Assembly: GCA_958296195.1 (NCBI GenBank)
Contig: OY282455.1
Location: 1,612,001 to 1,676,000, forward strand
Reading direction: 5' to 3'
From: an uncultured Pseudomonadales bacterium
GTDB lineage: Bacteria; Pseudomonadota; Gammaproteobacteria; Pseudomonadales; Azotimanducaceae
DNA length: 64,000 nucleotides
Part shown: positions 1-64,000 of the stretch, one piece after another
How the letters are laid out: each line of letters opens with the position of its first letter
Position numbering within the stretch: the stretch's first letter is position 1
Translations under genes and position numbers: made by a program
The notes under the pieces: generated by a model
The model's input: the letters and a program-made list of their open reading frames with translations, nothing else
Told to the model about the DNA's origin: nothing
The model's database searches: none

Positions 1-323
1 AGGAAGTTCTGCAAATCTGCTACTGGTATCAAGGCGAAGGGTTTGGCGACCTGTATGCTCCGGATACGCTGCAACCGTTCTTGAACAACAATCGTGCGGC
101 CATCCAAGCGGCACTGCGATCATTGCAGGAGGGCGGCTATCTGGAAGCAGCGTCTGAAGCCATTTCCGCCTACCGGTTCACGGAAAAGGGAAGGAAGGAG
201 GGGGGCCGTTTGTTTGCGGGGGAATTTTCCGACTACCAAAGAACCGGGCACGGCGAATGCGCAGCGGGATGTTGCGACGACGAAGACCACTCCGAGTGCG
301 GGGACGACTGCACCTTGCACTGA
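1..323 (+). CDS. C-terminal part of an unrecognised protein with a Cys/His-rich tail (5' truncated)
   Basis: An open frame runs in from the left edge (first full codon at base 3) to a TGA ending at 323, so only the last 106 or so residues are visible. The first half looks like a small helical domain. The last 25 residues are rich in Cys, His and Asp (pattern HGECAAGCC, then HSEC and DDCTLH) and could bind metal. It lies just upstream of a Rieske-like protein and a hydrogenase maturation protease on the same strand, so it probably belongs to the hydrogenase accessory locus. I do not recognise the family, and function is not assigned. Confidence 0.6.
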   Translation, partial: EVLQICYWYQGEGFGDLYAPDTLQPFLNNNRAAIQAALRSLQEGGYLEAASEAISAYRFTEKGRKEGGRLFAGEFSDYQRTGHGECAAGCCDDEDHSECGDDCTLH

Positions 324-409
324 CTTGCGGGCCTTGATACGGAGCGTGACGGGGCGTACGCATCTTGGTCCAAGCCTAAGCTCCCTTAGAATAATCGGCG
401 CAGGATGGA

Positions 410-1180
410 GTGGCCGTGCAAAAGAAACAAACCACAACGAAGCTGTTGCCGGACAATCCTCAGCCCTTGGTCGGCTTCATGAGCAATGAGGCGCTGGACG
501 CGAACCTCGCCCATCTGAATGCCTTGATTGCCGAGATGGAGGCGCTTCCCTTGCCTGATGTCAAGGAGAAGGTGTTCGCCATGCTGGCGGGGATCGATGC
601 CATCCATCGAGAAGGATTGCGGCGGCTGGTTCGTTTGTTCAAGGAAGGGGTGCTCGAACAGGTCATCACCGACCCGGCCATTCACATCTTGATGGAGCTG
701 TACGATCTGCTTCCAGGAAGCGGCACCCAAGAGCCGCCGGCCCCGCAGTCGGCAACAGGTGCGCACCGCGGCGACATTCCGGTCACGCAGGTTCCGACCG
801 AGCCCATGCCGCAACCCAAGCCGGCGGCCGAGGGGCATCCCCACTGGGCGCCGGTCTTGGCCGACGCGGCGGAATGGCCTCCAGATGAAGTGCGCGTTCT
901 GAGGTTGGAAGGGCGAGAAGTGGTACTCTGCCGGGTTGCGGACGAGATCTTCGCGTTGGACAACGCCTGTGCTCGGGATTCCTCCAGTTTGGTGGGGGCG
1001 ACGCTGAACGGCTTCACCCTGTGCTGCCCGAATCATCGGGGCTGCTACTACGACGTTCGCAACGGCACCGAGCTGGCGAGCAACCGGTCCATCACCTGCT
1101 ACCCGGTGCGGGTCGTCGCCAGCGGCGCGGTGATGGTCGGTTTGGGCATGGCTTTCAAGCCCAAGCTGCCGGCGTTCTGA
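410..1180 (+). CDS. DUF1641-like / Rieske-like [2Fe-2S] protein, hydrogenase-associated
   Basis: 256 residues from a GTG start at 410. The N-terminal half (about residues 20-105) is a helical segment resembling the DUF1641 type. The C-terminal half (146-256) has the fold pattern of Rieske ferredoxins. The usual Rieske ligand set is C-x-H and C-x2-H. Here the first box reads Cys187-Ala-Arg189, so the expected His is Arg, while the second box is Cys206-Pro-Asn-His209, with extra Cys at 205 and 212. The cluster, if present, must be bound unusually. The gene ends 3 bases before the maturation protease, so they are probably co-transcribed. An electron-transfer role next to a [NiFe] hydrogenase is inferred from context. 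Confidence 0.75.
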   Translation: MAVQKKQTTTKLLPDNPQPLVGFMSNEALDANLAHLNALIAEMEALPLPDVKEKVFAMLAGIDAIHREGLRRLVRLFKEGVLEQVITDPAIHILMELYDLLPGSGTQEPPAPQSATGAHRGDIPVTQVPTEPMPQPKPAAEGHPHWAPVLADAAEWPPDEVRVLRLEGREVVLCRVADEIFALDNACARDSSSLVGATLNGFTLCCPNHRGCYYDVRNGTELASNRSITCYPVRVVASGAVMVGLGMAFKPKLPAF

Positions 1181-1183
1181 GGG

Positions 1184-1702
1184 ATGCCGGTGCCCGGCCC
1201 TTCCATATTGATCGCCGGAGTCGGCAACGTGCTCCGCGGCGACGACGGGTTCGGCATAGAACTGGCCAACCGCCTGCTAGCGACAAGCGATCTGCCGCCG
1301 TCGGCGAAGGTCATTGAAACCGGCATCGGGGGCATGACGCTGGTTCAGGAGGTTATGCTCGGCTACGACCTCCTGATCCTGCTCGACGCCTACCGGAACA
1401 ACGGCAAGCCTGGGGAACTACACCTTTTGCAACCAGTCGTCTCCGACCTCAGCGACCTGTCCGTTCATGAACTGAGGGACTATTTTTCCGATACCCACTA
1501 TGCGACGCCGATGCGGGCACTCAATTTGCTGGCGCAAATGCGCAAGCTGCCCGAAACGATCTATATTCTTGGTTGCGAACCGGAAAGCCTCGACGGCTTG
1601 AGGATCGGCCTAAGCCCAGCTGTGGCCGCGTCCGTTGACAAGGCGGTCCGCATGGCGCTGCGCTGCGTGGAGCGCCATCTCAGTTCCAAATTCGCCGAAT
1701 AG
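1184..1702 (+). CDS. [NiFe]-hydrogenase maturation protease (HyaD/HybD family, M52)
   Basis: 172 residues. This family removes the C-terminal extension of the hydrogenase large subunit after nickel insertion. The N-terminal family signature is present as GVGNVLRGDDGFG. The nickel-sensing acidic position, usually Glu, is Asp here, a known variant. The other expected metal positions can be placed in LLDAYRNNG and DTHYATPMRAL. Length is normal for the family. It starts 3 bases after the Rieske-like gene and converges on the cooC-like gene. Its presence implies that a large subunit with a cleavable tail is encoded nearby, probably left of the window. Confidence 0.85.
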   Translation: MPVPGPSILIAGVGNVLRGDDGFGIELANRLLATSDLPPSAKVIETGIGGMTLVQEVMLGYDLLILLDAYRNNGKPGELHLLQPVVSDLSDLSVHELRDYFSDTHYATPMRALNLLAQMRKLPETIYILGCEPESLDGLRIGLSPAVAASVDKAVRMALRCVERHLSSKFAE

Positions 1703-1713
1703 CCGGTAATGGC

Positions 1714-1733
1714 ACCGCCAAGAGGGTGGCGGT
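1714..1733. terminator. Hairpin between convergent genes
   Basis: A perfect 7-bp stem (ACCGCCA / TGGCGGT) with a 6-base loop lies in the 42 bases between the stop codons of the protease gene (plus strand) and the cooC-like gene (minus strand). There is no T-run, so it may be a weak or Rho-assisted bidirectional terminator. Confidence 0.4.
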
Positions 1734-1744
1734 CCATGGAGAGC

Positions 1745-2563
1745 CTAGACGCATTCAGTTGAATTGACGTTCATAGTGGCCTCCAGGGCCCGGATTTCAC
1801 TGGCCAGCGCCCGAACAGCCCGGACGCCAGGACTGTCAGGCGCATGGTCTATCGGTGCCCTTGCTGTGCGCTCAGCCTCCAGAAAGGCTTCATCTTGAGG
1901 CACTTCGCCGATGATGGTCATGTCGTGCCTTTGGCAGAACTCGGTTATCGCGGCCCGATCCTCCCGGTTGCGAACCTTGTTGGCAACCACGCGAATTTGC
2001 TGGATATCCAGCTCGGCGGCCAAACGCCAAGTTCGCGCAGCAGCCTCCAGAGAGCGGTAGTAGGGTTCGGTCACCACCAACATCAGATCCACGTTGCGCG
2101 CCGTGCCGCGCTTCAAATGTTCGAGACCAGCCTCCATGTCGGTTATGGTGTGGGCACTATAGCCGCTCATCTTGGTGATCAAGCCGCGAACCGCACGGTG
2201 GGAAGCACACATGCAACCGCTGCCGGCGCTGCCGTCGGCCGGCTTGCCCATCACCAGCAGGTCGATGCCTCCCGGTGCATGAGCGGCGTAACGCCGAATC
2301 ACTTCCTTTTCCGAAAGAGTCATGTTCAGAGTGCGGCTGCCGTCCGCGCCTTGCGCCAACTGCATGATGTTGGGCGGAATGTAGCAGATGTCGTCGGCCG
2401 CCTCCGGGGAAATGCCTAGGGTCAAAGCCAAGTTGGGGTTAGGGTCGCCATCCACAGCCAGCATTTTGTTGCTGGTCTCCGCTAGGATTCGGGCCAGTAT
2501 TCCAGCCAGAGTGGTCTTGCCAGAACCGCCCTTGCCCACCGTCGCAATTTTCATGATCCGCAT
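1745..2563 (-). CDS. CooC-like nickel-insertion P-loop ATPase
   Basis: 272 residues, MinD/ParA superfamily. A deviant Walker A (GKGGSGKTT) follows the first strand, then VDGDPNPNLAL. A C-x-C motif (GCMCASH) matches the nickel-binding motif of CooC, the ATPase that loads nickel into CO dehydrogenase. It is the last gene of the minus-strand hyp operon, 28 bases after hypE. No hypA or hypB is visible, so this protein may provide the nucleotide-driven nickel step for the hydrogenase (inference). The start could be Met1 or Met4 (base 2554). Confidence 0.8.
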   Translation of the reverse strand: MRIMKIATVGKGGSGKTTLAGILARILAETSNKMLAVDGDPNPNLALTLGISPEAADDICYIPPNIMQLAQGADGSRTLNMTLSEKEVIRRYAAHAPGGIDLLVMGKPADGSAGSGCMCASHRAVRGLITKMSGYSAHTITDMEAGLEHLKRGTARNVDLMLVVTEPYYRSLEAAARTWRLAAELDIQQIRVVANKVRNREDRAAITEFCQRHDMTIIGEVPQDEAFLEAERTARAPIDHAPDSPGVRAVRALASEIRALEATMNVNSTECV

Positions 2564-2591
2564 CTCATCGAAATCGTGGAAAGCGCAAATG

Positions 2592-3674
2592 CTAGCATAT
2601 TCTCGGTAATTGTTCGCCGACCAGCATATCCAAGACTCGCTCTGCGCCCAAGGCAGTGGCGAGGGTCACTAGGCCAGAGGGTGCCGCACCGACTTGGCCG
2701 ATGATCACGGCGTCCGCACCGGCTGGGTCGGTCCGCATGGCGGCAACCAAGGCCTCGGCGTCCTTGGCCGGCACGACAGCGAGCAGTTTGCCCTCATTCG
2801 CCAGATACAGGGGATCCAAGCCTAGCAGCTCGCATATTCCACGCACCTGCGCACGGACTGGAATCGCTCGTTCGTCAATGCGAATGCAAATGCCGGCGGC
2901 CGTGGCGAATTCGTTGAGCACGGCCGCAACCCCGCCTCGGGTAGCATCCCTCATGCAGCGAATATCCGGACAGACGGACAGCATTTTCTCAACTAGGCCG
3001 TTGAGCGGCCGGGTGTCGCTGTGGACGCTGTGCTCCAGCGCCAGTTCGCCCCGACCATCGACGATAGCAGCGCCGTGGTCGCCGATGAAGCCGTTGGTGA
3101 CGATCAGATCTCCAGGCGCAGCCCGGCTGGCCGCCAAGTTGACACCCTTGGGTATGACGCCGATGCCGGCGGTGTTGATGAAAAGCTTGTCGGCGGCGCC
3201 TCGGGGCACCACCTTGGTGTCACCGGTGACGATGCGAACGCCGGCTTGATCCGCAGCCTGCTGCATTCCTTGGGCAACCCGTCGCAGCTCCTCAATGGGG
3301 TAGCCTTCCTCTAGGATGACGCTGCAACTGAGGTAGAAGGGCCGGGCGCCGCCCACGGCCAAGTCGTTCACCGTGCCGTTTACGGACAAGGTGCCGATGT
3401 TGCCACCAGGAAAGAAAAGGGGATCGACCACATAGCTGTCCGTGGTGAACGCAAGCTGATCGCCCATGCAGGACAATTCGGCAAGCTGGAGCCGGGCTTG
3501 ATCTTCGCAGACAGCGCCGGCTGGCCGACCGAAGGTATTGAGAAACACCTCTTCGATCAAGGCCACCATGGCCTTGCCGCCACCGCCATGAGCCAGGGTG
3601 ACAGTTTTGCCGGCAAGGACCCCGAGATGCGCAGCGACCGAAAGTGCGTCTGCGCGTTGAGCTTCAGGGTTCAT
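2592..3674 (-). CDS. hypE: Hydrogenase maturation protein HypE (cyanide-ligand synthesis)
   Basis: 360 residues. HypE dehydrates a carbamoyl group on its C-terminal Cys to thiocyanate, which becomes the CN ligand of the NiFe site. The protein ends in PRIC, the required C-terminal Cys motif, and has the glycine-rich AHGGGGKAM segment near the N terminus, as in PurM-like ATPases. The ATG at 3674 overlaps the TGA of hypD as ATGA, which settles the start over a longer in-frame option and implies translational coupling with HypD, its functional partner. Confidence 0.95.
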   Translation of the reverse strand: MNPEAQRADALSVAAHLGVLAGKTVTLAHGGGGKAMVALIEEVFLNTFGRPAGAVCEDQARLQLAELSCMGDQLAFTTDSYVVDPLFFPGGNIGTLSVNGTVNDLAVGGARPFYLSCSVILEEGYPIEELRRVAQGMQQAADQAGVRIVTGDTKVVPRGAADKLFINTAGIGVIPKGVNLAASRAAPGDLIVTNGFIGDHGAAIVDGRGELALEHSVHSDTRPLNGLVEKMLSVCPDIRCMRDATRGGVAAVLNEFATAAGICIRIDERAIPVRAQVRGICELLGLDPLYLANEGKLLAVVPAKDAEALVAAMRTDPAGADAVIIGQVGAAPSGLVTLATALGAERVLDMLVGEQLPRIC

Positions 3675-4828
3675 CGATTCGAGAGCGGGGATTGGACTTG
3701 CCGAGGCGGTGCGCCTGGTCGGATCCCGGCATAGTTGAAGCAGGCTGCGCAAGAGCCTTCAGAAGACACCATCAGTGCGCCGAGGGGCGTTTCGGGTGTG
3801 CAGGCAGTGCCGAACACTTTGCATTCCCAAGGCTTGATCGCGCCTTTCAGAACTTCGCCGCACTGGCAGGACTTGGGGTCGGCAATCTTCACGTCCGGCA
3901 CCGCAAACCGGCGCTCCGCGTCGTAGCTGGCGTAGGCGTCAGCGATGCGAATGCCAGAGTGGTCTATGGAGCCGAGACCGCGCCATTCAAAGAAGTCGCG
4001 CAATTCGAATACTCGGCCGATGGCGTCCAGCGCTGGCTTGTTGCCCCCTTCCCGCACGACTCGACCATACTGATTTTCCACCGCGCAGCGCCCTTCGGTC
4101 ATTTGCAGCAGCAGCATCCAAAGGGATTGCAGGATGTCGAGAGGCTCGAAACCCGAAACGACCAGGGGCCTTCCATAGCGCTTGGACACGAGTTCGTAAG
4201 GGGCGTTGCCGATGATCGCGCTTACATGACCAGGGCCTATGAAGCCGTCGATGCGCACTTCCGGCGAATCCAGTATCGCCTTGATGGTGGGAACTATAGT
4301 GATGTGGTTGCAGAATAGGGAGAAATTCCGAACGCCGGTCTGCTCCGCTTCCAGGACGGTCAGCGCAGTGCTGGGCATGGTGGTTTCAAAGCCGATGGCG
4401 AAAAACACGACTTCCCGATCCGGGTTGCGCCGGGCGATCGCCAGCGCATCCAAGGGAGAATAGACGATGCGGACATCGGCGCCTTCCGCCTTGGCCTGCA
4501 AAAGGTTTTTGCTTGAACCAGGTACGCGAATTGCGTCGCCGAAGGTGGTAAAAATCACTTCCGGCCGCTCAGCCAAAGCGACGCAGTCGTCAACGCGGCC
4601 CATAGGCAGCACACATACCGGACATCCGGGACCATGCACAAGCTCGACGTTTTTGGGCAGAAGTCTGTCGATGCCGTAGCGAAAGATCGAGTGGGTATGG
4701 CCTCCGCAAACTTCCATGATCTGCAGAGGCCGCTGCCGGCAGGTCTCGATGCCGGGCACCAGTCGGGCAATTTCCCGCAAGAGGGCTTGAGCCTTGTCGC
4801 TGTCTCGGAACTCGTCTAAGTACTTCAT
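3671..4828 (-). CDS. hypD: Hydrogenase maturation protein HypD (Fe(CN)2CO assembly scaffold)
   Basis: 385 residues. HypD carries a [4Fe-4S] cluster and, with HypC, holds the iron while CO and CN are attached. Diagnostic segments are MEVCGGHTHS, HGPGCPVC and the C-terminal Cys-rich part (CQCGEVL, ECKVFGTAC, GSCAACFNY). The ATG at 4828 overlaps the stop of the upstream SIS gene as ATGA, and MKYLDEFRD is a typical HypD N terminus, so the 30-residue longer frame is rejected. It is coupled at both ends, to the SIS gene and to hypE. Confidence 0.95.
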   Translation of the reverse strand: MKYLDEFRDSDKAQALLREIARLVPGIETCRQRPLQIMEVCGGHTHSIFRYGIDRLLPKNVELVHGPGCPVCVLPMGRVDDCVALAERPEVIFTTFGDAIRVPGSSKNLLQAKAEGADVRIVYSPLDALAIARRNPDREVVFFAIGFETTMPSTALTVLEAEQTGVRNFSLFCNHITIVPTIKAILDSPEVRIDGFIGPGHVSAIIGNAPYELVSKRYGRPLVVSGFEPLDILQSLWMLLLQMTEGRCAVENQYGRVVREGGNKPALDAIGRVFELRDFFEWRGLGSIDHSGIRIADAYASYDAERRFAVPDVKIADPKSCQCGEVLKGAIKPWECKVFGTACTPETPLGALMVSSEGSCAACFNYAGIRPGAPPRQVQSPLSNR

Positions 4829-5523
4829 GGCTGCCCCTCCAGGGTGGAGCGCCCCCGACACCCAGCCAACAGAGTATGCACCAAGTCCCAAAGAATATGG
4901 TAGATCGTGACATGGCATTCCTGGATTCGGTGGATGCTGTCAGTTTCTACCACCAAACAGTGATCGAGAAAGCCCGGTGCCGCCATCCTACCGCCAGTGC
5001 CGCCGACCAGCCCGATGGTGGTTAGCCCCATGTTCTTGGCGCACCGGAAGGCGGCGATGAGATTGGCCGAATCGCCGCTGGTGGAAACGCCCATCAGCCC
5101 GTCGCCAGGTCTTGAGTGGGCATCTAGCTGCCGCACGAACACCCGCTCGTAGTCGACGTCGTTGGCTACCGCGGTCATGGTTGCGGTGTCGGCAACCAAA
5201 TTGAGAGCGGCCAGCGCCGGCCGGCCGGCTGTGACCGGATGCAGGAATTCGACAGCGATGTGGGCCGCATCGCAACTCGAACCACCGTTGCCCATGGTCA
5301 GGAGACAACCTTGGTTGGCGTAAACGTCGGCGATCGCCCGGGCGGTCGCCACCACTTGGGCCGCGTTTTCCCTGAAGAACCTCTGCTTGACCGTCACGCT
5401 GCGTTCGGCCTTTTGCATGACCGATGCCAGCAGTGCATCTTCGCTGCCGGAACGATCGGCGAGATCGTTGGATAGGAAGGGATAAAGCGCCCGTAACGAT
5501 GAATGATCTTCCGCCATCGCCAC
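4825..5523 (-). CDS. SIS-domain sugar-phosphate isomerase-like protein (GmhA-like) in the hyp operon
   Basis: 232 residues with a single SIS (sugar isomerase) domain of the GmhA/DiaA type. The phosphosugar-binding segments MGNGGSSCDAAH and GVSTSGDSANL are present. It sits between hypC and hypD and overlaps hypD by 4 bases. GmhA-like genes have been noted in some hydrogenase maturation operons, but a role in maturation is not established. Heptose isomerisation for LPS is the family function, but the location argues for a hydrogenase-linked role (inference). The start may be Met1 or Met3. Confidence 0.85.
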   Translation of the reverse strand: MAMAEDHSSLRALYPFLSNDLADRSGSEDALLASVMQKAERSVTVKQRFFRENAAQVVATARAIADVYANQGCLLTMGNGGSSCDAAHIAVEFLHPVTAGRPALAALNLVADTATMTAVANDVDYERVFVRQLDAHSRPGDGLMGVSTSGDSANLIAAFRCAKNMGLTTIGLVGGTGGRMAAPGFLDHCLVVETDSIHRIQECHVTIYHILWDLVHTLLAGCRGRSTLEGQP

Positions 5524-5536
5524 AGCCCGTGCAGGC

Positions 5537-5824
5537 CTAGGCAGGCCGCCCAGAGACCAGCCCGAGCCCCTGCCATTCCTCCTGCACCCGCCCCATTTCG
5601 GTCAGCAGTTCCAAGGTCTTGAGCGCTTCCGCTTCGTCAATGCGGCTGATGGCGAAACCCACATGAATCAGCACCCAGTCTCCAATGCAGGACTCAGGAG
5701 ACTGGGCCTCATCCAAGATGCAGGCAATGTTCACCAGTCGTTTGACGCCGGACACGGAAACCTTCGCCAGCTTTGCGTCGGCGTCAACGATCTCGACTAG
5801 CTGTCCGGGAATTCCCAAGCACAT
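5537..5824 (-). CDS. hypC: Hydrogenase maturation chaperone HypC
   Basis: 95 residues starting MCLGIPGQ, the invariant HypC/HybG N terminus whose Cys2 binds iron in complex with HypD. The annotated start is the ATG at 5824; a longer frame upstream is not supported. It lies 10 bases after hypF and 13 bases before the SIS gene in one minus-strand operon. Confidence 0.95.
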   Translation of the reverse strand: MCLGIPGQLVEIVDADAKLAKVSVSGVKRLVNIACILDEAQSPESCIGDWVLIHVGFAISRIDEAEALKTLELLTEMGRVQEEWQGLGLVSGRPA

Positions 5825-5834
5825 GATTTGGCAT

Positions 5835-8222
5835 TCATCCTTCGTCCGAGTGAAATCGAGCAGCCGTGACCAGCGCCTGCCCAAAGGAAAGGCCGCCATC
5901 GTTCGAGGGCAGTTGCTCGTGAGTCAACACGCGAAAACCTTTTTTGCGCAGCATGTCGGTCAGCAACTCTAACAGAACTGCGTTCTGCATGACACCGCCA
6001 GACAGGGCGACAGCGGCGATTTCCGTGCCTTGGAGCACGGTCGCGGCTAGGTGTTCGGCCATATTGCACAGGGCTTTCGCAAGGCCTAGATGGAACCGAG
6101 CGGACAGGATCGACTGGGCAACCCCTCTTTGCAGGTCGGCGAACAACGCCGGCCATAGCGGAGACGGGTCGAGACGTGGCAGCCCGTCGGCGCAGTCGGC
6201 AGCAATAGCGAACGGGTAGGACCACAAGTCCGGTCCATCCAGAGTGGTGGCATCCACCAAAGCCTCCAGTTCCGCGGCGGCCTGGCCCTCGTAGCTGACG
6301 CGCTCGCGGCAAATGCCAATGGCTGCGGCCACGGCATCAAACAAGCGCCCGCAAGAACTAGCCAGTGGGCTATTGACACCCCGCCGGAGCATCGCGTCCA
6401 AGGTGTCCAAGGGCTTTTTCGCAAGGTAGGAGGTCAGTTCCAGGCCTCCCCAGCGGGTGTTGAGGCTGTCGCGCCCTATGGCAGCCACGATGTGCGCATA
6501 GGTGTTGCGCCAAGGTTCTTGGATGGCCTTGGAACCACCGAGCATGGCCACGGGGTTCAAGGAAGCGACCCGCCGGCAGCGGCAGTAGCCAGCCAGCAAA
6601 AATTCCCCTCCCCAAAGGCCGCCGTCCGCGCCGTAGCCAAGGCCGTCCAGGGCAATGCCAAGCACCGGTGGCGTGGTGATGGAAATGCCGTTCTCCCCAA
6701 GGCAGCTAGCGATGTGCGCATGATGATGCTGCACCTCGTCGAGTTGTAGCCTCCGCATCCGGGCCAAGGCTCGCCCGTCCTTGCTGGAAAGATATTCTGG
6801 GTGCATATCGACCGACACGACCTTGGGCTCGAATCGGAACAGCCGATGGTAGAACGCCAGTTGCTTGCGATAGTCCGCCAATGCACTGGCGTTTTCCAAG
6901 TCGCCGATGTGTTGGGAGACAATGGCCCGGTCGTTCAGCAGCAGACAGAACGAGTTTTTCAACTCCCCGCCCATGGCGATTGTGGGTAGGCAGTTTTCGA
7001 ATCCCGGGGGCAGACGAATTTCGCTGGGCGCATACCCTCTGGCACGGCGGATCATTCGGACCTTGCCTCCGACGACTCGGGCCACGGAGTCATCGACTCG
7101 GTTGAGAATGTCCCGGTCATGCAGCAGGAAGTGTCTCGCGATGCTTCGCAGCCGCTGTCGTGCGTCCGCGTTGTCGATGCACTGAGGCTCGTCCGAAACA
7201 TTGCCGGAAGTCATGATCAGTGGCCGCTTCAGTTCCTGAAGCAACAAGTGATGCAAGGGCGAATAGGGCAGCATGAAGCCCAAGGTTCCGTGCCGGGGCG
7301 ACACCTCTTCGGGCACCGCGCAGGACTTGCGCCGCTGTAACAGAACGATGGGCGCCGCCGGCGATTTCAGCAGCACTCGTTCCAATTGGCTGAGATGGCA
7401 GTGCGTCTCGATCGCTGCGAAGTTTGGCGCCATAAGCGCGAAGGGCTTGTCGAAGCGCCTTTTGCTGGTGCGCAGATGTTGCACTGCGAGCGTGTTCAAA
7501 GCGTCGCAAACCAAGTGAAAGCCACCCACGCCCTTGATGGCGAGAATCTCTCCCTGCTCCAGCAGCCGACAAGCCGCTCGCATGGCGGCTTCGCCCTGTG
7601 GACTTCCTTGCCGGTCACAATGGCCGGAACCGTCTGCCAGCCAGATCTCCGGCCCGCAATCCGGGCAGGCGTTTGGCTGGGCGTGGAATCGGCGGTTCGC
7701 CGGGTCGCCATACTCCACTTGGCACAGGACGCACATAGGGAAGGACGCCATAGCGGTGTTCTGCCGGTCATAGGGGATGGCCCGCACGATGGAAAGTCTG
7801 GGGCCGCAATTCGTACAATTAGCGAATGGATGCCGGTGTCGGCGATTCGTTGGATCCGCAATCTCCTCCAAACACAGGCTGCATGAACTCGCATCCGGGA
7901 GCACACCCGTGTTGGGGAGGCCGCCGCCACTGACCAGAATCTGAAATCCTTTCTCTTCAGGGATTCCAGCCCGTCTGCGTTCTATGGCGTCAATCCTGGC
8001 AAGCCTAGGCGGATCTTTGACCAAGCTGTTGACGAAACCGTTGACGTTCTCTCGGTCGCCAGCCACTCGAATGACCACGCCTTCCGCATCGTTGTAAGTG
8101 CATCCCGACAGATTCCATTCGGTTGCCAGCCGCCATATCATTGGCCGCAAGCCGACCCCTTGCACCAAGCCTCTGACGCGAATCCTTTCGCCCGCCCAGT
8201 TCTGAGCCTTCGTCTCCATCAA
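5835..8222 (-). CDS. hypF: Carbamoyltransferase HypF
   Basis: 795 residues, full length for HypF. It makes carbamoyl-AMP from carbamoyl phosphate and transfers the carbamoyl group to HypE. Domains in order: acylphosphatase-like (RVRGLVQGVGLRP near residue 15), two zinc fingers each C-x2-C-x18-C-x2-C (about residues 110-190), a YrdC-like domain, and a Kae1-like domain with the metal motif HHHAHIASCL. It is the first gene of the minus-strand hyp operon. About 145 bases upstream separate it from the insertion-sequence remnant and must hold its promoter. Confidence 0.96.
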   Translation of the reverse strand: MMETKAQNWAGERIRVRGLVQGVGLRPMIWRLATEWNLSGCTYNDAEGVVIRVAGDRENVNGFVNSLVKDPPRLARIDAIERRRAGIPEEKGFQILVSGGGLPNTGVLPDASSCSLCLEEIADPTNRRHRHPFANCTNCGPRLSIVRAIPYDRQNTAMASFPMCVLCQVEYGDPANRRFHAQPNACPDCGPEIWLADGSGHCDRQGSPQGEAAMRAACRLLEQGEILAIKGVGGFHLVCDALNTLAVQHLRTSKRRFDKPFALMAPNFAAIETHCHLSQLERVLLKSPAAPIVLLQRRKSCAVPEEVSPRHGTLGFMLPYSPLHHLLLQELKRPLIMTSGNVSDEPQCIDNADARQRLRSIARHFLLHDRDILNRVDDSVARVVGGKVRMIRRARGYAPSEIRLPPGFENCLPTIAMGGELKNSFCLLLNDRAIVSQHIGDLENASALADYRKQLAFYHRLFRFEPKVVSVDMHPEYLSSKDGRALARMRRLQLDEVQHHHAHIASCLGENGISITTPPVLGIALDGLGYGADGGLWGGEFLLAGYCRCRRVASLNPVAMLGGSKAIQEPWRNTYAHIVAAIGRDSLNTRWGGLELTSYLAKKPLDTLDAMLRRGVNSPLASSCGRLFDAVAAAIGICRERVSYEGQAAAELEALVDATTLDGPDLWSYPFAIAADCADGLPRLDPSPLWPALFADLQRGVAQSILSARFHLGLAKALCNMAEHLAATVLQGTEIAAVALSGGVMQNAVLLELLTDMLRKKGFRVLTHEQLPSNDGGLSFGQALVTAARFHSDEG

Positions 8223-8368
8223 CCATGTATCATGAATTCAACTCAACGAGTACATAGCTGTCTGGTTGGGCCAAGTGGGTGCCGCCTTGCATCCGCAACT
8301 CGTGTGTTTTTGAGCGAATCAAGGGGAGCATGGTACGCCCCTGTCAAGATTAAACAAGTTTTCCGGTC

Positions 8369-9370
8369 TTAAAGAGAGACTTGCGCTATAGGCTTTTTTG
8401 GGGGGGCGTTTTCGGTGGTAGTGGGGCTGTTTTGGCGGCTGGTGGGTCCTGAGCAGTGGTCACGGGGGCGAAGGAAGCCTGTTTCCTGGGCCTTTCGAGT
8501 CGCTTTGGGATGTTGGAGCGGCGGCCCGAAGCAGGCTTCGTGGGGAGCGGGCTCGGCGGGGCAAAGGCACTTGAGCGCGTTGCGCTTTGCGTCGAGTCCG
8601 TGGAGGGCCATGGGGCGCATCGCGCCAGTGGCGGGGCATCGGCAGGAGACGCGGCCCTGCTCGGTGTGGAGCACGTTGTCCACGCGGGACGGGTCCAACG
8701 GGCGAAGCATGGGTTCGCCCGCCCGCCTGGGCGGGGCGTCCCAGTCCTCGCGCCACAGCATGCGGATGTCGATGGGCGGACGAATGCGGTGGGCGTCCCA
8801 GAGCCAGCGCTTGAGTTCCGCCTGGTCGTAGCCTCGGTCGGCGCTGAACTCGCGGCACCGCTTGGCGAGGGCTGGCTCGTCGTGGAGCAGGGCGGCCAGG
8901 TCCCGGGTCAGCACCTTACTGCTCCGAGACCGACGCCTTCTCCATACGGAGAACGCCACCGGCAGTTCATGTTGGGTGTCCCCGATGAGGTGCAGCTTGC
9001 AGCCGAACCAACTGGCGATGCGCTCCCAAGGCTTGCCGGGGCGCCGGTTCACGCCCTTGTGGGCGTGGGCGCCGCGGTCGGCGTTCGGGTCCGACGTTCG
9101 GCCCTTGCCCTTGAGCGTCCGTCCGGTGGAGTGGCTGCGGATGGCCTTGCCGTCGGCGCCCATGAACCGGCCGTAGAGTGAAAGCCCAGCCGCAACGCCT
9201 TCCGTGGCCCACTTCCCCCGCCCAGGCCGAAAATCACAGCCCAAACGGCGCGACAGACCAGCGAAAAAGCCTACAGCGCAATTCTCTCCTGGAATTTTGC
9301 ACTTGTCGGGCCGGAGACTGGCGATTTTAATGCCGCCCTGAACCAATTGCTCGAGGAATGCCTCATGCAC
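8369..9370 (-). pseudogene. Degenerate DDE transposase
   Basis: The 333-codon frame contains DDE-transposase features: GRFMGADGKAIRSH (first Asp), SWFGCKLHLIGD, and FSADRGYDQAELKRWL (second Asp). A Cys-containing stretch follows (SCRCPATGAMRPM, LKCLCPA), as seen in some IS4/IS1182-like transposases. The first 35 or so residues lie outside the terminal repeat at 9264-9288 and overlap the start of the downstream TonB gene, so they are not real transposase. The last 60 residues are low in recognisable content and look frameshifted. It is probably inactive. Confidence 0.65.
8374..9288. mobile_element. Insertion-sequence remnant with terminal inverted repeats
   Basis: Two 25-base inverted repeats, at 8374-8398 and 9264-9288, match at 23 positions when one is reverse-complemented. 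They share TTGCGCT and TAGGCTTTTT. They enclose about 865 bases of transposase-like coding sequence on the minus strand. No convincing target-site duplication is visible next to the repeats. The element sits between hypF and a TonB receptor. It looks internally deleted, because the enclosed frame lacks a normal N terminus and loses similarity at its C terminus. Confidence 0.75.
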
Positions 9371-11401
9371 ACTAGTTTTTTCCGAGCAGCCGGCTCATGC
9401 CGCCGCATCCTTGGGCTGGGGTGCGGATTGCTGTTCGCGGGATGCGGCAGCTTGCCCATCGGCGCCGGATGGCGGCTGGCAGCTTGGCTTTTTTTGGCGC
9501 TGGCGACGACTACCGCCACACCAGTCGATGCCGGGGAAATGGCCCCGGAGAATGCGCAAGGGTCCGAAGGCGCTGATGCGCCTTACTTGGAAACCATCGA
9601 AGTGGTTGCTCCCCAGGTCGAGAGAACCTCGACAGTGACTCTGATCGATCAGGAGCTCATGCACGCCCAAAATCACTATGTCGCTTATGATGTCTTGAAA
9701 TACCAACCGGGCTTGCATTCTGTGCAGCGCACTGGTTTCGTCGGCTCCGGGCTCAGCCGGCTCACGCTTCGGGGGCTAGGTGCCGACGGGCCGGCTGGGC
9801 TGGTCGTGCTGGTTGACGGCCGGCCGGACGCCAGCGTGTCCTTTGCCCATCCCACACCTTCAGCGCTGCATCTCGCCAACATCCGCAGCATTGAGGTCAT
9901 TCACGGCCCCTCCCCGGTTCTGTTTGGCGCCGGGCTGGCGGGCGTCGTCAACATCGTCAGCGCCCGTCCTTCACAAGGCGCTTCTGGCTTTTTCCGGCAA
10001 TCGTTCGGCCGGTTCGACACCAGCGAATCGTCTGCGGCCCTAGCCTATGGCAACGAGCAGGGTTATCTGAGACTGAGCGGCTCCCATCGGGAAACAGACG
10101 GTTCTCTCCCAGAACTAGCCGCCGAAGTGAAAAGTCTGAAATTCCAATCGGCCTATCGATTGACCGACCGTTGGGAGCTTGCGTTCACCGCCGGCTGGAA
10201 CGAGGACGCGTTCGGCGTGTTCGGCAATTTCTTCGTGCCGGGGCCGTTCACGGATCCGCGCACGGAAGGCTTGGATCTCACCCAGACGACCTTCGACCTC
10301 ACCGCAACCGGCCGCTACTCCAATGCAGTGACTTCGATCATGCTGTGGAGCGACGATCTCGAACCGCGCAGCCAAGTGCTGGACACCGGCGAAGAACGGG
10401 CCGACGTGGATGAACTCGGGATCAAAGCGAAAACTGAATGGAGCTTCTCAGAGCGCACAACGCTCACCGCCGGGTTTGACTTGCTGAAGGCCGAGACGGC
10501 AAACTCTCCGGTGCTGCCGCCCTTCGGAGGCCCTGGCCTAAGCATCCCTAGGGAGAGAGTGGGTGAGTCGCTTCGTGAATATGGTCTGTACGGATTCCTC
10601 ACCCATGAGTTGAGTTCTCGCTTGGAAGTGCAAGGTGGCCTGCGGATCATTCACCACAGCGAATACGGCACCGAGAGCGCTGAGGAGCTAGGTTTGGTCT
10701 GGCGTCTGGAGGGTGGAGCGGAGGCGGCTGTTCCCGTGTTTCGACTGCGCTACACCCGAGGCTATCAATCCCCCACGCTGCAGCAACTTTTCGGCGTCTT
10801 TAGGGCTGGCGTCCAAGGTCCCGCCAATCCCGACCTGGGGCCGGAACGCCTTCGGCAGTTCGAGGCGGGCGTCACTTGGGGCGGGCCACGCTGGAGTCTC
10901 GATCTGGTCGCCTTTCGCCAGAAAGGCAAGGACCTGATATCCCGACCGTCGCCGCCTCCACCGCCCCCACCGGACATTCAAAACAGCATCGATTTCTCCA
11001 ACAGCGGCTTGGAGGCGCGGTTGCGATTCAACCCTGTGGAAGGTCTGACGCTCCACGCCGGGGTGGCGGCTCTGGACATAGACCTTCGGGACCGCTTCGT
11101 TCGGGCGCCAGAACTGACGCTGGACTTGACGGCTTCCTACAAAGCCAGCCTCCGTCGGACAGGCGATCTCGCATTGCATTTGACCGGTCGCTACGCAGAT
11201 GGCGGCACCGATGTCGTCAATGGCCAAGTGGTCGATTTGGACAGCTACGTTGCCTTCGACCTGCATGCTAGGTTGGACCTGACGGATCATGTGGGGGCCT
11301 TTGTGTCGTTGGACAACCTCACTGACGAAGACTATGAGCTCGTTGTCGACATACCGGTGCAGCCCCGGACCCTGTCGGCTGGCTTTGTCCTGAAGTTCTG
11401 A
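9365..11401 (+). CDS. TonB-dependent outer-membrane receptor (first of three)
   Basis: 678 residues from the ATG at 9365 (a TTG 18 bases upstream is less likely). An N-terminal hydrophobic signal segment is followed by a plug domain (about residues 75-200: RLTLRGLGADG, VLVDGRPD, RSIEVIHGPSPVLFGAGLAG) and a 22-strand-type barrel ending in FVLKF, the terminal aromatic signal for outer-membrane assembly. A proline run (six or more Pro) occurs near residue 535, probably in a loop. The substrate cannot be read from sequence. The gene directly follows the insertion-sequence remnant, which may have replaced its native upstream region. Confidence 0.9.
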   Translation: MHTSFFRAAGSCRRILGLGCGLLFAGCGSLPIGAGWRLAAWLFLALATTTATPVDAGEMAPENAQGSEGADAPYLETIEVVAPQVERTSTVTLIDQELMHAQNHYVAYDVLKYQPGLHSVQRTGFVGSGLSRLTLRGLGADGPAGLVVLVDGRPDASVSFAHPTPSALHLANIRSIEVIHGPSPVLFGAGLAGVVNIVSARPSQGASGFFRQSFGRFDTSESSAALAYGNEQGYLRLSGSHRETDGSLPELAAEVKSLKFQSAYRLTDRWELAFTAGWNEDAFGVFGNFFVPGPFTDPRTEGLDLTQTTFDLTATGRYSNAVTSIMLWSDDLEPRSQVLDTGEERADVDELGIKAKTEWSFSERTTLTAGFDLLKAETANSPVLPPFGGPGLSIPRERVGESLREYGLYGFLTHELSSRLEVQGGLRIIHHSEYGTESAEELGLVWRLEGGAEAAVPVFRLRYTRGYQSPTLQQLFGVFRAGVQGPANPDLGPERLRQFEAGVTWGGPRWSLDLVAFRQKGKDLISRPSPPPPPPPDIQNSIDFSNSGLEARLRFNPVEGLTLHAGVAALDIDLRDRFVRAPELTLDLTASYKASLRRTGDLALHLTGRYADGGTDVVNGQVVDLDSYVAFDLHARLDLTDHVGAFVSLDNLTDEDYELVVDIPVQPRTLSAGFVLKF

Positions 11402-11504
11402 GCACAGGCAGGCGAGGCTGCGCTGGCCAGATACTTGGGCTGCCCCCAATGCTTCCGGCTGATGAACAAGGCCTGCTCCTGATCGATAGCGGGAGCTAAG
11501 ATCG

Positions 11505-11522
11505 GCGGCACCGCTGCCGCCC
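11505..11522. terminator. Possible hairpin terminator between convergent genes
   Basis: A perfect 7-bp stem (GGCGGCA / TGCCGCC) with a 4-base loop lies in the 130 bases between the TonB receptor stop and the SDR stop. It lacks a T-run on either strand, so terminator function is uncertain. Confidence 0.3.
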
Positions 11523-11531
11523 CAAAACCGC

Positions 11532-12383
11532 CTAGAAGAAGTAGCTGCCGCCGTTGGCCACCAGCACCGCGCCGGTACACATGCTGGCGGCATCGCTCGC
11601 CAGCCAGCATACGGCTTCGGCCACCTCCTCGGGTTCGGCCATGCGTCCCAAGGGGATGGCATTCTCCATGTCGCGCACCCACTGTTCGGGGATGCCCTGC
11701 ATGATGGGCGTGTTGGTGGGGCCGGGGGCGACTGCATTGACGCGGATGCCGCGTCCACCGAGTTCCCGGGCCAAAGCCCGGGTGAGGCCGATGAGGGCCG
11801 CCTTGCTGGTGACGTAGTGTACGGAGCCTTCGCCGGATTGCGCCGAAGTGGAGGAAATGTTCACGATGGCGCCCCGCCGACCGGCTTTGATCATGGCGCG
11901 AACGGCGGCTCGGGTGCAGAAGAAGGCGCCGTCCAAATTGACCGCCAAGACGCCTCGCCAGCCTTCGTCCTCCATGAAGGGAACCTGGTCAACATGGGTT
12001 TGCGCCGGGCCGCCGCTGGCCAACTCCGCGTTGCGCTTGGCCATCAGCTCGTACATGCGCTCGCTGCCGTCGTTGGGCGCTCGGCCGATGCCGGCGTTGT
12101 TGACCAGAATGGCGACTTCCCCCAAGTCCGCGGCAATGCGCGCAAAGGCCGCATCCACCGCCCGGCTGTCGCTGACGTCGCAAGCCAAGGCGACGTGGGC
12201 GCCGCGCTCGCCCAATTGCGCGATGGTTTCCTCCACCGCCGCCGCGTTCAGGTCCAAGGCCGCCACCCGAGCGCCCCAAGACGCCAGTTTCCGGGCGATG
12301 GCGCGGCCCATGCCTTGGCCGGCGCCGGTGACCACGGCTATGCGTTCGGCTAACTTCTGCGACCGGGCATTCGGGCTGGACAT
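11532..12383 (-). CDS. Short-chain dehydrogenase/reductase (SDR)
   Basis: 283 residues from the ATG at 12383. The classical SDR signatures are present: NAD(P)-binding VTGAGQGMG near the N terminus, LVNNAG, and catalytic Tyr-x3-Lys in VHYVTSKAAL preceded by a Ser (NISSTSAQ). An insert of about 30 residues after NNAGIG is longer than usual. The 46 extra in-frame codons upstream are rejected because they overlap the neighbouring SDR. It follows that SDR by 4 bases, so the two are co-transcribed. Oxidation of a hydroxysteroid or hydroxyacyl-CoA is plausible given the surrounding steroid genes. Confidence 0.85.
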   Translation of the reverse strand: MSSPNARSQKLAERIAVVTGAGQGMGRAIARKLASWGARVAALDLNAAAVEETIAQLGERGAHVALACDVSDSRAVDAAFARIAADLGEVAILVNNAGIGRAPNDGSERMYELMAKRNAELASGGPAQTHVDQVPFMEDEGWRGVLAVNLDGAFFCTRAAVRAMIKAGRRGAIVNISSTSAQSGEGSVHYVTSKAALIGLTRALARELGGRGIRVNAVAPGPTNTPIMQGIPEQWVRDMENAIPLGRMAEPEEVAEAVCWLASDAASMCTGAVLVANGGSYFF

Positions 12384-12387
12384 GGCG

Positions 12388-13161
12388 CTAAGCGCTCGGT
12401 GGCGGCGGCACCACCAATTGCGCCGCCTTGCCGCCATCCACGGACAGGCAGACGCCGGTGATGTAGCTGGCCTCCTCAGACAGCAGGAAGGCGACAGCGG
12501 CAGCGACCTCCCGAGGCTCACCCAAACGATTCATGGGCACACCGCCGGCCACAGCTTGGACATAGCCGGGAATCTCGCCCAGCGCCTTCGTGGTGCTCGG
12601 CGTCGCCACCACCCCAGGGGCGACGGCGTTGACGCGCACGTTCTGCGTCGCCCCTTCCGTGGCCGCGCATTTGGAGAAGTGGATCAAGGCCGCCTTGGAC
12701 GCGGAGTACGCCGCCATGTTGTCGATGGCCAGCAGGCCGTTGATGGAGGCGATGTTGACGATGGCCCCGCCGCCCTGCCTGGCCATGACGCCCATGGCCT
12801 CCCGCGTGGCCACGAAAGCTGCGTCCAGATTGATCTCGAAGTTCTGCCGAAAGTCGCTGAGCGTCGTGTCCTTGATCGCACTCCAGCCAACATGCATTGC
12901 ATTGTTCACCAACAGGTCCAGCCGGCCGCGTTCGGCGAACACATCGGCGACGAGCGCCGCCAGCCCCTCGCTATCCCGTACATTGAGCACTCGATAACTG
13001 GCGGCCTCGCCCAAGCGCCGCACGGCGTCCGCCAACGCCGCCGGCCGCCGCCCGCAGATCATCACGGCCGCCCCTTCTGCGACCAAGCGCTCGGCAACGG
13101 CGAAGCCTATGCCTTCGCTGCCGCCGGTGACCAGCCCAACTCGCCCCGAAAATCGACCCAT
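12388..13161 (-). CDS. Short-chain dehydrogenase/reductase (SDR)
   Basis: 257 residues, standard length. The cofactor motif VTGGSEGIG starts at about residue 11, LVNNAMH replaces the usual NNAG end, and the active site is AAYSASKAAL with an upstream Ser (NIASING). The C terminus ends with a Pro-rich tail. First gene of a two-SDR minus-strand pair, divergent from the amidohydrolase/KshA pair across about 120 bases that probably hold both promoters. Substrate unknown; a hydroxysteroid is a reasonable guess from context. Confidence 0.85.
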   Translation of the reverse strand: MGRFSGRVGLVTGGSEGIGFAVAERLVAEGAAVMICGRRPAALADAVRRLGEAASYRVLNVRDSEGLAALVADVFAERGRLDLLVNNAMHVGWSAIKDTTLSDFRQNFEINLDAAFVATREAMGVMARQGGGAIVNIASINGLLAIDNMAAYSASKAALIHFSKCAATEGATQNVRVNAVAPGVVATPSTTKALGEIPGYVQAVAGGVPMNRLGEPREVAAAVAFLLSEEASYITGVCLSVDGGKAAQLVVPPPPSA

Positions 13162-13280
13162 CGAGATTTCCCTACCTTCAAGTTTGCGGTTAGTCTAACG
13201 GCGTCAACGAAAAAGAATAGCTCCGACCACACCCGTCAACGCAACCGGCACCAGCGCCGGGCAGATACGGAGGCCAACCC

Positions 13281-14177
13281 ATGAGCATGCCGACGGACGT
13301 CAAAATCGTCGATCTGATGATGGGCATTCCCGTCAGCGAAACCAACGAGGAATGGTACGCCGCTTTTCTACCGTTGTTGAAGGATAAGGAAAGCATCGCT
13401 CAATTCAAGATGCCGGCCCAGTACATGTTCCGCGACGTGCCGCAACTGGAGAAAACCGACGACTATGTGGCCTTCCTGGTCGGGGAGATGGACAAGCACA
13501 ACATCGACATCGCCCTGGTCGGCTACCTAGAGGGGTCCGTAGCCGCCGCAGCCGCCAAGCGGGACTTTCCGCAGAGGTTCATCTTCGACCTTCCCGTGGA
13601 CCCAAACCGGGGCATGGATGCGGTGCGCGCCATCAAGCGGGCCCATGCGGAGGCCGGCATTTGCTCGGCCAGCGTCTTTCCCTGCGGCTGCAACCCCCAA
13701 GTGCCGATCAACGATCGCCGCATGTGGCTGGTGTACGGCGCCTGCTGCGAGCTGGACATTCCGGTGCTCATCAACGTCGGCGTGCCCGGCCCCCGGGTGC
13801 CCATGGCGCCGCAGCGGGTCGAACTGATCGACGAGGTGTGCTACCACTTCCCGGAACTCAAGTTCGTCATGCGCCACGGCGGGGAGCCTTGGGATGACCT
13901 AGCCGTCAAGCTCATGCTGAGGTGGCCGAACCTTCACTACTCCACCTCCGCCTTCGCGCCCAAGCACTACCCGCAGTCCATCATCGACTACGCCAACACC
14001 AGAGGCGCCGACCGGATCCTGTACGCCGGCTACTATCCCATGGGCCTGTCCCTGGAGCGCATTTTCCGGGAAATGCCCCAAGTGCCCTTCAAGGATGAGT
14101 CCGTTTGGCGCAAGTTCCTAAGCGACAACGCCCGCCGCCTGTTCAAGCTGCCCGCAGCGCAGCCAAGCGGCACCTGA
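13281..14177 (+). CDS. Amidohydrolase-2-like protein with a degenerate metal site
   Basis: 298 residues. The overall pattern fits the amidohydrolase 2 (TIM-barrel, ACMSD-like) family: FPELKFVMRHGGEPW in the middle and a C-terminal FLSDNARRLFKL. The N-terminal metal motif, normally Asp-x-His-x-His, reads VDLMMGIP here, and the usual late Asp-containing segment is LYAGYYPMG. The classical zinc ligands are therefore missing, and catalysis, if any, must differ. A good GGAGG-type site precedes the ATG. It lies 77 bases upstream of the KshA-like oxygenase, on the same strand, which suggests a linked function on ring-hydroxylated products. Confidence 0.75.
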   Translation: MSMPTDVKIVDLMMGIPVSETNEEWYAAFLPLLKDKESIAQFKMPAQYMFRDVPQLEKTDDYVAFLVGEMDKHNIDIALVGYLEGSVAAAAAKRDFPQRFIFDLPVDPNRGMDAVRAIKRAHAEAGICSASVFPCGCNPQVPINDRRMWLVYGACCELDIPVLINVGVPGPRVPMAPQRVELIDEVCYHFPELKFVMRHGGEPWDDLAVKLMLRWPNLHYSTSAFAPKHYPQSIIDYANTRGADRILYAGYYPMGLSLERIFREMPQVPFKDESVWRKFLSDNARRLFKLPAAQPSGT

Positions 14178-14254
14178 CCGAATGTCCCATCAGAGGTTGC
14201 GATGACTGCAGCGGATGTTGGTTGGTGCGCTAACGAAGACAACAAGGAGTCCCC

Positions 14255-15373
14255 ATGAGCGAAGCCGTTGACATTCAGGACGCCCGCACGCCCCCAGTGC
14301 TGGTGCGCGAACAACTACAGGGACTAAAGGGCGACGAACTCGCCCGCTGGCGGATCGGGCCGCTGGAGAACCGCCGCTCCGCCGCAGAGCGCGGCATCGA
14401 CCTGCCCATGCCCTTCGGCTGGTTCGCCCTGTGCTACAGCGATGAACTGGCCGTTGGCGAGGTCAAGCCGCTGCATTACTTCGAACGTGAACTGGTGCTT
14501 TGGCGCGGGGAGGACGGCGCCGCCCACCTGCTGGACGCCTATTGCCCCCATCTGGGCGCCCACATGGGCTACGGCGGCAAGGTCGATGGCCCGCATCTGC
14601 AATGCCCCTTCCACGCCTGGCGCTGGGACGGCGCCGGCCGTTTGGTGCAGATCCCCTACTCCAAGAGCCTGCTGCCCAAGCTGCAAAAACCGGATTGCCA
14701 GCGCAGCTACCCCACCGCCGAAGTCAACGGCTTCGTCTGGGCTTGGTATCACCCGGACCACCTCGAGCCCCTGCACGACCTGCAAACCTTTGCGGAGGTT
14801 GGGCATCCGGACTGGACCCCCTACGAAAGGCACGAATGGATCGTCTATGGCCCCATGCAGGCCCTGGCCGAAAACGGCGCCGACAGCGCTCACTTTCGGT
14901 ACGTCCACGGCGTGCTGAACAACCCCAACTACGACATCACCTTTGACGGCCATCGGCGCACCGCTGAAGTGCGCGCCAAGATGCAAACCCCCCGCGGCCT
15001 AGTGGACGGCGCCATCGCCTACGGGGTGGACGGCGCCGGCCAGCCGTGGACGCGGTTCAGCGGCATTTGCGAAACCCTCTTGGTGTCCGGCGTGACGCCG
15101 GTGGCGCGGGACGTCACCCACCTGCGCTTCGCCTTCACCCAATTGCGGAGCGACCGCGACAGCGGCGTCGCCAAGGCGGTGATCAAGGACATCTGCAAGC
15201 AACTCGATCAAGACAAGGCCATTTGGGACCGGCAGCGCTACATCGAGAAACCGCCGCTGTGCCGGGACGACGGCCCCATCGTCGAATTCCGCAACTTCTT
15301 CCGCCAGTTCTACGCCGGCGAACAATGGCGGCAGTACCGCGAAGCCGCCAAGGCACGAACCATTTCGCGCTGA
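14255..15373 (+). CDS. Rieske non-haem iron oxygenase, KshA-like (3-ketosteroid 9-alpha-hydroxylase oxygenase subunit)
   Basis: 372 residues. The Rieske centre is CPHLGAHMGYGG followed by CPFHAW. The mononuclear iron site appears in ENGADSAHFRYVHG. The CPHLGAH form and the preceding DELAVGEVKPLHYF are characteristic of KshA and the related sterol-desaturase Rieske enzymes. KshA hydroxylates C9 of 3-ketosteroids, which leads to opening of ring B. A reductase partner (KshB) is not in the window. The neighbouring ring-cleavage genes support steroid use. An aromatic or other alicyclic substrate cannot be excluded from sequence alone. Confidence 0.82.
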   Translation: MSEAVDIQDARTPPVLVREQLQGLKGDELARWRIGPLENRRSAAERGIDLPMPFGWFALCYSDELAVGEVKPLHYFERELVLWRGEDGAAHLLDAYCPHLGAHMGYGGKVDGPHLQCPFHAWRWDGAGRLVQIPYSKSLLPKLQKPDCQRSYPTAEVNGFVWAWYHPDHLEPLHDLQTFAEVGHPDWTPYERHEWIVYGPMQALAENGADSAHFRYVHGVLNNPNYDITFDGHRRTAEVRAKMQTPRGLVDGAIAYGVDGAGQPWTRFSGICETLLVSGVTPVARDVTHLRFAFTQLRSDRDSGVAKAVIKDICKQLDQDKAIWDRQRYIEKPPLCRDDGPIVEFRNFFRQFYAGEQWRQYREAAKARTISR

Positions 15374-15739
15374 GGCGAGGCCAAGATACGATGATCCGGC
15401 ACAGCAATTGATCGTTTACAATCAAAACCATGGAAAGCCTGCTGACTCCAGGGTTGCGCCATGTGCCTCTTCATGGTGGAGAGGATCGGCGTGAACTGGT
15501 GGCCAGAGCGATTCAAGTATGATGCGCACCATGATTGGTTGGGCCGTTAAGTCCCGCGACGACAGTGCCCGATGAGTGTTAAAGTGCGGCCGAGGGCGTT
15601 GGGTGGCGCTGATTCGCCGACCCATCGGAACTGGCTTGCGGGCGGCGGGCGCTGCAGGGTGAAACGCCACCCAACATGACCATGTGGACCTGCCCCGCTT
15701 GCCCTCAACGCGGAGGGTGGACACGACGCAGGAATGCAG
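15374..15739. other. Intergenic region upstream of the Septu-like pair, with an inverted repeat
   Basis: No convincing gene is seen. A perfect 11-bp inverted repeat (GTTGGGTGGCG at 15598-15608, CGCCACCCAAC at 15665-15675) is separated by 56 bases. It could be a structured leader, a terminator for the upstream operon, or a mobile-element trace. No reverse transcriptase accompanies it, so a retron ncRNA is not indicated. Confidence 0.4.
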
Positions 15740-17029
15740 ATGCGGATAGACGAACTCCGAGTGTTCAACTACAGGCGTTTCGTTGATCGTGCCTTTACGT
15801 TCGCCGAGCGCTTCACGCTGCTGATTGGTGCTAATGGCGCGGGCAAGACCGCGGTTGTCGACGCTTTGACCATATCGCTCGGCGCCGCACTGATGGCAGT
15901 GCCGACCGCGCCGACCCGCCCCATCCATCGCCAAGAAGTACGGCGTACCTACCGACAAGCTGGAGAGACCGTTCATCTGGTCGAGCACAATCCCACTCGC
16001 GTGATGGCTTGGGGGTCGGTTGACGATCATCAGATCGAGTGGTCGCGCGAACTGAAGTCCACGAAATTGCGCACCACTCGTCAGCATGCGAGGCCCGTCA
16101 GACGGGCGATGGCGGACTTGATCGATCGCTGCGCGGAAGACAACGACACCGTGCTGCCCTGCATCGGGTACTACGGCACGGGTCGCCTGTGGGCCGAACA
16201 ACGGCTCAGCGCCGGCGGGCTGGACCCTGGCAAGCCGAAGCCACGCTACGCCGGCTACCGGAATTGCCTGACACCCACCTCATCCGCCCGGCACCTCGTC
16301 GCTTGGGTGAAGCGACTGGCGCTTATCCAGGCTCAGCGGGGTAAGCGCCTTGAAACGCTGCAGGCGGTGTACGCAGCGATAGTAGGATGCGTAGAGGACG
16401 CCGTAGATGCGGCCTTCGACTTCGCGGAGGACGACATCGTCATCGAGTTTTCCGATGCTTCTCGCTTTCCCTTTTTTCTGCTGAGTGATGGTCAACGAAG
16501 CATGGCGGCGACCGCTGCCGACATCGCCATGCGTTGCGCCCAACTCAACCCACATCTCAATGGCCAAGCGCTTACTGAGACGCCTGGCGTGGTGCTGATA
16601 GACGAGATTGACCTACATCTGCACCCACGCTGGCAGCGGCGCGTCGTAGAAGACCTGTGCAGAACCTTTCCTCGCGTACAGTTCATAGCAACTACCCACT
16701 CACCGTTCATCATCCAATCCATACACCGCAACGCCGTTGTTGATCTTGACAGGGAGGAAAATGAGTTCATTCCCTATGAGGAACGGAGTATTGAGGACAT
16801 ATCCGAAGAACTCATGGGTGTGGATCAACCACAACGAAGCCAACGTTTTCTAAAAATGGTCGAAGCGGCCGAACAGTATTACCGAGCGATTGAAAACGGC
16901 GGTGCTGAATCCGATGCAACACAGATGGACATTCTTCAAGCCAAGCTTGACCACCTTGAAGAACCCTTTGCCGACAACCCGGCGTACGTTGCCCTGCTCC
17001 GCCTACGGAGATTGTCAAAGGGACTGTGA
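15740..17029 (+). CDS. Septu-like AAA/ABC-type ATPase (PtuA-like)
   Basis: 429 residues. Walker A GANGAGKT lies at residues 30-37 after a short strand-helix-strand, as in SMC/RecF-like and OLD-like ATPases. The ABC-type signature region is near FFLLSDGQRSMAA, Walker B is VVLIDEIDLHLHP, and ATTHSPFIIQS follows. The HNH gene starts 51 bases downstream. This AAA + HNH pairing is the composition of Septu (PtuA/PtuB) anti-phage systems and of the effector arm of Ec78-type retrons. The ATG at 15740 is chosen over 15734 because AGGA lies 6 bases upstream. It interrupts the steroid region and looks acquired. Confidence 0.8.
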   Translation: MRIDELRVFNYRRFVDRAFTFAERFTLLIGANGAGKTAVVDALTISLGAALMAVPTAPTRPIHRQEVRRTYRQAGETVHLVEHNPTRVMAWGSVDDHQIEWSRELKSTKLRTTRQHARPVRRAMADLIDRCAEDNDTVLPCIGYYGTGRLWAEQRLSAGGLDPGKPKPRYAGYRNCLTPTSSARHLVAWVKRLALIQAQRGKRLETLQAVYAAIVGCVEDAVDAAFDFAEDDIVIEFSDASRFPFFLLSDGQRSMAATAADIAMRCAQLNPHLNGQALTETPGVVLIDEIDLHLHPRWQRRVVEDLCRTFPRVQFIATTHSPFIIQSIHRNAVVDLDREENEFIPYEERSIEDISEELMGVDQPQRSQRFLKMVEAAEQYYRAIENGGAESDATQMDILQAKLDHLEEPFADNPAYVALLRLRRLSKGL

Positions 17030-17080
17030 ATGCGCCTCTCGCTATCCTTTTGCTAGGCTCGCGGATTCCACGGCCGCCCA

Positions 17081-17818
17081 ATGCGACCAGTTGAACGAGG
17101 GCCTTGGCCAGTGGACGCTTGCATGGCACCGAAGGTCTTCAGTCCGTACCAGCAGGCGAAGGCTGATTTGCTCGACAGGCTGGGAAAATACTGCTGTTAT
17201 TGTGAACGCCCGGCGGACCTGCATATCGACCATATCGTACCCAAGAGCCGCCATTCAGAGTTGGAGGAAGACTGGACGAATCTCGTCCTCGCCTGCGTGA
17301 ACTGCAACGCCACGAAGGGCAATCAGAACGAATCGAGAGCTGGATATCTTTGGCCTGATCAAGACGACACCGAAGCAGCTTTCGAGTATTGCCGAGATGG
17401 AATCGTTCAGGTTCGAAATGAAATCTCCGAGTCGATGAGAACCAAGGCCAAGAGGTTATTCCACTTGGTCGGACTTGGCCGGCGCCCAGCACAGAACCCA
17501 ACGGCAAGCGACCTAAGGTGGCGAAAGCGTCGTGAGGCATGGTCAATAGCAGAGAGTGTGCGCTCGATGTTCGAACAAGCATCAGATCACACACAGATGG
17601 GCGATTTAGCAGTCAAAGTGGCCAAGGGAATAGGCTTTTGGTCAGTGTGGATGGCGGTGTTTTCCGACCACCCGCACATATGCGAGCGTCTTCGGGACGA
17701 GTTCGTCGGCACGGCGTCGTTGGTTGAGTGCGAGAGAAGGCGCACAGCCTTCACACGAAAGTCAGTCCAGTCGCTTGGCCCAACCTCCGAACCGCCTGTT
17801 CCTCGGTCGGCACCTTGA
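17081..17818 (+). CDS. Septu-like HNH endonuclease (PtuB-like, TIGR02646 type)
   Basis: 245 residues. The HNH/zinc core lies at residues 38-82: C38-x2-C41 in CCYCERP, the catalytic IDHIVPKS with Asp50-His51, and C72-x2-C75 in ACVNCNATKGNQ. The opening MRPVERGPWP resembles the start of the TIGR02646 HNH family that pairs with AAA ATPases in Septu and retron systems. It is expected to cleave nucleic acid when the ATPase partner is triggered. The last 30 or so residues are low-complexity. About 255 bases follow before the next gene, with nothing recognisable. Confidence 0.8.
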   Translation: MRPVERGPWPVDACMAPKVFSPYQQAKADLLDRLGKYCCYCERPADLHIDHIVPKSRHSELEEDWTNLVLACVNCNATKGNQNESRAGYLWPDQDDTEAAFEYCRDGIVQVRNEISESMRTKAKRLFHLVGLGRRPAQNPTASDLRWRKRREAWSIAESVRSMFEQASDHTQMGDLAVKVAKGIGFWSVWMAVFSDHPHICERLRDEFVGTASLVECERRRTAFTRKSVQSLGPTSEPPVPRSAP

Positions 17819-18074
17819 TGGTCGTCGCCCCCATCGCCTATGCTGGCGTCAAGTTATCGTCTCCAAAGTGTGGTGGGGCGCGGAGGAACGGCGGGACGGC
17901 GAGGGTGGGCTGGATGGAAGCGGCCGCCGACAGGACGAGCGCGGGGTGGCGGTCTGGACGCGGTAGGGCGTGGGCGCGACCCGCAAACTGGCCGGCGGTG
18001 ATTCCGTACGCGAGATTGCAATGCTGCGCCTACATCGGTAGCTTGCATCGCCCAGCAGAGCAAACGGAGTTTCC

Positions 18075-18947
18075 ATGAACGCTCCCAAGGTTGCAGTCGT
18101 CACCGGCGCCAGCCGAGGCGCCGGCAAAGGCATCGCCCTCGGGTTGGCCGCCCAGGGCCTGACCGTCTATGTAACGGGCCGCTCCAAGTCCAGTGCTTCC
18201 GCCACCTTGCGGGGCGAGTTGCTGCTAGGCACCTTGGACGCCACGGTCTCGGCCATCAATGCGGCCGGCGGCAAGGGCGTCGCCGTCGTCTGCGATCACT
18301 CGGAGGATGCGCAAACCAAGCAACTGTTTGAACAGGTGGCCGACGAGCAGGGGCACCTGGACATTCTGGTGAACAACGCCGCCCTCGTTCACGAAAACCT
18401 CATCGACCCCGGCGGCTTTTGGGAGAAGCCCTTGGAACTGGGCAACATCCTCGACGTCGGGCTGCGCTCCGCCTATGTGGCCAGCTACTACGCCGCGCCG
18501 CTGATGGTGGCGCAAAACCGCGGCCTCATCGTTTTCACCTCCTCCTTTGGCGGCGTCTGCTACATGCATGGCCCCGCCTACGGCGCCCAAAAGGCGGGCT
18601 TGGACAAGCTGGCCGCCGACATGGGGGTGGATTTTGAGAAAACCAAGGTGGCCGCAGTCTCACTGTGGTTGGGGCCGCTGCTGACCGAGCGCACGGACAT
18701 CGTGCTGCGCCACCGCGGCGAGCAGTACGACGACTTCATGGCCTTGGCGGAGACGCCGCAGTTCAACGGCCAAGTGATCAACGCTCTGGCCATGGACCCC
18801 AACTTGGCGGAGAAGTCCGGCCAAACCCTGATCACCGCCGAACTCGCCCTTGAATACGGCATCGCCGACACCGATGGCCGGCGGCCGCCCTCCTACCGCG
18901 AGCACCTCGGCGAGCCGCGCCAACCCCACCCCGCCCGCGTAATATGA
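18075..18947 (+). CDS. Short-chain dehydrogenase/reductase (DHRS1-like)
   Basis: 290 residues. Cofactor motif VTGASRGAGKG, then ILVNNAAL, and active site PAYGAQKAGL. The segment between, with YYAAPLM and SLWLGPLLTERT, is like the DHRS1 subgroup, which in animals reduces steroids and carbonyl compounds. Its TGA overlaps the ATG of the OYE-like flavoprotein by 4 bases, so the two are translationally coupled and probably act on the same substrate. Confidence 0.85.
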   Translation: MNAPKVAVVTGASRGAGKGIALGLAAQGLTVYVTGRSKSSASATLRGELLLGTLDATVSAINAAGGKGVAVVCDHSEDAQTKQLFEQVADEQGHLDILVNNAALVHENLIDPGGFWEKPLELGNILDVGLRSAYVASYYAAPLMVAQNRGLIVFTSSFGGVCYMHGPAYGAQKAGLDKLAADMGVDFEKTKVAAVSLWLGPLLTERTDIVLRHRGEQYDDFMALAETPQFNGQVINALAMDPNLAEKSGQTLITAELALEYGIADTDGRRPPSYREHLGEPRQPHPARVI

Positions 18948-20155
18948 ACGCCGCCAGCCCAATTGACCCCTTCGCGCCCTGGAAGCTGCGGGGGCTTGAA
19001 CTGCGCAACCGCTTCATCAAGGCCGCCACCTTTGAGGGCCACTGCTTAGGCGGACGCCCGGATCCGAAGGGGCTGGCGCGGTTTCACGAGGCGTTCGCCA
19101 AGGGCGGGGCTGGGCTTTGCACCGTCTCCTACGGTGCCGTGGAGCCGGGCGGGCGCACTCTGGACGACCAAATGTGCCTGCAGGACGACATCCTTGACGA
19201 CCTGCGCCAAGTCACAGACGCCATTCATGGGCAGGGCGCCAGAGCGTCGGTGCAGCTCGCCCACGGCGGCGGTTTCTCCAAATGGAAGGGCTGGGTCGGC
19301 AAGCGCGCCCGCGGGCCGAGCAACGGCCTCAACGACTTGGGAATGCTGGTCGGCACGCCGTTCACTCGGGCGTTGCGCGTTGCGGAACTGCCGAAGCTGG
19401 CCGACAACTACCGCAGTGCCGCAACGCGGGCCGTGGAGGCCGGCTTTGACGCCTTGGAATTGCACATGGGCCACGGCTATCTGCTGAGCCAGTTCCTAAG
19501 CCCGGCCATCAACAGGCGCCGGGACGAGTACGGCGGTTCGCTGGAGAACCGCGCCCGGTTGCCGCTGCAAGTGCTGCGGGCGGTGCGCGAGGGAGTGGGC
19601 GACGCCGTGCCCATCATCGTCAAGATGAACCTGCGCGACGGCTTCCGCGGCGGCTTGGAGATAGACGACAGCGTCGCCTTCGCCAAGCTGCTGCAGGCCA
19701 ATGACGCCGACGCCTTGGTGCTCAGCGGCGGCTCCTCCGCCAAGAACGCGATGTATCTCTTTCGGGGCCAAACCATCGTCCATGAACTCATCAAGGCGCA
19801 GCGCCGCAAGATCGACAAGTGGGTGTACCGCATGGCGGCGTCGAGAATGAAGTCCCTGCCGTTCGAGGAGCTCTACTTCCTGGACTTGGCGAAACAGGTG
19901 ATGGCGGCGGTCGAACTGCCGTTGATCTGCGTCGGCGGCGTGCAGAGCCTCGCCAGCGTGCATCGGGCGCTGGCGGAGGGCTACCAAGCCGTGCAGCTAG
20001 GCCGCGCCCTCATTCATGACCCGGCGCTGGTCAACCACTACCAAGAGGGGTCGAAAACCGAATCCGGCTGCACGATCTGCAACCGCTGCGTGGCGGAAAT
20101 GGACCGCAACGGCGTACGCTGCGTCCTCAACGACGCGCTGCCGGTGCGCGGGTAG
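18944..20155 (+). CDS. Old-yellow-enzyme family NADH:flavin oxidoreductase
   Basis: 403 residues, FMN-binding TIM barrel. Typical segments: LRNRFIKAAT near the N terminus, QLAHGG, the substrate-binding HMGHGYLLSQFLSPAINRR, RRDEYGGSLENR, and ICVGGVQ with LGRALIHDP. The C terminus carries four Cys (C-x2-C-x2-C-x10-C: CTICNRC then VRC), close to the [4Fe-4S] spacing of 2,4-dienoyl-CoA reductases but without their extra FAD/NAD domains. It may reduce or oxidise enones in steroid intermediates. Coupled to the upstream SDR by an ATGA overlap. Confidence 0.85.
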   Translation: MNAASPIDPFAPWKLRGLELRNRFIKAATFEGHCLGGRPDPKGLARFHEAFAKGGAGLCTVSYGAVEPGGRTLDDQMCLQDDILDDLRQVTDAIHGQGARASVQLAHGGGFSKWKGWVGKRARGPSNGLNDLGMLVGTPFTRALRVAELPKLADNYRSAATRAVEAGFDALELHMGHGYLLSQFLSPAINRRRDEYGGSLENRARLPLQVLRAVREGVGDAVPIIVKMNLRDGFRGGLEIDDSVAFAKLLQANDADALVLSGGSSAKNAMYLFRGQTIVHELIKAQRRKIDKWVYRMAASRMKSLPFEELYFLDLAKQVMAAVELPLICVGGVQSLASVHRALAEGYQAVQLGRALIHDPALVNHYQEGSKTESGCTICNRCVAEMDRNGVRCVLNDALPVRG

Positions 20156-20190
20156 GCGTCGGGTTTAGTCCGCGGCGCCGGCGGCGTTGC

Positions 20191-21858
20191 TCAGGATGCG
20201 GCCGGCATCGCTTGGAGGCGGTCCGCAAGCAGGAATTTCTGCACCTTGCCGGAGGCGTTGCGCGGCAGCGCCTCCACCCAAGTGATGCGGCGCGGCGCCT
20301 TGTAATTGGCCATTTGCGCCCGCGCCCACGCCAATAGGTCTTCGGACTGCGGAGTGCGGCCCGGGGCGCGCACCACGAAGGCGTGGCCCACTTCGCCCAG
20401 CCGTTCGTCCGGGGCGCCCAGCACGGCGACCTCGGCGATGTCCGGGTGCGCCAGCAGCAGGTTTTCGATTTCCGCCGGATAGCAGTTGAAGCCGCCGCAG
20501 ATGTACATATCTTTCAGGCGGTCAACGATCTTGAGGTAGCCGCGCCGGTCCAGCACGCCGACGTCCCCGGTTTTCAGCCAGCCCTCCGGGGTGATGGCCG
20601 CCGCGGTGGCCGTCGCGTCGTCCAAATAGCCCTGCATGACGTTGAAGCCGCGCACCCAGACCTCGCCGGCCTCCCCCGCCGGCCGCGCTTGCCCGTCGGC
20701 GGCGGCAATGCGTATCTCCACCCCGCGCATGGCCCGGCCGCAGGTGTTGGCGATGGTCTCAAAGTCATCCCCGGAATGGCATAGGGACACCACGCCGGAG
20801 GACTCGGTGAGGCCATAGGCGGTATAGACTTCGGCAAAGCCCAGCCGGTTCTTCATGTCCTTAACCAACTGCACCGGCACCGAGGCGGCGCCGGTGACCG
20901 CGCAGCGCAACGAGCTTAGGTCCGTATCCCCAAGAAGGGGGTGGGCCAGCAGGGATTGAAAGAGAGTGGGTGGTCCCGGCAGTAGGCTGATGCGCTGACG
21001 CTCTATTTGACGCAACACGGTCTCCGCAGCAAAGACTGCTTGCGGGAAAATCGTTGCGCCCCGCAGCAGCGCGGCGAGCCAACCGGCCTTGTAGCCGAAT
21101 GTGTGGAAGAAGGGGTTGACGATCAGATAGCGGTCCCGGGCGTTCAGCCCCACTGCGGCGGACCACTCCGCAAAGGTGGCGAGGTTCTGCTCGTGGGTGG
21201 TCATGGCCCCCTTGGGCGCTCCCGTGGTGCCGGAGGTGTAGAGGATGTCGGAGAGGTCTGCCGGCCTAACCGCAGCGCTGCGTCGCTGCAGCTCGGCATC
21301 CGCAATTCCTTCGCCTAAGCGCATGAAGGCTTCCCACGCCAGCACCGCACCGCCCTTGGGAGCGTCGTCGACAGCGAGCGCGAGCGCCTTGGCCGTGGGC
21401 GCAGGGGATGGCTTGGCGGCGACGTCGTGGATGGGCGGCTCGACGCTTGGCAATGCGACGATTCGCTCCAGCTCCGGACAGTTCTGCTGGGCCAAAAGGG
21501 CCGCGTAGTCAACCCCAAGAAATCCGCTGGTGGCGAAGGCCAGCTTGGCGCCCGAGCGGCGCACGATGTCCCCCGCCTCCAAGCCCTTGAAGCGGGTGTT
21601 GATGGGCACCAAGACGCCGCCGACCAGCTGGCCGGCCAAGGCGGCGCACACCCAGTCCGCCGTGTTCGGCGCCCAGACTGCGAAGCGCTCTCCGGGCTGC
21701 AGGTCAACGGCCAAAACGGCCTTGGCCAGCAGGTCCACCCGCGCCTTGAGTTCGGCGAACGTCAGCCGGCCGCCGTCCTCGACGATGGCCGGCCGCGGCC
21801 CGTGCTGCTCCGCCGCCGCCTGCAGCACCTGCGGAATGGTTCGGTGCAAGTCCCCCAT
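20191..21858 (-). CDS. fadD3: Acyl-CoA synthetase, FadD3-like (HIP-CoA ligase)
   Basis: 555 residues, ANL superfamily. AMP-binding loop YTSGTTGAPKGAMTTH, then YGLTESSG and the C-terminal KIVDRLKDMYICGGFNCYPAEIE hinge (motif KTGDVG before it). The N-terminal half resembles FadD3, which activates the C/D-ring acid HIP to HIP-CoA at the start of ring C/D degradation. That role fits the IpdABCF set in the window. The ATG at 21858 is chosen. A 111-codon in-frame extension overlaps the neighbouring gene and reads as non-protein. Other short or medium acids cannot be excluded as substrates. Confidence 0.75.
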   Translation of the reverse strand: MGDLHRTIPQVLQAAAEQHGPRPAIVEDGGRLTFAELKARVDLLAKAVLAVDLQPGERFAVWAPNTADWVCAALAGQLVGGVLVPINTRFKGLEAGDIVRRSGAKLAFATSGFLGVDYAALLAQQNCPELERIVALPSVEPPIHDVAAKPSPAPTAKALALAVDDAPKGGAVLAWEAFMRLGEGIADAELQRRSAAVRPADLSDILYTSGTTGAPKGAMTTHEQNLATFAEWSAAVGLNARDRYLIVNPFFHTFGYKAGWLAALLRGATIFPQAVFAAETVLRQIERQRISLLPGPPTLFQSLLAHPLLGDTDLSSLRCAVTGAASVPVQLVKDMKNRLGFAEVYTAYGLTESSGVVSLCHSGDDFETIANTCGRAMRGVEIRIAAADGQARPAGEAGEVWVRGFNVMQGYLDDATATAAAITPEGWLKTGDVGVLDRRGYLKIVDRLKDMYICGGFNCYPAEIENLLLAHPDIAEVAVLGAPDERLGEVGHAFVVRAPGRTPQSEDLLAWARAQMANYKAPRRITWVEALPRNASGKVQKFLLADRLQAMPAAS

Positions 21859-21878
21859 CGTCGGCTGACTGACGTTGG

Positions 21879-22502
21879 CTAGCGCACTCGAATGCGCGGG
21901 TCGGGCGCACCCCGGCGGATGGTTGCAAGGAACCGTTGCAACGGCGCTGGGGGCGCCACTTCTGGTTCGTCGTCCGCCGGCGGATGCTCCCAAAACGCCT
22001 TCCAGGAAGGAAACAGATCGTGAAAGGCGCCCCGATAGGGCGCCCGGCCCGGCCAGCGCATCTTCAGGTGGCCCACCGGCGGCTTGTTGAGGTCGGTGGC
22101 GTACCAGTAGCAGGGCAGCCGCCGCCGGAACAGCCAGCGCCCGTCGATGCGTTCGTAGTTGTCCCAATAGAGCATCTGCATGATGACCCACTCGGCGCCG
22201 GTCTCATGCTCGTTCTTCGAGTACAGCAACCCCAGAGCGTGGTCCGGGTCCGCAAACTCGATGATGTGGTTGCCCGTATGGTGGGAGGTGCCGGTGAACT
22301 GCAGCCGCAGCGTGTCGTCCAGCCAGCGCTTCAGATGCCCTCTGCCGGTCTTGTCCCGGCTGACGCGAATGTCCGGAGCGAACAGGTTGACATGGGCGTC
22401 CAAGTCCCGCATGTCCAGGGAGAGGGCGTACTTGGCGACCAGCTGGCGGATTTCCTCAATGGACTCCAGCCGCTCCAAGCGTTGTTCAAGGGAACCTTCC
22501 AC
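21879..22502 (-). CDS. SnoaL/NTF2-like domain protein
   Basis: 207 residues from a GTG at 22502, chosen because GGAGG lies about 7 bases upstream; the preceding in-frame codons read poorly. The protein starts with a helix (LEQRLERLESIEEIRQLVAKYALSLD) and then has the cone-shaped NTF2 pattern used by delta-5-3-ketosteroid isomerases and SnoaL cyclases. It lies 20 bases upstream of the FadD3-like gene in the same operon. Isomerase or hydratase activity on a steroid intermediate is possible, but key residues cannot be assigned. Confidence 0.7.
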   Translation of the reverse strand: MEGSLEQRLERLESIEEIRQLVAKYALSLDMRDLDAHVNLFAPDIRVSRDKTGRGHLKRWLDDTLRLQFTGTSHHTGNHIIEFADPDHALGLLYSKNEHETGAEWVIMQMLYWDNYERIDGRWLFRRRLPCYWYATDLNKPPVGHLKMRWPGRAPYRGAFHDLFPSWKAFWEHPPADDEPEVAPPAPLQRFLATIRRGAPDPRIRVR

Positions 22503-22637
22503 CTGCTTCCTCCGCAGCCAATGACTAACCCGAATGCTTAATTGGCGATACCCTAGCATACGCAAACGGAAAAAAAGTAGTGACATTACGCGCACAATAC
22601 GCAATGATTGCCGCATTAGTTGGAGAGGCTTAGAGCA
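22503..22637. promoter_or_regulatory. Divergent promoter region with a palindrome between the SnoaL and Lrp genes
   Basis: The spacer is AT-richer than its surroundings. It contains the palindrome GCAATGATTGC (22601-22611) and, 20 bases to its left, TGACATT. A similar CAATGACATTCATTG element occurs at 27561-27575 upstream of hsaA. Because two Lrp-type regulators start here, an autoregulatory or pathway operator is plausible. Confidence 0.4.
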
Positions 22638-23105
22638 TTGGCGGAAGAATCCTTCACTCCAGACGGGCTGGACCGGGAGATTATCGCCCTGCTGCGGAGG
22701 GACGGCCGCATGTCCACCCAGGATCTGGCCAAGCGGCTCGGCTCCACCCCCTCCACCGTGCGCAAGCGCATACGCAGTTTGGAGGAGAACGGCGTCATGC
22801 GGGTGGTGGCGGTCACGGACTTCGCGGCGGCCGGCTTCGACCTGCTGCTCGCCATCGGCATTGAAGTCGAAGACCGCAACCCGGAGGCCGTTGGCCGGGA
22901 GCTGGCCGAATTGCCGGAGGTCTTTTCGGTGAACCTGACCACGGGGCCGAACGACTTGGAGCTATTGGTGGCGGCCCAGTCCTTCGAGCAACTCGCCACC
23001 TTCCTGCACGAGGAGGTGTCGCAAGTTGACGGCATCGGCCGCTTGGCGCCGGCGCTCGCCGTCGAGGTGTACAAATACCAAACGGATCATGTGCCGCAGC
23101 TATGA
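22638..23105 (+). CDS. Lrp/AsnC-family transcriptional regulator (first of a pair)
   Basis: 155 residues. N-terminal winged helix-turn-helix (LDREIIALLRRDGRMS, then LGSTPSTVRKRIRSLEENGV), then the ligand-binding RAM-like domain with the usual beta-alpha-beta pattern. The TTG at 22638 is preferred to a TTG 18 bases upstream because GGAGAGG lies 9 bases before it. Its stop overlaps the second regulator as ATGA. The pair lies between the FadD3 operon and the SRPBCC/TonB genes and probably controls the steroid genes around it. Confidence 0.85.
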   Translation: MAEESFTPDGLDREIIALLRRDGRMSTQDLAKRLGSTPSTVRKRIRSLEENGVMRVVAVTDFAAAGFDLLLAIGIEVEDRNPEAVGRELAELPEVFSVNLTTGPNDLELLVAAQSFEQLATFLHEEVSQVDGIGRLAPALAVEVYKYQTDHVPQL

Positions 23106-23578
23106 ACAGGCGCAGGCTCGACGATGTGGACCGTCGCATACTGGAGCATTTCTCCCAGGACGCCCGCATGAGCAACCGCGAAGTCGCCCAGGCGCTGGGT
23201 TTGGCCGAAGGCACGGTGCGCAGCCGCATCAGGCGACTGCAGGAGAGCAAAACCATCAAGATCATCGCCCTAACCAACTTCGCCGGACTGAACATGCGGG
23301 ACAATCCAGTGATGGCCTACATCGGCGTGCGGGTGGATCTGCACCGCATTGCGGCCGTCGCCCAAGCGATGGCGGCGTTGGCGTCCGTGCGTTTCGTGGC
23401 GACCATGCTGGGCCGCTACGACATTCTGGTCATCACCATCGTCAAGGACGGCGCCGACTTGGTGCGCATGGTCAACGACGAGATCATGGGCCTGCCCGGT
23501 GTGCGCCATGCGGAAACCACCTTGGCGGTGAAGAGCTTGAAGTACGATTATCGGTGGGGTCGGATCATCGACAACTGA
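23102..23578 (+). CDS. Lrp/AsnC-family transcriptional regulator (second of a pair)
   Basis: 158 residues with the same architecture as its neighbour: HTH in VDRRILEHFSQDARMSNREV and LAEGTVRSRIRRLQES, then an effector domain (GRYDILVITIVKDG). The two share layout but are clearly diverged in sequence. ATGA overlap couples their translation, which suggests that they may act as a hetero-oligomer (inference). Confidence 0.88.
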   Translation: MNRRRLDDVDRRILEHFSQDARMSNREVAQALGLAEGTVRSRIRRLQESKTIKIIALTNFAGLNMRDNPVMAYIGVRVDLHRIAAVAQAMAALASVRFVATMLGRYDILVITIVKDGADLVRMVNDEIMGLPGVRHAETTLAVKSLKYDYRWGRIIDN

Positions 23579-23636
23579 GGATTGCGGAGCACCGCTGGAA
23601 GGCAACATCAGGAGACCGCTCCAAGGGACAGGGCTA

Positions 23637-24119
23637 ATGGTTCGATGCACTTACGAGCAAACTCTGCCGGCTTCCGCCGATGAGGTGTGGGCGGTTTTCA
23701 GCCGCTTCGGCGAGATCGACTGGCTGCCCGGCCCGGAGCGGGTGGAGACGGCCGGCACCGGCGTGGGAATGACTCGGTTCCTGCACATTCCCGGGCTCGA
23801 AGCACCCATTGAGGAAACGCTGGAGTCTCTCGACGAGGCGAACCAGCGCTTCTCCTACCGAGTGAAGAAAAATCCCTTCGTGCCCTACAACCGCTACCAA
23901 GCCACCGTGGGCGTGGAGGCGGCGGACGCCGGCTGCTTGGTGAAGTTCGAGTCCACCTTCGAACTGGACCAAGAGGCCACGGAGGCCGCAGCCAGCCAGG
24001 AGGCGGCCGAACAGGCGGCCCGGCAGGCCGTGAGCGGTTTTTACCAAATGATGGCGAATGCGCTGGCCGGGGCGGTAAGCTCCGGCCAGTCAAATAGGAA
24101 CGCATCCGCTGAGGAATGA
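23637..24119 (+). CDS. SRPBCC-superfamily protein (polyketide cyclase/dehydrase-like)
   Basis: 160 residues. The START-like/SRPBCC pattern is visible: TYEQTLPASADEVWAVFSRF at the N terminus, then IDWLPG, VGMTRFL and a long C-terminal helix rich in Ala, Glu and Gln. These proteins bind hydrophobic ligands such as sterols and polyketides in a deep pocket. It lies 58 bases after the Lrp pair and 40 bases before a TonB receptor, so a ligand-binding or carrier role in sterol handling is plausible but unproven. Confidence 0.75.
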   Translation: MVRCTYEQTLPASADEVWAVFSRFGEIDWLPGPERVETAGTGVGMTRFLHIPGLEAPIEETLESLDEANQRFSYRVKKNPFVPYNRYQATVGVEAADAGCLVKFESTFELDQEATEAAASQEAAEQAARQAVSGFYQMMANALAGAVSSGQSNRNASAEE

Positions 24120-24159
24120 GCGTGGAGTTCCAACCACAAACCACAACGGGAGTGCTGCA

Positions 24160-26736
24160 ATGAAGCATCTAGAATGGGATCGCTTAGGTTTCTCGACGCG
24201 GAACTGGATTGGCGCGTTTTGCAGATCTGGGTTGGCTGCAGGGGTGCTCGCGCCCTTGCTGTTAGCCGCCCCGGGGCTTGCGCAGGAACCAAATTCGCCG
24301 GAAGTTCAGGAAGAAGGGGAAGTGGCCTCGGACGAGGCGTACCGGCAGGTCGAAATTGAGATCCATGACAAGGCCGGCAGCCTGCTGGAGGAAATTCTGG
24401 TTACCGCCCAACGGCGGGAGACCCTGCTGCAGGAAACGCCGGTGGCCGTCACCACCTTCAGCGAGGACGCCGTCGAGGAAATCGGCATCTTCGACATCAC
24501 GGACATCAGCGCCATGGCGCCCAACACCGTCTTCAACAAGCAGCCGTCGTCCAACTCCAACACCTCCATCGCCATTCGCGGCGTGGGCAGCGGCGAAACA
24601 TCCTTGATGGTTGACCCCAAGGTGGGCGTCTATATCGACGGCATGTACATGAGCAAGACCATTGGCGGCGTCTTCGACATCATCGACATCGAGAGCATAG
24701 AAGTGCTGCGCGGGCCGCAAGGCACTCTGTTCGGCCGCAACAGCAGCGGCGGCGCCCTGAACATCACAACCGCGAAGCCAAGCGGGGAATTCAACCTCAA
24801 GGCGCAAGCATCGACCGGCAACGACGGCTACCGCCGCTACAGCGCCACCCTGGACCTGCCCAAGGTGGGCGACATGCTGTCCGCCAAGTTCTCCGGCATG
24901 CTGATGGACTACGACGGCTGGGCGAACAACGACTATCCGGGTCAGGAGAGCGACCTCGGCAGCGAGGACAACGGCACCTACCGCATAGCTGTGCGCTTCC
25001 AGCCCGTTGATGGCCTGACGGTGGACTACACCTACGACAGGACGGACAACGAAGGGGTTCCCACGCCCTTCCAGATCGTCGAAGTGAAGAGCAGCCTCTA
25101 CAACGGCTTCACCACCACTCCCTTTCCCTTCACCGTTCTAGGCGGCCAGCTGTTCCAGGAAATGGCGGCCACCATAGGCGACCCGAACGATCGCCGGGAG
25201 GACTACAACTTGGATTTCGTCAGCAAGGAGGAGCTGGACGTGAAGGGCCACGGCCTGACCGTGGCTTGGGATGCGGAAAACTTCACGCTGAAGTACATCT
25301 TCGCCGACCGGCGGACGGACTCCACCTACGCCAGAACCGACTTGGACGGCGGCGCCCACCGCCACCCGGACCTCTTCTACGGCGGCGGCATGCCGGTGCC
25401 GACGCCCGGTTTTCACGCCGCCATCACAGACGGCTACGTCAAGATGACCACCCATGAAGTGCAGCTGTTCGGGGACTTGGCGGAGGCGCGGCTGCACTAC
25501 ACCTTGGGCTACTACAACTACGAAGAGGAGGTCTATCAGGACAATCCCCAGACCTTCGGCTTGCCCGCCATCTTCCTAGCGCCGCGCAACCCACTGCTGG
25601 AGGCGCTGTACCGGGGCGCCGGCATCTGCAACGACGTCCCCGGCCAAGGGCTCGTCTGCATCGGCAGCCAGCGCATGCCCCTGCCCTTCCCCTTCCCCGG
25701 CGCCGACCCGAACAGCAACGGCTTCGTCGATTTCGTTTACGGCCAGAATGCGGATTCCTGGGCGGTTTACGGCCAGTTCACGTTCAAGGCATCGGAGCGG
25801 TTGGACCTCATTGGCGGACTGCGCTACACCAAGGACAAAAAATCAGGCTTTCTGTTCAATGAAAACCTCTTTCACGTGTCCTTGGACGACCAGCTCACCA
25901 ATGCTGAGAAATGGGACAACTTGAGCTATCTGCTCACCCTGAACTATCGGGTGCATGACGACATGAACGTCTATTTCACCCATTCCACTGGCTACAACGC
26001 CGGCGGCTTCAATGCCCGCGCCGGCTCCGTTTCCGGGTTCGCCCTGCCGGTGGCGGAGGAGGAGATCAGCAGCTTGGAGCTTGGCCTGAAGGCGGAATGG
26101 TGGAACAACCGGCTGCGCACCAATGTCGCTGCTTATCGGGCCAAGTTCAAGGACATCCAAATCGCCCAGTTCGAGGCCGGCAGCGGCGGCGCCTCCTCGC
26201 GGCTGGTCAACGCCGGGGACACCACCAACTGGGGAGTGGAGGTGGACGCGGTGGCCGTGTTGGCCGAGGGCCTGATTGCGGACCTAAGCTACGGCTACCT
26301 GAACACGAAGTTCAACACGTACCTGGCCCGCAATCCCGCGACGGACCAAGAAGTGGACATCGCCGACGTGACCACCGTGGGCGGCACCCCAAAGCACACG
26401 GCGAACGTCGGCCTGTCGTATGAGTTCAAGCCATTTGCGGTCGGCACCCTGTCCGCCCGCCTCGGGGCCACCTACCGCGGGGACGTAGTGTTCCATCCCT
26501 TCCTGAACCAACACGACAAGTCCGATGGGTATTGGCTGCTGAACGCACGGGTGAGCCTCAAGGACATCGCCTTGGGCGAATCGAGCGCCTTGCGCATCTC
26601 CGCTTGGGTCAGGAACCTCACGGACAAGGAATATCGGGAGTTCGGCATCGACTTCAGCACTCTCGGCTTCGCTGGCGTCACCTTCGGCCGTCCGCGCACC
26701 TTCGGCATCGACTTCGTGTATGAGATGGGCAACTGA
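24160..26736 (+). CDS. TonB-dependent outer-membrane receptor (second)
   Basis: 858 residues. A signal peptide with a hydrophobic core near residues 25-40 ends before AQEPN. A TonB-box-like segment (EEILVTAQRR) at about residues 77-90 is followed by a plug domain with IAIRGVGSG, VYIDGMYM and IEVLRGPQGTLFGRNSSGG, then a large barrel. It ends with the assembly signal VYEMGN, in which the final aromatic is atypical. The type is common in sphingomonad-like hydrophobic-compound degraders. Its place inside the steroid cluster, downstream of a likely sterol-binding SRPBCC protein, makes it the best candidate for steroid uptake. Confidence 0.92.
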   Translation: MKHLEWDRLGFSTRNWIGAFCRSGLAAGVLAPLLLAAPGLAQEPNSPEVQEEGEVASDEAYRQVEIEIHDKAGSLLEEILVTAQRRETLLQETPVAVTTFSEDAVEEIGIFDITDISAMAPNTVFNKQPSSNSNTSIAIRGVGSGETSLMVDPKVGVYIDGMYMSKTIGGVFDIIDIESIEVLRGPQGTLFGRNSSGGALNITTAKPSGEFNLKAQASTGNDGYRRYSATLDLPKVGDMLSAKFSGMLMDYDGWANNDYPGQESDLGSEDNGTYRIAVRFQPVDGLTVDYTYDRTDNEGVPTPFQIVEVKSSLYNGFTTTPFPFTVLGGQLFQEMAATIGDPNDRREDYNLDFVSKEELDVKGHGLTVAWDAENFTLKYIFADRRTDSTYARTDLDGGAHRHPDLFYGGGMPVPTPGFHAAITDGYVKMTTHEVQLFGDLAEARLHYTLGYYNYEEEVYQDNPQTFGLPAIFLAPRNPLLEALYRGAGICNDVPGQGLVCIGSQRMPLPFPFPGADPNSNGFVDFVYGQNADSWAVYGQFTFKASERLDLIGGLRYTKDKKSGFLFNENLFHVSLDDQLTNAEKWDNLSYLLTLNYRVHDDMNVYFTHSTGYNAGGFNARAGSVSGFALPVAEEEISSLELGLKAEWWNNRLRTNVAAYRAKFKDIQIAQFEAGSGGASSRLVNAGDTTNWGVEVDAVAVLAEGLIADLSYGYLNTKFNTYLARNPATDQEVDIADVTTVGGTPKHTANVGLSYEFKPFAVGTLSARLGATYRGDVVFHPFLNQHDKSDGYWLLNARVSLKDIALGESSALRISAWVRNLTDKEYREFGIDFSTLGFAGVTFGRPRTFGIDFVYEMGN

Positions 26737-26744
26737 AACGGCAG

Positions 26745-26778
26745 CTAGGAGGCTGAGGTGGAAGCTTCAGCCTCCTAG
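26745..26778. terminator. Strong bidirectional hairpin between convergent genes
   Basis: A perfect 12-bp stem (CTAGGAGGCTGA at 26745-26756 with TCAGCCTCCTAG at 26767-26778) and a 10-base loop lie between the TonB receptor stop and the SDR stop; the right arm includes the SDR stop codon. There is no long T-run, but stem length and position fit a bidirectional terminator. Confidence 0.6.
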
Positions 26779-27540
26779 GGCATCCTCCACGAACGTCAGG
26801 AAGCTGGGCGGCTCGCCGCCGCCGAACACCTCCAAGGAGGCCCCCGAAACGTAGGCGGCGGCGTCCGAAGCCAAGTACAGGCAGGCGTTGGCGATGTCCT
26901 CGGGCGCACCCATGCGCCTTGCTGGAAGACGGCCCTCAATGGAGGCGAGGCCCTGTTCGCCGCCGTAGTGCTCGTGTACCGTTGCGTCGCTCGTCTTTAT
27001 CAACCCCGCAATGATGGCGTTAACCCGAACTTCAGGCCCCCATTCCTGAGCCAGCGACGCCGTGGCCGACAGCAGGCCGGCTTTGGCGGCGCCATAGGCC
27101 ACTGTGCCGGGGGACGGACGGACGCCGGAAACGCTGGCGATGTTGATGATGCAGCCCTTGGACGCCTTCAGCGCCGAATAGGCCGTCTGGCTGAGCAACA
27201 GGGGCGCCAGCAGGTTCAGCCGCACGATGGCCTCGGTGAAGCGTGGCGAGGCAGTGGCCGCATCCGCCGCCGGACTGCCGCCGGCATTGTTGACGAGCAC
27301 GTCCAGGCGGCCTTCCCCTTCCAACACGGCGTCAACTAGACGGCGCACCTGCTCCGGGTCGCGCACGTCGGCGGCGATGAACTCCGCCCTCGCCCCCGTC
27401 GCGTCGGCCAATGCGGCCGGGGCGTTGCGGGCGCAGGCGAAAACCTTGGCGCCCTTCCCAAGGAAGGCGTTGACGATGCCGCGGCCGATGCCGCGGCTGC
27501 CGCCGGTGACGAGCACCACCTTGTTGGCAAATCCTGACAC
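26767..27540 (-). CDS. Short-chain dehydrogenase/reductase (SDR)
   Basis: 257 residues. Cofactor motif VTGGSRGIGRG, then VLVNNAGG, a Ser in NIASVSG, and VAYGAAKAGL as the Tyr-x3-Lys site. Transcribed away from hsaA, sharing a 183-base divergent promoter region that holds candidate operators. A hydroxysteroid dehydrogenase role is likely from position. The exact position of oxidation cannot be told. Confidence 0.85.
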   Translation of the reverse strand: MSGFANKVVLVTGGSRGIGRGIVNAFLGKGAKVFACARNAPAALADATGARAEFIAADVRDPEQVRRLVDAVLEGEGRLDVLVNNAGGSPAADAATASPRFTEAIVRLNLLAPLLLSQTAYSALKASKGCIINIASVSGVRPSPGTVAYGAAKAGLLSATASLAQEWGPEVRVNAIIAGLIKTSDATVHEHYGGEQGLASIEGRLPARRMGAPEDIANACLYLASDAAAYVSGASLEVFGGGEPPSFLTFVEDALGG

Positions 27541-27723
27541 GGAGCCGCACTGTCCCTAAGCAATGACATTCATTGTGTTGCAAAACCAACGATAGGGCAA
27601 CAAAACGGCCTAATGGATTTATGTTTGCGTAAAATCCCAGGGAAATTTTGCGCAGAGGGTGGACAGCCGCACTTGGTTGTGAAAACATCCCCACGCGTCG
27701 CCAAGCATGGGAAAATCCGCGCC
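27541..27723. promoter_or_regulatory. Divergent promoter with two candidate operators (SDR / hsaA operon)
   Basis: CAATG-ACATT-CATTG (27561-27575) is a perfect 5-bp-arm palindrome. A second, GCGTAAAAT (27627-27635) with ATTTTGCGC (27645-27653), has 9-base arms with one mismatch. Both fit dimeric repressor sites. The same TGACATT core occurs near the Lrp regulators at about 22580. Confidence 0.45.
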
Positions 27724-28890
27724 ATGCCCGAAGGGGCTGCCGCCGAAACGTTCAACAGCGAGGGGTCCGCCATCGACATTCAATCCGTTCTTCCCTTGAT
27801 CCGGAGGCTGGGGCCGCAAGGACGGGCGGAGCGCCAAGTCGCCCAAGAAGCCATTGAAGCCCTTAAGCAAGCGGGCTTCATGCGCGCCCTGCTGCCCAAG
27901 CCGTGGGGGGGGCTGGAGGTTTCACCCCAGGAGTTCTTTCGGGCGCAAATTCGCATGGCCGAGGAGGACATGAGCACCGCATGGGTCGCCGGCATCATCG
28001 CCGTTCATGCCTATCAGCTCGCCTTGATGGACCGGCGGGCGCTCGATGAAGTTTACGCCGACGGCCCGAACACCTTGATCTCAAGCTCCTACAATCCGGT
28101 CGGCGCCAAGGTGCAGGCCGTCCCCGGCGGCTTCAAGTTCGGCGGGCGCTGGGGCTGGAGTTCCGGCGCCGAGCACTGCTCCTGGGCGCTCCTGGGGGGC
28201 ATCGTGCCGGGCGAGGACTACCGCACCTTTCTGGTGCCGCGCACGGAGTACCGCATTGAGGACACCTGGTTCGTATATGGCCTGCAGGCCACCGGCTCCA
28301 ACGACGTCGTGATCGACCCGCCGGTGTTCGTGCCGGAGCACCGCACCCACAAGAGGCTCGACGGGTTCAACTGCACACACACCCAGGACAACCCGATGTA
28401 CAGCATTCCCTGGGCGCAGATCTTCGTGCGCGTGGTGTCCACCCCGGCCATCGGCGCGGCGCGGCACGCCTTGCGGGTGTTCACGGGCGCAGCGGAAGGC
28501 AGCAGCACGGACCCCACCAAGCTGCGCAACGACCCGGACATCGCCAAGCGCGTCGCCGAAACAGTCAACGACATCGACCAGGCGGAAGTCCTGTTGTTGC
28601 ACAACTTCGACCGGATGATGCAGCGGGTGCAAGCCGGCGAAGCCTTGGACATGCTCGACCGGGTGCGCTACCGCTATCAGGCAAGCACCGTGATAGACGC
28701 CATGACCCGGGCCGTGGACCGCCTGTTCGAGGTGGCCGGAGGGCGCAGTGTCTTCAACGACGCTGCCATTCAGGACATCTGGCGCGACATTCGCGTGGCC
28801 CGCGCCCACGTGGCCAACAATCCAACGGCCTTCGCCCGCAACTTGGGCGGCATGGCCCTCGGCGCCGAAAACGGCGACCCCTTTGTTTAG
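27724..28890 (+). CDS. hsaA: HsaA-like flavin-dependent monooxygenase (oxygenase component)
   Basis: 388 residues, acyl-CoA-dehydrogenase fold of the two-component monooxygenase subgroup. Segments such as ALLPKPWGGLEVSP, MSTAWVAGIIAVHAYQ, GRWGWSSGAEHCSW and YGLQATGSNDVV match the HsaA/HpaB-like type. HsaA hydroxylates 3-HSA to the catechol 3,4-DHSA before meta-cleavage. The ATG at 27724 fits the family better than an in-frame ATG 111 bases upstream. First gene of a long plus-strand operon. The flavin reductase partner (HsaB) is not visible here. Confidence 0.82.
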   Translation: MPEGAAAETFNSEGSAIDIQSVLPLIRRLGPQGRAERQVAQEAIEALKQAGFMRALLPKPWGGLEVSPQEFFRAQIRMAEEDMSTAWVAGIIAVHAYQLALMDRRALDEVYADGPNTLISSSYNPVGAKVQAVPGGFKFGGRWGWSSGAEHCSWALLGGIVPGEDYRTFLVPRTEYRIEDTWFVYGLQATGSNDVVIDPPVFVPEHRTHKRLDGFNCTHTQDNPMYSIPWAQIFVRVVSTPAIGAARHALRVFTGAAEGSSTDPTKLRNDPDIAKRVAETVNDIDQAEVLLLHNFDRMMQRVQAGEALDMLDRVRYRYQASTVIDAMTRAVDRLFEVAGGRSVFNDAAIQDIWRDIRVARAHVANNPTAFARNLGGMALGAENGDPFV

Positions 28891-28927
28891 CTGGTGAGCA
28901 AAACGCTTTGCCCTGCAACATGCTCAT

Positions 28928-29809
28928 GTGCAGCCCCGCCAATTCGCGCCGGCGTCCGGACGGCGCCCCGTGAGCGCCGCGTCGGCAATGCCACCTAAGG
29001 GTGAAGTCCTGAAGGTCGGCGACCTGCAGCTGCACTACCACGACCATCGGCCCAGCGGCGTCGATAGAGGCACTGTGGTCTTCGTCCATGGCAGCGGTCC
29101 CGGCGCCAGCGGCTACAGCAATTTCAAATTTAACGTCCCGGCGTTCGTCGCCGCCGGCCATCGTGTGCTGGTGCCGGATCTGCCGGGCTTCGGCTACTCG
29201 TCAAAGCCTACGGACATCGACTACACCACTCGCTTCTTTGCCGACAGCCTGTTCGGCCTGCTCGACGCCGCCGACGTTGAGCGCTGTGCGTTGGTGGGCA
29301 ACTCGCTAGGCGGCGGGGTGAGCATTCGCGCCGCCCTGGACCATCCGCAGCGGGTGGCCAAACTGGTGCTCATGGCCCCCGGCGGCATTGAGGAGCTGGA
29401 GACCTACATGGCCATGCCGGCCATGGCCAGCATGATCGAGAACTTCGTCGGCGGCGCTCTGGACCGCGCCGGCCTGCGCCGGGTGCTGCAGAATTTGGTG
29501 TTCGACCCTGCACAGGTCACCGACGAGTTGGTTGAGGAGCGCTACGGCATTCTGCAAACCCAGCCCCCGGAAGTGCTGAGCCGCATGAGGGTTCCCAATA
29601 TGGAGGCGGAGTTGAGCGGCATCCAGTGCCCGGTGCTCGTCTTCTGGGGTTTGGAGGATGCGATGGTGCCGGCCAGCGGCGGGCGCAAGATCACCAGCGC
29701 CTGTCGGCCGAGCCGCCTCATCGAGGTGGCCGAATGCGGGCACTGGGTGATGGTGGAGCATCGGCGCATGTTCAACGCCGCCTGCCTCGATTTTCTCCAC
29801 AACGACTAG
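28928..29809 (+). CDS. hsaD: HsaD-like meta-cleavage-product hydrolase
   Basis: 293 residues from GTG at 28928. The true start may be the ATG at 28988, since the first 20 residues look non-conserved. Alpha/beta-hydrolase fold. The oxyanion-region motif HGSGPGASGYSNF is diagnostic of BphD/HsaD carbon-carbon bond hydrolases. Catalytic triad: Ser in GNSLGGG, Asp in GLEDAMVP, His in CGHWVMVEH. HsaD cleaves 4,9-DSHA into the C/D-ring acid and a C5 hydroxydienoate. It sits between hsaA and hsaC, as expected for the 9,10-seco pathway. Confidence 0.88.
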   Translation: MQPRQFAPASGRRPVSAASAMPPKGEVLKVGDLQLHYHDHRPSGVDRGTVVFVHGSGPGASGYSNFKFNVPAFVAAGHRVLVPDLPGFGYSSKPTDIDYTTRFFADSLFGLLDAADVERCALVGNSLGGGVSIRAALDHPQRVAKLVLMAPGGIEELETYMAMPAMASMIENFVGGALDRAGLRRVLQNLVFDPAQVTDELVEERYGILQTQPPEVLSRMRVPNMEAELSGIQCPVLVFWGLEDAMVPASGGRKITSACRPSRLIEVAECGHWVMVEHRRMFNAACLDFLHND

Positions 29810-29844
29810 CCGCGGCGACCGGTCAAGAAGCAAGGAGTGGACGT

Positions 29845-30729
29845 ATGAAGGTTGCAGCGTTGGGCTATGTGCGCCTGCAGGTGCGGGACCTTGAAGAGTG
29901 GCGGAAATTCGGGGAAGAGGTGCTGGGCTTCGCCGCGGCGACGGCGGACGACGGGAGCGTCCGCTTGAAGATGGACGCCGCGCCCTTCCGCTATCTCATC
30001 GAGCAGGGCGACGCAGACCGCTTCACCGCGTCTGGCTGGGAATGCCGCAGCGAAGCGGACTACGAGCGTTTTCTGATAGTGCTGGACAGCGCCGGCGCAT
30101 TGGTCGGCGAAGGCGGCGCACCGGAAGCGGAGGCGCGCAGGACAGCCCGGGTCGCCTTCGCCACGGACCCGTCCGGCAACGCCTTCGAGCTTTGCTGGAG
30201 CCGCGCCGCCGACAGCCCATTCACCTCGCCCATCGCCGGGCTCGAATTCATCACGGATCCCATGGGCCTTGGCCATGTGGTGCTGCCGGCGCCGGAATTC
30301 GCGGCCACGGTCGCTTTCTACCAAGACTTGCTCGGCTTCCGCCTCAGCGACGACCTCACCCTCCCCCCGCCAGCGGCAGGAGCGCCGGAGCAACGCCTGA
30401 ACTTCCTGCACGCGGACAATCCGCGTCACCACAGCCTGGGCCTCTACAACTATCCAGCGCCGAACGGCATCGTCCACATCATGGCCGAGGCGAATTCACT
30501 GGACAGCGTGGGCCTGTGTCTGGACCGGGTCAAGGCAGCGGAGCTGCCAGTCGTCGCCAGTCTCGGCCGGCACTTCAACGACAGCATGGTGTCCTTCTAC
30601 TTCTTGGCGCCAGGCGGCATTCCCATGGAGTTCGGCTACGACGGACAGCAATACGACTGGACCAACTTTGAGCCGACCCAAGGCGCCGTGGCCGACCTCT
30701 GGGGCCACGAATACAATTTTCCAAGTTGA
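29845..30729 (+). CDS. hsaC: HsaC-like extradiol catechol dioxygenase
   Basis: 294 residues from the ATG at 29845, with AAGGAG 8 bases upstream. Two vicinal-oxygen-chelate modules of type I extradiol dioxygenases: an N-terminal module (LGYVRLQVRDLEEWRKFGEEVLG) and a catalytic C-terminal module. The iron ligands are visible as His in GLGHVVLP, His in NPRHHSLGL and Glu in GGIPMEFGYDG. HsaC meta-cleaves the catechol made by HsaA. The longer open frame starting at 29626 lies inside hsaD and is rejected. Confidence 0.9.
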   Translation: MKVAALGYVRLQVRDLEEWRKFGEEVLGFAAATADDGSVRLKMDAAPFRYLIEQGDADRFTASGWECRSEADYERFLIVLDSAGALVGEGGAPEAEARRTARVAFATDPSGNAFELCWSRAADSPFTSPIAGLEFITDPMGLGHVVLPAPEFAATVAFYQDLLGFRLSDDLTLPPPAAGAPEQRLNFLHADNPRHHSLGLYNYPAPNGIVHIMAEANSLDSVGLCLDRVKAAELPVVASLGRHFNDSMVSFYFLAPGGIPMEFGYDGQQYDWTNFEPTQGAVADLWGHEYNFPS

Positions 30730-30752
30730 GGCGGCCGCAACGGAACGAGGCG

Positions 30753-31637
30753 ATGCCAGTGACGGACAAGGTTTGCGCCATCAGCGACATCGTCGGTTCC
30801 TTGGAATCCGGCATGACGCTCGGCATCGGCGGCTGGGGTGGGCGCCGCAAGCCCATGGCGGTGGTGCGCGAACTGCTGAAGACGGACGTCGGGAACCTGA
30901 CCGTCATCAGCTACGGCGGGCCGGACGTGGGCATGCTGGCGGCGGCCGGCAAAATCCGCAAGCTGGTGTTTGGCTTCGTGTCCATGGACTTGGTGCCTCT
31001 GGAGGCCCATTTCCGCGCCGCCCGCCAAGCCGGCGCCTTCGAGGTCATGGAAATCGACGAGGGCATGCTGCAGCTCGGCCTGAAGGCGGCGGCGCAACGG
31101 CTGCCGTTCCTGCCCACTCGGGTGGGCTTCGGCTCGGACGTGCTGACCACGAACCCGGAGCTCAGGACCGTCACCTCTCCCTACGAAGACGGCGAGACCC
31201 TAGTGGCCATGCCGGCCTTGCCGGTCGATGTTGCCATCTGCCATGCGAACGAGGCGGACGCCTTGGGCAATTCCCGCATATCGGGACCGGACCCATTCTT
31301 TGACGAATGGCTGTGCCGCGCTGCGCAGCGGGCCTTTCTCACCACCGAGGCGTTGGTGGAGACCAGCGCCTTCAACGACCCCCTGATCGCCCTGCAAATG
31401 CCCATCGAACGCTCCTTGGTGCAAGGCGTGGCGCTGGCCCCCTACGGCGCCCACCCAACGTCCTGCGCACCGAAGTACGGCATGGACATCGCCCACCTGC
31501 GGGAGTATTCGGGCGCCGCCAAGGGCGGGTGGCCGGCTTATTTGGAGCGCTACGTCACCGGCAAGGGCTTGGACGCCTATGTGGCGGAAGTGGGCGGCGC
31601 GGACGCCATCAGCGCTCTGCCGTTGCCGGTCTTCTAA
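30753..31637 (+). CDS. ipdA: IpdA: CoA-transferase-like ring C hydrolase, alpha subunit
   Basis: 294 residues from the ATG at 30753; a TTG overlapping the hsaC stop is less likely. Family I CoA-transferase fold. SGMTLGIGGWGGRRKPM, VISYGGPDVGML, FGFVSMDL and DEGMLQLGLKAAAQRLPF closely follow the mycobacterial IpdA pattern. IpdA/IpdB hydrolytically open ring C of COCHEA-CoA instead of transferring CoA. The conserved Glu in the DEGM region is the expected catalytic area. Followed 30 bases later by ipdB. Confidence 0.88.
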   Translation: MPVTDKVCAISDIVGSLESGMTLGIGGWGGRRKPMAVVRELLKTDVGNLTVISYGGPDVGMLAAAGKIRKLVFGFVSMDLVPLEAHFRAARQAGAFEVMEIDEGMLQLGLKAAAQRLPFLPTRVGFGSDVLTTNPELRTVTSPYEDGETLVAMPALPVDVAICHANEADALGNSRISGPDPFFDEWLCRAAQRAFLTTEALVETSAFNDPLIALQMPIERSLVQGVALAPYGAHPTSCAPKYGMDIAHLREYSGAAKGGWPAYLERYVTGKGLDAYVAEVGGADAISALPLPVF

Positions 31638-31667
31638 GGTTGCGGCAAGGCTTCGCCGGAGAAACCA

Positions 31668-32465
31668 ATGAGCGACTTTACCTTGGCGGAGTTGTGCATC
31701 TGCTGCGCGGCGGAGGCTTTTCGCGGCGACGGGGAGGTGCTGGCCACCAGCATCGGCTTGGTGCCCCGCTTGGGCGCCGGGCTGGCCAAGCTGAGCTTCG
31801 AGCCCGGGCTGATGATTACCGACGGCGAAGCCTACTTGGTGTCCGAGCCGGTGCCGGTGGGGCCAAGGGGCGGCTACCAGCCGAAGATCGAGGGGCTGAT
31901 GACCTATGAGCGGGTGTTCGACATCATCTATCGAGGCAAGCGCCACGCCATGGTCACACCGGTGCAGGTGGACCGCTTCGGGCAGATGAACATCTCCGTG
32001 ATCGGGGACTACGCCACACCCAAGGCCGCGCTGCTCGGCGTGCGCGGCTATCCCGGCAACACCGTCAGCAACGCCAACTCCATGTTCATCCCCAACCACG
32101 GCAAGCGCACCTTCGTGGCCGGGGAGGTCGATATGGTGAGCGGCGTCGGCTACAACCCCGCCCGTTGGCCCGGCGGGGTAAAGCCCAAATTTCTCGACCT
32201 GCGGCGCATCATCACCAACTTGGCGGTCATGGACTTCCAAGGGCCGAACAACTGCCTTCGCGTCATCAGCCGGCATCCCGGCGTCAGTTTTGAGGAAATT
32301 CAGGACAACACCAGCTTTGAACTGGTGGCAATGGACGGCTTGGGCGTCACGCCGGCGCCAACTGCTGGGCAACTGAAGCTCATTCGCGAGCGGCTGGACC
32401 CGCATGACCTGCGGGCAACCGTGCTCCCCGGCAATCCTCCTGGAATCCCCGCAGCGGGCCGGTAA
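31668..32465 (+). CDS. ipdB: IpdB: CoA-transferase-like ring C hydrolase, beta subunit
   Basis: 265 residues. Matches the IpdB type of CoA-transferase beta subunit: AELCICCAAEAFRGDGEVLATSIG, a long VDRFGQMNISVIG segment, NSMFIPNHGKRTF and GVGYNPARWPGG. Works as a heterodimer with IpdA on the same transcript. Ends 11 bases before ipdC. Confidence 0.88.
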   Translation: MSDFTLAELCICCAAEAFRGDGEVLATSIGLVPRLGAGLAKLSFEPGLMITDGEAYLVSEPVPVGPRGGYQPKIEGLMTYERVFDIIYRGKRHAMVTPVQVDRFGQMNISVIGDYATPKAALLGVRGYPGNTVSNANSMFIPNHGKRTFVAGEVDMVSGVGYNPARWPGGVKPKFLDLRRIITNLAVMDFQGPNNCLRVISRHPGVSFEEIQDNTSFELVAMDGLGVTPAPTAGQLKLIRERLDPHDLRATVLPGNPPGIPAAGR

Positions 32466-32476
32466 GCCACAAGCGC

Positions 32477-33523
32477 ATGGACGCCCTAGCCACCCCGGCG
32501 GTGAAGCTGTTGGGCAGCCGCTATCCCATCATTCAAACGGCCATGGGCTGGGTTTCCACCTCCCAGCTGGTCATCGCCAGCAGCCGGGCCGGGGCCTTCG
32601 GCTTTCTTGCGTGCGCAGTGATGAGCCCGCAGGAGGCGGAGCGGGAGATGCGCAAGGTTCTCGACGCCGTTGACGCACCCTTCGGCGTCAACTTCCACGG
32701 CTTTCAGCCCGGCGCGGAGCGAATCGTCGATTTGGTCATCGACCACGGGGTCAAGGCGGTGAGCTACGGTCGAGCGCCTTCGCCCAAGCTCATCGCCAAG
32801 CTGAAGGCCGCGGGCGTGCTCTGCGTACCCACCATCGGCGCCGGCAAGCACGCCCGCAAGGCCGTGGCGCTCGGCGCCGACCTTCTCGTCTGCCAAGGCG
32901 GGGAAGGCGGCGGACACACCGGCGTCACCCCCACCCTGCTGCTGCTGGCCGAGGCCCTCGACGCCGTGCAGGTGCCCATCATCGCCGCCGGCGGCTTTCG
33001 GGACGGACGCGGCCTAGCCGCGGCGCTGGCCTTCGGCGCGGCCGGCATCGCCATGGGCACCAGATTCATGCTGACCACGGACAGCCCCACCCCGACCGCC
33101 ACCAAGCAGCGCTACCTAGCGGCCGAGGTCAACAACATTCCGGTCAGCACCAAGCTGGACGGCCTGCCGCAGCGCATGGTGATGAACGAAACTCTGGCCA
33201 GGCTGGAGCGCACCGGCCGCTTGGCGATGCTGGCCCGGGGCCTCTGGAACGGCTGGCGCTTTCGCGCCGCAACAGGCGCGTCCCTGCCGGCCTTCGCCAA
33301 ATCCGCTTGGGCGATGACCAGAGGCGGCGGCCTCAGCTTGCCGCAGGCGTTGATGGCCGCCAATGCCCCGATGATCATCAAGAGGTCCATGGTCGAGGGC
33401 AAGCCGGCCGAAGGCGTGTTGCCCAGCGGTCAAGTGGCCGGCCTGATCGACGACCTACCCAGCTGCGATGAACTGGTCTCCCGCATCGTTGCAAACGCCA
33501 AGGAGCGCATCGGTGCTTTTTAG
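32477..33523 (+). CDS. ipdC: IpdC-like flavoprotein (nitronate monooxygenase family), ring C/D oxidation
   Basis: 348 residues, FMN-binding TIM barrel of the nitronate monooxygenase/2-nitropropane dioxygenase family. Segments: IQTAMGWVSTSQLVIASSRAG at the N terminus, VNFHGFQPG, LVCQGGEGGGHTG, IIAAGGFRDGRGLAAALAFGA and MGTRFMLTTD. In mycobacteria IpdC converts HIC-CoA to HIEC-CoA before ring D opening. Position directly after ipdAB supports that role rather than nitronate detoxification. Confidence 0.82.
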   Translation: MDALATPAVKLLGSRYPIIQTAMGWVSTSQLVIASSRAGAFGFLACAVMSPQEAEREMRKVLDAVDAPFGVNFHGFQPGAERIVDLVIDHGVKAVSYGRAPSPKLIAKLKAAGVLCVPTIGAGKHARKAVALGADLLVCQGGEGGGHTGVTPTLLLLAEALDAVQVPIIAAGGFRDGRGLAAALAFGAAGIAMGTRFMLTTDSPTPTATKQRYLAAEVNNIPVSTKLDGLPQRMVMNETLARLERTGRLAMLARGLWNGWRFRAATGASLPAFAKSAWAMTRGGGLSLPQALMAANAPMIIKRSMVEGKPAEGVLPSGQVAGLIDDLPSCDELVSRIVANAKERIGAF

Positions 33524-33914
33524 TTCGCTGCCGTCCACGCCCTGGGCTCCCCTCCCCTGGGCGCCCCTCCCCTGCACCCACGCCCAACGGGCCGGCTCCA
33601 GCCCGCATATTGCACCAAGCCGCCGGCCCCAAAAACCCAAGCGTGGGGTACTATGAGGACCGAGTTCTTGAACACTGTCGTAGCTGTTTTCCCCACCTAC
33701 GGCGGGAGATCGAGTGCTCTCTATGTTCCGACCGCGGCAAGCGCACAACTACGTCGTCACAGAAGAATGCAAGTAGGCGCCATACGACAACCTAGCCTTA
33801 GGACCTTGCCTCCATATCCATTCCCGACTACGGGCGTTCGGTGCGGCTTCCCGCAGCGCCTCTCGGTAGAGAGGGGTGCCGAATCGATGCGCGTAGTTCA
33901 CAAGGAATTTGGAC
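33524..33914. other. 391-base gap between ipdC and the EchA20-like gene
   Basis: No convincing gene. Small open frames here lack family features, although one (33610-33795) shows a short Cys-rich stretch. A short GC-rich direct repeat (CCCCTCCCCTG twice, near 33550) is present. An AAGGA ribosome site ends 8 bases before the next ATG. The gap may carry a separate promoter for the second half of the operon. Confidence 0.4.
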
Positions 33915-34676
33915 ATGCCCTTTGAAGTGGAGGTTCAAGACGGCATCGGCGAGATCGTCTTCAACCATCCGCCGGTCAACGCCTTCGATTCCCGGATGTG
34001 GCTGGAGCTGCCGGACATCGTTTACGGGTTGGCGCGGCGCAAGGAGGTGCGCTGCCTGCTGATTCGGGCCGAAGGCAAGGGGTTCTGCGCCGGGGTCGAT
34101 ATCAAGGAGCTGCAGGCGGCACCGAACAAGATCGTCGATGTGAACCGGGGCAACTTTCTCAGCTACCAGGCGGTGCATCGCTGCGAGCTGCCGGTGGTGG
34201 CCGCCCCGCACGGCTTCGTGCTCGGCGGCGGCATCGGCGTCTGCGGCGCCAGCGACGCCATCATCGCCGCCGACGACGCCTACTTCGCCCTGCCCGAAAT
34301 AGACCGCGGCGCCATGGGCGGCGCGGCCCACATGCAGCGCATCCTGCCGCATCCCAGAGTGCGCGCCGCCTTCCTCACCGGCGGGCGCATATCCGCCGAG
34401 GAGGCTTGGCGGCTCGGCGGAGTGGAGCGCGTGGCGCCTAGGGACGAGCACCTAGCCGCCGCCCGCGAGTTCGCCGCCGTCATCGCCGCCAAGAGCCGCG
34501 ACGCCCTGCGCATCGCCAAGCAGGCCCTCAACGGCATCGAGGCGTTCGACGTGGACCAGTCCTACCGCTGGGAGCAGGGCTTCACCTTCGAGATGTACAT
34601 GCATGAGGATTCGCAAGCCGCCCGCGACGCCTTCGTCCATTCCGGCAGCGCCGCCAAGTTCGACAAGTCAGAGTAA
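33915..34676 (+). CDS. echA20: EchA20-like enoyl-CoA hydratase family, ring D hydrolase
   Basis: 253 residues, crotonase fold. EIVFNHPPVNAFDSRMW at the N terminus, the oxyanion segments GKGFCAGVDIKEL and HGFVLGGGIGVCGASD, and ALPEIDRGAMGGAAHM. EchA20 hydrolyses ring D of HIEC-CoA in the C/D-ring pathway; the assignment rests on the neighbouring ipdABC, fadA6 and ipdF genes as well as the fold. The ATG at 33915 is chosen for its upstream AAGGA. A generic enoyl-CoA hydratase is the alternative. Confidence 0.78.
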   Translation: MPFEVEVQDGIGEIVFNHPPVNAFDSRMWLELPDIVYGLARRKEVRCLLIRAEGKGFCAGVDIKELQAAPNKIVDVNRGNFLSYQAVHRCELPVVAAPHGFVLGGGIGVCGASDAIIAADDAYFALPEIDRGAMGGAAHMQRILPHPRVRAAFLTGGRISAEEAWRLGGVERVAPRDEHLAAAREFAAVIAAKSRDALRIAKQALNGIEAFDVDQSYRWEQGFTFEMYMHEDSQAARDAFVHSGSAAKFDKSE

Positions 34677-34755
34677 ACTCGCTATGGATTCGGATTCTGC
34701 AGCGACGCGACGGAATCCAGCGGCCGGCCAAGCTGGAACCTAGGAGAACGGCAAC

Positions 34756-35907
34756 ATGGCGGAAGCCTACATCATCGACGCTTTGCGCACCCCCACGGGC
34801 CGTCGCCGGGGCGGGCTGGCCGAGCTGCACCCGGCTGACTTGGGCGGCCATGCGCTTAAAGCCTTGGTGGAGCGCAACGCCGTGCCGGCCGAGGATTACG
34901 AAGACGTGATGTTCGGCTGCGTTGACACCATCGGCCCGCTGGCCGGGGACATCGCCCGCACCTGCTGGCTGGCGGCCGGGCTGCCGCTGCATGTGCCGGG
35001 CGTGACCATAGACCGGCAGTGCGGCTCCTCCCAGCAAGCGGTGCATTTCGCCGCCCAAGCCGTACTGAGCGGCACTTGCGACGTGGTGGCGGCCGGCGGT
35101 GTGCAGACCATGAGCCAAATCCCCATTTCCGCAGCCATGCTGGCCGGCGCGGAATACGGCTTTGGCGACCCCTTCACCGGCTCCCCCGGCTGGGTGGGGC
35201 GGTTCGGCGACGGCCTCGTCACGCAGTTCAACTCCGCCGAGATGATCGCCGAGAAGTGGGGGTTCTCGCGGCGGGACCTGGAGCAGTTCGCCCTCACCTC
35301 CAACGAACGGGCCGTGCGCGCCATTGATGAGGGACGCTTTGACCGGGAGATCGTGCCCATAAACGGCTTGGCGATGGACGAGACGCCGCGCCGCGGCACC
35401 AGCCTGGCGGCCATGGCGGAGCTTAAGCCGCTGCAGGAGGGCGGGCGCATCACCGCCGCGGTGTCTAGCCAGACCTGTGATGCGGCGGCGGCGCTGCTGA
35501 TTTGCTCGGAGGCCGCCGTGGCCCGCTACGCGCTTCGGCCACGCGCCCGCATCCACCATCTCAGTGTGCTGGCCGACGACCCCATCTGGATGCTGACCGC
35601 GCCCATACCGGCGACGGCAAGGGCCATGCAAAAGGCCGGCATGTCCCTGGAGCAGATCGACTTGGTGGAGATCAACGAAGCCTTCGCCCCAGTGGTGATG
35701 GCTTGGCTGGCGGAGACCGGGTATGACCACGGCAAGACCAACGTGAACGGCGGCGCCATAGCCCTCGGCCATCCTTTGGGCGCCACCGGCGCCAAGCTGA
35801 TGACGACGTTGCTGCATGAGCTTGAACACAGGGGCGGGCGCTGGGGCTTGCAAACCATGTGCGAAGGCGGCGGGCAGGCCAACGTCACCATCATCGAGCG
35901 GCTCTAG
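34756..35907 (+). CDS. fadA6: FadA6-like thiolase
   Basis: 383 residues, thiolase family. Nucleophilic Cys in DRQCGSSQQAV, His in NGGAIALGHPLGATGAKL, and second Cys in MCEGGGQANV. FadA6 thiolyses the ring-opened product after IpdAB in steroid C/D-ring degradation. It lies 79 bases after the EchA20-like gene and 20 bases before an SDR, on the same strand. Confidence 0.85.
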   Translation: MAEAYIIDALRTPTGRRRGGLAELHPADLGGHALKALVERNAVPAEDYEDVMFGCVDTIGPLAGDIARTCWLAAGLPLHVPGVTIDRQCGSSQQAVHFAAQAVLSGTCDVVAAGGVQTMSQIPISAAMLAGAEYGFGDPFTGSPGWVGRFGDGLVTQFNSAEMIAEKWGFSRRDLEQFALTSNERAVRAIDEGRFDREIVPINGLAMDETPRRGTSLAAMAELKPLQEGGRITAAVSSQTCDAAAALLICSEAAVARYALRPRARIHHLSVLADDPIWMLTAPIPATARAMQKAGMSLEQIDLVEINEAFAPVVMAWLAETGYDHGKTNVNGGAIALGHPLGATGAKLMTTLLHELEHRGGRWGLQTMCEGGGQANVTIIERL

Positions 35908-35927
35908 AGCGCCATGCGGGAGAGGAA

Positions 35928-36809
35928 ATGACCAGTTTGTGCGCCGGCCGAACGGCCATCGTCACCGGCGCCGGCAACGGGCTGGGCAAGAGCTACGCCT
36001 TGGCCTTGGCCGCCGCCGGCGCGAACGTCGTGGTCAACGACATCAACCCCAGCACCGCCGCCGCAACTGTGGCGGCAATCCAAACCGCCGGCGGCCACGC
36101 GCTGGCCAACACCGACGACATTACTTCCCACGCAAAGGCTGGGCGCATCCTGCAAGCGGCGCTGGACGCCTACGACGACGTCCATGTCGTGGTCAACAAC
36201 GCCGGCATCTGCCGGGACCGCATGTTCGCCAGCCTCTCGGAGGAGGATTGGGATGCGGTCATCGCCGTTCACTTGAAGGGGCACTTCTGCTTGTCCAGCC
36301 ATGCGGCCCGGTACTGGCGCACCCAATCCAAGAGCGGCGCGACGGTCAGCGGGCGCATCATCAACACCAGCTCCGGCGCCGGGCTGCTCGGCTCCGTCGG
36401 CCAGTCCAATTACTCGGCGGCCAAGGGTGGCATCCTGAGCCTGACGTTGGTGCAGGCGGCGGAACTCGGACGCTACGGCGTCACCGCCAACGCCCTCGCC
36501 CCCCAAGCCCGCACCGGCATGACCGAGGTGGTCTTCGCGGACATGATGAAGGTTCCCGAGGACGGCAGCTTTGACCGCTACCATCCGGACAATGCGGCAC
36601 CCTTGGTAGTGTGGCTGGCCAGCGCAGTGTCGGGCGGAGTGACTGGCCGCTGCTTCGAGATTTTCGGCGGCAAGCTCTCCATCGCCGATGGCTGGCGCAA
36701 GGGCCGGGAGCACGACAAGGGTACACGCCTAGAGGCGGAGGAGCTCGGTGAAGTGATCGAAAAGCTGGTTGACGAAGCCTCAGTGCCGGCGCCAGTGTAC
36801 GGCGCTTGA
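35928..36809 (+). CDS. SDR of the MFE/17-beta-HSD4-like hydroxyacyl-CoA dehydrogenase type
   Basis: 293 residues from the ATG at 35928, with GAGAGGAA just upstream. VTGAGNGLGKSYALALAAAG and VVVNDI resemble the dehydrogenase domain of multifunctional enzyme type 2 and the mycobacterial Rv3548c-type SDR. The active site is SNYSAAKGGI with a Ser in NTSSGAG. Likely a 3-hydroxyacyl-CoA dehydrogenase acting on side-chain or ring-opened steroid CoA esters. Confidence 0.82.
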   Translation: MTSLCAGRTAIVTGAGNGLGKSYALALAAAGANVVVNDINPSTAAATVAAIQTAGGHALANTDDITSHAKAGRILQAALDAYDDVHVVVNNAGICRDRMFASLSEEDWDAVIAVHLKGHFCLSSHAARYWRTQSKSGATVSGRIINTSSGAGLLGSVGQSNYSAAKGGILSLTLVQAAELGRYGVTANALAPQARTGMTEVVFADMMKVPEDGSFDRYHPDNAAPLVVWLASAVSGGVTGRCFEIFGGKLSIADGWRKGREHDKGTRLEAEELGEVIEKLVDEASVPAPVYGA

Positions 36810-36968
36810 CCGATGCCCAGCCCAACTCCGCAATCCAACCATCTTTTCAAGCCGCCTCCCGTGAGCAGAGGCCGGCGGCAACCGCTATGGCAATGCAAAA
36901 TTCGGGGTGGGCAGCCGAAGTTTGGCGGTTGCCGAGCAGCGCCAACCGCCGCTTAGAGCGCCGGCAGC

Positions 36969-37754
36969 GTGCCGAACCTATCCACTCCGCCTGAATATCC
37001 CTCCAGCCATGACCTGCTGGCCGGGCGCCGGGTGGTCATCACCGCCGCGGCGGGCACCGGCATCGGCTACGCTGCCGCCAAGCGCTGCATGGAGGAAGGC
37101 GCGGAGGTGCTGATTTCCGACATCCATGAAGCCCGTTTGCAAGCGGCGGCCAAAAGCCTAAGGGAGGAGGTCGGCGCAAGCCCAGCCATCCAACTCTGCA
37201 ACGTGACCGTGCAGGACGAAGTGGACGCCCTGTTCGCAGCCGCAGCGGCAACCTTCGGGACGGTGGACGTCGTCATCAACAACGCCGGCCTCGGCGGCAC
37301 CGCCAACTTGGTCGATATGACGGATGAGCACTGGTCCAGAGTGCTGGACGTCACCCTGAACGGCACCTTCCGCATGACGCGGGCGGCCATGCAAGCCATG
37401 CGCAGCGGCGGCGGAGTGATCGTCAACAACGCCTCGGTGCTGGGCTGGCGGGCGCAGAAGGGGCAAGCCCACTACGCGGCGGCCAAGGCCGGGGTGATGG
37501 CGTTGACCCGCTGCGCCGCCTTGGAAGGCGCGGAGTTCGGGGTGCGCGTCAACGCCGTGGCGCCCAGCTTGGCGATGCATCCCTTCCTCGCCAAGGTGAC
37601 CACCGAGGAGTTGCTGCGTGACCTGGAGTCCCGGGAAGCCTATGGCCGCGCCGCCGAAGTCTGGGAGGTGGCCAACGTCATGGTGTTCCTGGCCAGCGGC
37701 TATTCCTCCTACATGACCGGGGAGACGCTGTCCGTCTCCAGCCAGCGGGCCTAG
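36969..37754 (+). CDS. ipdF: IpdF-like SDR (5-hydroxy-HIC-CoA dehydrogenase)
   Basis: 261 residues from a GTG at 36969. The cofactor motif is the unusual ITAAAGTGIG (in place of TGxxxGIG), and VIVNNASVLGWRAQ plus HYAAAKAGVMALTRCAA match the mycobacterial IpdF (Rv3559c) pattern closely. IpdF oxidises the 5-hydroxyl of the C/D-ring CoA thioester before IpdC acts. The 159 bases upstream carry no gene and may hold an internal promoter. Confidence 0.87.
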   Translation: MPNLSTPPEYPSSHDLLAGRRVVITAAAGTGIGYAAAKRCMEEGAEVLISDIHEARLQAAAKSLREEVGASPAIQLCNVTVQDEVDALFAAAAATFGTVDVVINNAGLGGTANLVDMTDEHWSRVLDVTLNGTFRMTRAAMQAMRSGGGVIVNNASVLGWRAQKGQAHYAAAKAGVMALTRCAALEGAEFGVRVNAVAPSLAMHPFLAKVTTEELLRDLESREAYGRAAEVWEVANVMVFLASGYSSYMTGETLSVSSQRA

Positions 37755-37862
37755 CCATGCCCGGGCTCCAAGTTGGCGCTGGCCGGCTGCTTACGCCCGA
37801 AATGGACGCCGCAGGGCCGGGGCCGCGGGTGCGGATGCTGTAACAGGCTGAGGTTGTTGGCG

Positions 37863-38315
37863 ATGAAACTGATCGTAAATTTGTCGGAACTGGAAGGCGC
37901 CGTCGGCAAACGCCTCGGCCCCACCGACTGGCTGCGCTTGGAGCAGTCGCGCATCGATCAGTTCGCCGACGCCACCGACGACCATCAGTGGATTCACGTC
38001 GATGTGGAGCGAGCCAAGCAGGGGCCGTTCGGGGGCACCATCGCCCACGGCTACCTAACGCTGGCCTTGGTGAACAAATTCCTGCCCGAATTGCTCGAGG
38101 TGCAGGGCGCCGCCATGGGCGTCAACTACGGCTGCGGCAAGGTGCGCTTTCCCGCGCCGGCGCCGGCTGGGTCGCGCATCAGAGGGTTGGGCGAGGTCCT
38201 GGAGGTCGCGCCGGTGCAGGGCGGCCGGCAGATGATCGTGCGCGTCACCGTGGAGATGGAGGGACAGGAGCGGCCCGCCTGCGTTGCCGAAACCATCAGC
38301 CGCTTTTATGGATAA
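37863..38315 (+). CDS. MaoC-like (R)-specific enoyl-CoA hydratase
   Basis: 150 residues from the ATG at 37863, hot-dog fold. The hydratase-2 signature is FADATDDHQWIHVDVERA, with Asp and His catalytic residues, followed by PFGGTIAHGYLTLAL. Hydrates a trans-2-enoyl-CoA, most likely in steroid side-chain or ring-derived acid oxidation. Its 3' end overlaps the convergent small frame at 38306 by about 10 bases. Confidence 0.88.
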   Translation: MKLIVNLSELEGAVGKRLGPTDWLRLEQSRIDQFADATDDHQWIHVDVERAKQGPFGGTIAHGYLTLALVNKFLPELLEVQGAAMGVNYGCGKVRFPAPAPAGSRIRGLGEVLEVAPVQGGRQMIVRVTVEMEGQERPACVAETISRFYG

Positions 38316-38647
38316 GCCGGCAGCGCGTCGTTTGGCGGTCCCCGCCGATGCAGCCGCCAGTCGGCGTTTTCAGCTTCCAAGTAAAACGCCTCGTCCAGAT
38401 AGCCGCCGTAAGCCTCCAGCAGGAACGCCGTGGACTTCGGCTCCAGCGGGCGCTTGGGCTGCATGGCGCACTGCACGTCCGCAAATAGCGACGCAGCGGA
38501 CGGCGCATCGCCGGGGTTGACGGCCCTTCCCACATGCACCGCCCACAAAAAGCTCCTTGACGGCGGCAGCCCCAGCAGGGCGGCAAACGGCTGCGCGAAA
38601 TCCAAGGCCGCCACCGTCCCGCACGCGGGCTGCGCCAGCCGCAGCAA
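38306..38647 (-). CDS. Hypothetical protein, in frame after the dctM stop
   Basis: 113 codons from a TTG at 38647. The frame is the direct in-frame continuation of dctM after its TAG (38663-38665), with five codons between. Composition reads as normal protein (for example STAFLLEAYGGYLDEAFYLE), unlike the other frames. No family recognised. It could be a separate small gene, or a former extension of a neighbouring protein. No good ribosome site is visible for the TTG. Confidence 0.4.
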   Translation of the reverse strand: MLRLAQPACGTVAALDFAQPFAALLGLPPSRSFLWAVHVGRAVNPGDAPSAASLFADVQCAMQPKRPLEPKSTAFLLEAYGGYLDEAFYLEAENADWRLHRRGPPNDALPAYP

Positions 38648-38662
38648 GGCAACGCCGCGGCC

Positions 38663-39985
38663 CTACCCCCCGTAGAACCGCTGCGGCAGCCAGAGGGCGA
38701 TTTGCGGGAAGGCCATCACCAGAGCTAGGGCGAGGCACATCACCAGCACGAAGGGGGTGATGGATTTGTAGATGTCCAGCAGGCTGATTTCCGGCGGGGC
38801 CATGGCCCGCATGAGGAACAGGTTGTAGCCGAAGGGCGGAGTCATATAGGCCACTTGGCAGGTGATGGTGTAGAGCACGCCGTACCAGATGGGGTCGAAG
38901 CCGAGGGCCACGGCCAGCGGGACGTACAGGGGCGCGACGATGACCAGCATGGCGGTGTCGTCCAGGAACATGCCCATCACCAGGTAGGACAGCTGCATCA
39001 TGATGAGCACCGCCAAGGGGCTTAGCAGCCAATGGTCGATGAACAGGGCTTCGATGGCCTTGACCGCCCCCAGCCCGTCGAACACAGCGCCGAAGCACAG
39101 CGCCGCCAGGATGATCCACATGAACATGCAGCTGATGCCGAGGCTCTTGCGCAGCGTGTCCTCCATCACCTGCCGGGTCAGGCGGCCCTTCGCCAAGGCG
39201 GCGAAGGTGGCGGCGGCGGCGCCGACGGCGGAGCTTTCCACCAAGCTGGTGACGCCCAGCAGGAACAGGCCGGTCATGGAGAAGAAAATCAACAGCGGCA
39301 GCAAGCCGGAGCGCAGCAGCTTCAGCTTCTCCGCCAAGGGCAGCCGCCGCTCCGCCGCCGGCAGGGGCGGCCCTAGATTGGGCTGAAGCCGGCAACGGAT
39401 GACGATGTACAGCACGAACAGCGCCGCCAACAGCAAGCCGGGAAACACCCCGGCCAGCCACAGCTGGCCGACCGGCTGCCGGGCGATCATCCCGTACAGC
39501 ACCAGCACCACGCTGGGCGGCACCAGAATACCGAGGGAGCTGCCGGCCTGCACCACGCCGGTGATCATCACCTTGTCGTAGCCGCGCCGCAGCATCTCCG
39601 GCAGGGCGATGCTGGCGCCGATGGCCATGCCCGCCACGCTTAAGCCGTTCATCGCCGAAATCACCACCATCAGGCCGATGGTGCCGATGGCCAAGCCGCC
39701 CCTGAGCGGCCCAAACCAAACGTGGAAGGCGCGGTACAGATCCCCGGCGATGCCGGACTCCGACAGCATGTAGCCCATGTAGATGAACAGCGGCAGGGTC
39801 AGCAGTGCATACCAGTTGAACAGCTTGAAGGCGGCGCTGAATGGCAGTTCCACCCCGCCCACGCCCCACAGCGCCAAGGCGAAGACAGCGGCGATAAAGC
39901 CGATGACGCCGAACACCCGCTGGCCGGTGAGCAGCATCAGCAGCATGGAGGCGAACATCAGCAGGCCGACGAGTTCGTAGCTCAC
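38663..39985 (-). CDS. dctM: TRAP transporter large permease (DctM)
   Basis: 440 residues, strongly hydrophobic with about 12 predicted membrane helices. IGFIAAVFALALWG near the N terminus, then GMAIGASIALPEML, GSSLGILVPPSVVLVLYGM and FLDDTAMLVIVAPLYVPLA are typical of DctM. It forms the sodium-driven channel subunit of a TRAP importer for organic acids. dctQ lies 124 bases upstream, and the receptor gene dctP lies about 7 kb away on the same strand, with unrelated genes between. Confidence 0.93.
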   Translation of the reverse strand: MSYELVGLLMFASMLLMLLTGQRVFGVIGFIAAVFALALWGVGGVELPFSAAFKLFNWYALLTLPLFIYMGYMLSESGIAGDLYRAFHVWFGPLRGGLAIGTIGLMVVISAMNGLSVAGMAIGASIALPEMLRRGYDKVMITGVVQAGSSLGILVPPSVVLVLYGMIARQPVGQLWLAGVFPGLLLAALFVLYIVIRCRLQPNLGPPLPAAERRLPLAEKLKLLRSGLLPLLIFFSMTGLFLLGVTSLVESSAVGAAAATFAALAKGRLTRQVMEDTLRKSLGISCMFMWIILAALCFGAVFDGLGAVKAIEALFIDHWLLSPLAVLIMMQLSYLVMGMFLDDTAMLVIVAPLYVPLAVALGFDPIWYGVLYTITCQVAYMTPPFGYNLFLMRAMAPPEISLLDIYKSITPFVLVMCLALALVMAFPQIALWLPQRFYGG

Positions 39986-40109
39986 GGGGTCGGCCCCCTT
40001 TGGGCTGCGGCGCAGATCCCGCCCCCAAACCCGACCAGCCCGCGGCTCCCTAGTTGGATCTGAGGTGCGACCTGGACATGAACCTCCCCATGCCCCGCCA
40101 TTTGCCCGC

Positions 40110-40622
40110 TCATGGGATGGGCCTGCCCCGCGCCGCCGCCAAGTCCCTGCAGAACAGCGCCATCACCTGCAGCAGCACCAACCCGATGCCGCAGGTCATG
40201 ACAATCTTGATGGGGGCCAAGGGTGGCGCCCAAACCGAGTAGTTCCTTTGGCTGTACTCCAAGGCGTACTGAGTGCTGGAAACGCCGCCGTAAAGCAGCA
40301 CCACCAAATAGGCGATGAGGCCGACGGCGGTGATGCAGTCCAGAGCCGCCTTGGTTTTCGGCGACCAGCGGCTGTACAGCAGGTCCATCCTGACATGGGA
40401 ATCCAGCTGCAGGGAGTAGCCGCCGCCGAGCAGGTAGTAGGCGGCCAAGGTCATCTGCGCCACCTCCACGGACCAGATGAGGGGGGCGTCGAAAATGGTT
40501 CGGGAAAGGGCCGAGTACAGCAGAACGCCCATGATGACGAACACCAAGTGCATGGCGAACCGCCCGACAGCCCGGTTCAGGCGGTCAACTAGGCGAACGT
40601 AGGTGAGGATGATGGGGGGCAA
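40110..40622 (-). CDS. dctQ: TRAP transporter small permease (DctQ)
   Basis: 170 residues with four hydrophobic helices. The segment IWSVEVAQMTLAAYYLLGGGYSLQLDSHVRMDL matches the DctQ signature region, with ALDCITAVGLIAYLVVLLYGG in the third helix. Works with DctM. Its 5' side at 40623 marks the left border of the foreign gene block that separates it from dctP. Confidence 0.85.
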   Translation of the reverse strand: MPPIILTYVRLVDRLNRAVGRFAMHLVFVIMGVLLYSALSRTIFDAPLIWSVEVAQMTLAAYYLLGGGYSLQLDSHVRMDLLYSRWSPKTKAALDCITAVGLIAYLVVLLYGGVSSTQYALEYSQRNYSVWAPPLAPIKIVMTCGIGLVLLQVMALFCRDLAAARGRPIP

Positions 40623-40704
40623 GGCAAGAGTTCAGCCTGTGCAGAAAATCCGTAGTGCGTTCATGAGGTTTTCCACTACCGCCCGGCGACTGATCTAAAG
40701 TCCA

Positions 40705-41934
40705 TCATGCATCGTTCCTTTTGTTAGCCGCCCTCTGCGCCCATTCACGGCCCACTGAACAACCTGCCTGGTAGGCGGCGTCCACTGCTGGGCCGGCGGA
40801 CCGCACCACGTTGTCCAAAAGGCTGGGAATGCCCGCCTCCACACCTCGCGGCATCTCCCAGAATACGCCGCTGCGCTGCAGGCGACGCCACATGTCATCT
40901 ACGTCGTCGCAGTGCGGAACCATGGCGGCCAACACCAAATCGCAAGATGCCCCTTCCCCGAAACCCCTAATGGCACCCCAAGCGGCGGCGGCAGGCAGAG
41001 TGCCGCCATTGCTCCTGAGTTCACTGCGCCGGCCTTTGTAGAAGTCCCCTTGGTCCATGTGGAAAGCCTTGGCAGCCCTTAGGGCGACGGATTTGTCGGC
41101 GTGGCGAGCCCATTCATGGTTCATCGCCTCAACCAGCCGTCTCCCGAAGAGCTGCAGGAAGAACGGGTAGCCTAAGGTCTCCCGCATGGCGATTTCCAAG
41201 GCGTCTCGATTCATGGACGCATCCTGCATTTTCAACGGCTCGACAAGGGCGCTTGAGGCCGATGCCGCGTCCAAGCGGCCCAAGGGGATTTTACGCCCCC
41301 TCTCCCAATGGGAGGCTTTGGCCGACCGCAGCGTGTCTTCCAATTCCGGGGTACCCACCAACACGAGCAGAAGTGGAGCGCCACCGCCACGCAGTTCATG
41401 GCTGGCGTTCAGAAGCTGCCGGCATGGATCTGACGCCAACATGTGGGCCTCATCAATGATCACCAAGGATGGGGCTTGAGCGGGCAGGGAAGCCAACGCT
41501 TGGGCAACAGTCCAGCCCTCATCCGTTCGGGCAGGCAGAGATAGGCGGAAGCCGAAGGCGGATGCGCTCCATCCGCGGTCCATCAGTCTTTTGCGCCAAG
41601 GCTCGGGCGCCAGCAGCCGGGCGAGTGCGTCCGAGTCGCCCCCGCAGTCCCCAGCGTTGATTCGCACGGGCATCCAACTGCGGTGTCGATCGGCGGTGAA
41701 ATCCTGAAACCAGAGCGCTAGGGCTGTCTTGCCGTTGCCTCTAGGGCCGTACAGGATGATGTTCTGGGGGATGCTTGTCCTCCCCTGCGTATCCTTGCCC
41801 TCAAGTTCCTCCGCCGCATCAACCAAGATTTGCTGCTCGGCCGCTCGCCCAGCCAAAAACGGTGGGCGAGCGCCTTCGCCCGGGCGGAAAAGTGCCCTAG
41901 GGATGGGGACCCGGCTTTCTTGGTGGCTGCTCAT
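40705..41934 (-). CDS. AAA ATPase (ORC/TniB-like P-loop) in a defence/mobile island
   Basis: 409 residues from the ATG at 41934; the 61 preceding in-frame codons read poorly. An opening FLAGRAAEQQILVDA resembles AAA_16/TniB-like ATPases. Walker A YGPRGNGKTA lies at residues 62-71, Walker B SLVIIDEAHML near residue 150, and sensor-1 LVLVGTPELEDTL follows. The rest is a helical domain ending RAANKRNDA. Such ATPases act as sensors or loaders in transposition and defence systems. It is on the same strand as the two nuclease-like genes about 420 bases upstream. Confidence 0.7.
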   Translation of the reverse strand: MSSHQESRVPIPRALFRPGEGARPPFLAGRAAEQQILVDAAEELEGKDTQGRTSIPQNIILYGPRGNGKTALALWFQDFTADRHRSWMPVRINAGDCGGDSDALARLLAPEPWRKRLMDRGWSASAFGFRLSLPARTDEGWTVAQALASLPAQAPSLVIIDEAHMLASDPCRQLLNASHELRGGGAPLLLVLVGTPELEDTLRSAKASHWERGRKIPLGRLDAASASSALVEPLKMQDASMNRDALEIAMRETLGYPFFLQLFGRRLVEAMNHEWARHADKSVALRAAKAFHMDQGDFYKGRRSELRSNGGTLPAAAAWGAIRGFGEGASCDLVLAAMVPHCDDVDDMWRRLQRSGVFWEMPRGVEAGIPSLLDNVVRSAGPAVDAAYQAGCSVGREWAQRAANKRNDA

Positions 41935-42149
41935 GCGCCAGCCTCTTGAGACAGCCCGCCCATTGTATGGAGTCAGGGCTTCTTGTCCAATGAGAAAGGA
42001 ATCAGCAGCCGTCTGCGGGCTGCGCCTCGCAAGGGCCACGACGCTCACATGTTCCAAACATCGACCACAGCGCCGCCGGCCGACTGCCGCCGCCACCGGA
42101 ACACCTTGTTCTCCCAAGTCCGCCCCTCGCGCTGGCCGAAGATGACCAT

Positions 42150-42356
42150 GTGCCCCGCCTCCGCGGCGCAGCAGTCTTTGTACCCCGCCGTCTGCTCCCC
42201 GCCTTCCTAGACTACGCCATCCAAGTGGTGCGCTTGGACGACGGACGGGACGACAGAGACGCTGGCGTCCGCAACGGGCGCTGGTGGCTAACCTTCCCGG
42301 AACCCGGTTTCCCCCACCTTATGGTGTTTCCCCGTTCTCCCCTGCCCGCCAATTAG
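42150..42356 (+). CDS. Small hypothetical protein (uncertain)
   Basis: 68 codons from a GTG at 42150, in the 418-base spacer between the AAA ATPase and the first nuclease-like gene. The product (for example FLDYAIQVVRLDDG, RWWLTFPEPGFPHLMVF) reads like a folded small protein more than a shadow frame, but there is no family match and no clear ribosome site. It ends 4 bases into the convergent nuclease gene. Confidence 0.3.
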   Translation: MPRLRGAAVFVPRRLLPAFLDYAIQVVRLDDGRDDRDAGVRNGRWWLTFPEPGFPHLMVFPRSPLPAN

Positions 42357-43297
42357 AGTAGGCGCTCCAGCTTCCCGTTCCCGTACCGCCATGTCTCCAC
42401 TGGCGAAACCCTAGGCGGCAAGTGCCCATTTGCCACTTGGACCACTTTGCTATACCGCCGCCAAACTTCCTTGCTACCGTCCTCGTCACCTATGGCAACG
42501 ACTGGTCGGATGCGGTCTGTAATGGACCCAAATGAAGCCGATAGCCCAAGCTCCACCCTCTTTTCAATCAGCGCCTCCAGTTCGGCCAGCAAATGGCTAT
42601 TGTCTTGCAGTGCCCTACGCCACTCCCAAATGTAGTGCAAAAGTTGAAACGGCACATAGTAATCCGAGAGAGTTGGCTTAACTTCAATAAGCACCAGTTT
42701 TCCTTCACGATCATACGCCAGCAAATCGAGTTTAAGAGGTATCCCATTTCGATCTGGTTTTGCCCAAGTTTTGCCGTCAGCATTGATAACATCATCCAAT
42801 TCCTTGCGAGCATCGTAAATTTCCAAACAATTTGCACATATATTCCGATGATTCGTTATCTCGTAGTCCAACCTAGCTTCTCTGTCAAATGTTGTCCAAC
42901 ATCTTGTCTCCTTGGACCAATTGAGTTGTACACGTCCTTCTCCCTCTCTGAAGCTCGAGTTGACCTGCAGGACGTTGATGTAGGTACTTAGGGCCTCCCC
43001 GAATCCTGGATCACCGATAGGCCATTCAGGAAAGAGGGCTTGACATTGTCGGCTATAGGTTTTGTCCGCTGCGATTCTGATGGATTCCCTCGAATGGTTT
43101 AGCTGAACCTCCAAGACGTTTGCCCGCCCACAGTAAACCGCAACCTCATCGTCCGAGCGAAAATGCACGTCGAGACACAAGCCCTGCACCTCGCGTTCAT
43201 TCAGATCAAGCAATGGCGACAGGAACTCTCCCGGTTTCAATAGTTGCACCAACTCCTTAGACGGAGCACGTCGGTAGCAAGGAAATTTGCCGCTCAT
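42353..43297 (-). CDS. PD-(D/E)XK nuclease-like protein (second of coupled pair)
   Basis: 314 residues. The nuclease core is visible around residues 185-210: KLDLLAYD (Asp) followed by KLVLIEVKP (Glu-x-Lys), the PD-(D/E)XK pattern. A C-x2-C pair (NICANCLEI) precedes it. The N-terminal 150 residues are unrecognised. The gene is visibly AT-richer than its neighbours, which suggests transfer. Its ATG overlaps the stop of the upstream nuclease-like gene as ATGA, so the two are made together. Confidence 0.65.
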   Translation of the reverse strand: MSGKFPCYRRAPSKELVQLLKPGEFLSPLLDLNEREVQGLCLDVHFRSDDEVAVYCGRANVLEVQLNHSRESIRIAADKTYSRQCQALFPEWPIGDPGFGEALSTYINVLQVNSSFREGEGRVQLNWSKETRCWTTFDREARLDYEITNHRNICANCLEIYDARKELDDVINADGKTWAKPDRNGIPLKLDLLAYDREGKLVLIEVKPTLSDYYVPFQLLHYIWEWRRALQDNSHLLAELEALIEKRVELGLSASFGSITDRIRPVVAIGDEDGSKEVWRRYSKVVQVANGHLPPRVSPVETWRYGNGKLERLL

Positions 43298-44238
43298 TTT
43301 CGGCCTTCAAGCATGTAGCGTTCGCGCATGTATTCCGCCCAATGCCCCAAACCTTCTGTTTCGCCAACTGAAACCATTTCCGATGCTGGGAAAAGTGGAG
43401 CGATAGATCCGTCAGGCAATATGCCTCTCCACTTATCCCAATGTTCTGCAACATCGGTGTTGTCGTCATGGGCGCAGAGGCCGAACCATGCGGCTCCTGC
43501 CATACCTTCCTGTTCGAGCGCTTGGGCGATGGCGAAATTACGCATGGGCTGTTGCATCTCGTAGGCGAAGGGGCAGGGTCCATGCATGTTCGCATTGGGA
43601 AATGCAGCGCGAACGCTGCCGGCGCTAGCCTCGAATATTTCCCAATAGCGGCGATCTCGGTGCTTTCTCAAGGGCCTTTGGAGGTAGCAAGAACGAGGAT
43701 TTTGAAAGAAGAGCTCTGCCGACTTGCATACATCCTTATGACGGTTCCCCTTGCTATCGCGTCCACCGCAATTCGTAAATCCGCCCTCACTTAATTTCAC
43801 CTCCAGCAGCACGACAGCCGACCTCCCATCTTCCAGCCTACCCCACAAAACCACATCCGCCGCGGTCGCGAGCTCATCCCCAACTGGACGCTCCCCGTCC
43901 AATTCGCCAAGGAGATGGCCGGGCGGCACATACTCAAATTGCACCCTATTGATGGCCAAGTGAGTCCCGATCTTGCTACTTATGTATTCCGATAATCGAG
44001 ACTTACTCCCCTTCCGAAACGGCAGGAACAAGTTGAAGGCAAATGCTTGGGAACTGCGTAGGTGGGCAACATGGTCGTGGAGCTTCACGGAGTCGACACG
44101 CATCACCTCAATCACGTCCTCAACATAGTCTGAGTGTATTCCGTCCGTCCAAGTGCTCCAGCTGCGCGGCCGCTTAGACAGGCCATCACTCCAAGTCTCC
44201 AAGTGCTTTTGCAGGGTTTTGGCAAAGGATGTCGGCAT
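43294..44238 (-). CDS. PD-(D/E)XK restriction-endonuclease-like protein (PGN_0703-like, first of coupled pair)
   Basis: 314 residues. The catalytic core is near residues 125-150: TAADVVLWGRLEDGRSAVVLLEVK has the Asp and Glu-x-Lys. Three following Cys (TNCGG, DVCKSAE, RSCYL) resemble the PGN_0703 subgroup of restriction-endonuclease-like proteins. The C-terminal half includes MAGAAWFGLCAHDDN, which suggests an accessory domain. AT-richer than the flanks. Together with its overlapping partner and the nearby AAA ATPase, it may form a nucleic-acid-degrading defence module (inference). Confidence 0.65.
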   Translation of the reverse strand: MPTSFAKTLQKHLETWSDGLSKRPRSWSTWTDGIHSDYVEDVIEVMRVDSVKLHDHVAHLRSSQAFAFNLFLPFRKGSKSRLSEYISSKIGTHLAINRVQFEYVPPGHLLGELDGERPVGDELATAADVVLWGRLEDGRSAVVLLEVKLSEGGFTNCGGRDSKGNRHKDVCKSAELFFQNPRSCYLQRPLRKHRDRRYWEIFEASAGSVRAAFPNANMHGPCPFAYEMQQPMRNFAIAQALEQEGMAGAAWFGLCAHDDNTDVAEHWDKWRGILPDGSIAPLFPASEMVSVGETEGLGHWAEYMRERYMLEGRK

Positions 44239-44563
44239 CTTGGGTGTTCATAGTTCAGCTTGTGGACAGCAGCATCGCCAAAAGACGACTCGGCGTCAAT
44301 GCTGCGGCGATGCCAAGCCGCCCCAACAACTGCCGGTGTCGCCGTGGCTTAGATTCCAGATCATGCCCTTGCCGATGCGTTGGCACCGCAAGGGACTTGC
44401 GAGGACACCCAGCTTTGCAGCACCTCAGCGGCGTCATCGGACCAAGGCCAATCGCATCGCCCCCGCCATGAGCCCGATGTCACTTTGTCGGACAGCTCCC
44501 GAATCCCGTGCGAGCATCGCCATACCCCCTTTTCACGCGCCTTTCCACGGCCACAATGAGCGC
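44239..44563. other. Divergent intergenic region between nuclease and Rpn genes
   Basis: 325 bases separate the divergent nuclease-like and Rpn genes and should contain both promoters. I see no convincing coding frame, strong hairpin or repeat in it. Confidence 0.4.
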
Positions 44564-45583
44564 ATGGCTACGAGCGACCATCCCTTCAAGCTGATGCACG
44601 CCGACCCGCGCATGGTGGAGGACACCCTGCGAGGCTTCATCGCCCCTGACTGGGCCGGCCGGCTGGACTTCAACACCCTCGCGCCCTTGGACAAGGAGCA
44701 CATCGGCCCTACCCTGCACGGACGCATCGGGGACAAGGCGTGGCGGGTGGAGCGCCGCGACGGCGCTACGCTGGCCGACGGCCGGCGACCTTACCTCATC
44801 GTCCTGCTGGAGTTTCAGTCGGAGGCGGACGCGGACATGGCTTGGCGTATGCACGAACACCTGTACCTGCTTGAACTGAATCAGCGGGACATCGGTGCGC
44901 ACAGGAGGGAGGGACGCCCGCCCGAAGTTCTGGCGGTGGTGATTCACAACGGCGCCAAGCCCTGGAGTGCTTCAACCGTCCGGTTCGGCCCCTTGCTGGG
45001 GCCGCCGACGGAGGCGGGGCGAAGGCTCAACCGATGGCAAGCCTATGTTGTGATTGACTATCCGGCGCTTGCCGGCGACCATGCGCTCATGGGCCGGTTG
45101 CCGTCGGGCAACCGCCAGACAGCGCTGATTCGCTTGGAGAGTGCCTCCGGCGGCGACGTGCCAAGGCTTTTGGCCGAGGTGTTCCGGCGCTGGAACGGGC
45201 CGGAGTCGGCGGGGCTGCGCCGGGGCTTCCACGCCCGGGCGGCGCATTTGCTGCGGCGGCGGGGTTTGACGCTGCCGCCGCTTTCGGACTACGAACGGAT
45301 GTTGGCGCAGGAGCAAGGAGCAAGAGAGATGACGACGTTGATGGAGGCGAGGCTGCAGGAATGGCATGACAATGTCATTGCGCAAGGGGTGCAGCAAGGC
45401 CAAGCCGACTTGCTGCACCGCTTGGCGGAGCGGCGCTTTGACGGGGAAACCGCCCGGCGGCTGTCGGGGCTGCTGGACGGCGCGGACGCGGACCGCCTAA
45501 TCGAGGCGGGCGACTGGATCGTTGAGTGCGCCAGCGGCGACGAACTGCTGGACCGGCTCCGTCAAGCGGGTGCGGAAGGCTAA
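44564..45583 (+). CDS. Rpn-family recombination-promoting nuclease / putative transposase
   Basis: 339 residues from the ATG at 44564; an open frame extends 137 codons further upstream but reads as non-coding. HPFKLMHADPRMVEDTLRGF and YLIVLLEFQSEADADMAWRM match the Rpn (Transposase_31, PD-(D/E)XK) family, with the Glu-x-Gln variant of the nuclease motif. The C-terminal part is helical and charged. Rpn proteins are DNA nucleases linked to recombination and, recently, phage defence. Fits the mobile/defence character of this block. Confidence 0.8.
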   Translation: MATSDHPFKLMHADPRMVEDTLRGFIAPDWAGRLDFNTLAPLDKEHIGPTLHGRIGDKAWRVERRDGATLADGRRPYLIVLLEFQSEADADMAWRMHEHLYLLELNQRDIGAHRREGRPPEVLAVVIHNGAKPWSASTVRFGPLLGPPTEAGRRLNRWQAYVVIDYPALAGDHALMGRLPSGNRQTALIRLESASGGDVPRLLAEVFRRWNGPESAGLRRGFHARAAHLLRRRGLTLPPLSDYERMLAQEQGAREMTTLMEARLQEWHDNVIAQGVQQGQADLLHRLAERRFDGETARRLSGLLDGADADRLIEAGDWIVECASGDELLDRLRQAGAEG

Positions 45584-45650
45584 AAAGGAGCGCGGCATCC
45601 CAAAAAGTGCTCGTTGATGCACCTAAGAGTCGGGTTGCCCGTGCCCCATA

Positions 45651-47006
45651 ATGTCGCAGAGCATGGCAATCCCGCGGCAAGGGCGGGGCACTTCAACCGC
45701 GTGGAATGCCATTTTAGGGCAAACTCCCGCAAAGCGGCACCTGGTGAGTTCGCATGCTGAGCGGCGCCGGGCGACAGTTGCGGACGACCTGTCAAGGTTG
45801 AGATTCTGCAAGCAGGTTGCCAAAAGACGTCCCGACGTCTACTTTGTGTCTGTGGCAAGCCGCAGCAAAAATAGTCCCGGTCAAGTTCGAGACGCCATCC
45901 TGAGCGTCCTCTCCGAGTCGAGGGGGTCGCTGAGTGTCCCGGAAATCGTCGCCGCCGTTCGCCGGCGTATGAGGGAGACGCCAGCTTCCTCCATCAGATC
46001 GTATCTGAGGCTCAACACGCCTATGCTGTTCGTTCGGGAACAGCGGGGCCTGTACCGCATCCGCCGAAGTTCGCCAAGCCACCGACAGGGACGCTTGGTC
46101 CCCATCGAGCAGCCTCAAGAGGCGTTTCGCTTCGGCCAAGCGGAGCTTCACCATGCCGACTGCTTTTCCTGGCTTGAACGCCAAGCGCCCAACACCATGC
46201 ATGGCGTTATCACGGACCCGCCCTACGGTTTGCATGAGTACACGGATGAGCAACAGCGAAAACTGCGCTCCGGCAAGGGGGGCGTTTGGCGCCTACCCCC
46301 ATCCTTTGACGGCCATCGGCGCTCGCCCTTGCCTCGGTTCACAACTCTAAATAGGGATCAACTTATTGAAATTAGGGCATTTTTCACTGCTTGGGGTAAT
46401 ATCTTGTTGCCGGTGCTGGTACCGGGCGCCAACGTGGTCGTCGCCTCCAATCCGCTAGTCTCCCACATCGTCGCCACCGCCTTGGCTAGCACCGGGCTGG
46501 AGCGGCGGGGCGAAATCACGCGGCTGACCATGACCATGCGCGGCGGCGACCGTCCCAAGGGCGCCCACGAGGAGTTCAACGAAGTGAGTGTGATGCCGCG
46601 CTCCATGTGGGAGCCTTGGCTGCTGTTCCGCAAGCCCCTTGAAGGAAGGGTTCAAGACAACTTGCGCAAGTGGGGAACGGGTGGTTTCCGCCGGCCGGCG
46701 CCAGATAAGCCGTTCGGTGACGTCATCGCCTCGTCACCCACCCGGCGCACGGAGCGGAATATGGCCCCGCATCCAAGCCTGAAGCCGCAGGCCTTTCTCC
46801 GCCAACTCGTGAGGGGGGTACTACCCTTGGGCGAGGGCATCGTCCTCGACCCCTTTGCCGGGGCCGGCTCAACTCTCGCCGCCGGCAACGCCATCGGGTA
46901 CCGCAGCCTAGGCATCGAAAAGGACAGGGACTACTTCCTGCTCGCCAAGGAAGCCATACCCAAACTGACAAACTACGCTGGCAACGGAATGGAATCAGCC
47001 CGGTAA
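45651..47006 (+). CDS. Beta-class DNA methyltransferase with N-terminal winged-helix domain
   Basis: 451 residues if started at 45651. The first 65 residues look weak, and a GTG at 45846 or 45852 may be the true start. A winged-helix segment of the HARE-HTH type (GQVRDAILSVLSESRGSLSVPEIV to REQRGLYRIRR) precedes the methyltransferase. Motif IV TDPPYG comes before motif I LDPFAGAGST, the beta-class order for N6-adenine or N4-cytosine methylation. No full restriction enzyme is adjacent. The short convergent frame overlapping its 3' end may be a remnant. Confidence 0.85.
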   Translation: MSQSMAIPRQGRGTSTAWNAILGQTPAKRHLVSSHAERRRATVADDLSRLRFCKQVAKRRPDVYFVSVASRSKNSPGQVRDAILSVLSESRGSLSVPEIVAAVRRRMRETPASSIRSYLRLNTPMLFVREQRGLYRIRRSSPSHRQGRLVPIEQPQEAFRFGQAELHHADCFSWLERQAPNTMHGVITDPPYGLHEYTDEQQRKLRSGKGGVWRLPPSFDGHRRSPLPRFTTLNRDQLIEIRAFFTAWGNILLPVLVPGANVVVASNPLVSHIVATALASTGLERRGEITRLTMTMRGGDRPKGAHEEFNEVSVMPRSMWEPWLLFRKPLEGRVQDNLRKWGTGGFRRPAPDKPFGDVIASSPTRRTERNMAPHPSLKPQAFLRQLVRGVLPLGEGIVLDPFAGAGSTLAAGNAIGYRSLGIEKDRDYFLLAKEAIPKLTNYAGNGMESAR

Positions 47007-47245
47007 ACCCAGCGCTCGCGCAGTTTACTGATGCCGTCGGCATGAAGCGTAGCGGTCCTTGTGCCGAGTTCTCCCCTCTGATTCCTTCTGAAGTCATCCA
47101 CCGTGACATGACCTAGATAAACTTCGGTGAAGGTCATCGGGCGCCGATTCACTGCCGGTTCCGTTGTGGCGTCCACCTCGTAAACGAACACGCACATCCA
47201 CTGATCCCGTGCGCCGTGGGTATCTACGGCACCGCCTTTCCACAA
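46973..47245 (-). CDS. Short hypothetical protein, possible restriction-endonuclease remnant
   Basis: 90 codons, convergent with the methyltransferase and overlapping it by 34 bases. The sequence (WMCVFVYEVDATTEPAVNRRP, then LRERWVYRADS) looks like a real beta-rich protein fragment. Convergent overlap with a methyltransferase is a common type II restriction-modification layout, and the segment could be the C-terminal piece of a lost endonuclease. This is a weak inference. The apparent TTG start has no clear ribosome site. Confidence 0.35.
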   Translation of the reverse strand: MWKGGAVDTHGARDQWMCVFVYEVDATTEPAVNRRPMTFTEVYLGHVTVDDFRRNQRGELGTRTATLHADGISKLRERWVYRADSIPLPA

Positions 47246-47309
47246 GATTCCTGGCCTGCATATAGGCGGCCTAGATTGAGATCAGGGAATCACCAGTGGG
47301 AGCAGGCCA

Positions 47310-48365
47310 TCAGGAATACCGATAGGGCGGGCCGGCTTGGGTCATGGTGGCGTTGTACTGCTTGAGGATTTCCACCACCCGCGCCCGGCGGGGGCTGGTC
47401 TTGGCGATCTCGTCCCAGAACTTCAGGGCTTCGTCCTCCACCTGCTTCCATTCCTCGTCGGGGATGGTGGTCAGTTGCAGTTTCTTGCCGTGGGTGCGCA
47501 GGTCCGCCTCGCCGCCCCAGTACCAGTGCAGGCGGTAGTAGTGGGAGCTGTCCATGCAGACGCGGAACAGTTCCTGCAGGCGTTCGGGCAGGGCGTTCCA
47601 GGAGTTGCTGTTGGCGAAGAAGGAGCCGCACCAAGCGCCGGAGATGTTGTTGGTGAGGAAGTAGTCGGTCACGTCCGCCCAGCCGACGGTGTAGTCCTCG
47701 GTGATGCCGGACCAGGCGATGCCGTCGAGCTCCCCGGTCTGCACGGCCACCTCGATATCCTCCCAAGGCAGGGTGACCGGCACCACGCCGAAGCGGGACA
47801 GGAACCGGCCAGCGGTGGGGAAGGTGAACACCCGCTTGCCCTTCAGGTCCGCCAAACTGCGGATGGGCTCCACGGTGTTGAAGTGGCAGGGGTCCCAGGA
47901 GCCGGCGCTGAGCCAGGTGACGCCTTCGATCTCGTCGTAGGCCTCCTGCCAGATCTCCTTGAGGCCGTAGCGGTTGAACAGCACCGGCACGTCCAAGCTG
48001 TAGCGGGTGGCGAAGGGGAAGTAGCCGCCGAACACGGCGACGTCGGCGGGTGAGGCCATGGAGTCGTCATCGCTCTGCACCGCATCGATGGTGCCCTTCT
48101 GCAGGGCGCGGAACAGTTCCGGCGTCGGCACCAGTTGATCCGCCGTGTACAGCTCGATGCGCATGTCGCCGCCGGCGATCTTGTTGAAGGCATCCACCGC
48201 CGGCTTCACCACATGCTCCGCCAGCGGGCCGCCGGCGTAGGTTTGCAGCCGCCAGCGAATGGTGGTCTTGGATTCGGCGACCACCGCCGGAGCGCCGACC
48301 GCTGCAGCGGCGCCGATGCCGGCGGTTTTCAGGAAATTGCGTTTGTTCATGTCCATCTCATCCAA
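47310..48365 (-). CDS. dctP: TRAP transporter periplasmic receptor (DctP family)
   Basis: 351 residues. A twin-arginine-like signal (NKRNFLKTAGIGAAAAVGAP, with Lys-Arg in place of Arg-Arg) leads a DctP fold: WRLQTYAGG, the ligand-binding LKGKRVFTFPTAGRFLSRFG and AVQTGELDGIAWSG. It captures the substrate for DctQM. Normally dctP, dctQ and dctM are contiguous; here the ATPase, nuclease and methyltransferase genes lie between. The start may be any of three close ATGs (48365, 48356, 48350). Confidence 0.9.
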   Translation of the reverse strand: MDEMDMNKRNFLKTAGIGAAAAVGAPAVVAESKTTIRWRLQTYAGGPLAEHVVKPAVDAFNKIAGGDMRIELYTADQLVPTPELFRALQKGTIDAVQSDDDSMASPADVAVFGGYFPFATRYSLDVPVLFNRYGLKEIWQEAYDEIEGVTWLSAGSWDPCHFNTVEPIRSLADLKGKRVFTFPTAGRFLSRFGVVPVTLPWEDIEVAVQTGELDGIAWSGITEDYTVGWADVTDYFLTNNISGAWCGSFFANSNSWNALPERLQELFRVCMDSSHYYRLHWYWGGEADLRTHGKKLQLTTIPDEEWKQVEDEALKFWDEIAKTSPRRARVVEILKQYNATMTQAGPPYRYS

Positions 48366-48656
48366 CGTCCAAGCAGGTTAGGGCAACGCCGCAGGCGGCA
48401 AGCCGACAAATATACACGAACGCTTTGGGAAACAAACCGCGCAACCAGCGGCGACTCATCCCTAACTCTGACCCGGGACAATTTTTCGTTGAGAAGGGTG
48501 GGAAGGCGCACCCTGAGGGAATTTCCAGCAAAATGCCGATGGATCAAAAACTCACCGGCAGGTGCGCCGATGAGAAGTGCGTTGCCCCGCCTGTTGAAGC
48601 TGGAAAAGAAGGGTGATATTTTACCGCCTTGTCAATCTGACAGTGGAGAGAATCAG

Positions 48657-51074
48657 ATGCGCATTCAAGCTGCAATCACCCTTCTTCGTGACCGCGGGGC
48701 TAGGCTGGCGGCCACGCCTAGTTTGGGGTTCGCGCCCAGCGTCCGCGCTTCTTTTCCTGTGCGGCGAAGCCTCACCGGGAAGCTCGCCGCTTTGGTAGCG
48801 GCCTCTATTGGGGCCTTGGCTGTGACGCCGTCATCGCTGGCCCAGTCGGTGGGCGGCGGTGCCAGCGGCTTCACCATTGAGGAAATCGTGGTCACCGCCC
48901 GCAAGCGTGCGGAAGGCCTGCAGGATGCGCCCATCTCCATCACTGCAATGACCGGGGAGGCGTTGGAGCTCCGGCAAATCAACTCTTCCGACAAGCTGGC
49001 GCAGGTCACCCCCAACTTGACCTTTGACGCCAATGCGCCCACCTCCGGGCACAGCGGCGCCGCGCAGATCTACATTCGCGGCATCGGCCAGCAGGACTTC
49101 CTCGGCGTGGTGGACCCGGGGGTCGGCGTGTACGTGGATGGGGTCTATTACGCCCGCACCATCGCCACGGTGTTTGACTTCCTGGACGTGGAGCGCATCG
49201 AGGTGCTGCGTGGCCCCCAAGGCACCCTGTTTGGGCGCAACACCATCGGCGGGGCCATCACCATCCACAGCCGCAAGCCGGTCGAGGAACTGGAGGCCGA
49301 AGCCGGCGTCAAAGTAGGTTCCGACAGCTTAATTGAAACCCGGTTGAATCTCAGCGGCCCCTTGGCGGACAACCTGCTCGGTCGGATCACCTTGGGCAGC
49401 AAGAATCGGGACGGCTACGTCAAGCGGCTGCAGGACGGCGTTGACCTAGGCGATGACGACATGATCACCGGCCGGGGCATGCTGCTGTGGACGCCGGCGG
49501 ACAATTTGGAGGTCTTCCTCAGCGCCGACTACCTGGACAAGGACGAAAACGGCGCTCCCTTGGTGTTCGGCGGCATCAACAACGCCCAAGTGGCACCGCA
49601 GTTCGCCGCCATACTGAGCGGCTGCCTGCCGCCCACTCCGGCTAGGCTCAACGACCGGACGGACCCGGCCTGCCCCAATGATCAGTTCGCCGCCGGCCCC
49701 TACGCCAACAACGGCACCGCGCCCACCACTTCGGAGATCACCCAATGGGGCCTCAACAGCACCATCGAGTGGGATGTTTCAGACAGCCTGACGTTCAAGT
49801 CCATCACCGCCTACCGGGAAATGGAGGACCGCGCCCTGCGGGATTCCGACAACACCCCGCTGCTGGTGTTCCATTCCGTGGTTGAGGACGAGCAGGAGCA
49901 GTTCAGCCAGGAACTGCAGTTGCTGGGCAACAGCCTCGACCAACGGCTGCAATGGATCCTGGGCACCTACTACTTCAAGGAGAATATCGCCAACCACCAG
50001 CCGGTGTTCCTGGGCGCCAATCCGGTGCTCTTCAGGGGCGGTGCCGGGCCGGTGGTGACCCAGTCCTTCCAAGTCGATTTTGACGCCGAGAACAAGGCCA
50101 TCGCAGCCTTCGCCCAAGCCACCTATGACCTGACGGAGCAACTAAGCCTAACCGCCGGTCTGCGCTACACGGACGAAAAGAAATCCATCCTGCCCGACCA
50201 GCGTGTGCTGTCGTCCCTGCTGTTCTTCCCGCCGGGGCACCACTTTGTTCCCAACGTCGAAAAGACGGTGAAATTCGACGATCTGACGCCCATGGTCAAC
50301 CTCTCCTATCAATGGACCAATGATCTGATGGCCTACGCCACCTACTCCGAAGGCTTCAAGAGCGGCGGCCTCAACGGGCGCAACATTCTCTTCAACGCCG
50401 ACGCCGAGGTGACGCCGTTCGACCCCGAACAGGCGCAGACCTTCGAGTTGGGCATCAAATCCAACTGGCTGGACAACCGCCTCACCCTGAACGGCGCCTA
50501 CTTCAACACCAAGTACGACGACATCCATCTGACGGTGCGGTTGGGGATCGCGCCGACGGTCTTCAACGGCGGCCAAGCCACCATTCAGGGCTTTGAGTTG
50601 GAAGGCACCTTCGTGCCCGACGAAAGCTGGCTGATCACGGCGGGCGTAGGGCACCTCAGCAGCGAGTACGACGCCATCGACCCCACTTTGGCCACCAGAG
50701 GGGTCATCGGCGTGACGGAGGACGATCAACTTCCCCTCAGCCCCAAATGGTCAGCCAACATCGGGGTCGCCTACACGCAAACCTTCGGCAACTGGGTGCT
50801 GACGCCGCGCATCGATTGGATCTATACGGACAAGAAGTTCTTCGACGCGGAAAACAACGCCGGCGCAGTGCAGGCCGGCGTCAGCCTGTTCAACGCGGCG
50901 CTGGCGCTGGACGCCGCCGATGACCGCTGGAGCTTGGTCTTCGCGGTAACCAACCTGACCGACAAGCTGTATCTGACGGCGGCGACAGACGCCACCGGCA
51001 CCGGCCTAGGCTATCTTGAGCATGTGTATGCGCGGCCCCGGGAGATTTCGTTGCAGGCCAAGCACCGGTTCTGA
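48657..51074 (+). CDS. TonB-dependent outer-membrane receptor (third)
   Basis: 805 residues from the ATG at 48657, with GGAGAG upstream. A long N-terminal region contains a signal-like hydrophobic stretch ending SSLAQS. Then a TonB-box-like EEIVVTARKRAEGLQ, plug segments IYIRGIGQQD, VYVDGVYYART and IEVLRGPQGTLFGRNTIGG, and a barrel ending ISLQAKHRF with the terminal Phe assembly signal. In many gammaproteobacteria miaA precedes hfq; here this receptor does, so the housekeeping block is interrupted on its left side. Confidence 0.92.
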   Translation: MRIQAAITLLRDRGARLAATPSLGFAPSVRASFPVRRSLTGKLAALVAASIGALAVTPSSLAQSVGGGASGFTIEEIVVTARKRAEGLQDAPISITAMTGEALELRQINSSDKLAQVTPNLTFDANAPTSGHSGAAQIYIRGIGQQDFLGVVDPGVGVYVDGVYYARTIATVFDFLDVERIEVLRGPQGTLFGRNTIGGAITIHSRKPVEELEAEAGVKVGSDSLIETRLNLSGPLADNLLGRITLGSKNRDGYVKRLQDGVDLGDDDMITGRGMLLWTPADNLEVFLSADYLDKDENGAPLVFGGINNAQVAPQFAAILSGCLPPTPARLNDRTDPACPNDQFAAGPYANNGTAPTTSEITQWGLNSTIEWDVSDSLTFKSITAYREMEDRALRDSDNTPLLVFHSVVEDEQEQFSQELQLLGNSLDQRLQWILGTYYFKENIANHQPVFLGANPVLFRGGAGPVVTQSFQVDFDAENKAIAAFAQATYDLTEQLSLTAGLRYTDEKKSILPDQRVLSSLLFFPPGHHFVPNVEKTVKFDDLTPMVNLSYQWTNDLMAYATYSEGFKSGGLNGRNILFNADAEVTPFDPEQAQTFELGIKSNWLDNRLTLNGAYFNTKYDDIHLTVRLGIAPTVFNGGQATIQGFELEGTFVPDESWLITAGVGHLSSEYDAIDPTLATRGVIGVTEDDQLPLSPKWSANIGVAYTQTFGNWVLTPRIDWIYTDKKFFDAENNAGAVQAGVSLFNAALALDAADDRWSLVFAVTNLTDKLYLTAATDATGTGLGYLEHVYARPREISLQAKHRF

Positions 51075-51239
51075 CGCAGCGGGCGGCGCCTCACCACCCA
51101 TTGCGATGGATCTCCGCCGGGGCGCCGGTCGCACCTCGGCCGGCGCCAAGATTTGGCGACAGTGCTCCGGATAGCGGCGTTTGCTGATTTCAACAACACT
51201 ATGGTCGTAGTATCCTTGGCGCCGTAAGAGGAGGTGATC

Positions 51240-51521
51240 ATGACAAAAGGGACTCCGGTTCAAGACCCTTACCTCAACGCGCTGCGCAATGAGCGCGTTC
51301 CAGTGTCCGTTTACTTGGTCAACGGCATCAAGCTGCAAGGGCGGATCGAGTCATTCGACCAGTTCGTCATCCTGTTGCGCAACTCGGTCAGTCAAATGAT
51401 CTATAAGCACGCCATCTCCACGGTGGTGCCGTCACGGAACGTCCAGCTCGGGCAGCGTGATGCCTCCCAAGGCAGGCAAGCTGCTGGAAAGCCGGATTCC
51501 CTCCCAGAGGCGGGTAATTGA
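51240..51521 (+). CDS. hfq: RNA chaperone Hfq
   Basis: 93 residues. Hexameric Sm-like RNA chaperone for small-RNA regulation. The Sm1/Sm2 core is intact: [39 protein letters not shown] and the [12 protein letters not shown] distal-face segment. The C-terminal tail is short. The ATG at 51240 lies 5 bases after AGGAGG (51229-51234), which settles the start over the GTG at 51234. Followed by hflX, hflK and hflC, the standard order. Confidence 0.97.
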
Positions 51522-51570
51522 GCAGGCGCAACAACGGCAAGCGGGACTGCGCCTCGCCACCGCAACGCAG

Positions 51571-51634
51571 CGGCGCTGTCGCCTCCGGCCCAAACCCAGC
51601 GCCAAAGGCCGTGAAGTTCGCGCCGACAGCGCCG
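51571..51634 (+). terminator. Long-loop inverted repeat between hfq and hflX
   Basis: A perfect 11-bp inverted repeat (CGGCGCTGTCG at 51571-51581 and CGACAGCGCCG at 51624-51634) is followed at once by TTTT. The 42-base loop could form further pairs. It may be an attenuator or partial terminator reducing hflX relative to hfq. Confidence 0.45.
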
Positions 51635-51671
51635 TTTTGCGCACCCTCGCAACGCCGGCAAGCCTCCGGAA

Positions 51672-52970
51672 ATGGATCCCGCCCTCTTCATTGACCGTCA
51701 TTCAGCGGGGCGTTGCGCCCTATTGCTGCATGTGGAGTTCGACGACGCAAAAGCCTTCGACCTAGCGGAGGCCAAGGAGTTGGCCCACTCGGCCGGCGTT
51801 CGCGTCGCCGAGGTGGTGGCGGCGAAGCGGCGCCATCAGCATCCGCGCTGGCTGGTCGGCCCCGGCAAGGCGGAGGAGCTGCGGCAACGTTTCGCCCAAT
51901 GCGGGGCCAATCTGTTGCTGGTCAACAACGACCTGTCGGCCGGCCAACAGCGCAACCTGGAGGAGGCGCTGACGTGCCGGGTGATGAGCCGCGCCGAATT
52001 GATCATCCAGATTTTTGCGCAGCGCGCCCGCACCTTTGAAGGGCAGTTGCAGGTCGAGCTTGCGCAGCTCAAGCACGCCCAAACCAGATTGGTGCGCGGC
52101 TGGAGCCATCTCGACCGGCAGAAAGGCGGCATCGGCTTGCGCGGCGGCGGCGAGAAGCAGTTGGAGTTGGACCAACGAATGCTGGAGGGGCGCATCAAGG
52201 CGGTGCAGTTGCGGCTGCGCCAGGTGGCGCAGCGGCGGCAGCAAGGCCGGCGGCGGCGCGGACGCTCCGGCACCGCCTCGGTCGCCTTGGTGGGCTACAC
52301 CAACGCCGGCAAATCGACTCTTTTCAATGCGCTGACCAACGCCGCGGTGACCGCAGAGGACAAGCTCTTCGCCACTCTGGACCCCACGTTGCGGAGGCTG
52401 GCGGTGCCAGGCGCCGGCGACGTGGTGTTGGCGGATACCGTGGGCTTCGTCAGCCGCCTGCCGCACACCCTCATAGACGCCTTCAAGGCGACTCTGGAGG
52501 AAGTGACCGAGGCCGACCTGCTGATTCACGTCATGGACGCCGCCAGCCCCGACCTGGACCGGCGCAATGCGGACGTCGAAGCCGTGCTCAAAGACATCGG
52601 CGCCGAAGGCATTCCCCGCATCAATGTGCTGAATAAGTGGGATCTGGCCGGCGCAGCGCCGCCGTCAGCGCCCAACGCTCTGCCGGTGAGCGCCGCCAAA
52701 GCTCAGGGCCTGGAGCAACTGCTGTCTCGAATCGGCCAAGCGCTCGGCGTTTTCGCCCCGGTTGAAGTGTGCTTGCCGACCGCCGCCGGGGGCATCCGCG
52801 CCTGGCTCTACGCCTCCGGCGCCGTCCTCAACGAAACCAGCAACGGCAACGGCGAAATGCACTTGACCGTGCGCGGCGACGAACGCTTGATGAGCCGCCT
52901 GCGCCGAGATCTGCGGAACTTGCAAACGGACAACCCCCCGCCGACGCACAACGCAGCGCTAGGGGGCTGA
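51672..52970 (+). CDS. hflX: Ribosome-associated GTPase HflX
   Basis: 432 residues. N-terminal HflX domain (HPRWLVGPGKAEELRQ), the glycine-rich GIGLRGGGEKQLELD linker, and the G domain: G1 GYTNAGKST, G3 DTVGF, G4 NKWD. HflX splits stalled 70S ribosomes. Normal length and normal position after hfq. Confidence 0.96.
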   Translation: MDPALFIDRHSAGRCALLLHVEFDDAKAFDLAEAKELAHSAGVRVAEVVAAKRRHQHPRWLVGPGKAEELRQRFAQCGANLLLVNNDLSAGQQRNLEEALTCRVMSRAELIIQIFAQRARTFEGQLQVELAQLKHAQTRLVRGWSHLDRQKGGIGLRGGGEKQLELDQRMLEGRIKAVQLRLRQVAQRRQQGRRRRGRSGTASVALVGYTNAGKSTLFNALTNAAVTAEDKLFATLDPTLRRLAVPGAGDVVLADTVGFVSRLPHTLIDAFKATLEEVTEADLLIHVMDAASPDLDRRNADVEAVLKDIGAEGIPRINVLNKWDLAGAAPPSAPNALPVSAAKAQGLEQLLSRIGQALGVFAPVEVCLPTAAGGIRAWLYASGAVLNETSNGNGEMHLTVRGDERLMSRLRRDLRNLQTDNPPPTHNAALGG

Positions 52971-53144
52971 AGGCGGGAACACCCACCACCTGCCGCGCAA
53001 GAGGCTGCGTCGCGGCGCCGACACCCCGTCCACAAAAAACCAAGCAGGCTGCTTTGAGGTTTTATCCAGCAAAGCAGGCGTGTACTGGCCGCGTTCTAGG
53101 AGTACACTTAGCGCCCTGTAATCAGCCACGAGACGGAGCACCGC

Positions 53145-54281
53145 ATGGCCTGGAACGAGCCCGATAGCGGCAACAAGGACCCTTGGGGCAATCGAGGCGA
53201 CCGCGGGCCGCCGGATCTCGACGAAGCCTTCCGCAAGCTGCAGGCGCAGCTGGCCGGCATCTTCGGCTTCGGCAAGCGGGGCGGCGGCAAGAGCGGCCGC
53301 GGCGGCTTCAGCAGCGGTCTGTTCGGCGCCTTGATCGCCGTGCTCGCCGCCGCCTACGGCTTTTGGGGCCTCTACCAAGTTGACCAAGGCGAGCGGGGCG
53401 TCGTGTTCCGCTTCGGCGCGGTGCAGAGCAACATCGTCATGCCGGGGCTGCATTGGAACCCGCCAATCATCGACCGGGTGGAAAAGGTCAACGTCACCCA
53501 GGTGCGCTCCAAGAGCCATCAGGCGCTCATGCTCACCGAGGACGAGAACATCGTCGATGTGAGCATGACCGTGCAGTATGTGGTTGACAACCCCATCGAC
53601 TTCCTGGTCAAGGTGCGCTCCCCGGAAATCAGCCTGGACCACGCCACGGAAAGCGCCCTGCGCCATGTGGCGGGCGGCTCCATCATGGACCAAGTCATCA
53701 CCGACGGGCGGGCCGCCATCGCCATCGAGGTGCAGGAGCGCCTGCAAACCTATCTCAACCGCTATGAAACCGGCATCTTGGTCAGCAAGGTGAACATTGA
53801 CGAAAGCGCTCCCCCCAACCAAGTGCGGGACGCCTTCAACGACGTGCAAAAGGCTAAGGAGGACGAGCAGCGCGTCATCAATCAAGCCAACGCCTACGCC
53901 GAGAGCGTCATTCCCACTGCCAGGGGCGAGGCGCAGAAGCTGATCGAGCAGGCCAACGCCTACCGGGACCAAGTGGTGGCCCGGGCCGAAGGGGAGGCGC
54001 AACGGTTTGAAAAACTGCTGACCGAATACACGTTGGCCAAGGACGTCACCCGAGACCGCCTGTACTTGGACGCCATAGAGTCCGTGCTGTCCAAAAGCTC
54101 CAAGATCATGGTGGACATCGAGGGCGGCAACAATCTGATGTACCTACCCCTTGACCGTTTCGTGCAGTCCGGCGCCGGCGCTGGCGCCCTGGGGCAGGAC
54201 AGCGTCCGCAACATCGCCGACGCAGTGATGCGCGAAATCAACAATCGCGTGGCCGACGGCCGCATTCGTGACACACGCTGA
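53145..54281 (+). CDS. hflK: FtsH protease modulator HflK
   Basis: 378 residues. A Gly-rich cytoplasmic N terminus (GKRGGGKSGRGGFSSG), one transmembrane helix near residues 62-80 and an SPFH/band-7 domain (VDQGERGVVFRFGAV onward), followed by a long coiled-coil-like helix. Forms a large membrane cage with HflC around FtsH. Starts 15 bases before hflC ends its leader, consistent with one operon. Confidence 0.96.
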   Translation: MAWNEPDSGNKDPWGNRGDRGPPDLDEAFRKLQAQLAGIFGFGKRGGGKSGRGGFSSGLFGALIAVLAAAYGFWGLYQVDQGERGVVFRFGAVQSNIVMPGLHWNPPIIDRVEKVNVTQVRSKSHQALMLTEDENIVDVSMTVQYVVDNPIDFLVKVRSPEISLDHATESALRHVAGGSIMDQVITDGRAAIAIEVQERLQTYLNRYETGILVSKVNIDESAPPNQVRDAFNDVQKAKEDEQRVINQANAYAESVIPTARGEAQKLIEQANAYRDQVVARAEGEAQRFEKLLTEYTLAKDVTRDRLYLDAIESVLSKSSKIMVDIEGGNNLMYLPLDRFVQSGAGAGALGQDSVRNIADAVMREINNRVADGRIRDTR

Positions 54282-54295
54282 AGGAGCAGCCGCTA

Positions 54296-55165
54296 ATGAA
54301 CATTCGCAACCTCATAGTCATCGCCATCGGCCTGGTCGCGGTGCTGTTGCTGCTGCAAAGCGTTTATATCGTGGACCAAACCGAACGCGCCGTGCTGCTG
54401 CGCTTCGGTGCGGTCAACAAGGCGGACATCGCGCCGGGGCTGCACTTCAAGTTGCCCATTGCCGAGGACGTCAAGATATTTGACGCCCGGGTGCTGACCT
54501 TGGACTCCAGCCCGGAGACCTACTACACCTTGGAGAAGAAGCCGCTTATCGTCGATTCGTTCGCCAAGTGGCGGATCGTCAACGTGCCCAACTACTACAC
54601 CGCCACTTCCGGCGACGAAGCCCGCGCCAACCGGGTGCTGCAGGAGCGCGTCAACGAGGGCCTGCGCAACGCGATCAGCCGTCGGGACATGCATGAGGTG
54701 ATCTCCGGGGAGCGGGACCAACTGATGCAGGAACTCACCGCCGACCTAAACCGGGCCATGAAGGAGGCCACCGGCGTGGAGGTCGTTGACGTTCGCGTGA
54801 AACGCATCGACCTGCCCACGGAGGTCTCCACTTCGGTTTATGAGCGCATGAACTCCGAGCGTGAGATCGAGGCCCGGCAGTACCGCGCCCAAGGCCAGGA
54901 GCTGGCGCTGGGAATTCGCGCCGACGCGGAACGGCAAACCGTGGTGATCGAAGCGGAGGCCTACCGCGAAGCGGAGCAGATTCGCGGCGACGGGGACGCC
55001 AGATCCGCCTCCATCTACGCCTCCGCCTTCAACAAGGATCCGGAGTTCTACGAATTCACCCGCAGCCTCAACGCCTACGCCAAGGTGTTCGGCGAAAAGA
55101 GCGACATGCTGGTGCTGGACCCCAACAGCGAGTTCTTCAAGTATCTGAAGAGCGGTGAAGGCTAG
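54296..55165 (+). CDS. hflC: FtsH protease modulator HflC
   Basis: 289 residues. N-terminal transmembrane helix (LIVIAIGLVAVLLLLQSVYIV), then the SPFH domain (DQTERAVLLRFGAVNK) and a helical C-terminal part. Partner of HflK, 14 bases downstream of it with GGAGCA as ribosome site. Confidence 0.96.
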   Translation: MNIRNLIVIAIGLVAVLLLLQSVYIVDQTERAVLLRFGAVNKADIAPGLHFKLPIAEDVKIFDARVLTLDSSPETYYTLEKKPLIVDSFAKWRIVNVPNYYTATSGDEARANRVLQERVNEGLRNAISRRDMHEVISGERDQLMQELTADLNRAMKEATGVEVVDVRVKRIDLPTEVSTSVYERMNSEREIEARQYRAQGQELALGIRADAERQTVVIEAEAYREAEQIRGDGDARSASIYASAFNKDPEFYEFTRSLNAYAKVFGEKSDMLVLDPNSEFFKYLKSGEG

Positions 55166-55350
55166 GATCGGCCGCAACGGTCGCCCAACGCCTATGGCAA
55201 GGGCGGAGTTTTGGCGACCTCTTGGGCGGGCTGCCTCCCCCGTTCATGCTGGCGCCGAAAATCGGCGCGTTGGGTACACCGCCTAGCGCAAGCCTAGGGC
55301 CGCATTCGCAGTCGAGGCGATGCGCGGCGGCGGAAGGGAATTCCCAAAGG

Positions 55351-56745
55351 ATGAAATCCGAATTCTGGCGCTTGCCTGACGGGGTGGACGAACTGCGGCC
55401 GCCGCGCGCATGGGAGCTTGAACTCATCCGCCGCAAGGTGCTGGACACCTTCCGCAACTGGGGGTTCGACTACATTGAGCCGCCGCTCATCGAGTATCTG
55501 GACGCCTTGCTGGTGGCCGGCGGACGGGACTTGGATTTGCAAACCCTAAAGGCGGTGGACCAGCGCAGCGGGCGCCTGTTGGGAGTGCGCGCCGACCTCA
55601 CCTCCCAAGCTGCCCGCATCGACGCCAGCCGGCTGGGTGATCAAGGCGTGTCCAAGCTCTGCTACGCCGGGCCAGTGGTGCATGCCAATCCCCAAAGCCT
55701 GATGGATTCCCGGGTGCCCATCAAGGCTGGCGCGGAGATATTCGGGTCAGCGGCGCTGGAAACCGACGCGGAGGTCATCGCGTTGATGGTCGAGGTGCTG
55801 CAAGCCGCCGTCGGCGGGCGCCCGAAGGCCAGCAAGCACCGCTGCCCGATCGCCAACTGCACGACGGTTTTCCAAAAGAACGGCCGCGGCGGCTGGGACG
55901 GCCATGTGGCGTCCTTGAAAAACCACCCGGAGTGGCACCCGGAAGTCAAAGATCCCCAAGCGCGCAAGGAGTGCTTCAAGGCCGAATATCCAGAGTGGTT
56001 CAAAGACCCGGCGCCCAAGGCCGGCAAGCACCGCTGCCCGATCGCCAACTGCACGACGGTTTTCCAAAAAAACGGCCGCGGCGGCTGGGACAGCCATGTG
56101 GCGTCCTTGAAAAACCACCCGGAGTGGCACCCGGAAGTCAAGGATCCCCAAGCGCGAAAGGAGCGCTTCAAGGCCGAATATCCAGAGTGGTTCAAAGACC
56201 CGGCGCCCGTGGTCGTGCTTGGCAATATGGGCATTTACCGCGCCTTGACCCGCCCCCTAGGATTGGATGAAGACAGCGAGCATTCACTTTTCGCCGCGGT
56301 GCAGTGCAAGTCCGAAAACGACATCAGGGCCTTGGTGGACTCCGGCGGCTTGGCGGATCTGCTGGTTGCTCTGCCTAGGCTGATGGGCCACATTGAAGAC
56401 CTGGACGGCGCTTGCCTTGAACTAAGGGGCGCACCAGCGGAAGTGGGCCGGGAACTTGCCCGCCTGCAGCGCTTCGTTGGATTGGTCATGGATTGCTGCA
56501 CCAGCGTAGATCTGCGCTTCGACTTGGCCGAACTGGCTGGCTATGGCTACCACAATGGCCCGGTGTTCGCCGCCTTCCACGGCGGCCACGGCCAAGCGCT
56601 GGCCCGGGGCGGCCGCTACGACGGCATCGGCGCAACCTTCGGGCGGGCGCGGCCAGCCACGGGCTTTGACGTGAACCTGAAGCGGCTGCTGAATGGCGGG
56701 CCGCCGCCACCGGACAGGCTTCCCGCCGACTGGTTCAGGAAGTGA
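55351..56745 (+). CDS. hisZ: ATP phosphoribosyltransferase regulatory subunit HisZ with a tandem C2H2-like insert and short C terminus
   Basis: 464 residues from the ATG at 55351. HisZ is a HisRS-like paralogue that activates short-form HisG in histidine synthesis. The N-terminal 150 residues are normal (WRLPDGVDELRPPRAWELE, GVRADLTSQAARID, LCYAGPVVHA). At residue 159 two 64-residue repeats interrupt the protein; normal sequence resumes at residue 287 (VVVLGNMGIYRAL) and continues through ARGGRYDGIGATFGRARPATGF. Without the insert it would be about 336 residues, roughly 50-60 shorter than usual, because the C-terminal tail is missing. Whether the gene is functional is open, but there is no internal stop. 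Confidence 0.9.
   Translation: MKSEFWRLPDGVDELRPPRAWELELIRRKVLDTFRNWGFDYIEPPLIEYLDALLVAGGRDLDLQTLKAVDQRSGRLLGVRADLTSQAARIDASRLGDQGVSKLCYAGPVVHANPQSLMDSRVPIKAGAEIFGSAALETDAEVIALMVEVLQAAVGGRPKASKHRCPIANCTTVFQKNGRGGWDGHVASLKNHPEWHPEVKDPQARKECFKAEYPEWFKDPAPKAGKHRCPIANCTTVFQKNGRGGWDSHVASLKNHPEWHPEVKDPQARKERFKAEYPEWFKDPAPVVVLGNMGIYRALTRPLGLDEDSEHSLFAAVQCKSENDIRALVDSGGLADLLVALPRLMGHIEDLDGACLELRGAPAEVGRELARLQRFVGLVMDCCTSVDLRFDLAELAGYGYHNGPVFAAFHGGHGQALARGGRYDGIGATFGRARPATGFDVNLKRLLNGGPPPPDRLPADWFRK
55825..56208 (+). repeat. Two tandem 192-bp in-frame repeats encoding C2H2-like modules inside hisZ
   Basis: Unit 1 is 55825-56016, unit 2 is 56017-56208. They differ at only 6 of 192 positions by direct comparison. 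Each encodes 64 residues with C-x4-C-x14-H-x6-H (Cys165, Cys170, His185, His192 in unit 1; Cys229, Cys234, His249, His256 in unit 2), followed by a Pro/Trp-rich tail ending in EYPEWFKDPAP. The spacing resembles a C2H2 zinc finger. The insert is a multiple of three and keeps hisZ open. The nearest concept I know is coding palindromic or domain-inserting elements, but this module is not one I recognise. Confidence 0.95.
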
Positions 56746-56774
56746 TCTTGAAGCGTCTGCTGAACGGCGAGCCG
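56677..56774 (+). repeat. Imperfect out-of-frame duplication at the hisZ 3' end
   Basis: A 27-base stretch inside hisZ (56677-56703, encoding LKRLLNGGP) recurs at 56748-56774 just after the stop, with 4 differences. The 71-base offset is not a multiple of three, so the second copy is in another frame and runs on for about 30 codons. This points to a small rearrangement that may have truncated HisZ. Confidence 0.6.
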
Positions 56775-56885
56775 GTCTTCGGCCAGCCGTCCTTCAGGTG
56801 GGGAGGCGTCCCACCGGCGAGCTGCACTCCGCAGTTCGCCCAAGAAACGCCGGCAACTGACTGAATAAGACTTGAGAAGGGTTGA

Positions 56886-58184
<1,299 letters not shown>

Positions 58185-58205
58185 AGGAAAATTAGGGAGC
58201 GAGCC

Positions 58206-58394
58206 ATGTTGGATGCAAAGCTGCTGGAAATTCTGGTGTGCCCGGTAAGCAAGGCGACGCTGACGTACCGCCGCGACCGCGACGAGCTTTGGTGCCGTGC
58301 CAGCCGCTTGGCCTACCCCATTCGGGACGGCATCCCGTTTCTGCTGGAGGAGGAGGCGCGGGCACTAACCCAAGAGGAGGTGGACGCCCTCTAG
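58206..58394 (+). CDS. Trm112-family small protein (YcaR-like)
   Basis: 62 residues. [25 protein letters not shown] and [12 protein letters not shown] match the bacterial Trm112/YcaR family, which has a zinc-ribbon-like fold; here only two Cys remain. Such proteins often sit beside LPS or cell-envelope genes; here it follows purA. The role in bacteria is not well defined. Confidence 0.85.
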
Positions 58395-58644
58395 AGTCGG
58401 CCAGATCGACGCCCTAGTATAGTTGGCGCCGGCAATCGCCAAGCGCAATGCGGCGGACGGGCAGCGGTTGCGGGCAATTGCCGCCCAATGGCGAAGACGC
58501 CGTTGACGGGACGATGCTTTACGGGGTCCACTGAGGAATCTTGTACAATCCCGCCCGAATGGACGGCCTTGCCGGCGCGGTGCCCCGCACTCCAGCTAGG
58601 TCGAAGGGCTTAAGGCCCGCAGAACGAACGACAGGACACACGGA

Positions 58645-59595
58645 ATGAGCGAACCGGAGCTGGTCGTCGCCAACAACATGCCGGATGTGGCGAGCCGCGA
58701 ACTGCACAAGCCGCAGGCGGAGTTGGATTGGGTGGGCATGAGCGACATTCACCAGCCGCTGCTGGTGAAGGACGGCGACCAAACCCGGCAAGTGCAAGCT
58801 CGGGTGCAGGTTTACGTGGACTTGGCGGATCCCAAGGCCAAGGGCATCCACATGTCGCGCCTGTACCTGATTCTGGATGAACATGCGGATACGCGCCCGC
58901 TTACGGCGGCGGGGTTGAAGCTGCTGCTCGCCTCGGTGCTGGAATCCCACCGGGGGCTGTCGAGCCGAGCTTTCGTGCAGTTCGAGTTCGACTACTACCT
59001 AAGGCGCAACGCCTTGGTCAGCGACAATTCCGGCTGGAACAGCTATCCCGTCACCATCAAAGGCACCTTGATCGACCAGGACATTCACTTGGAGTTGGGG
59101 ATAGGCGTTTTCTATTCTTCGACATGCCCCTGCTCCGCGGCCTTGGCCCGGCAGTTGATTCAAAATCAGTTTGAGGCGGATTTCGGGCGCCGCGGTTCCG
59201 TCAACGCCAGCGAAGTCAAGGCTTGGCTCGGCACGGAGCAAGGCGTTGTCGCCACCCCCCACAGCCAGCGCAGCGTCGCCCGCCTGCTGGTGAAGCTGCG
59301 CGACGGCCTCATCCACTTTCCCATCACGGACCTGATAGACGACGTGGAGGCCACCCTGAAAACGCCGGTGCAGACGGCGGTTAAGCGGGAGGACGAGCAG
59401 GAGTTTGCGCGGCTCAACGGGCAGAACCTCATGTTCATCGAGGACGCCGGGCGCAAGCTCAAGGCGCTGCTGCTGCAGGACGAACGGCTAAGAGACTTTT
59501 GGGTGCGAATAGAGCACCACGAAAGCCTGCACGCCCACGACGCCGTGGGCGTCTTCACCAAAGGCGTGGCGGACGGCTACCTGCCCATTCCCTAG
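58645..59595 (+). CDS. folE2: GTP cyclohydrolase FolE2 (type IB)
   Basis: 316 residues. Converts GTP to dihydroneopterin triphosphate for folate. KGIHMSRLY, the metal-ligand STCPCSAAL and the C-terminal HHESLHAHDAVG segment identify the COG1469/FolE2 type, which can use metals other than zinc and often replaces FolE under zinc limitation. A TACAAT at 58544-58549 may be its -10 element. The start at 58645 is the first ATG in frame with family similarity. Confidence 0.93.
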   Translation: MSEPELVVANNMPDVASRELHKPQAELDWVGMSDIHQPLLVKDGDQTRQVQARVQVYVDLADPKAKGIHMSRLYLILDEHADTRPLTAAGLKLLLASVLESHRGLSSRAFVQFEFDYYLRRNALVSDNSGWNSYPVTIKGTLIDQDIHLELGIGVFYSSTCPCSAALARQLIQNQFEADFGRRGSVNASEVKAWLGTEQGVVATPHSQRSVARLLVKLRDGLIHFPITDLIDDVEATLKTPVQTAVKREDEQEFARLNGQNLMFIEDAGRKLKALLLQDERLRDFWVRIEHHESLHAHDAVGVFTKGVADGYLPIP

Positions 59596-59686
59596 GGGCG
59601 CCTTGCCGGCGACTTGGCGGGCATTCCCAGATTGACGCCTTGGGCGCGGCGGCGTAGCCTGAACGCCCCTGTGCCAATCAACTTCG

Positions 59687-60013
59687 GTGGTGGAAACCCT
59701 CAGCAAGCAGCAGCGGGCCCGTGCCGTGCAGGTGCGAATGCGCAGCCGCTCGGCGGGGGTGCGGGTGCGCAGCCAAAGACGCTTGGCCCGCACGATTCTG
59801 CTCGGCAGCGTGGCGGTGGGCGTGGCGATCTATTGGCTGGCCGACGCCTACGGCGTGGAGGCGCGGAACCTGCTGTCGGCGCTTTGGGTGAGCATCGGCT
59901 TCGTCGCGCTGCTGGCCGGGCTGGCGGTTGTGGGCGGGTTTTTGCTGGGCTTGGCCAAATGGTGCTGGCGGCGTGGCAAGGCAGTGGGGAAGCCGCAAAG
60001 AAGAGAGCCCTGA
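59687..60013 (+). CDS. Small membrane protein, unknown function
   Basis: 108 residues from a GTG at 59687. The first 33 residues are strongly basic (many Arg), followed by two hydrophobic helices (TILLGSVAVGVAIYWLA and LWVSIGFVALLAGLAVVGGFLL) and a basic end. Probably an inner-membrane protein. It ends 13 bases from the convergent DUF1244 gene. Confidence 0.6.
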   Translation: MVETLSKQQRARAVQVRMRSRSAGVRVRSQRRLARTILLGSVAVGVAIYWLADAYGVEARNLLSALWVSIGFVALLAGLAVVGGFLLGLAKWCWRRGKAVGKPQRREP

Positions 60014-60026
60014 CCCCGGCTTGCTG

Positions 60027-60314
60027 CTACTGTTGCTGCGCCTGGAACTGCTGCACTTGCTGCGGCGACGCCTCGCGCTGGTAGCGGGCCTTCCACTCGC
60101 CGTAGGACATGCCGTAAACCAGTTCCCGCGCCGCCTCCAAGTCCATGTCGATGCCCCGCTCCTCGGCTGCGGCGCGGTACCACTTGGACAGGCAGTTGCG
60201 GCAGAAGCCGGCTAGGTTCATCAGATCGATGTTCTGCACCTCCTTGTGTTCGTCAAGGTGCTTGAGCAGGCGGCGAAAAACCGCCGCCTCGATTTCGATG
60301 TTCCTTGCCGACAT
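60027..60314 (-). CDS. DUF1244 domain protein
   Basis: 95 residues from the ATG at 60314. NIEIEAAVFRRLLKHLDEHKEVQNIDLMNLAGFCRNCLSKWY and MSYGEWKARYQ are diagnostic of the conserved DUF1244 family. Function unknown, common in Proteobacteria. Ends in a Gln-rich tail. A longer open frame upstream does not resemble protein. Confidence 0.9.
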   Translation of the reverse strand: MSARNIEIEAAVFRRLLKHLDEHKEVQNIDLMNLAGFCRNCLSKWYRAAAEERGIDMDLEAARELVYGMSYGEWKARYQREASPQQVQQFQAQQQ

Positions 60315-60497
60315 GGTTGTCTTCCTAGTTGCTGCGGCGGACTGCCGCAGAAGGCTTGGCCCCACTGGCCGCTGCGGACGGCCACATTGGCGCACTTTAG
60401 CAAAAAACCGCCGGGATGGAACGGCGACCGCCGAGGGCATCCAGAGCGTCGGCAAGTTGCACGGAGGCGGCGCTTTAGAGACTTGGGCGGCAAGTGC

Positions 60498-61376
60498 CTA
60501 GACGCGGCGTTCGTCCGCAACGCTCTCTAGGAAAGCTTTGATGGCCGCCCAGATGGTCGGAGTCTCCAGCGGGATGTTGTGCTCGCCTTGAAACTCGACG
60601 ACTTGCGGCGGCGGGCTGAGCAAGGCCAGCAAGGCTTGGGACTCCGCCGCCGGCACCACCCGGTCGCGCCGGGCGTGCAGCCCCAACACCCGTTGCGGCA
60701 AGGCGCCCAAGGCCAAGGTGGCGTCAATGTTGTGGCGCAGCAGCCAGCGCACCGGCATGATCGGGAACCGATGCGCGGCGATGTCGGCAATGCTCCGGTA
60801 TGGGCTGAGGAGAATGAGGCCATCGACCTGCGGGGACCGTGCCGCCAAGGCGGCGATGCCGCTGCCCAAGCTGCGGCCGAACAGAATCACCGGACGGGCT
60901 TGGGTGCGCGCTGGCTGCCCCTCGGTGCTCTCCGCTGCAAGGCCGCCACCTGTAGATGGTTTTGCGCCGGCGCTCCCCACCTGCCCAAACTTGGCAACCA
61001 TCGCCTCGACAACGGCGGCGGCGTCATCGATCAGGTCAGCGGCGGTGGGCTTGCCGTCGCTTGCGCCGTAGCCGCGATAGTTCATCAGCACCACCACGGC
61101 GTCCAGCTTGGCGAAGGTTTCCGCCAGACCGGACACTTCCTCGGCGTTGCCGCCAAAGTAGATCAGCAGGGGGCCGTTGGAATCCCCGTTGACGACCCAA
61201 CCACGCAGCGTCACCGCGCCGCGCTGAACGCTAGCAGCCTCCACACCAGGCCCCTGTGGATCGCCTTCCAAGGAGCGGGGAAAGAAGATCATCCGCTCCT
61301 GCAGCAGATATAGCACCACGCACAGGCCGGCATAGACGGCGGCGGCGATGAGGGCGAGGCGAAGCAGCGTTTCCAT
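60498..61376 (-). CDS. Membrane-anchored alpha/beta hydrolase (FrsA/ABHD17-like)
   Basis: 292 residues. An N-terminal transmembrane helix (LALIAAAVYAGLCVVLYLL) precedes a serine hydrolase domain: YFGGNAEE, MNYRGYGASDG, nucleophile elbow LFGRSLGSG, Asp in ARRDRVVP, His in QGEHNIP. Between about residues 132 and 162 there is a Gly/Ala/Thr-rich insert not expected in the family. It is divergent from the P450 gene across about 180 bases. Substrate unknown, probably an ester or thioester. Confidence 0.82.
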   Translation of the reverse strand: METLLRLALIAAAVYAGLCVVLYLLQERMIFFPRSLEGDPQGPGVEAASVQRGAVTLRGWVVNGDSNGPLLIYFGGNAEEVSGLAETFAKLDAVVVLMNYRGYGASDGKPTAADLIDDAAAVVEAMVAKFGQVGSAGAKPSTGGGLAAESTEGQPARTQARPVILFGRSLGSGIAALAARSPQVDGLILLSPYRSIADIAAHRFPIMPVRWLLRHNIDATLALGALPQRVLGLHARRDRVVPAAESQALLALLSPPPQVVEFQGEHNIPLETPTIWAAIKAFLESVADERRV

Positions 61377-61553
61377 ACGGGCTCCCTTGGCGGCGGCGGC
61401 CTATTGTGTACCGTCGCCGCCGGAAAGCAATCGCTAGCCCGCACTAACCGCCTCATAGCCGCAAAATCAGCTACGCCGGCGAAGGGTCGCCCGCTTGATG
61501 CTAGACTTCCGCAATTGATTGGTTCGAGGCAGCGCCTCGCGAGGAGATCCCCC

Positions 61554-62993
61554 ATGGCAGAGCCGTCCGCAGTCGTCAACGACGCTGAGCCCTTCACGGT
61601 GTCCAATGCCGAAATCGAGGCCGAATGGGCCATCGACCCGCACCGCAACCCTGACGACATCCCCCTAGCCGAATTGAACCCGGCCCACCCGGACTGGTTC
61701 GAGGCCAACACCATGTTGCCCTGCTTTGCGCGGCTGCGCCGGGAGGCGCCGGTCCACTACACGGAGGACAGCCAGTTCGGGCCGTACTGGTCGATCTGCA
61801 CCTACGCTCCCGTCAAGTATGTTGACACCCACGAGAAGCTGTTTTCCTCGGACATCGGCAAGGGCGGCATCCGCTTGGGCGGCCAAGCCCTGCAGAACCC
61901 GGACCCGACCTACCACCTGCCGATGTTCATCATGCAGGACCCGCCCAAGCACGGGGCGCAGCGCAAGGTGGTGGCGCCCATGTTCACGCCCCGCCATCTG
62001 GTGGAGTTGGAGGAGCTCATTCGGCGACGGGCCGGGACGATCTTGGACGGCTTGCCGGTGGGCGAGACCTTCAACTGGGTGCAGGAGGTGTCAGTGGAGT
62101 TGACCGGGCAGATGCTGGCCACCCTGTTCGACGTGCCCCAAGAGGACCGCCACCTGCTGATCCACTGGTCGGACACCGTGGAGCGCATCAGCAACCCGGA
62201 CTACTTTGAGACGCCGCATGACGGCTTCGCCGAACTCTGGAAGTGCTGGGAGTACTTCAACGCTGTGTGGAAGGAGCGCGTCGCCGCCGGGGCCCCTGGC
62301 AACGACCTCATCTCCATGCTGGCGCAGGGCGAATCCACCCGCAACATGCCGCCCAACGAGTACTTAGGCAACATCCTGCTGCTGATCGTCGGCGGCAACG
62401 ACACCACCCGCAACTCCATTTCCGGCGGCGTGCTGGCGCTGAACCAACACCCCGGCGAATATCAAAAGCTGCTGGCCAACCCCGGCCTCATACCCAACAT
62501 GGTGCCGGAGATCATCCGCTGGCAAACGCCAGTGGCGCACATGGTGCGCACCGCCACCGCCGATGTTGAACTCGGCGGCGAGCAAATCCGCAGCGGCGAC
62601 CGGGTGTGCATGTGGTATCTGTCCGGCAACCGGGACGAAACGGCCATTGACGAGGCCAATCGCTTCCGCATCGACCGCGACAACGTCCGCAACCACCTGT
62701 CCTTCGGCTTCGGCATTCACCGCTGCCTAGGCAACCGTTTGGCGGAGATGCAGCTTAGGATCATCTGGGAGGAAATCCTCAAACGCTTCAAGCGCGTCGA
62801 GGTGGTGGGCGAGCCGCTTTACCTAAGGTCCAGCTTCATCCGCGGCATCCGCGAATTGCCGGTGCAGGTGCGGGTTCAGCGCCGCTGCGGGCCGCCCATC
62901 ACCGGGTTGCCGACCTCCGCCCAAGCGCGGAGCTCTGCCGCGTTGCAGAAAGACACCCAGTTTTTACCGCCTGCACGAAGACGGCCAACATGA
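61554..62993 (+). CDS. Cytochrome P450, CYP153-like
   Basis: 479 residues from the ATG at 61554, with GAGGAGA upstream. The I-helix reads GGNDTTRNSISGGVLALN, ExxR is in PEIIRW, and the haem Cys is in FGFGIHRCLGNRLAEMQLR. These are typical of CYP153 terminal alkane and fatty-acid hydroxylases. It may oxidise the terminal methyl of alkanes, fatty acids or sterol side chains. The last 40 or so residues form an unusual Arg/Ala/Pro-rich extension. The ferredoxin and reductase partners are not in the window. Confidence 0.88.
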   Translation: MAEPSAVVNDAEPFTVSNAEIEAEWAIDPHRNPDDIPLAELNPAHPDWFEANTMLPCFARLRREAPVHYTEDSQFGPYWSICTYAPVKYVDTHEKLFSSDIGKGGIRLGGQALQNPDPTYHLPMFIMQDPPKHGAQRKVVAPMFTPRHLVELEELIRRRAGTILDGLPVGETFNWVQEVSVELTGQMLATLFDVPQEDRHLLIHWSDTVERISNPDYFETPHDGFAELWKCWEYFNAVWKERVAAGAPGNDLISMLAQGESTRNMPPNEYLGNILLLIVGGNDTTRNSISGGVLALNQHPGEYQKLLANPGLIPNMVPEIIRWQTPVAHMVRTATADVELGGEQIRSGDRVCMWYLSGNRDETAIDEANRFRIDRDNVRNHLSFGFGIHRCLGNRLAEMQLRIIWEEILKRFKRVEVVGEPLYLRSSFIRGIRELPVQVRVQRRCGPPITGLPTSAQARSSAALQKDTQFLPPARRRPT

Positions 62994-63028
62994 CCTGCAC
63001 AGGCACCCACCCAACAAAGGACAATCGA

Positions 63029-64000
63029 ATGCCGACCATTGGATTGGGCCGCCTTCGGCCAAAATTGGTTGCGCAATGGGGATTCTTCGCCGTTCCGCTT
63101 TTTCTTCTCCTTATTCCCGCGCTGTATTACTCACTGGATACGCCAATCGGCCTATTGGAAAGGACGCCGAAATTAGCAAACAAGTTCAACAGCGCAAGTG
63201 ACTTCCTCGACTTCTTGCGCACAACCTTCTTTTACACCATAGGGCGGTTTCGGCCGTTTTACAGCTTTTGGAACGGGCTTGAGTGGAAGGTCTTTGGCGA
63301 AGTGGCGTGGCTTCATCATCTAGTCCGGTGGCTAATCTACTTCGGCGCAGTTGCGTTCTTCATCGCGGCCTTTAGGCGCATTTCAAGATCACCGCGTACT
63401 GCGGACGCCTCGCCTCAACGGCCGGCAAGTGTGCCGCAAATCGTTCCGGTGGCGTTATTGGCGTATCTATGGTTGTTGTTTCCAAACCCCTGCAATGTTC
63501 GCATAGAGTGCGTGGAACACTATACGGTCTTCTTTCTCGGTCTCTGCAACTGGGCGGCGGTGCTTATGCTTACCACCGAAAGGGGCAAATCCGCACCAAG
63601 GCACCACGCGCTGTTTTGCTTGGGCTTTCTAGGCCTCCTGTTCTCCAAGGAAATCAATGTGGCCCCTGCGCTTTGGCTGCTTGTTTGTTGGTGGGGCCTA
63701 ATGGTTGCGAAAGGGCTATCTGCGAAAAAACTGCTGGTGGGGTCAACGCTGACGCTAATCCTAGTCGTCGCCATCTACAGAGTTAGCGAGTCTGTGGCGC
63801 TTGCCGAAAGGACAGGCAACTACTACGCTCATTCCAAACCAATTCTTGATAGATTCCCCGAAAACGCGGCGGACATTCTCCAAGGTCTGTTTCAATATGA
63901 GACTTCCGCGGCCATAACCGCAGTCTTCATTTTTCTGCTATTGGTTCTAGTCGTCGGGACCGTCGCCAAAATTCCAAGGCGCGGATTCGACCGCGAGCTT
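63029..64000 (+). CDS. Polytopic membrane protein, 3' truncated at window edge
   Basis: The open frame from the ATG at 63029 (AAAGGA upstream) runs without a stop to the end of the window, giving 324 visible residues. Several hydrophobic segments are visible (FAVPLFLLLIPALYYSL, LIYFGAVAFFIAAF, VALLAYLWLLF, LTLILVVAIYRV and a final one). Loops are rich in aromatics. The layout resembles membrane glycosyltransferases or O-antigen-related polytopic proteins, but no motif proves it. It is AT-richer than the P450 upstream. Confidence 0.75.
   Translation, partial: MPTIGLGRLRPKLVAQWGFFAVPLFLLLIPALYYSLDTPIGLLERTPKLANKFNSASDFLDFLRTTFFYTIGRFRPFYSFWNGLEWKVFGEVAWLHHLVRWLIYFGAVAFFIAAFRRISRSPRTADASPQRPASVPQIVPVALLAYLWLLFPNPCNVRIECVEHYTVFFLGLCNWAAVLMLTTERGKSAPRHHALFCLGFLGLLFSKEINVAPALWLLVCWWGLMVAKGLSAKKLLVGSTLTLILVVAIYRVSESVALAERTGNYYAHSKPILDRFPENAADILQGLFQYETSAAITAVFIFLLLVLVVGTVAKIPRRGFDREL

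Follow-up and report, generated by a model that had tools for sequence, protein, structure and literature searches.

The locus and its insert

The window, a stretch of 64,000 nucleotides from the genome of an uncultured Pseudomonadales bacterium (G000), contains on its forward strand a hisZ gene (55351..56745) encoding the regulatory subunit of ATP phosphoribosyltransferase, a protein of 464 amino acids that includes a 128-residue insert. HisZ is a relative of histidyl-tRNA synthetase (HisRS) without a tRNA-charging role, and HisRS-like motifs are retained in the product. The gene lies between two forward-strand genes that we take from their sequences to be hflC-like (54296..55165, upstream) and purA-like (56892..58184, downstream), in an order also present in a sister genome (G001) and in a genome of the same genus (G003). 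The product matches the Pfam family PF13393 with 285.9 bits in two stretches flanking the insert, and barely passes the NCBIfam model NF009086 (318.5 bits for a cut-off of 318). Its C-terminus is about 55 residues shorter than that of the G003 HisZ, a shortening common to G000 and G001. A 33-bp stretch around the hisZ stop codon (56742-56774) is similar to 56671-56703, where the final codons of the gene lie, with five differences by eye; this likeness is not among the repeats listed for the window.

The insert comprises two direct repeats of 192 nt (55822-56013 and 56014-56205), adding 384 bp to hisZ and keeping its reading frame. Both repeats encode a unit with the pattern C-x4-C-x14-H-x6-H. 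Unit 1 (55825..56016, forward strand) covers HisZ residues 159-222, with C165, C170, H185 and H192 as putative ligands, and unit 2 (56017..56208, forward strand) covers residues 223-286, with C229, C234, H249 and H256. In the register starting at 55822 the units differ at 7 nt, four of the differences being silent and three changing an amino acid, and in the register starting at 55825 they differ at 6 nt, because one difference falls in a boundary codon outside the latter register. A first-pass annotation of this DNA had described an in-frame 384-bp insert made of two C2H2-like units with 6 differences, and its description is accurate in the 55825 register. Its further observations are borne out as well: HisZ sequence continues on both sides, as the two flanking PF13393 stretches attest; the insert occupies a loop, which without the 384 bp has the length seen in relatives; and a recent duplication is indicated by units that differ at only 7 nt (55822 register).

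The edges of the insert are marked by an 8-bp direct repeat, GGCGCCCG, with its left copy at 55817..55824 and its right copy at 56202..56209 on the forward strand, and the internal join between the units (56010-56017, same strand) reads GGCGCCCA. Such a repeat could have arisen as a target-site duplication; alternatively, it could be a short match at which illegitimate recombination took place. Inverted matches within the insert are short or imperfect only, and none amounts to a marked palindrome or to terminal inverted repeats. The insert has a GC content of 62.0% and a GC3 of 80.5%, and the remaining hisZ 65.1% and 78.6%, respectively.

Tandem units that are nearly identical are known to be prone to misassembly, and an artefact could account for at least the doubling. 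This explanation is weakened by the sequence differences between the two copies, three of them at the amino-acid level, and by the assembly of the genome in a single contig (4,311,735 bases, 98% complete). The insert is also exactly in frame, and its GC3 is set against a comparable value in the rest of the gene. We consider an assembly artefact very improbable.

The insertion site and the unit in other genomes

HisZ was detected (E 1e-40) in 131 of the 206 genomes of the bacterial family. Only the G000 protein is longer by 128 residues, the insert being absent in the other 130, and an old domain fixed in HisZ, the reading that the first-pass annotation had set against its own, is discarded on this count. 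The insertion site is spanned in one piece in 129 of the 131 genomes, within −3 to +11 residues of the query; in G097, HisZ is divided between contigs and its second piece passes through the site. Loop length is uniform in 30 of the 31 other HisZ proteins aligned (the 30 best-scoring loci and G085).

At the insertion site the G001 HisZ carries 11 additional residues, including QYPCPLE, which resembles the start of the finger at another locus, L012 (QYPCPID). These residues, few and chosen after the fact, are possibly the relic or scar of a finger. Scores against the finger profile equal to or above that of the G001 14-mer were reached by 8 of 12,319 14-mers (in three places) drawn from six-frame open frames of at least 250 residues in the window with the insert masked, by 10 of 20,000 random 14-mers and by 3 of 5,000 shufflings of the G001 peptide. 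G000 and G001 are sisters with support of 99/95 in a tree of 32 HisZ sequences. A simple account would place a single insertion before the split of the two lineages, followed by partial loss in G001 and later doubling in G000; an unrelated indel in G001 is another possible explanation of the 11 residues.

Throughout the G000 genome the unit was found in hisZ only, as two adjacent copies; a third match (E 0.8) contains a stop codon and was taken as chance. An alignment-based search of eight other genomes of the genus returned no unit at E 0.001. Weak single-sequence matches in G003, G005 and G018 (E 0.004-0.007, with values of 0.0055 in G003 and 0.0069 in G005, both of the genus) did not recur at E 0.001 with the alignment and were dismissed as chance. 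The alignment search located the unit in three of the 206 genomes of the family (G000, G013 and G212). Of 398 genomes sampled from the phylum, one had it, G000 itself, and of 396 sampled from the phylum to which the acidobacterial genome G628 belongs, four did; absence in both samples is less sure because at most 16 candidates per genome were scored.

A scan of a genome collection yielded 14 loci with the unit, and two scans of viral contigs yielded one locus each (L022 and L087); scans of this type begin from short conserved patterns and miss divergent copies. L087 has the same sequence as the cellular locus L013, and the genes beside the finger there are, we presume from their sequences, phage-tail-like. 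In a third viral scan the L022 protein retrieved only its own contig, and it had no relative among 50,697 phage records. Searched at E 0.1, 72,556 plasmid records and the same 50,697 phage records gave no match for the unit itself, and carriage by plasmids or phages was rejected on these searches. A protein combining the finger with a DUF429-like domain (see below) had no match in the phage records and one partial match in the plasmid records, where the homologue is annotated as a DUF429 protein.

These distributions bear on the proposal, made in the first-pass annotation, that the unit is a mobile protein-coding module spreading by in-frame insertion, similar in concept to Rickettsia palindromic elements and, as far as that annotation could tell, unrelated to them in sequence. 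Rickettsia palindromic elements lie in frame in housekeeping proteins, are dispersed over many genes and are palindromic, whereas the HisZ units occupy one locus as two adjacent copies without a marked palindrome; copy number, palindromy and host range all speak against an element of this type. PARCEL elements are described in the available part of PMC2996958 as 25-residue repeats with dyad symmetry that form variable-number tracts in ORFs without assigned function. They are also in-frame coding repeats in tandem with a punctate distribution, but the HisZ units are 64 residues long and show no marked palindrome.

The in-frame position, the tandem copies, an 8-bp direct repeat that might stem from target-site duplication and a patchy occurrence (one of 398 and four of 396 genomes, with at most 16 candidates scored per genome) would all suit a mobile module. 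Against it, the 4.31-Mb contig holds no copy outside hisZ and the eight congeners none at E 0.001, and the 17 other carriers re-searched (15 genomes and two viral records, with 150 of 210 candidates scored in G629) have one unit apiece. Marked palindromes and terminal inverted repeats are lacking, and the two finger units account for all 384 bp, leaving no room for a recombinase. A spreading module is in our judgement highly unlikely. The other suggestion of the first-pass annotation, a domain newly acquired by HisZ, agrees with the empty site in relatives and with the homology of the unit to fingers elsewhere.

A C2H2-like finger family and its DUF429-like carriers

When the window's units are left out of the profile, it still scores each of them at 92 bits, and it gave nothing above −0.4 bits on 20 shuffled and one reversed HisZ sequences; the finger match in HisZ is therefore not due to chance. 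Used as a single query, the unit matched G013 with an E-value of 5.2e-18. The four ligands (C, C, H, H) are invariant in all 18 aligned units, and both window units keep the other family-invariant residues as well. Identity of the other units to unit 1 ranges from 36 to 55% in the alignment and reaches at most 59% by tblastn, with no close donor among the genomes searched. The spacer between the second Cys and the first His is x14 in the window units and x13 in all 16 others. By its sequence, the unit is a member of an unnamed C2H2-like finger family otherwise located behind a DUF429-like domain.

None of the family models searched with the units to a limit of E ≤ 1 (Pfam, NCBIfam for unit 1 only, PHROGs and PADLOC) matched above its curated cut-off, and the best E-value was the 0.06 of a Pfam match that is itself under the cut-off; one Pfam finger model matched full-length HisZ at E 0.0028, short of its cut-off. 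Against PDB sequences the profile had 18 matches at E ≤ 5, with YY1 first (whole-chain E 2.7e-4). Ten of them carry zinc finger in their name, and we take the other eight (REF6 twice, KLF5, TFIIIA twice, Sp1, MyT1 and KIAA0535) to be zinc-finger proteins too. No individual stretch of these matches was significant, the best being a YY1 stretch at E 1.6, since the chain score sums several fingers, and the alignment to PDB fingers consists mainly of the Cys hairpin.

It is this hairpin, CP-x-x-x-C-x-x-x-F, that classical C2H2 fingers such as those of YY1 have in common with the unit. Classical fingers have a 12-residue spacer and H-x3-5-H, whereas the family has 13-14 residues from the second Cys to the first His, H-x6-H and an extra helical tail, and the C-x4-C-x14-H-x6-H of the window units departs from the canonical spacing. 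Bacterial zinc fingers of the Ros/MucR type are likewise Cys2His2 domains, of about 58 residues with one further helix; their spacing, given in the available part of PMC9779718 as C-x2-C-x9-H-x3-H-H, also differs from that of the units.

AlphaFold predicts for one unit two strands (5-7 and 16-18), a helix (25-30) and two more helices, with a mean pLDDT of 76.8. Foldseek found nothing significant with this model (best E 4.1), the fingers of KLF4 and ZNF692 being among nine weak matches. In the model of a DUF429-finger protein (L009), pLDDT is 82-96 in the finger and below 50 in the preceding linker; YqgF and related folds rank first in Foldseek with this model, with no match below E 0.001. We infer putative zinc binding because the ligands are invariant, and each unit would form its own fold, a beta-hairpin, helix and helical tail around one zinc ion, on the surface of HisZ.

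Outside the window, a DUF429-like domain precedes the finger in all 17 cellular loci fetched (L008-L021, L024, L116 and L117, where L015 is the G013 locus and L087 was left out as a copy of L013). Domain and finger share one frame in 15 of them and lie in different frames in the remaining two, L010 and L117. PF04250 matched one of the four DUF429-like proteins tested, that of L009, at the cut-off. These proteins and the window units are alike in the finger itself, with the same 60-position profile and four ligands, but the former carry a single copy, with an x13 spacer, which follows a linker and lies at the C-terminus or close to it, whereas the two x14 copies described here sit inside HisZ and not behind a DUF429-like domain. 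A search of G000 with a DUF429-finger profile at E 1e-6 matched the two finger units within HisZ only.

The available part of PMC3985635 groups DUF429 with RuvC and YqgF in a single clade of the RNase H-like superfamily, and deems nuclease activity of DUF429 proteins likely and their mobility unlikely, which adds to the case against a mobile module. The only partners of DUF429 named in that part are NUDIX and RelA/SpoT, and a fusion to a finger is not mentioned there. In the literature covered by our search, a scope outside which most subscription journals fell, we found no description of the finger, of its partnership with DUF429 or of its capture by HisZ.

Several carriers and relatives depart from the common arrangement. 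At L012 (1948-3804), one protein combines a DUF429-like domain, the finger and a SLOG cluster 4 (TIGR00725) domain. The 175-aa protein of viral contig L022 (2818-3345) holds the finger without a DUF429-like part, its host protein thus differing from the others. At L109 (G224, from the family of the window's genome), a DUF429-like domain without the finger follows another domain, presumably NUDIX/MutT-like to judge from its sequence. At L083 (13953-16871, in G013), the gene immediately downstream of the DUF429-finger gene is, as we take it from its sequence, type I restriction-modification methylase-like. Inspected by eye, the neighbourhoods of DUF429-finger genes have no partner common to all, and L016 and L020 have a similar upstream gene in common. 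In G008, of the same genus as G000, a decayed DUF429-like fragment (L112, 1492-1620) shows 49% identity over 43 residues and an in-frame stop, with no finger relic beside it and, downstream, small genes that we presume to be like DUF433/DUF5615-type pairs. This fragment suggests that DUF429-like genes have been present in the genus.

HisZ function and the nature of the insert

Within the genus, HisG frames are short (232-259 aa) in the three genomes that have HisZ and long (335-390) in the six that lack it, the long form having been read by eye in L046 and L050 and from frame length in the others; the single PF13393 match in each of the six is taken as HisS. G000 has a single HisG match, and its frame is of the short type. 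Because short HisG goes with HisZ and long HisG without it across the genus, HisZ is probably in use in G000. As described in the available part of PMC9734150, short HisG is activated by HisZ and is active alone, the histidine pocket lies on HisZ and a HisZ tetramer forms the core. In G000, HisZ would keep its part in activating the short HisG and in sensing histidine.

Unique changes in the HisZ core, counted with G003 as outgroup, number 33 in G000 and 17 in G001 (p 0.024, binomial 0.033, both uncorrected for the four genes compared). No similar excess is seen in HflC (8/6), PurA (14/11) or HisG (10/6), HflC and PurA being cut by the ends of the G001 locus. The faster change of the HisZ core may reflect adjustment to the insert or relaxed constraint. 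Taken further, hisZ could be decaying in the G000 lineage, with the insert marking a gene on its way out. The relative-rate result, the long HisZ branch (0.71 vs 0.30), the C-terminal shortening common to G001 and the narrow pass of NF009086 are compatible with decay, but the frame is open over 464 codons, the HisRS-like motifs and the PF13393 match are kept, the one HisG match is of the short form that pairs with HisZ, and G001 has an equally short C-terminus without two fingers. We regard decay as unlikely.

The insert may instead be a neutral passenger: a finger in an exposed loop, harmless and without a function in HisZ, perhaps brought there by illegitimate recombination at the GGCGCCCG match. 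The direct repeat at both edges, a loop whose length differs in G001 too and the faster change of the HisZ core are in line with a passenger. The conservation in both units of the four ligands and other family-invariant residues, the open frame and the retained second copy argue against it, although the argument from retention is weak because the second copy is young. A passenger seems to us quite possible, at somewhat short of even chances.

Our favoured reading, which we hold to be likely, is that a C2H2-like domain was newly captured into a loop of HisZ and then duplicated, giving surface fingers on a working enzyme subunit. As regards function, we think that HisZ works and that the fingers are predicted zinc-binding surface domains, a silent passenger being nearly as likely. 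The captured domain would have been a C2H2-like finger like those that follow DUF429-like (RNase H-like) domains, taken up in frame between the helix EVIALMVEVL and the strand VVVLGNMGIY of HisZ. The 11 extra residues of G001 indicate that capture may predate the G000/G001 split; the head-to-tail duplication would have followed later, in G000. Elsewhere the finger sits mostly at the end of nuclease-like proteins, which suggests that a domain was captured and duplicated, and not that an element jumped.

The fingers would most likely contribute a surface contact inherited from this nuclease-like origin, speculatively with nucleic acid or protein. In a stronger version, each chain of HisZ would have gained two fingers that bind nucleic acid, making eight in the tetramer, and the histidine-sensing complex would bind RNA or DNA as well, a reading that we regard as unlikely; if true, it would connect gene expression with the supply of histidine or with zinc status. 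The kind of event proposed, insertion of a domain into a loop and its tandem duplication, is already known. The hisZ locus offers a clean case of a small bacterial domain placed within a core metabolic protein whose relatives have an empty site, together with a possible scar in the sister genome and a young duplication, and it brings out an unnamed finger of C2H2-like type that is joined to DUF429-like proteins. Separately, the HisZ and HisG comparison reveals that the type of ATP phosphoribosyltransferase, HisZ with short HisG or long HisG alone, switches below the genus level.
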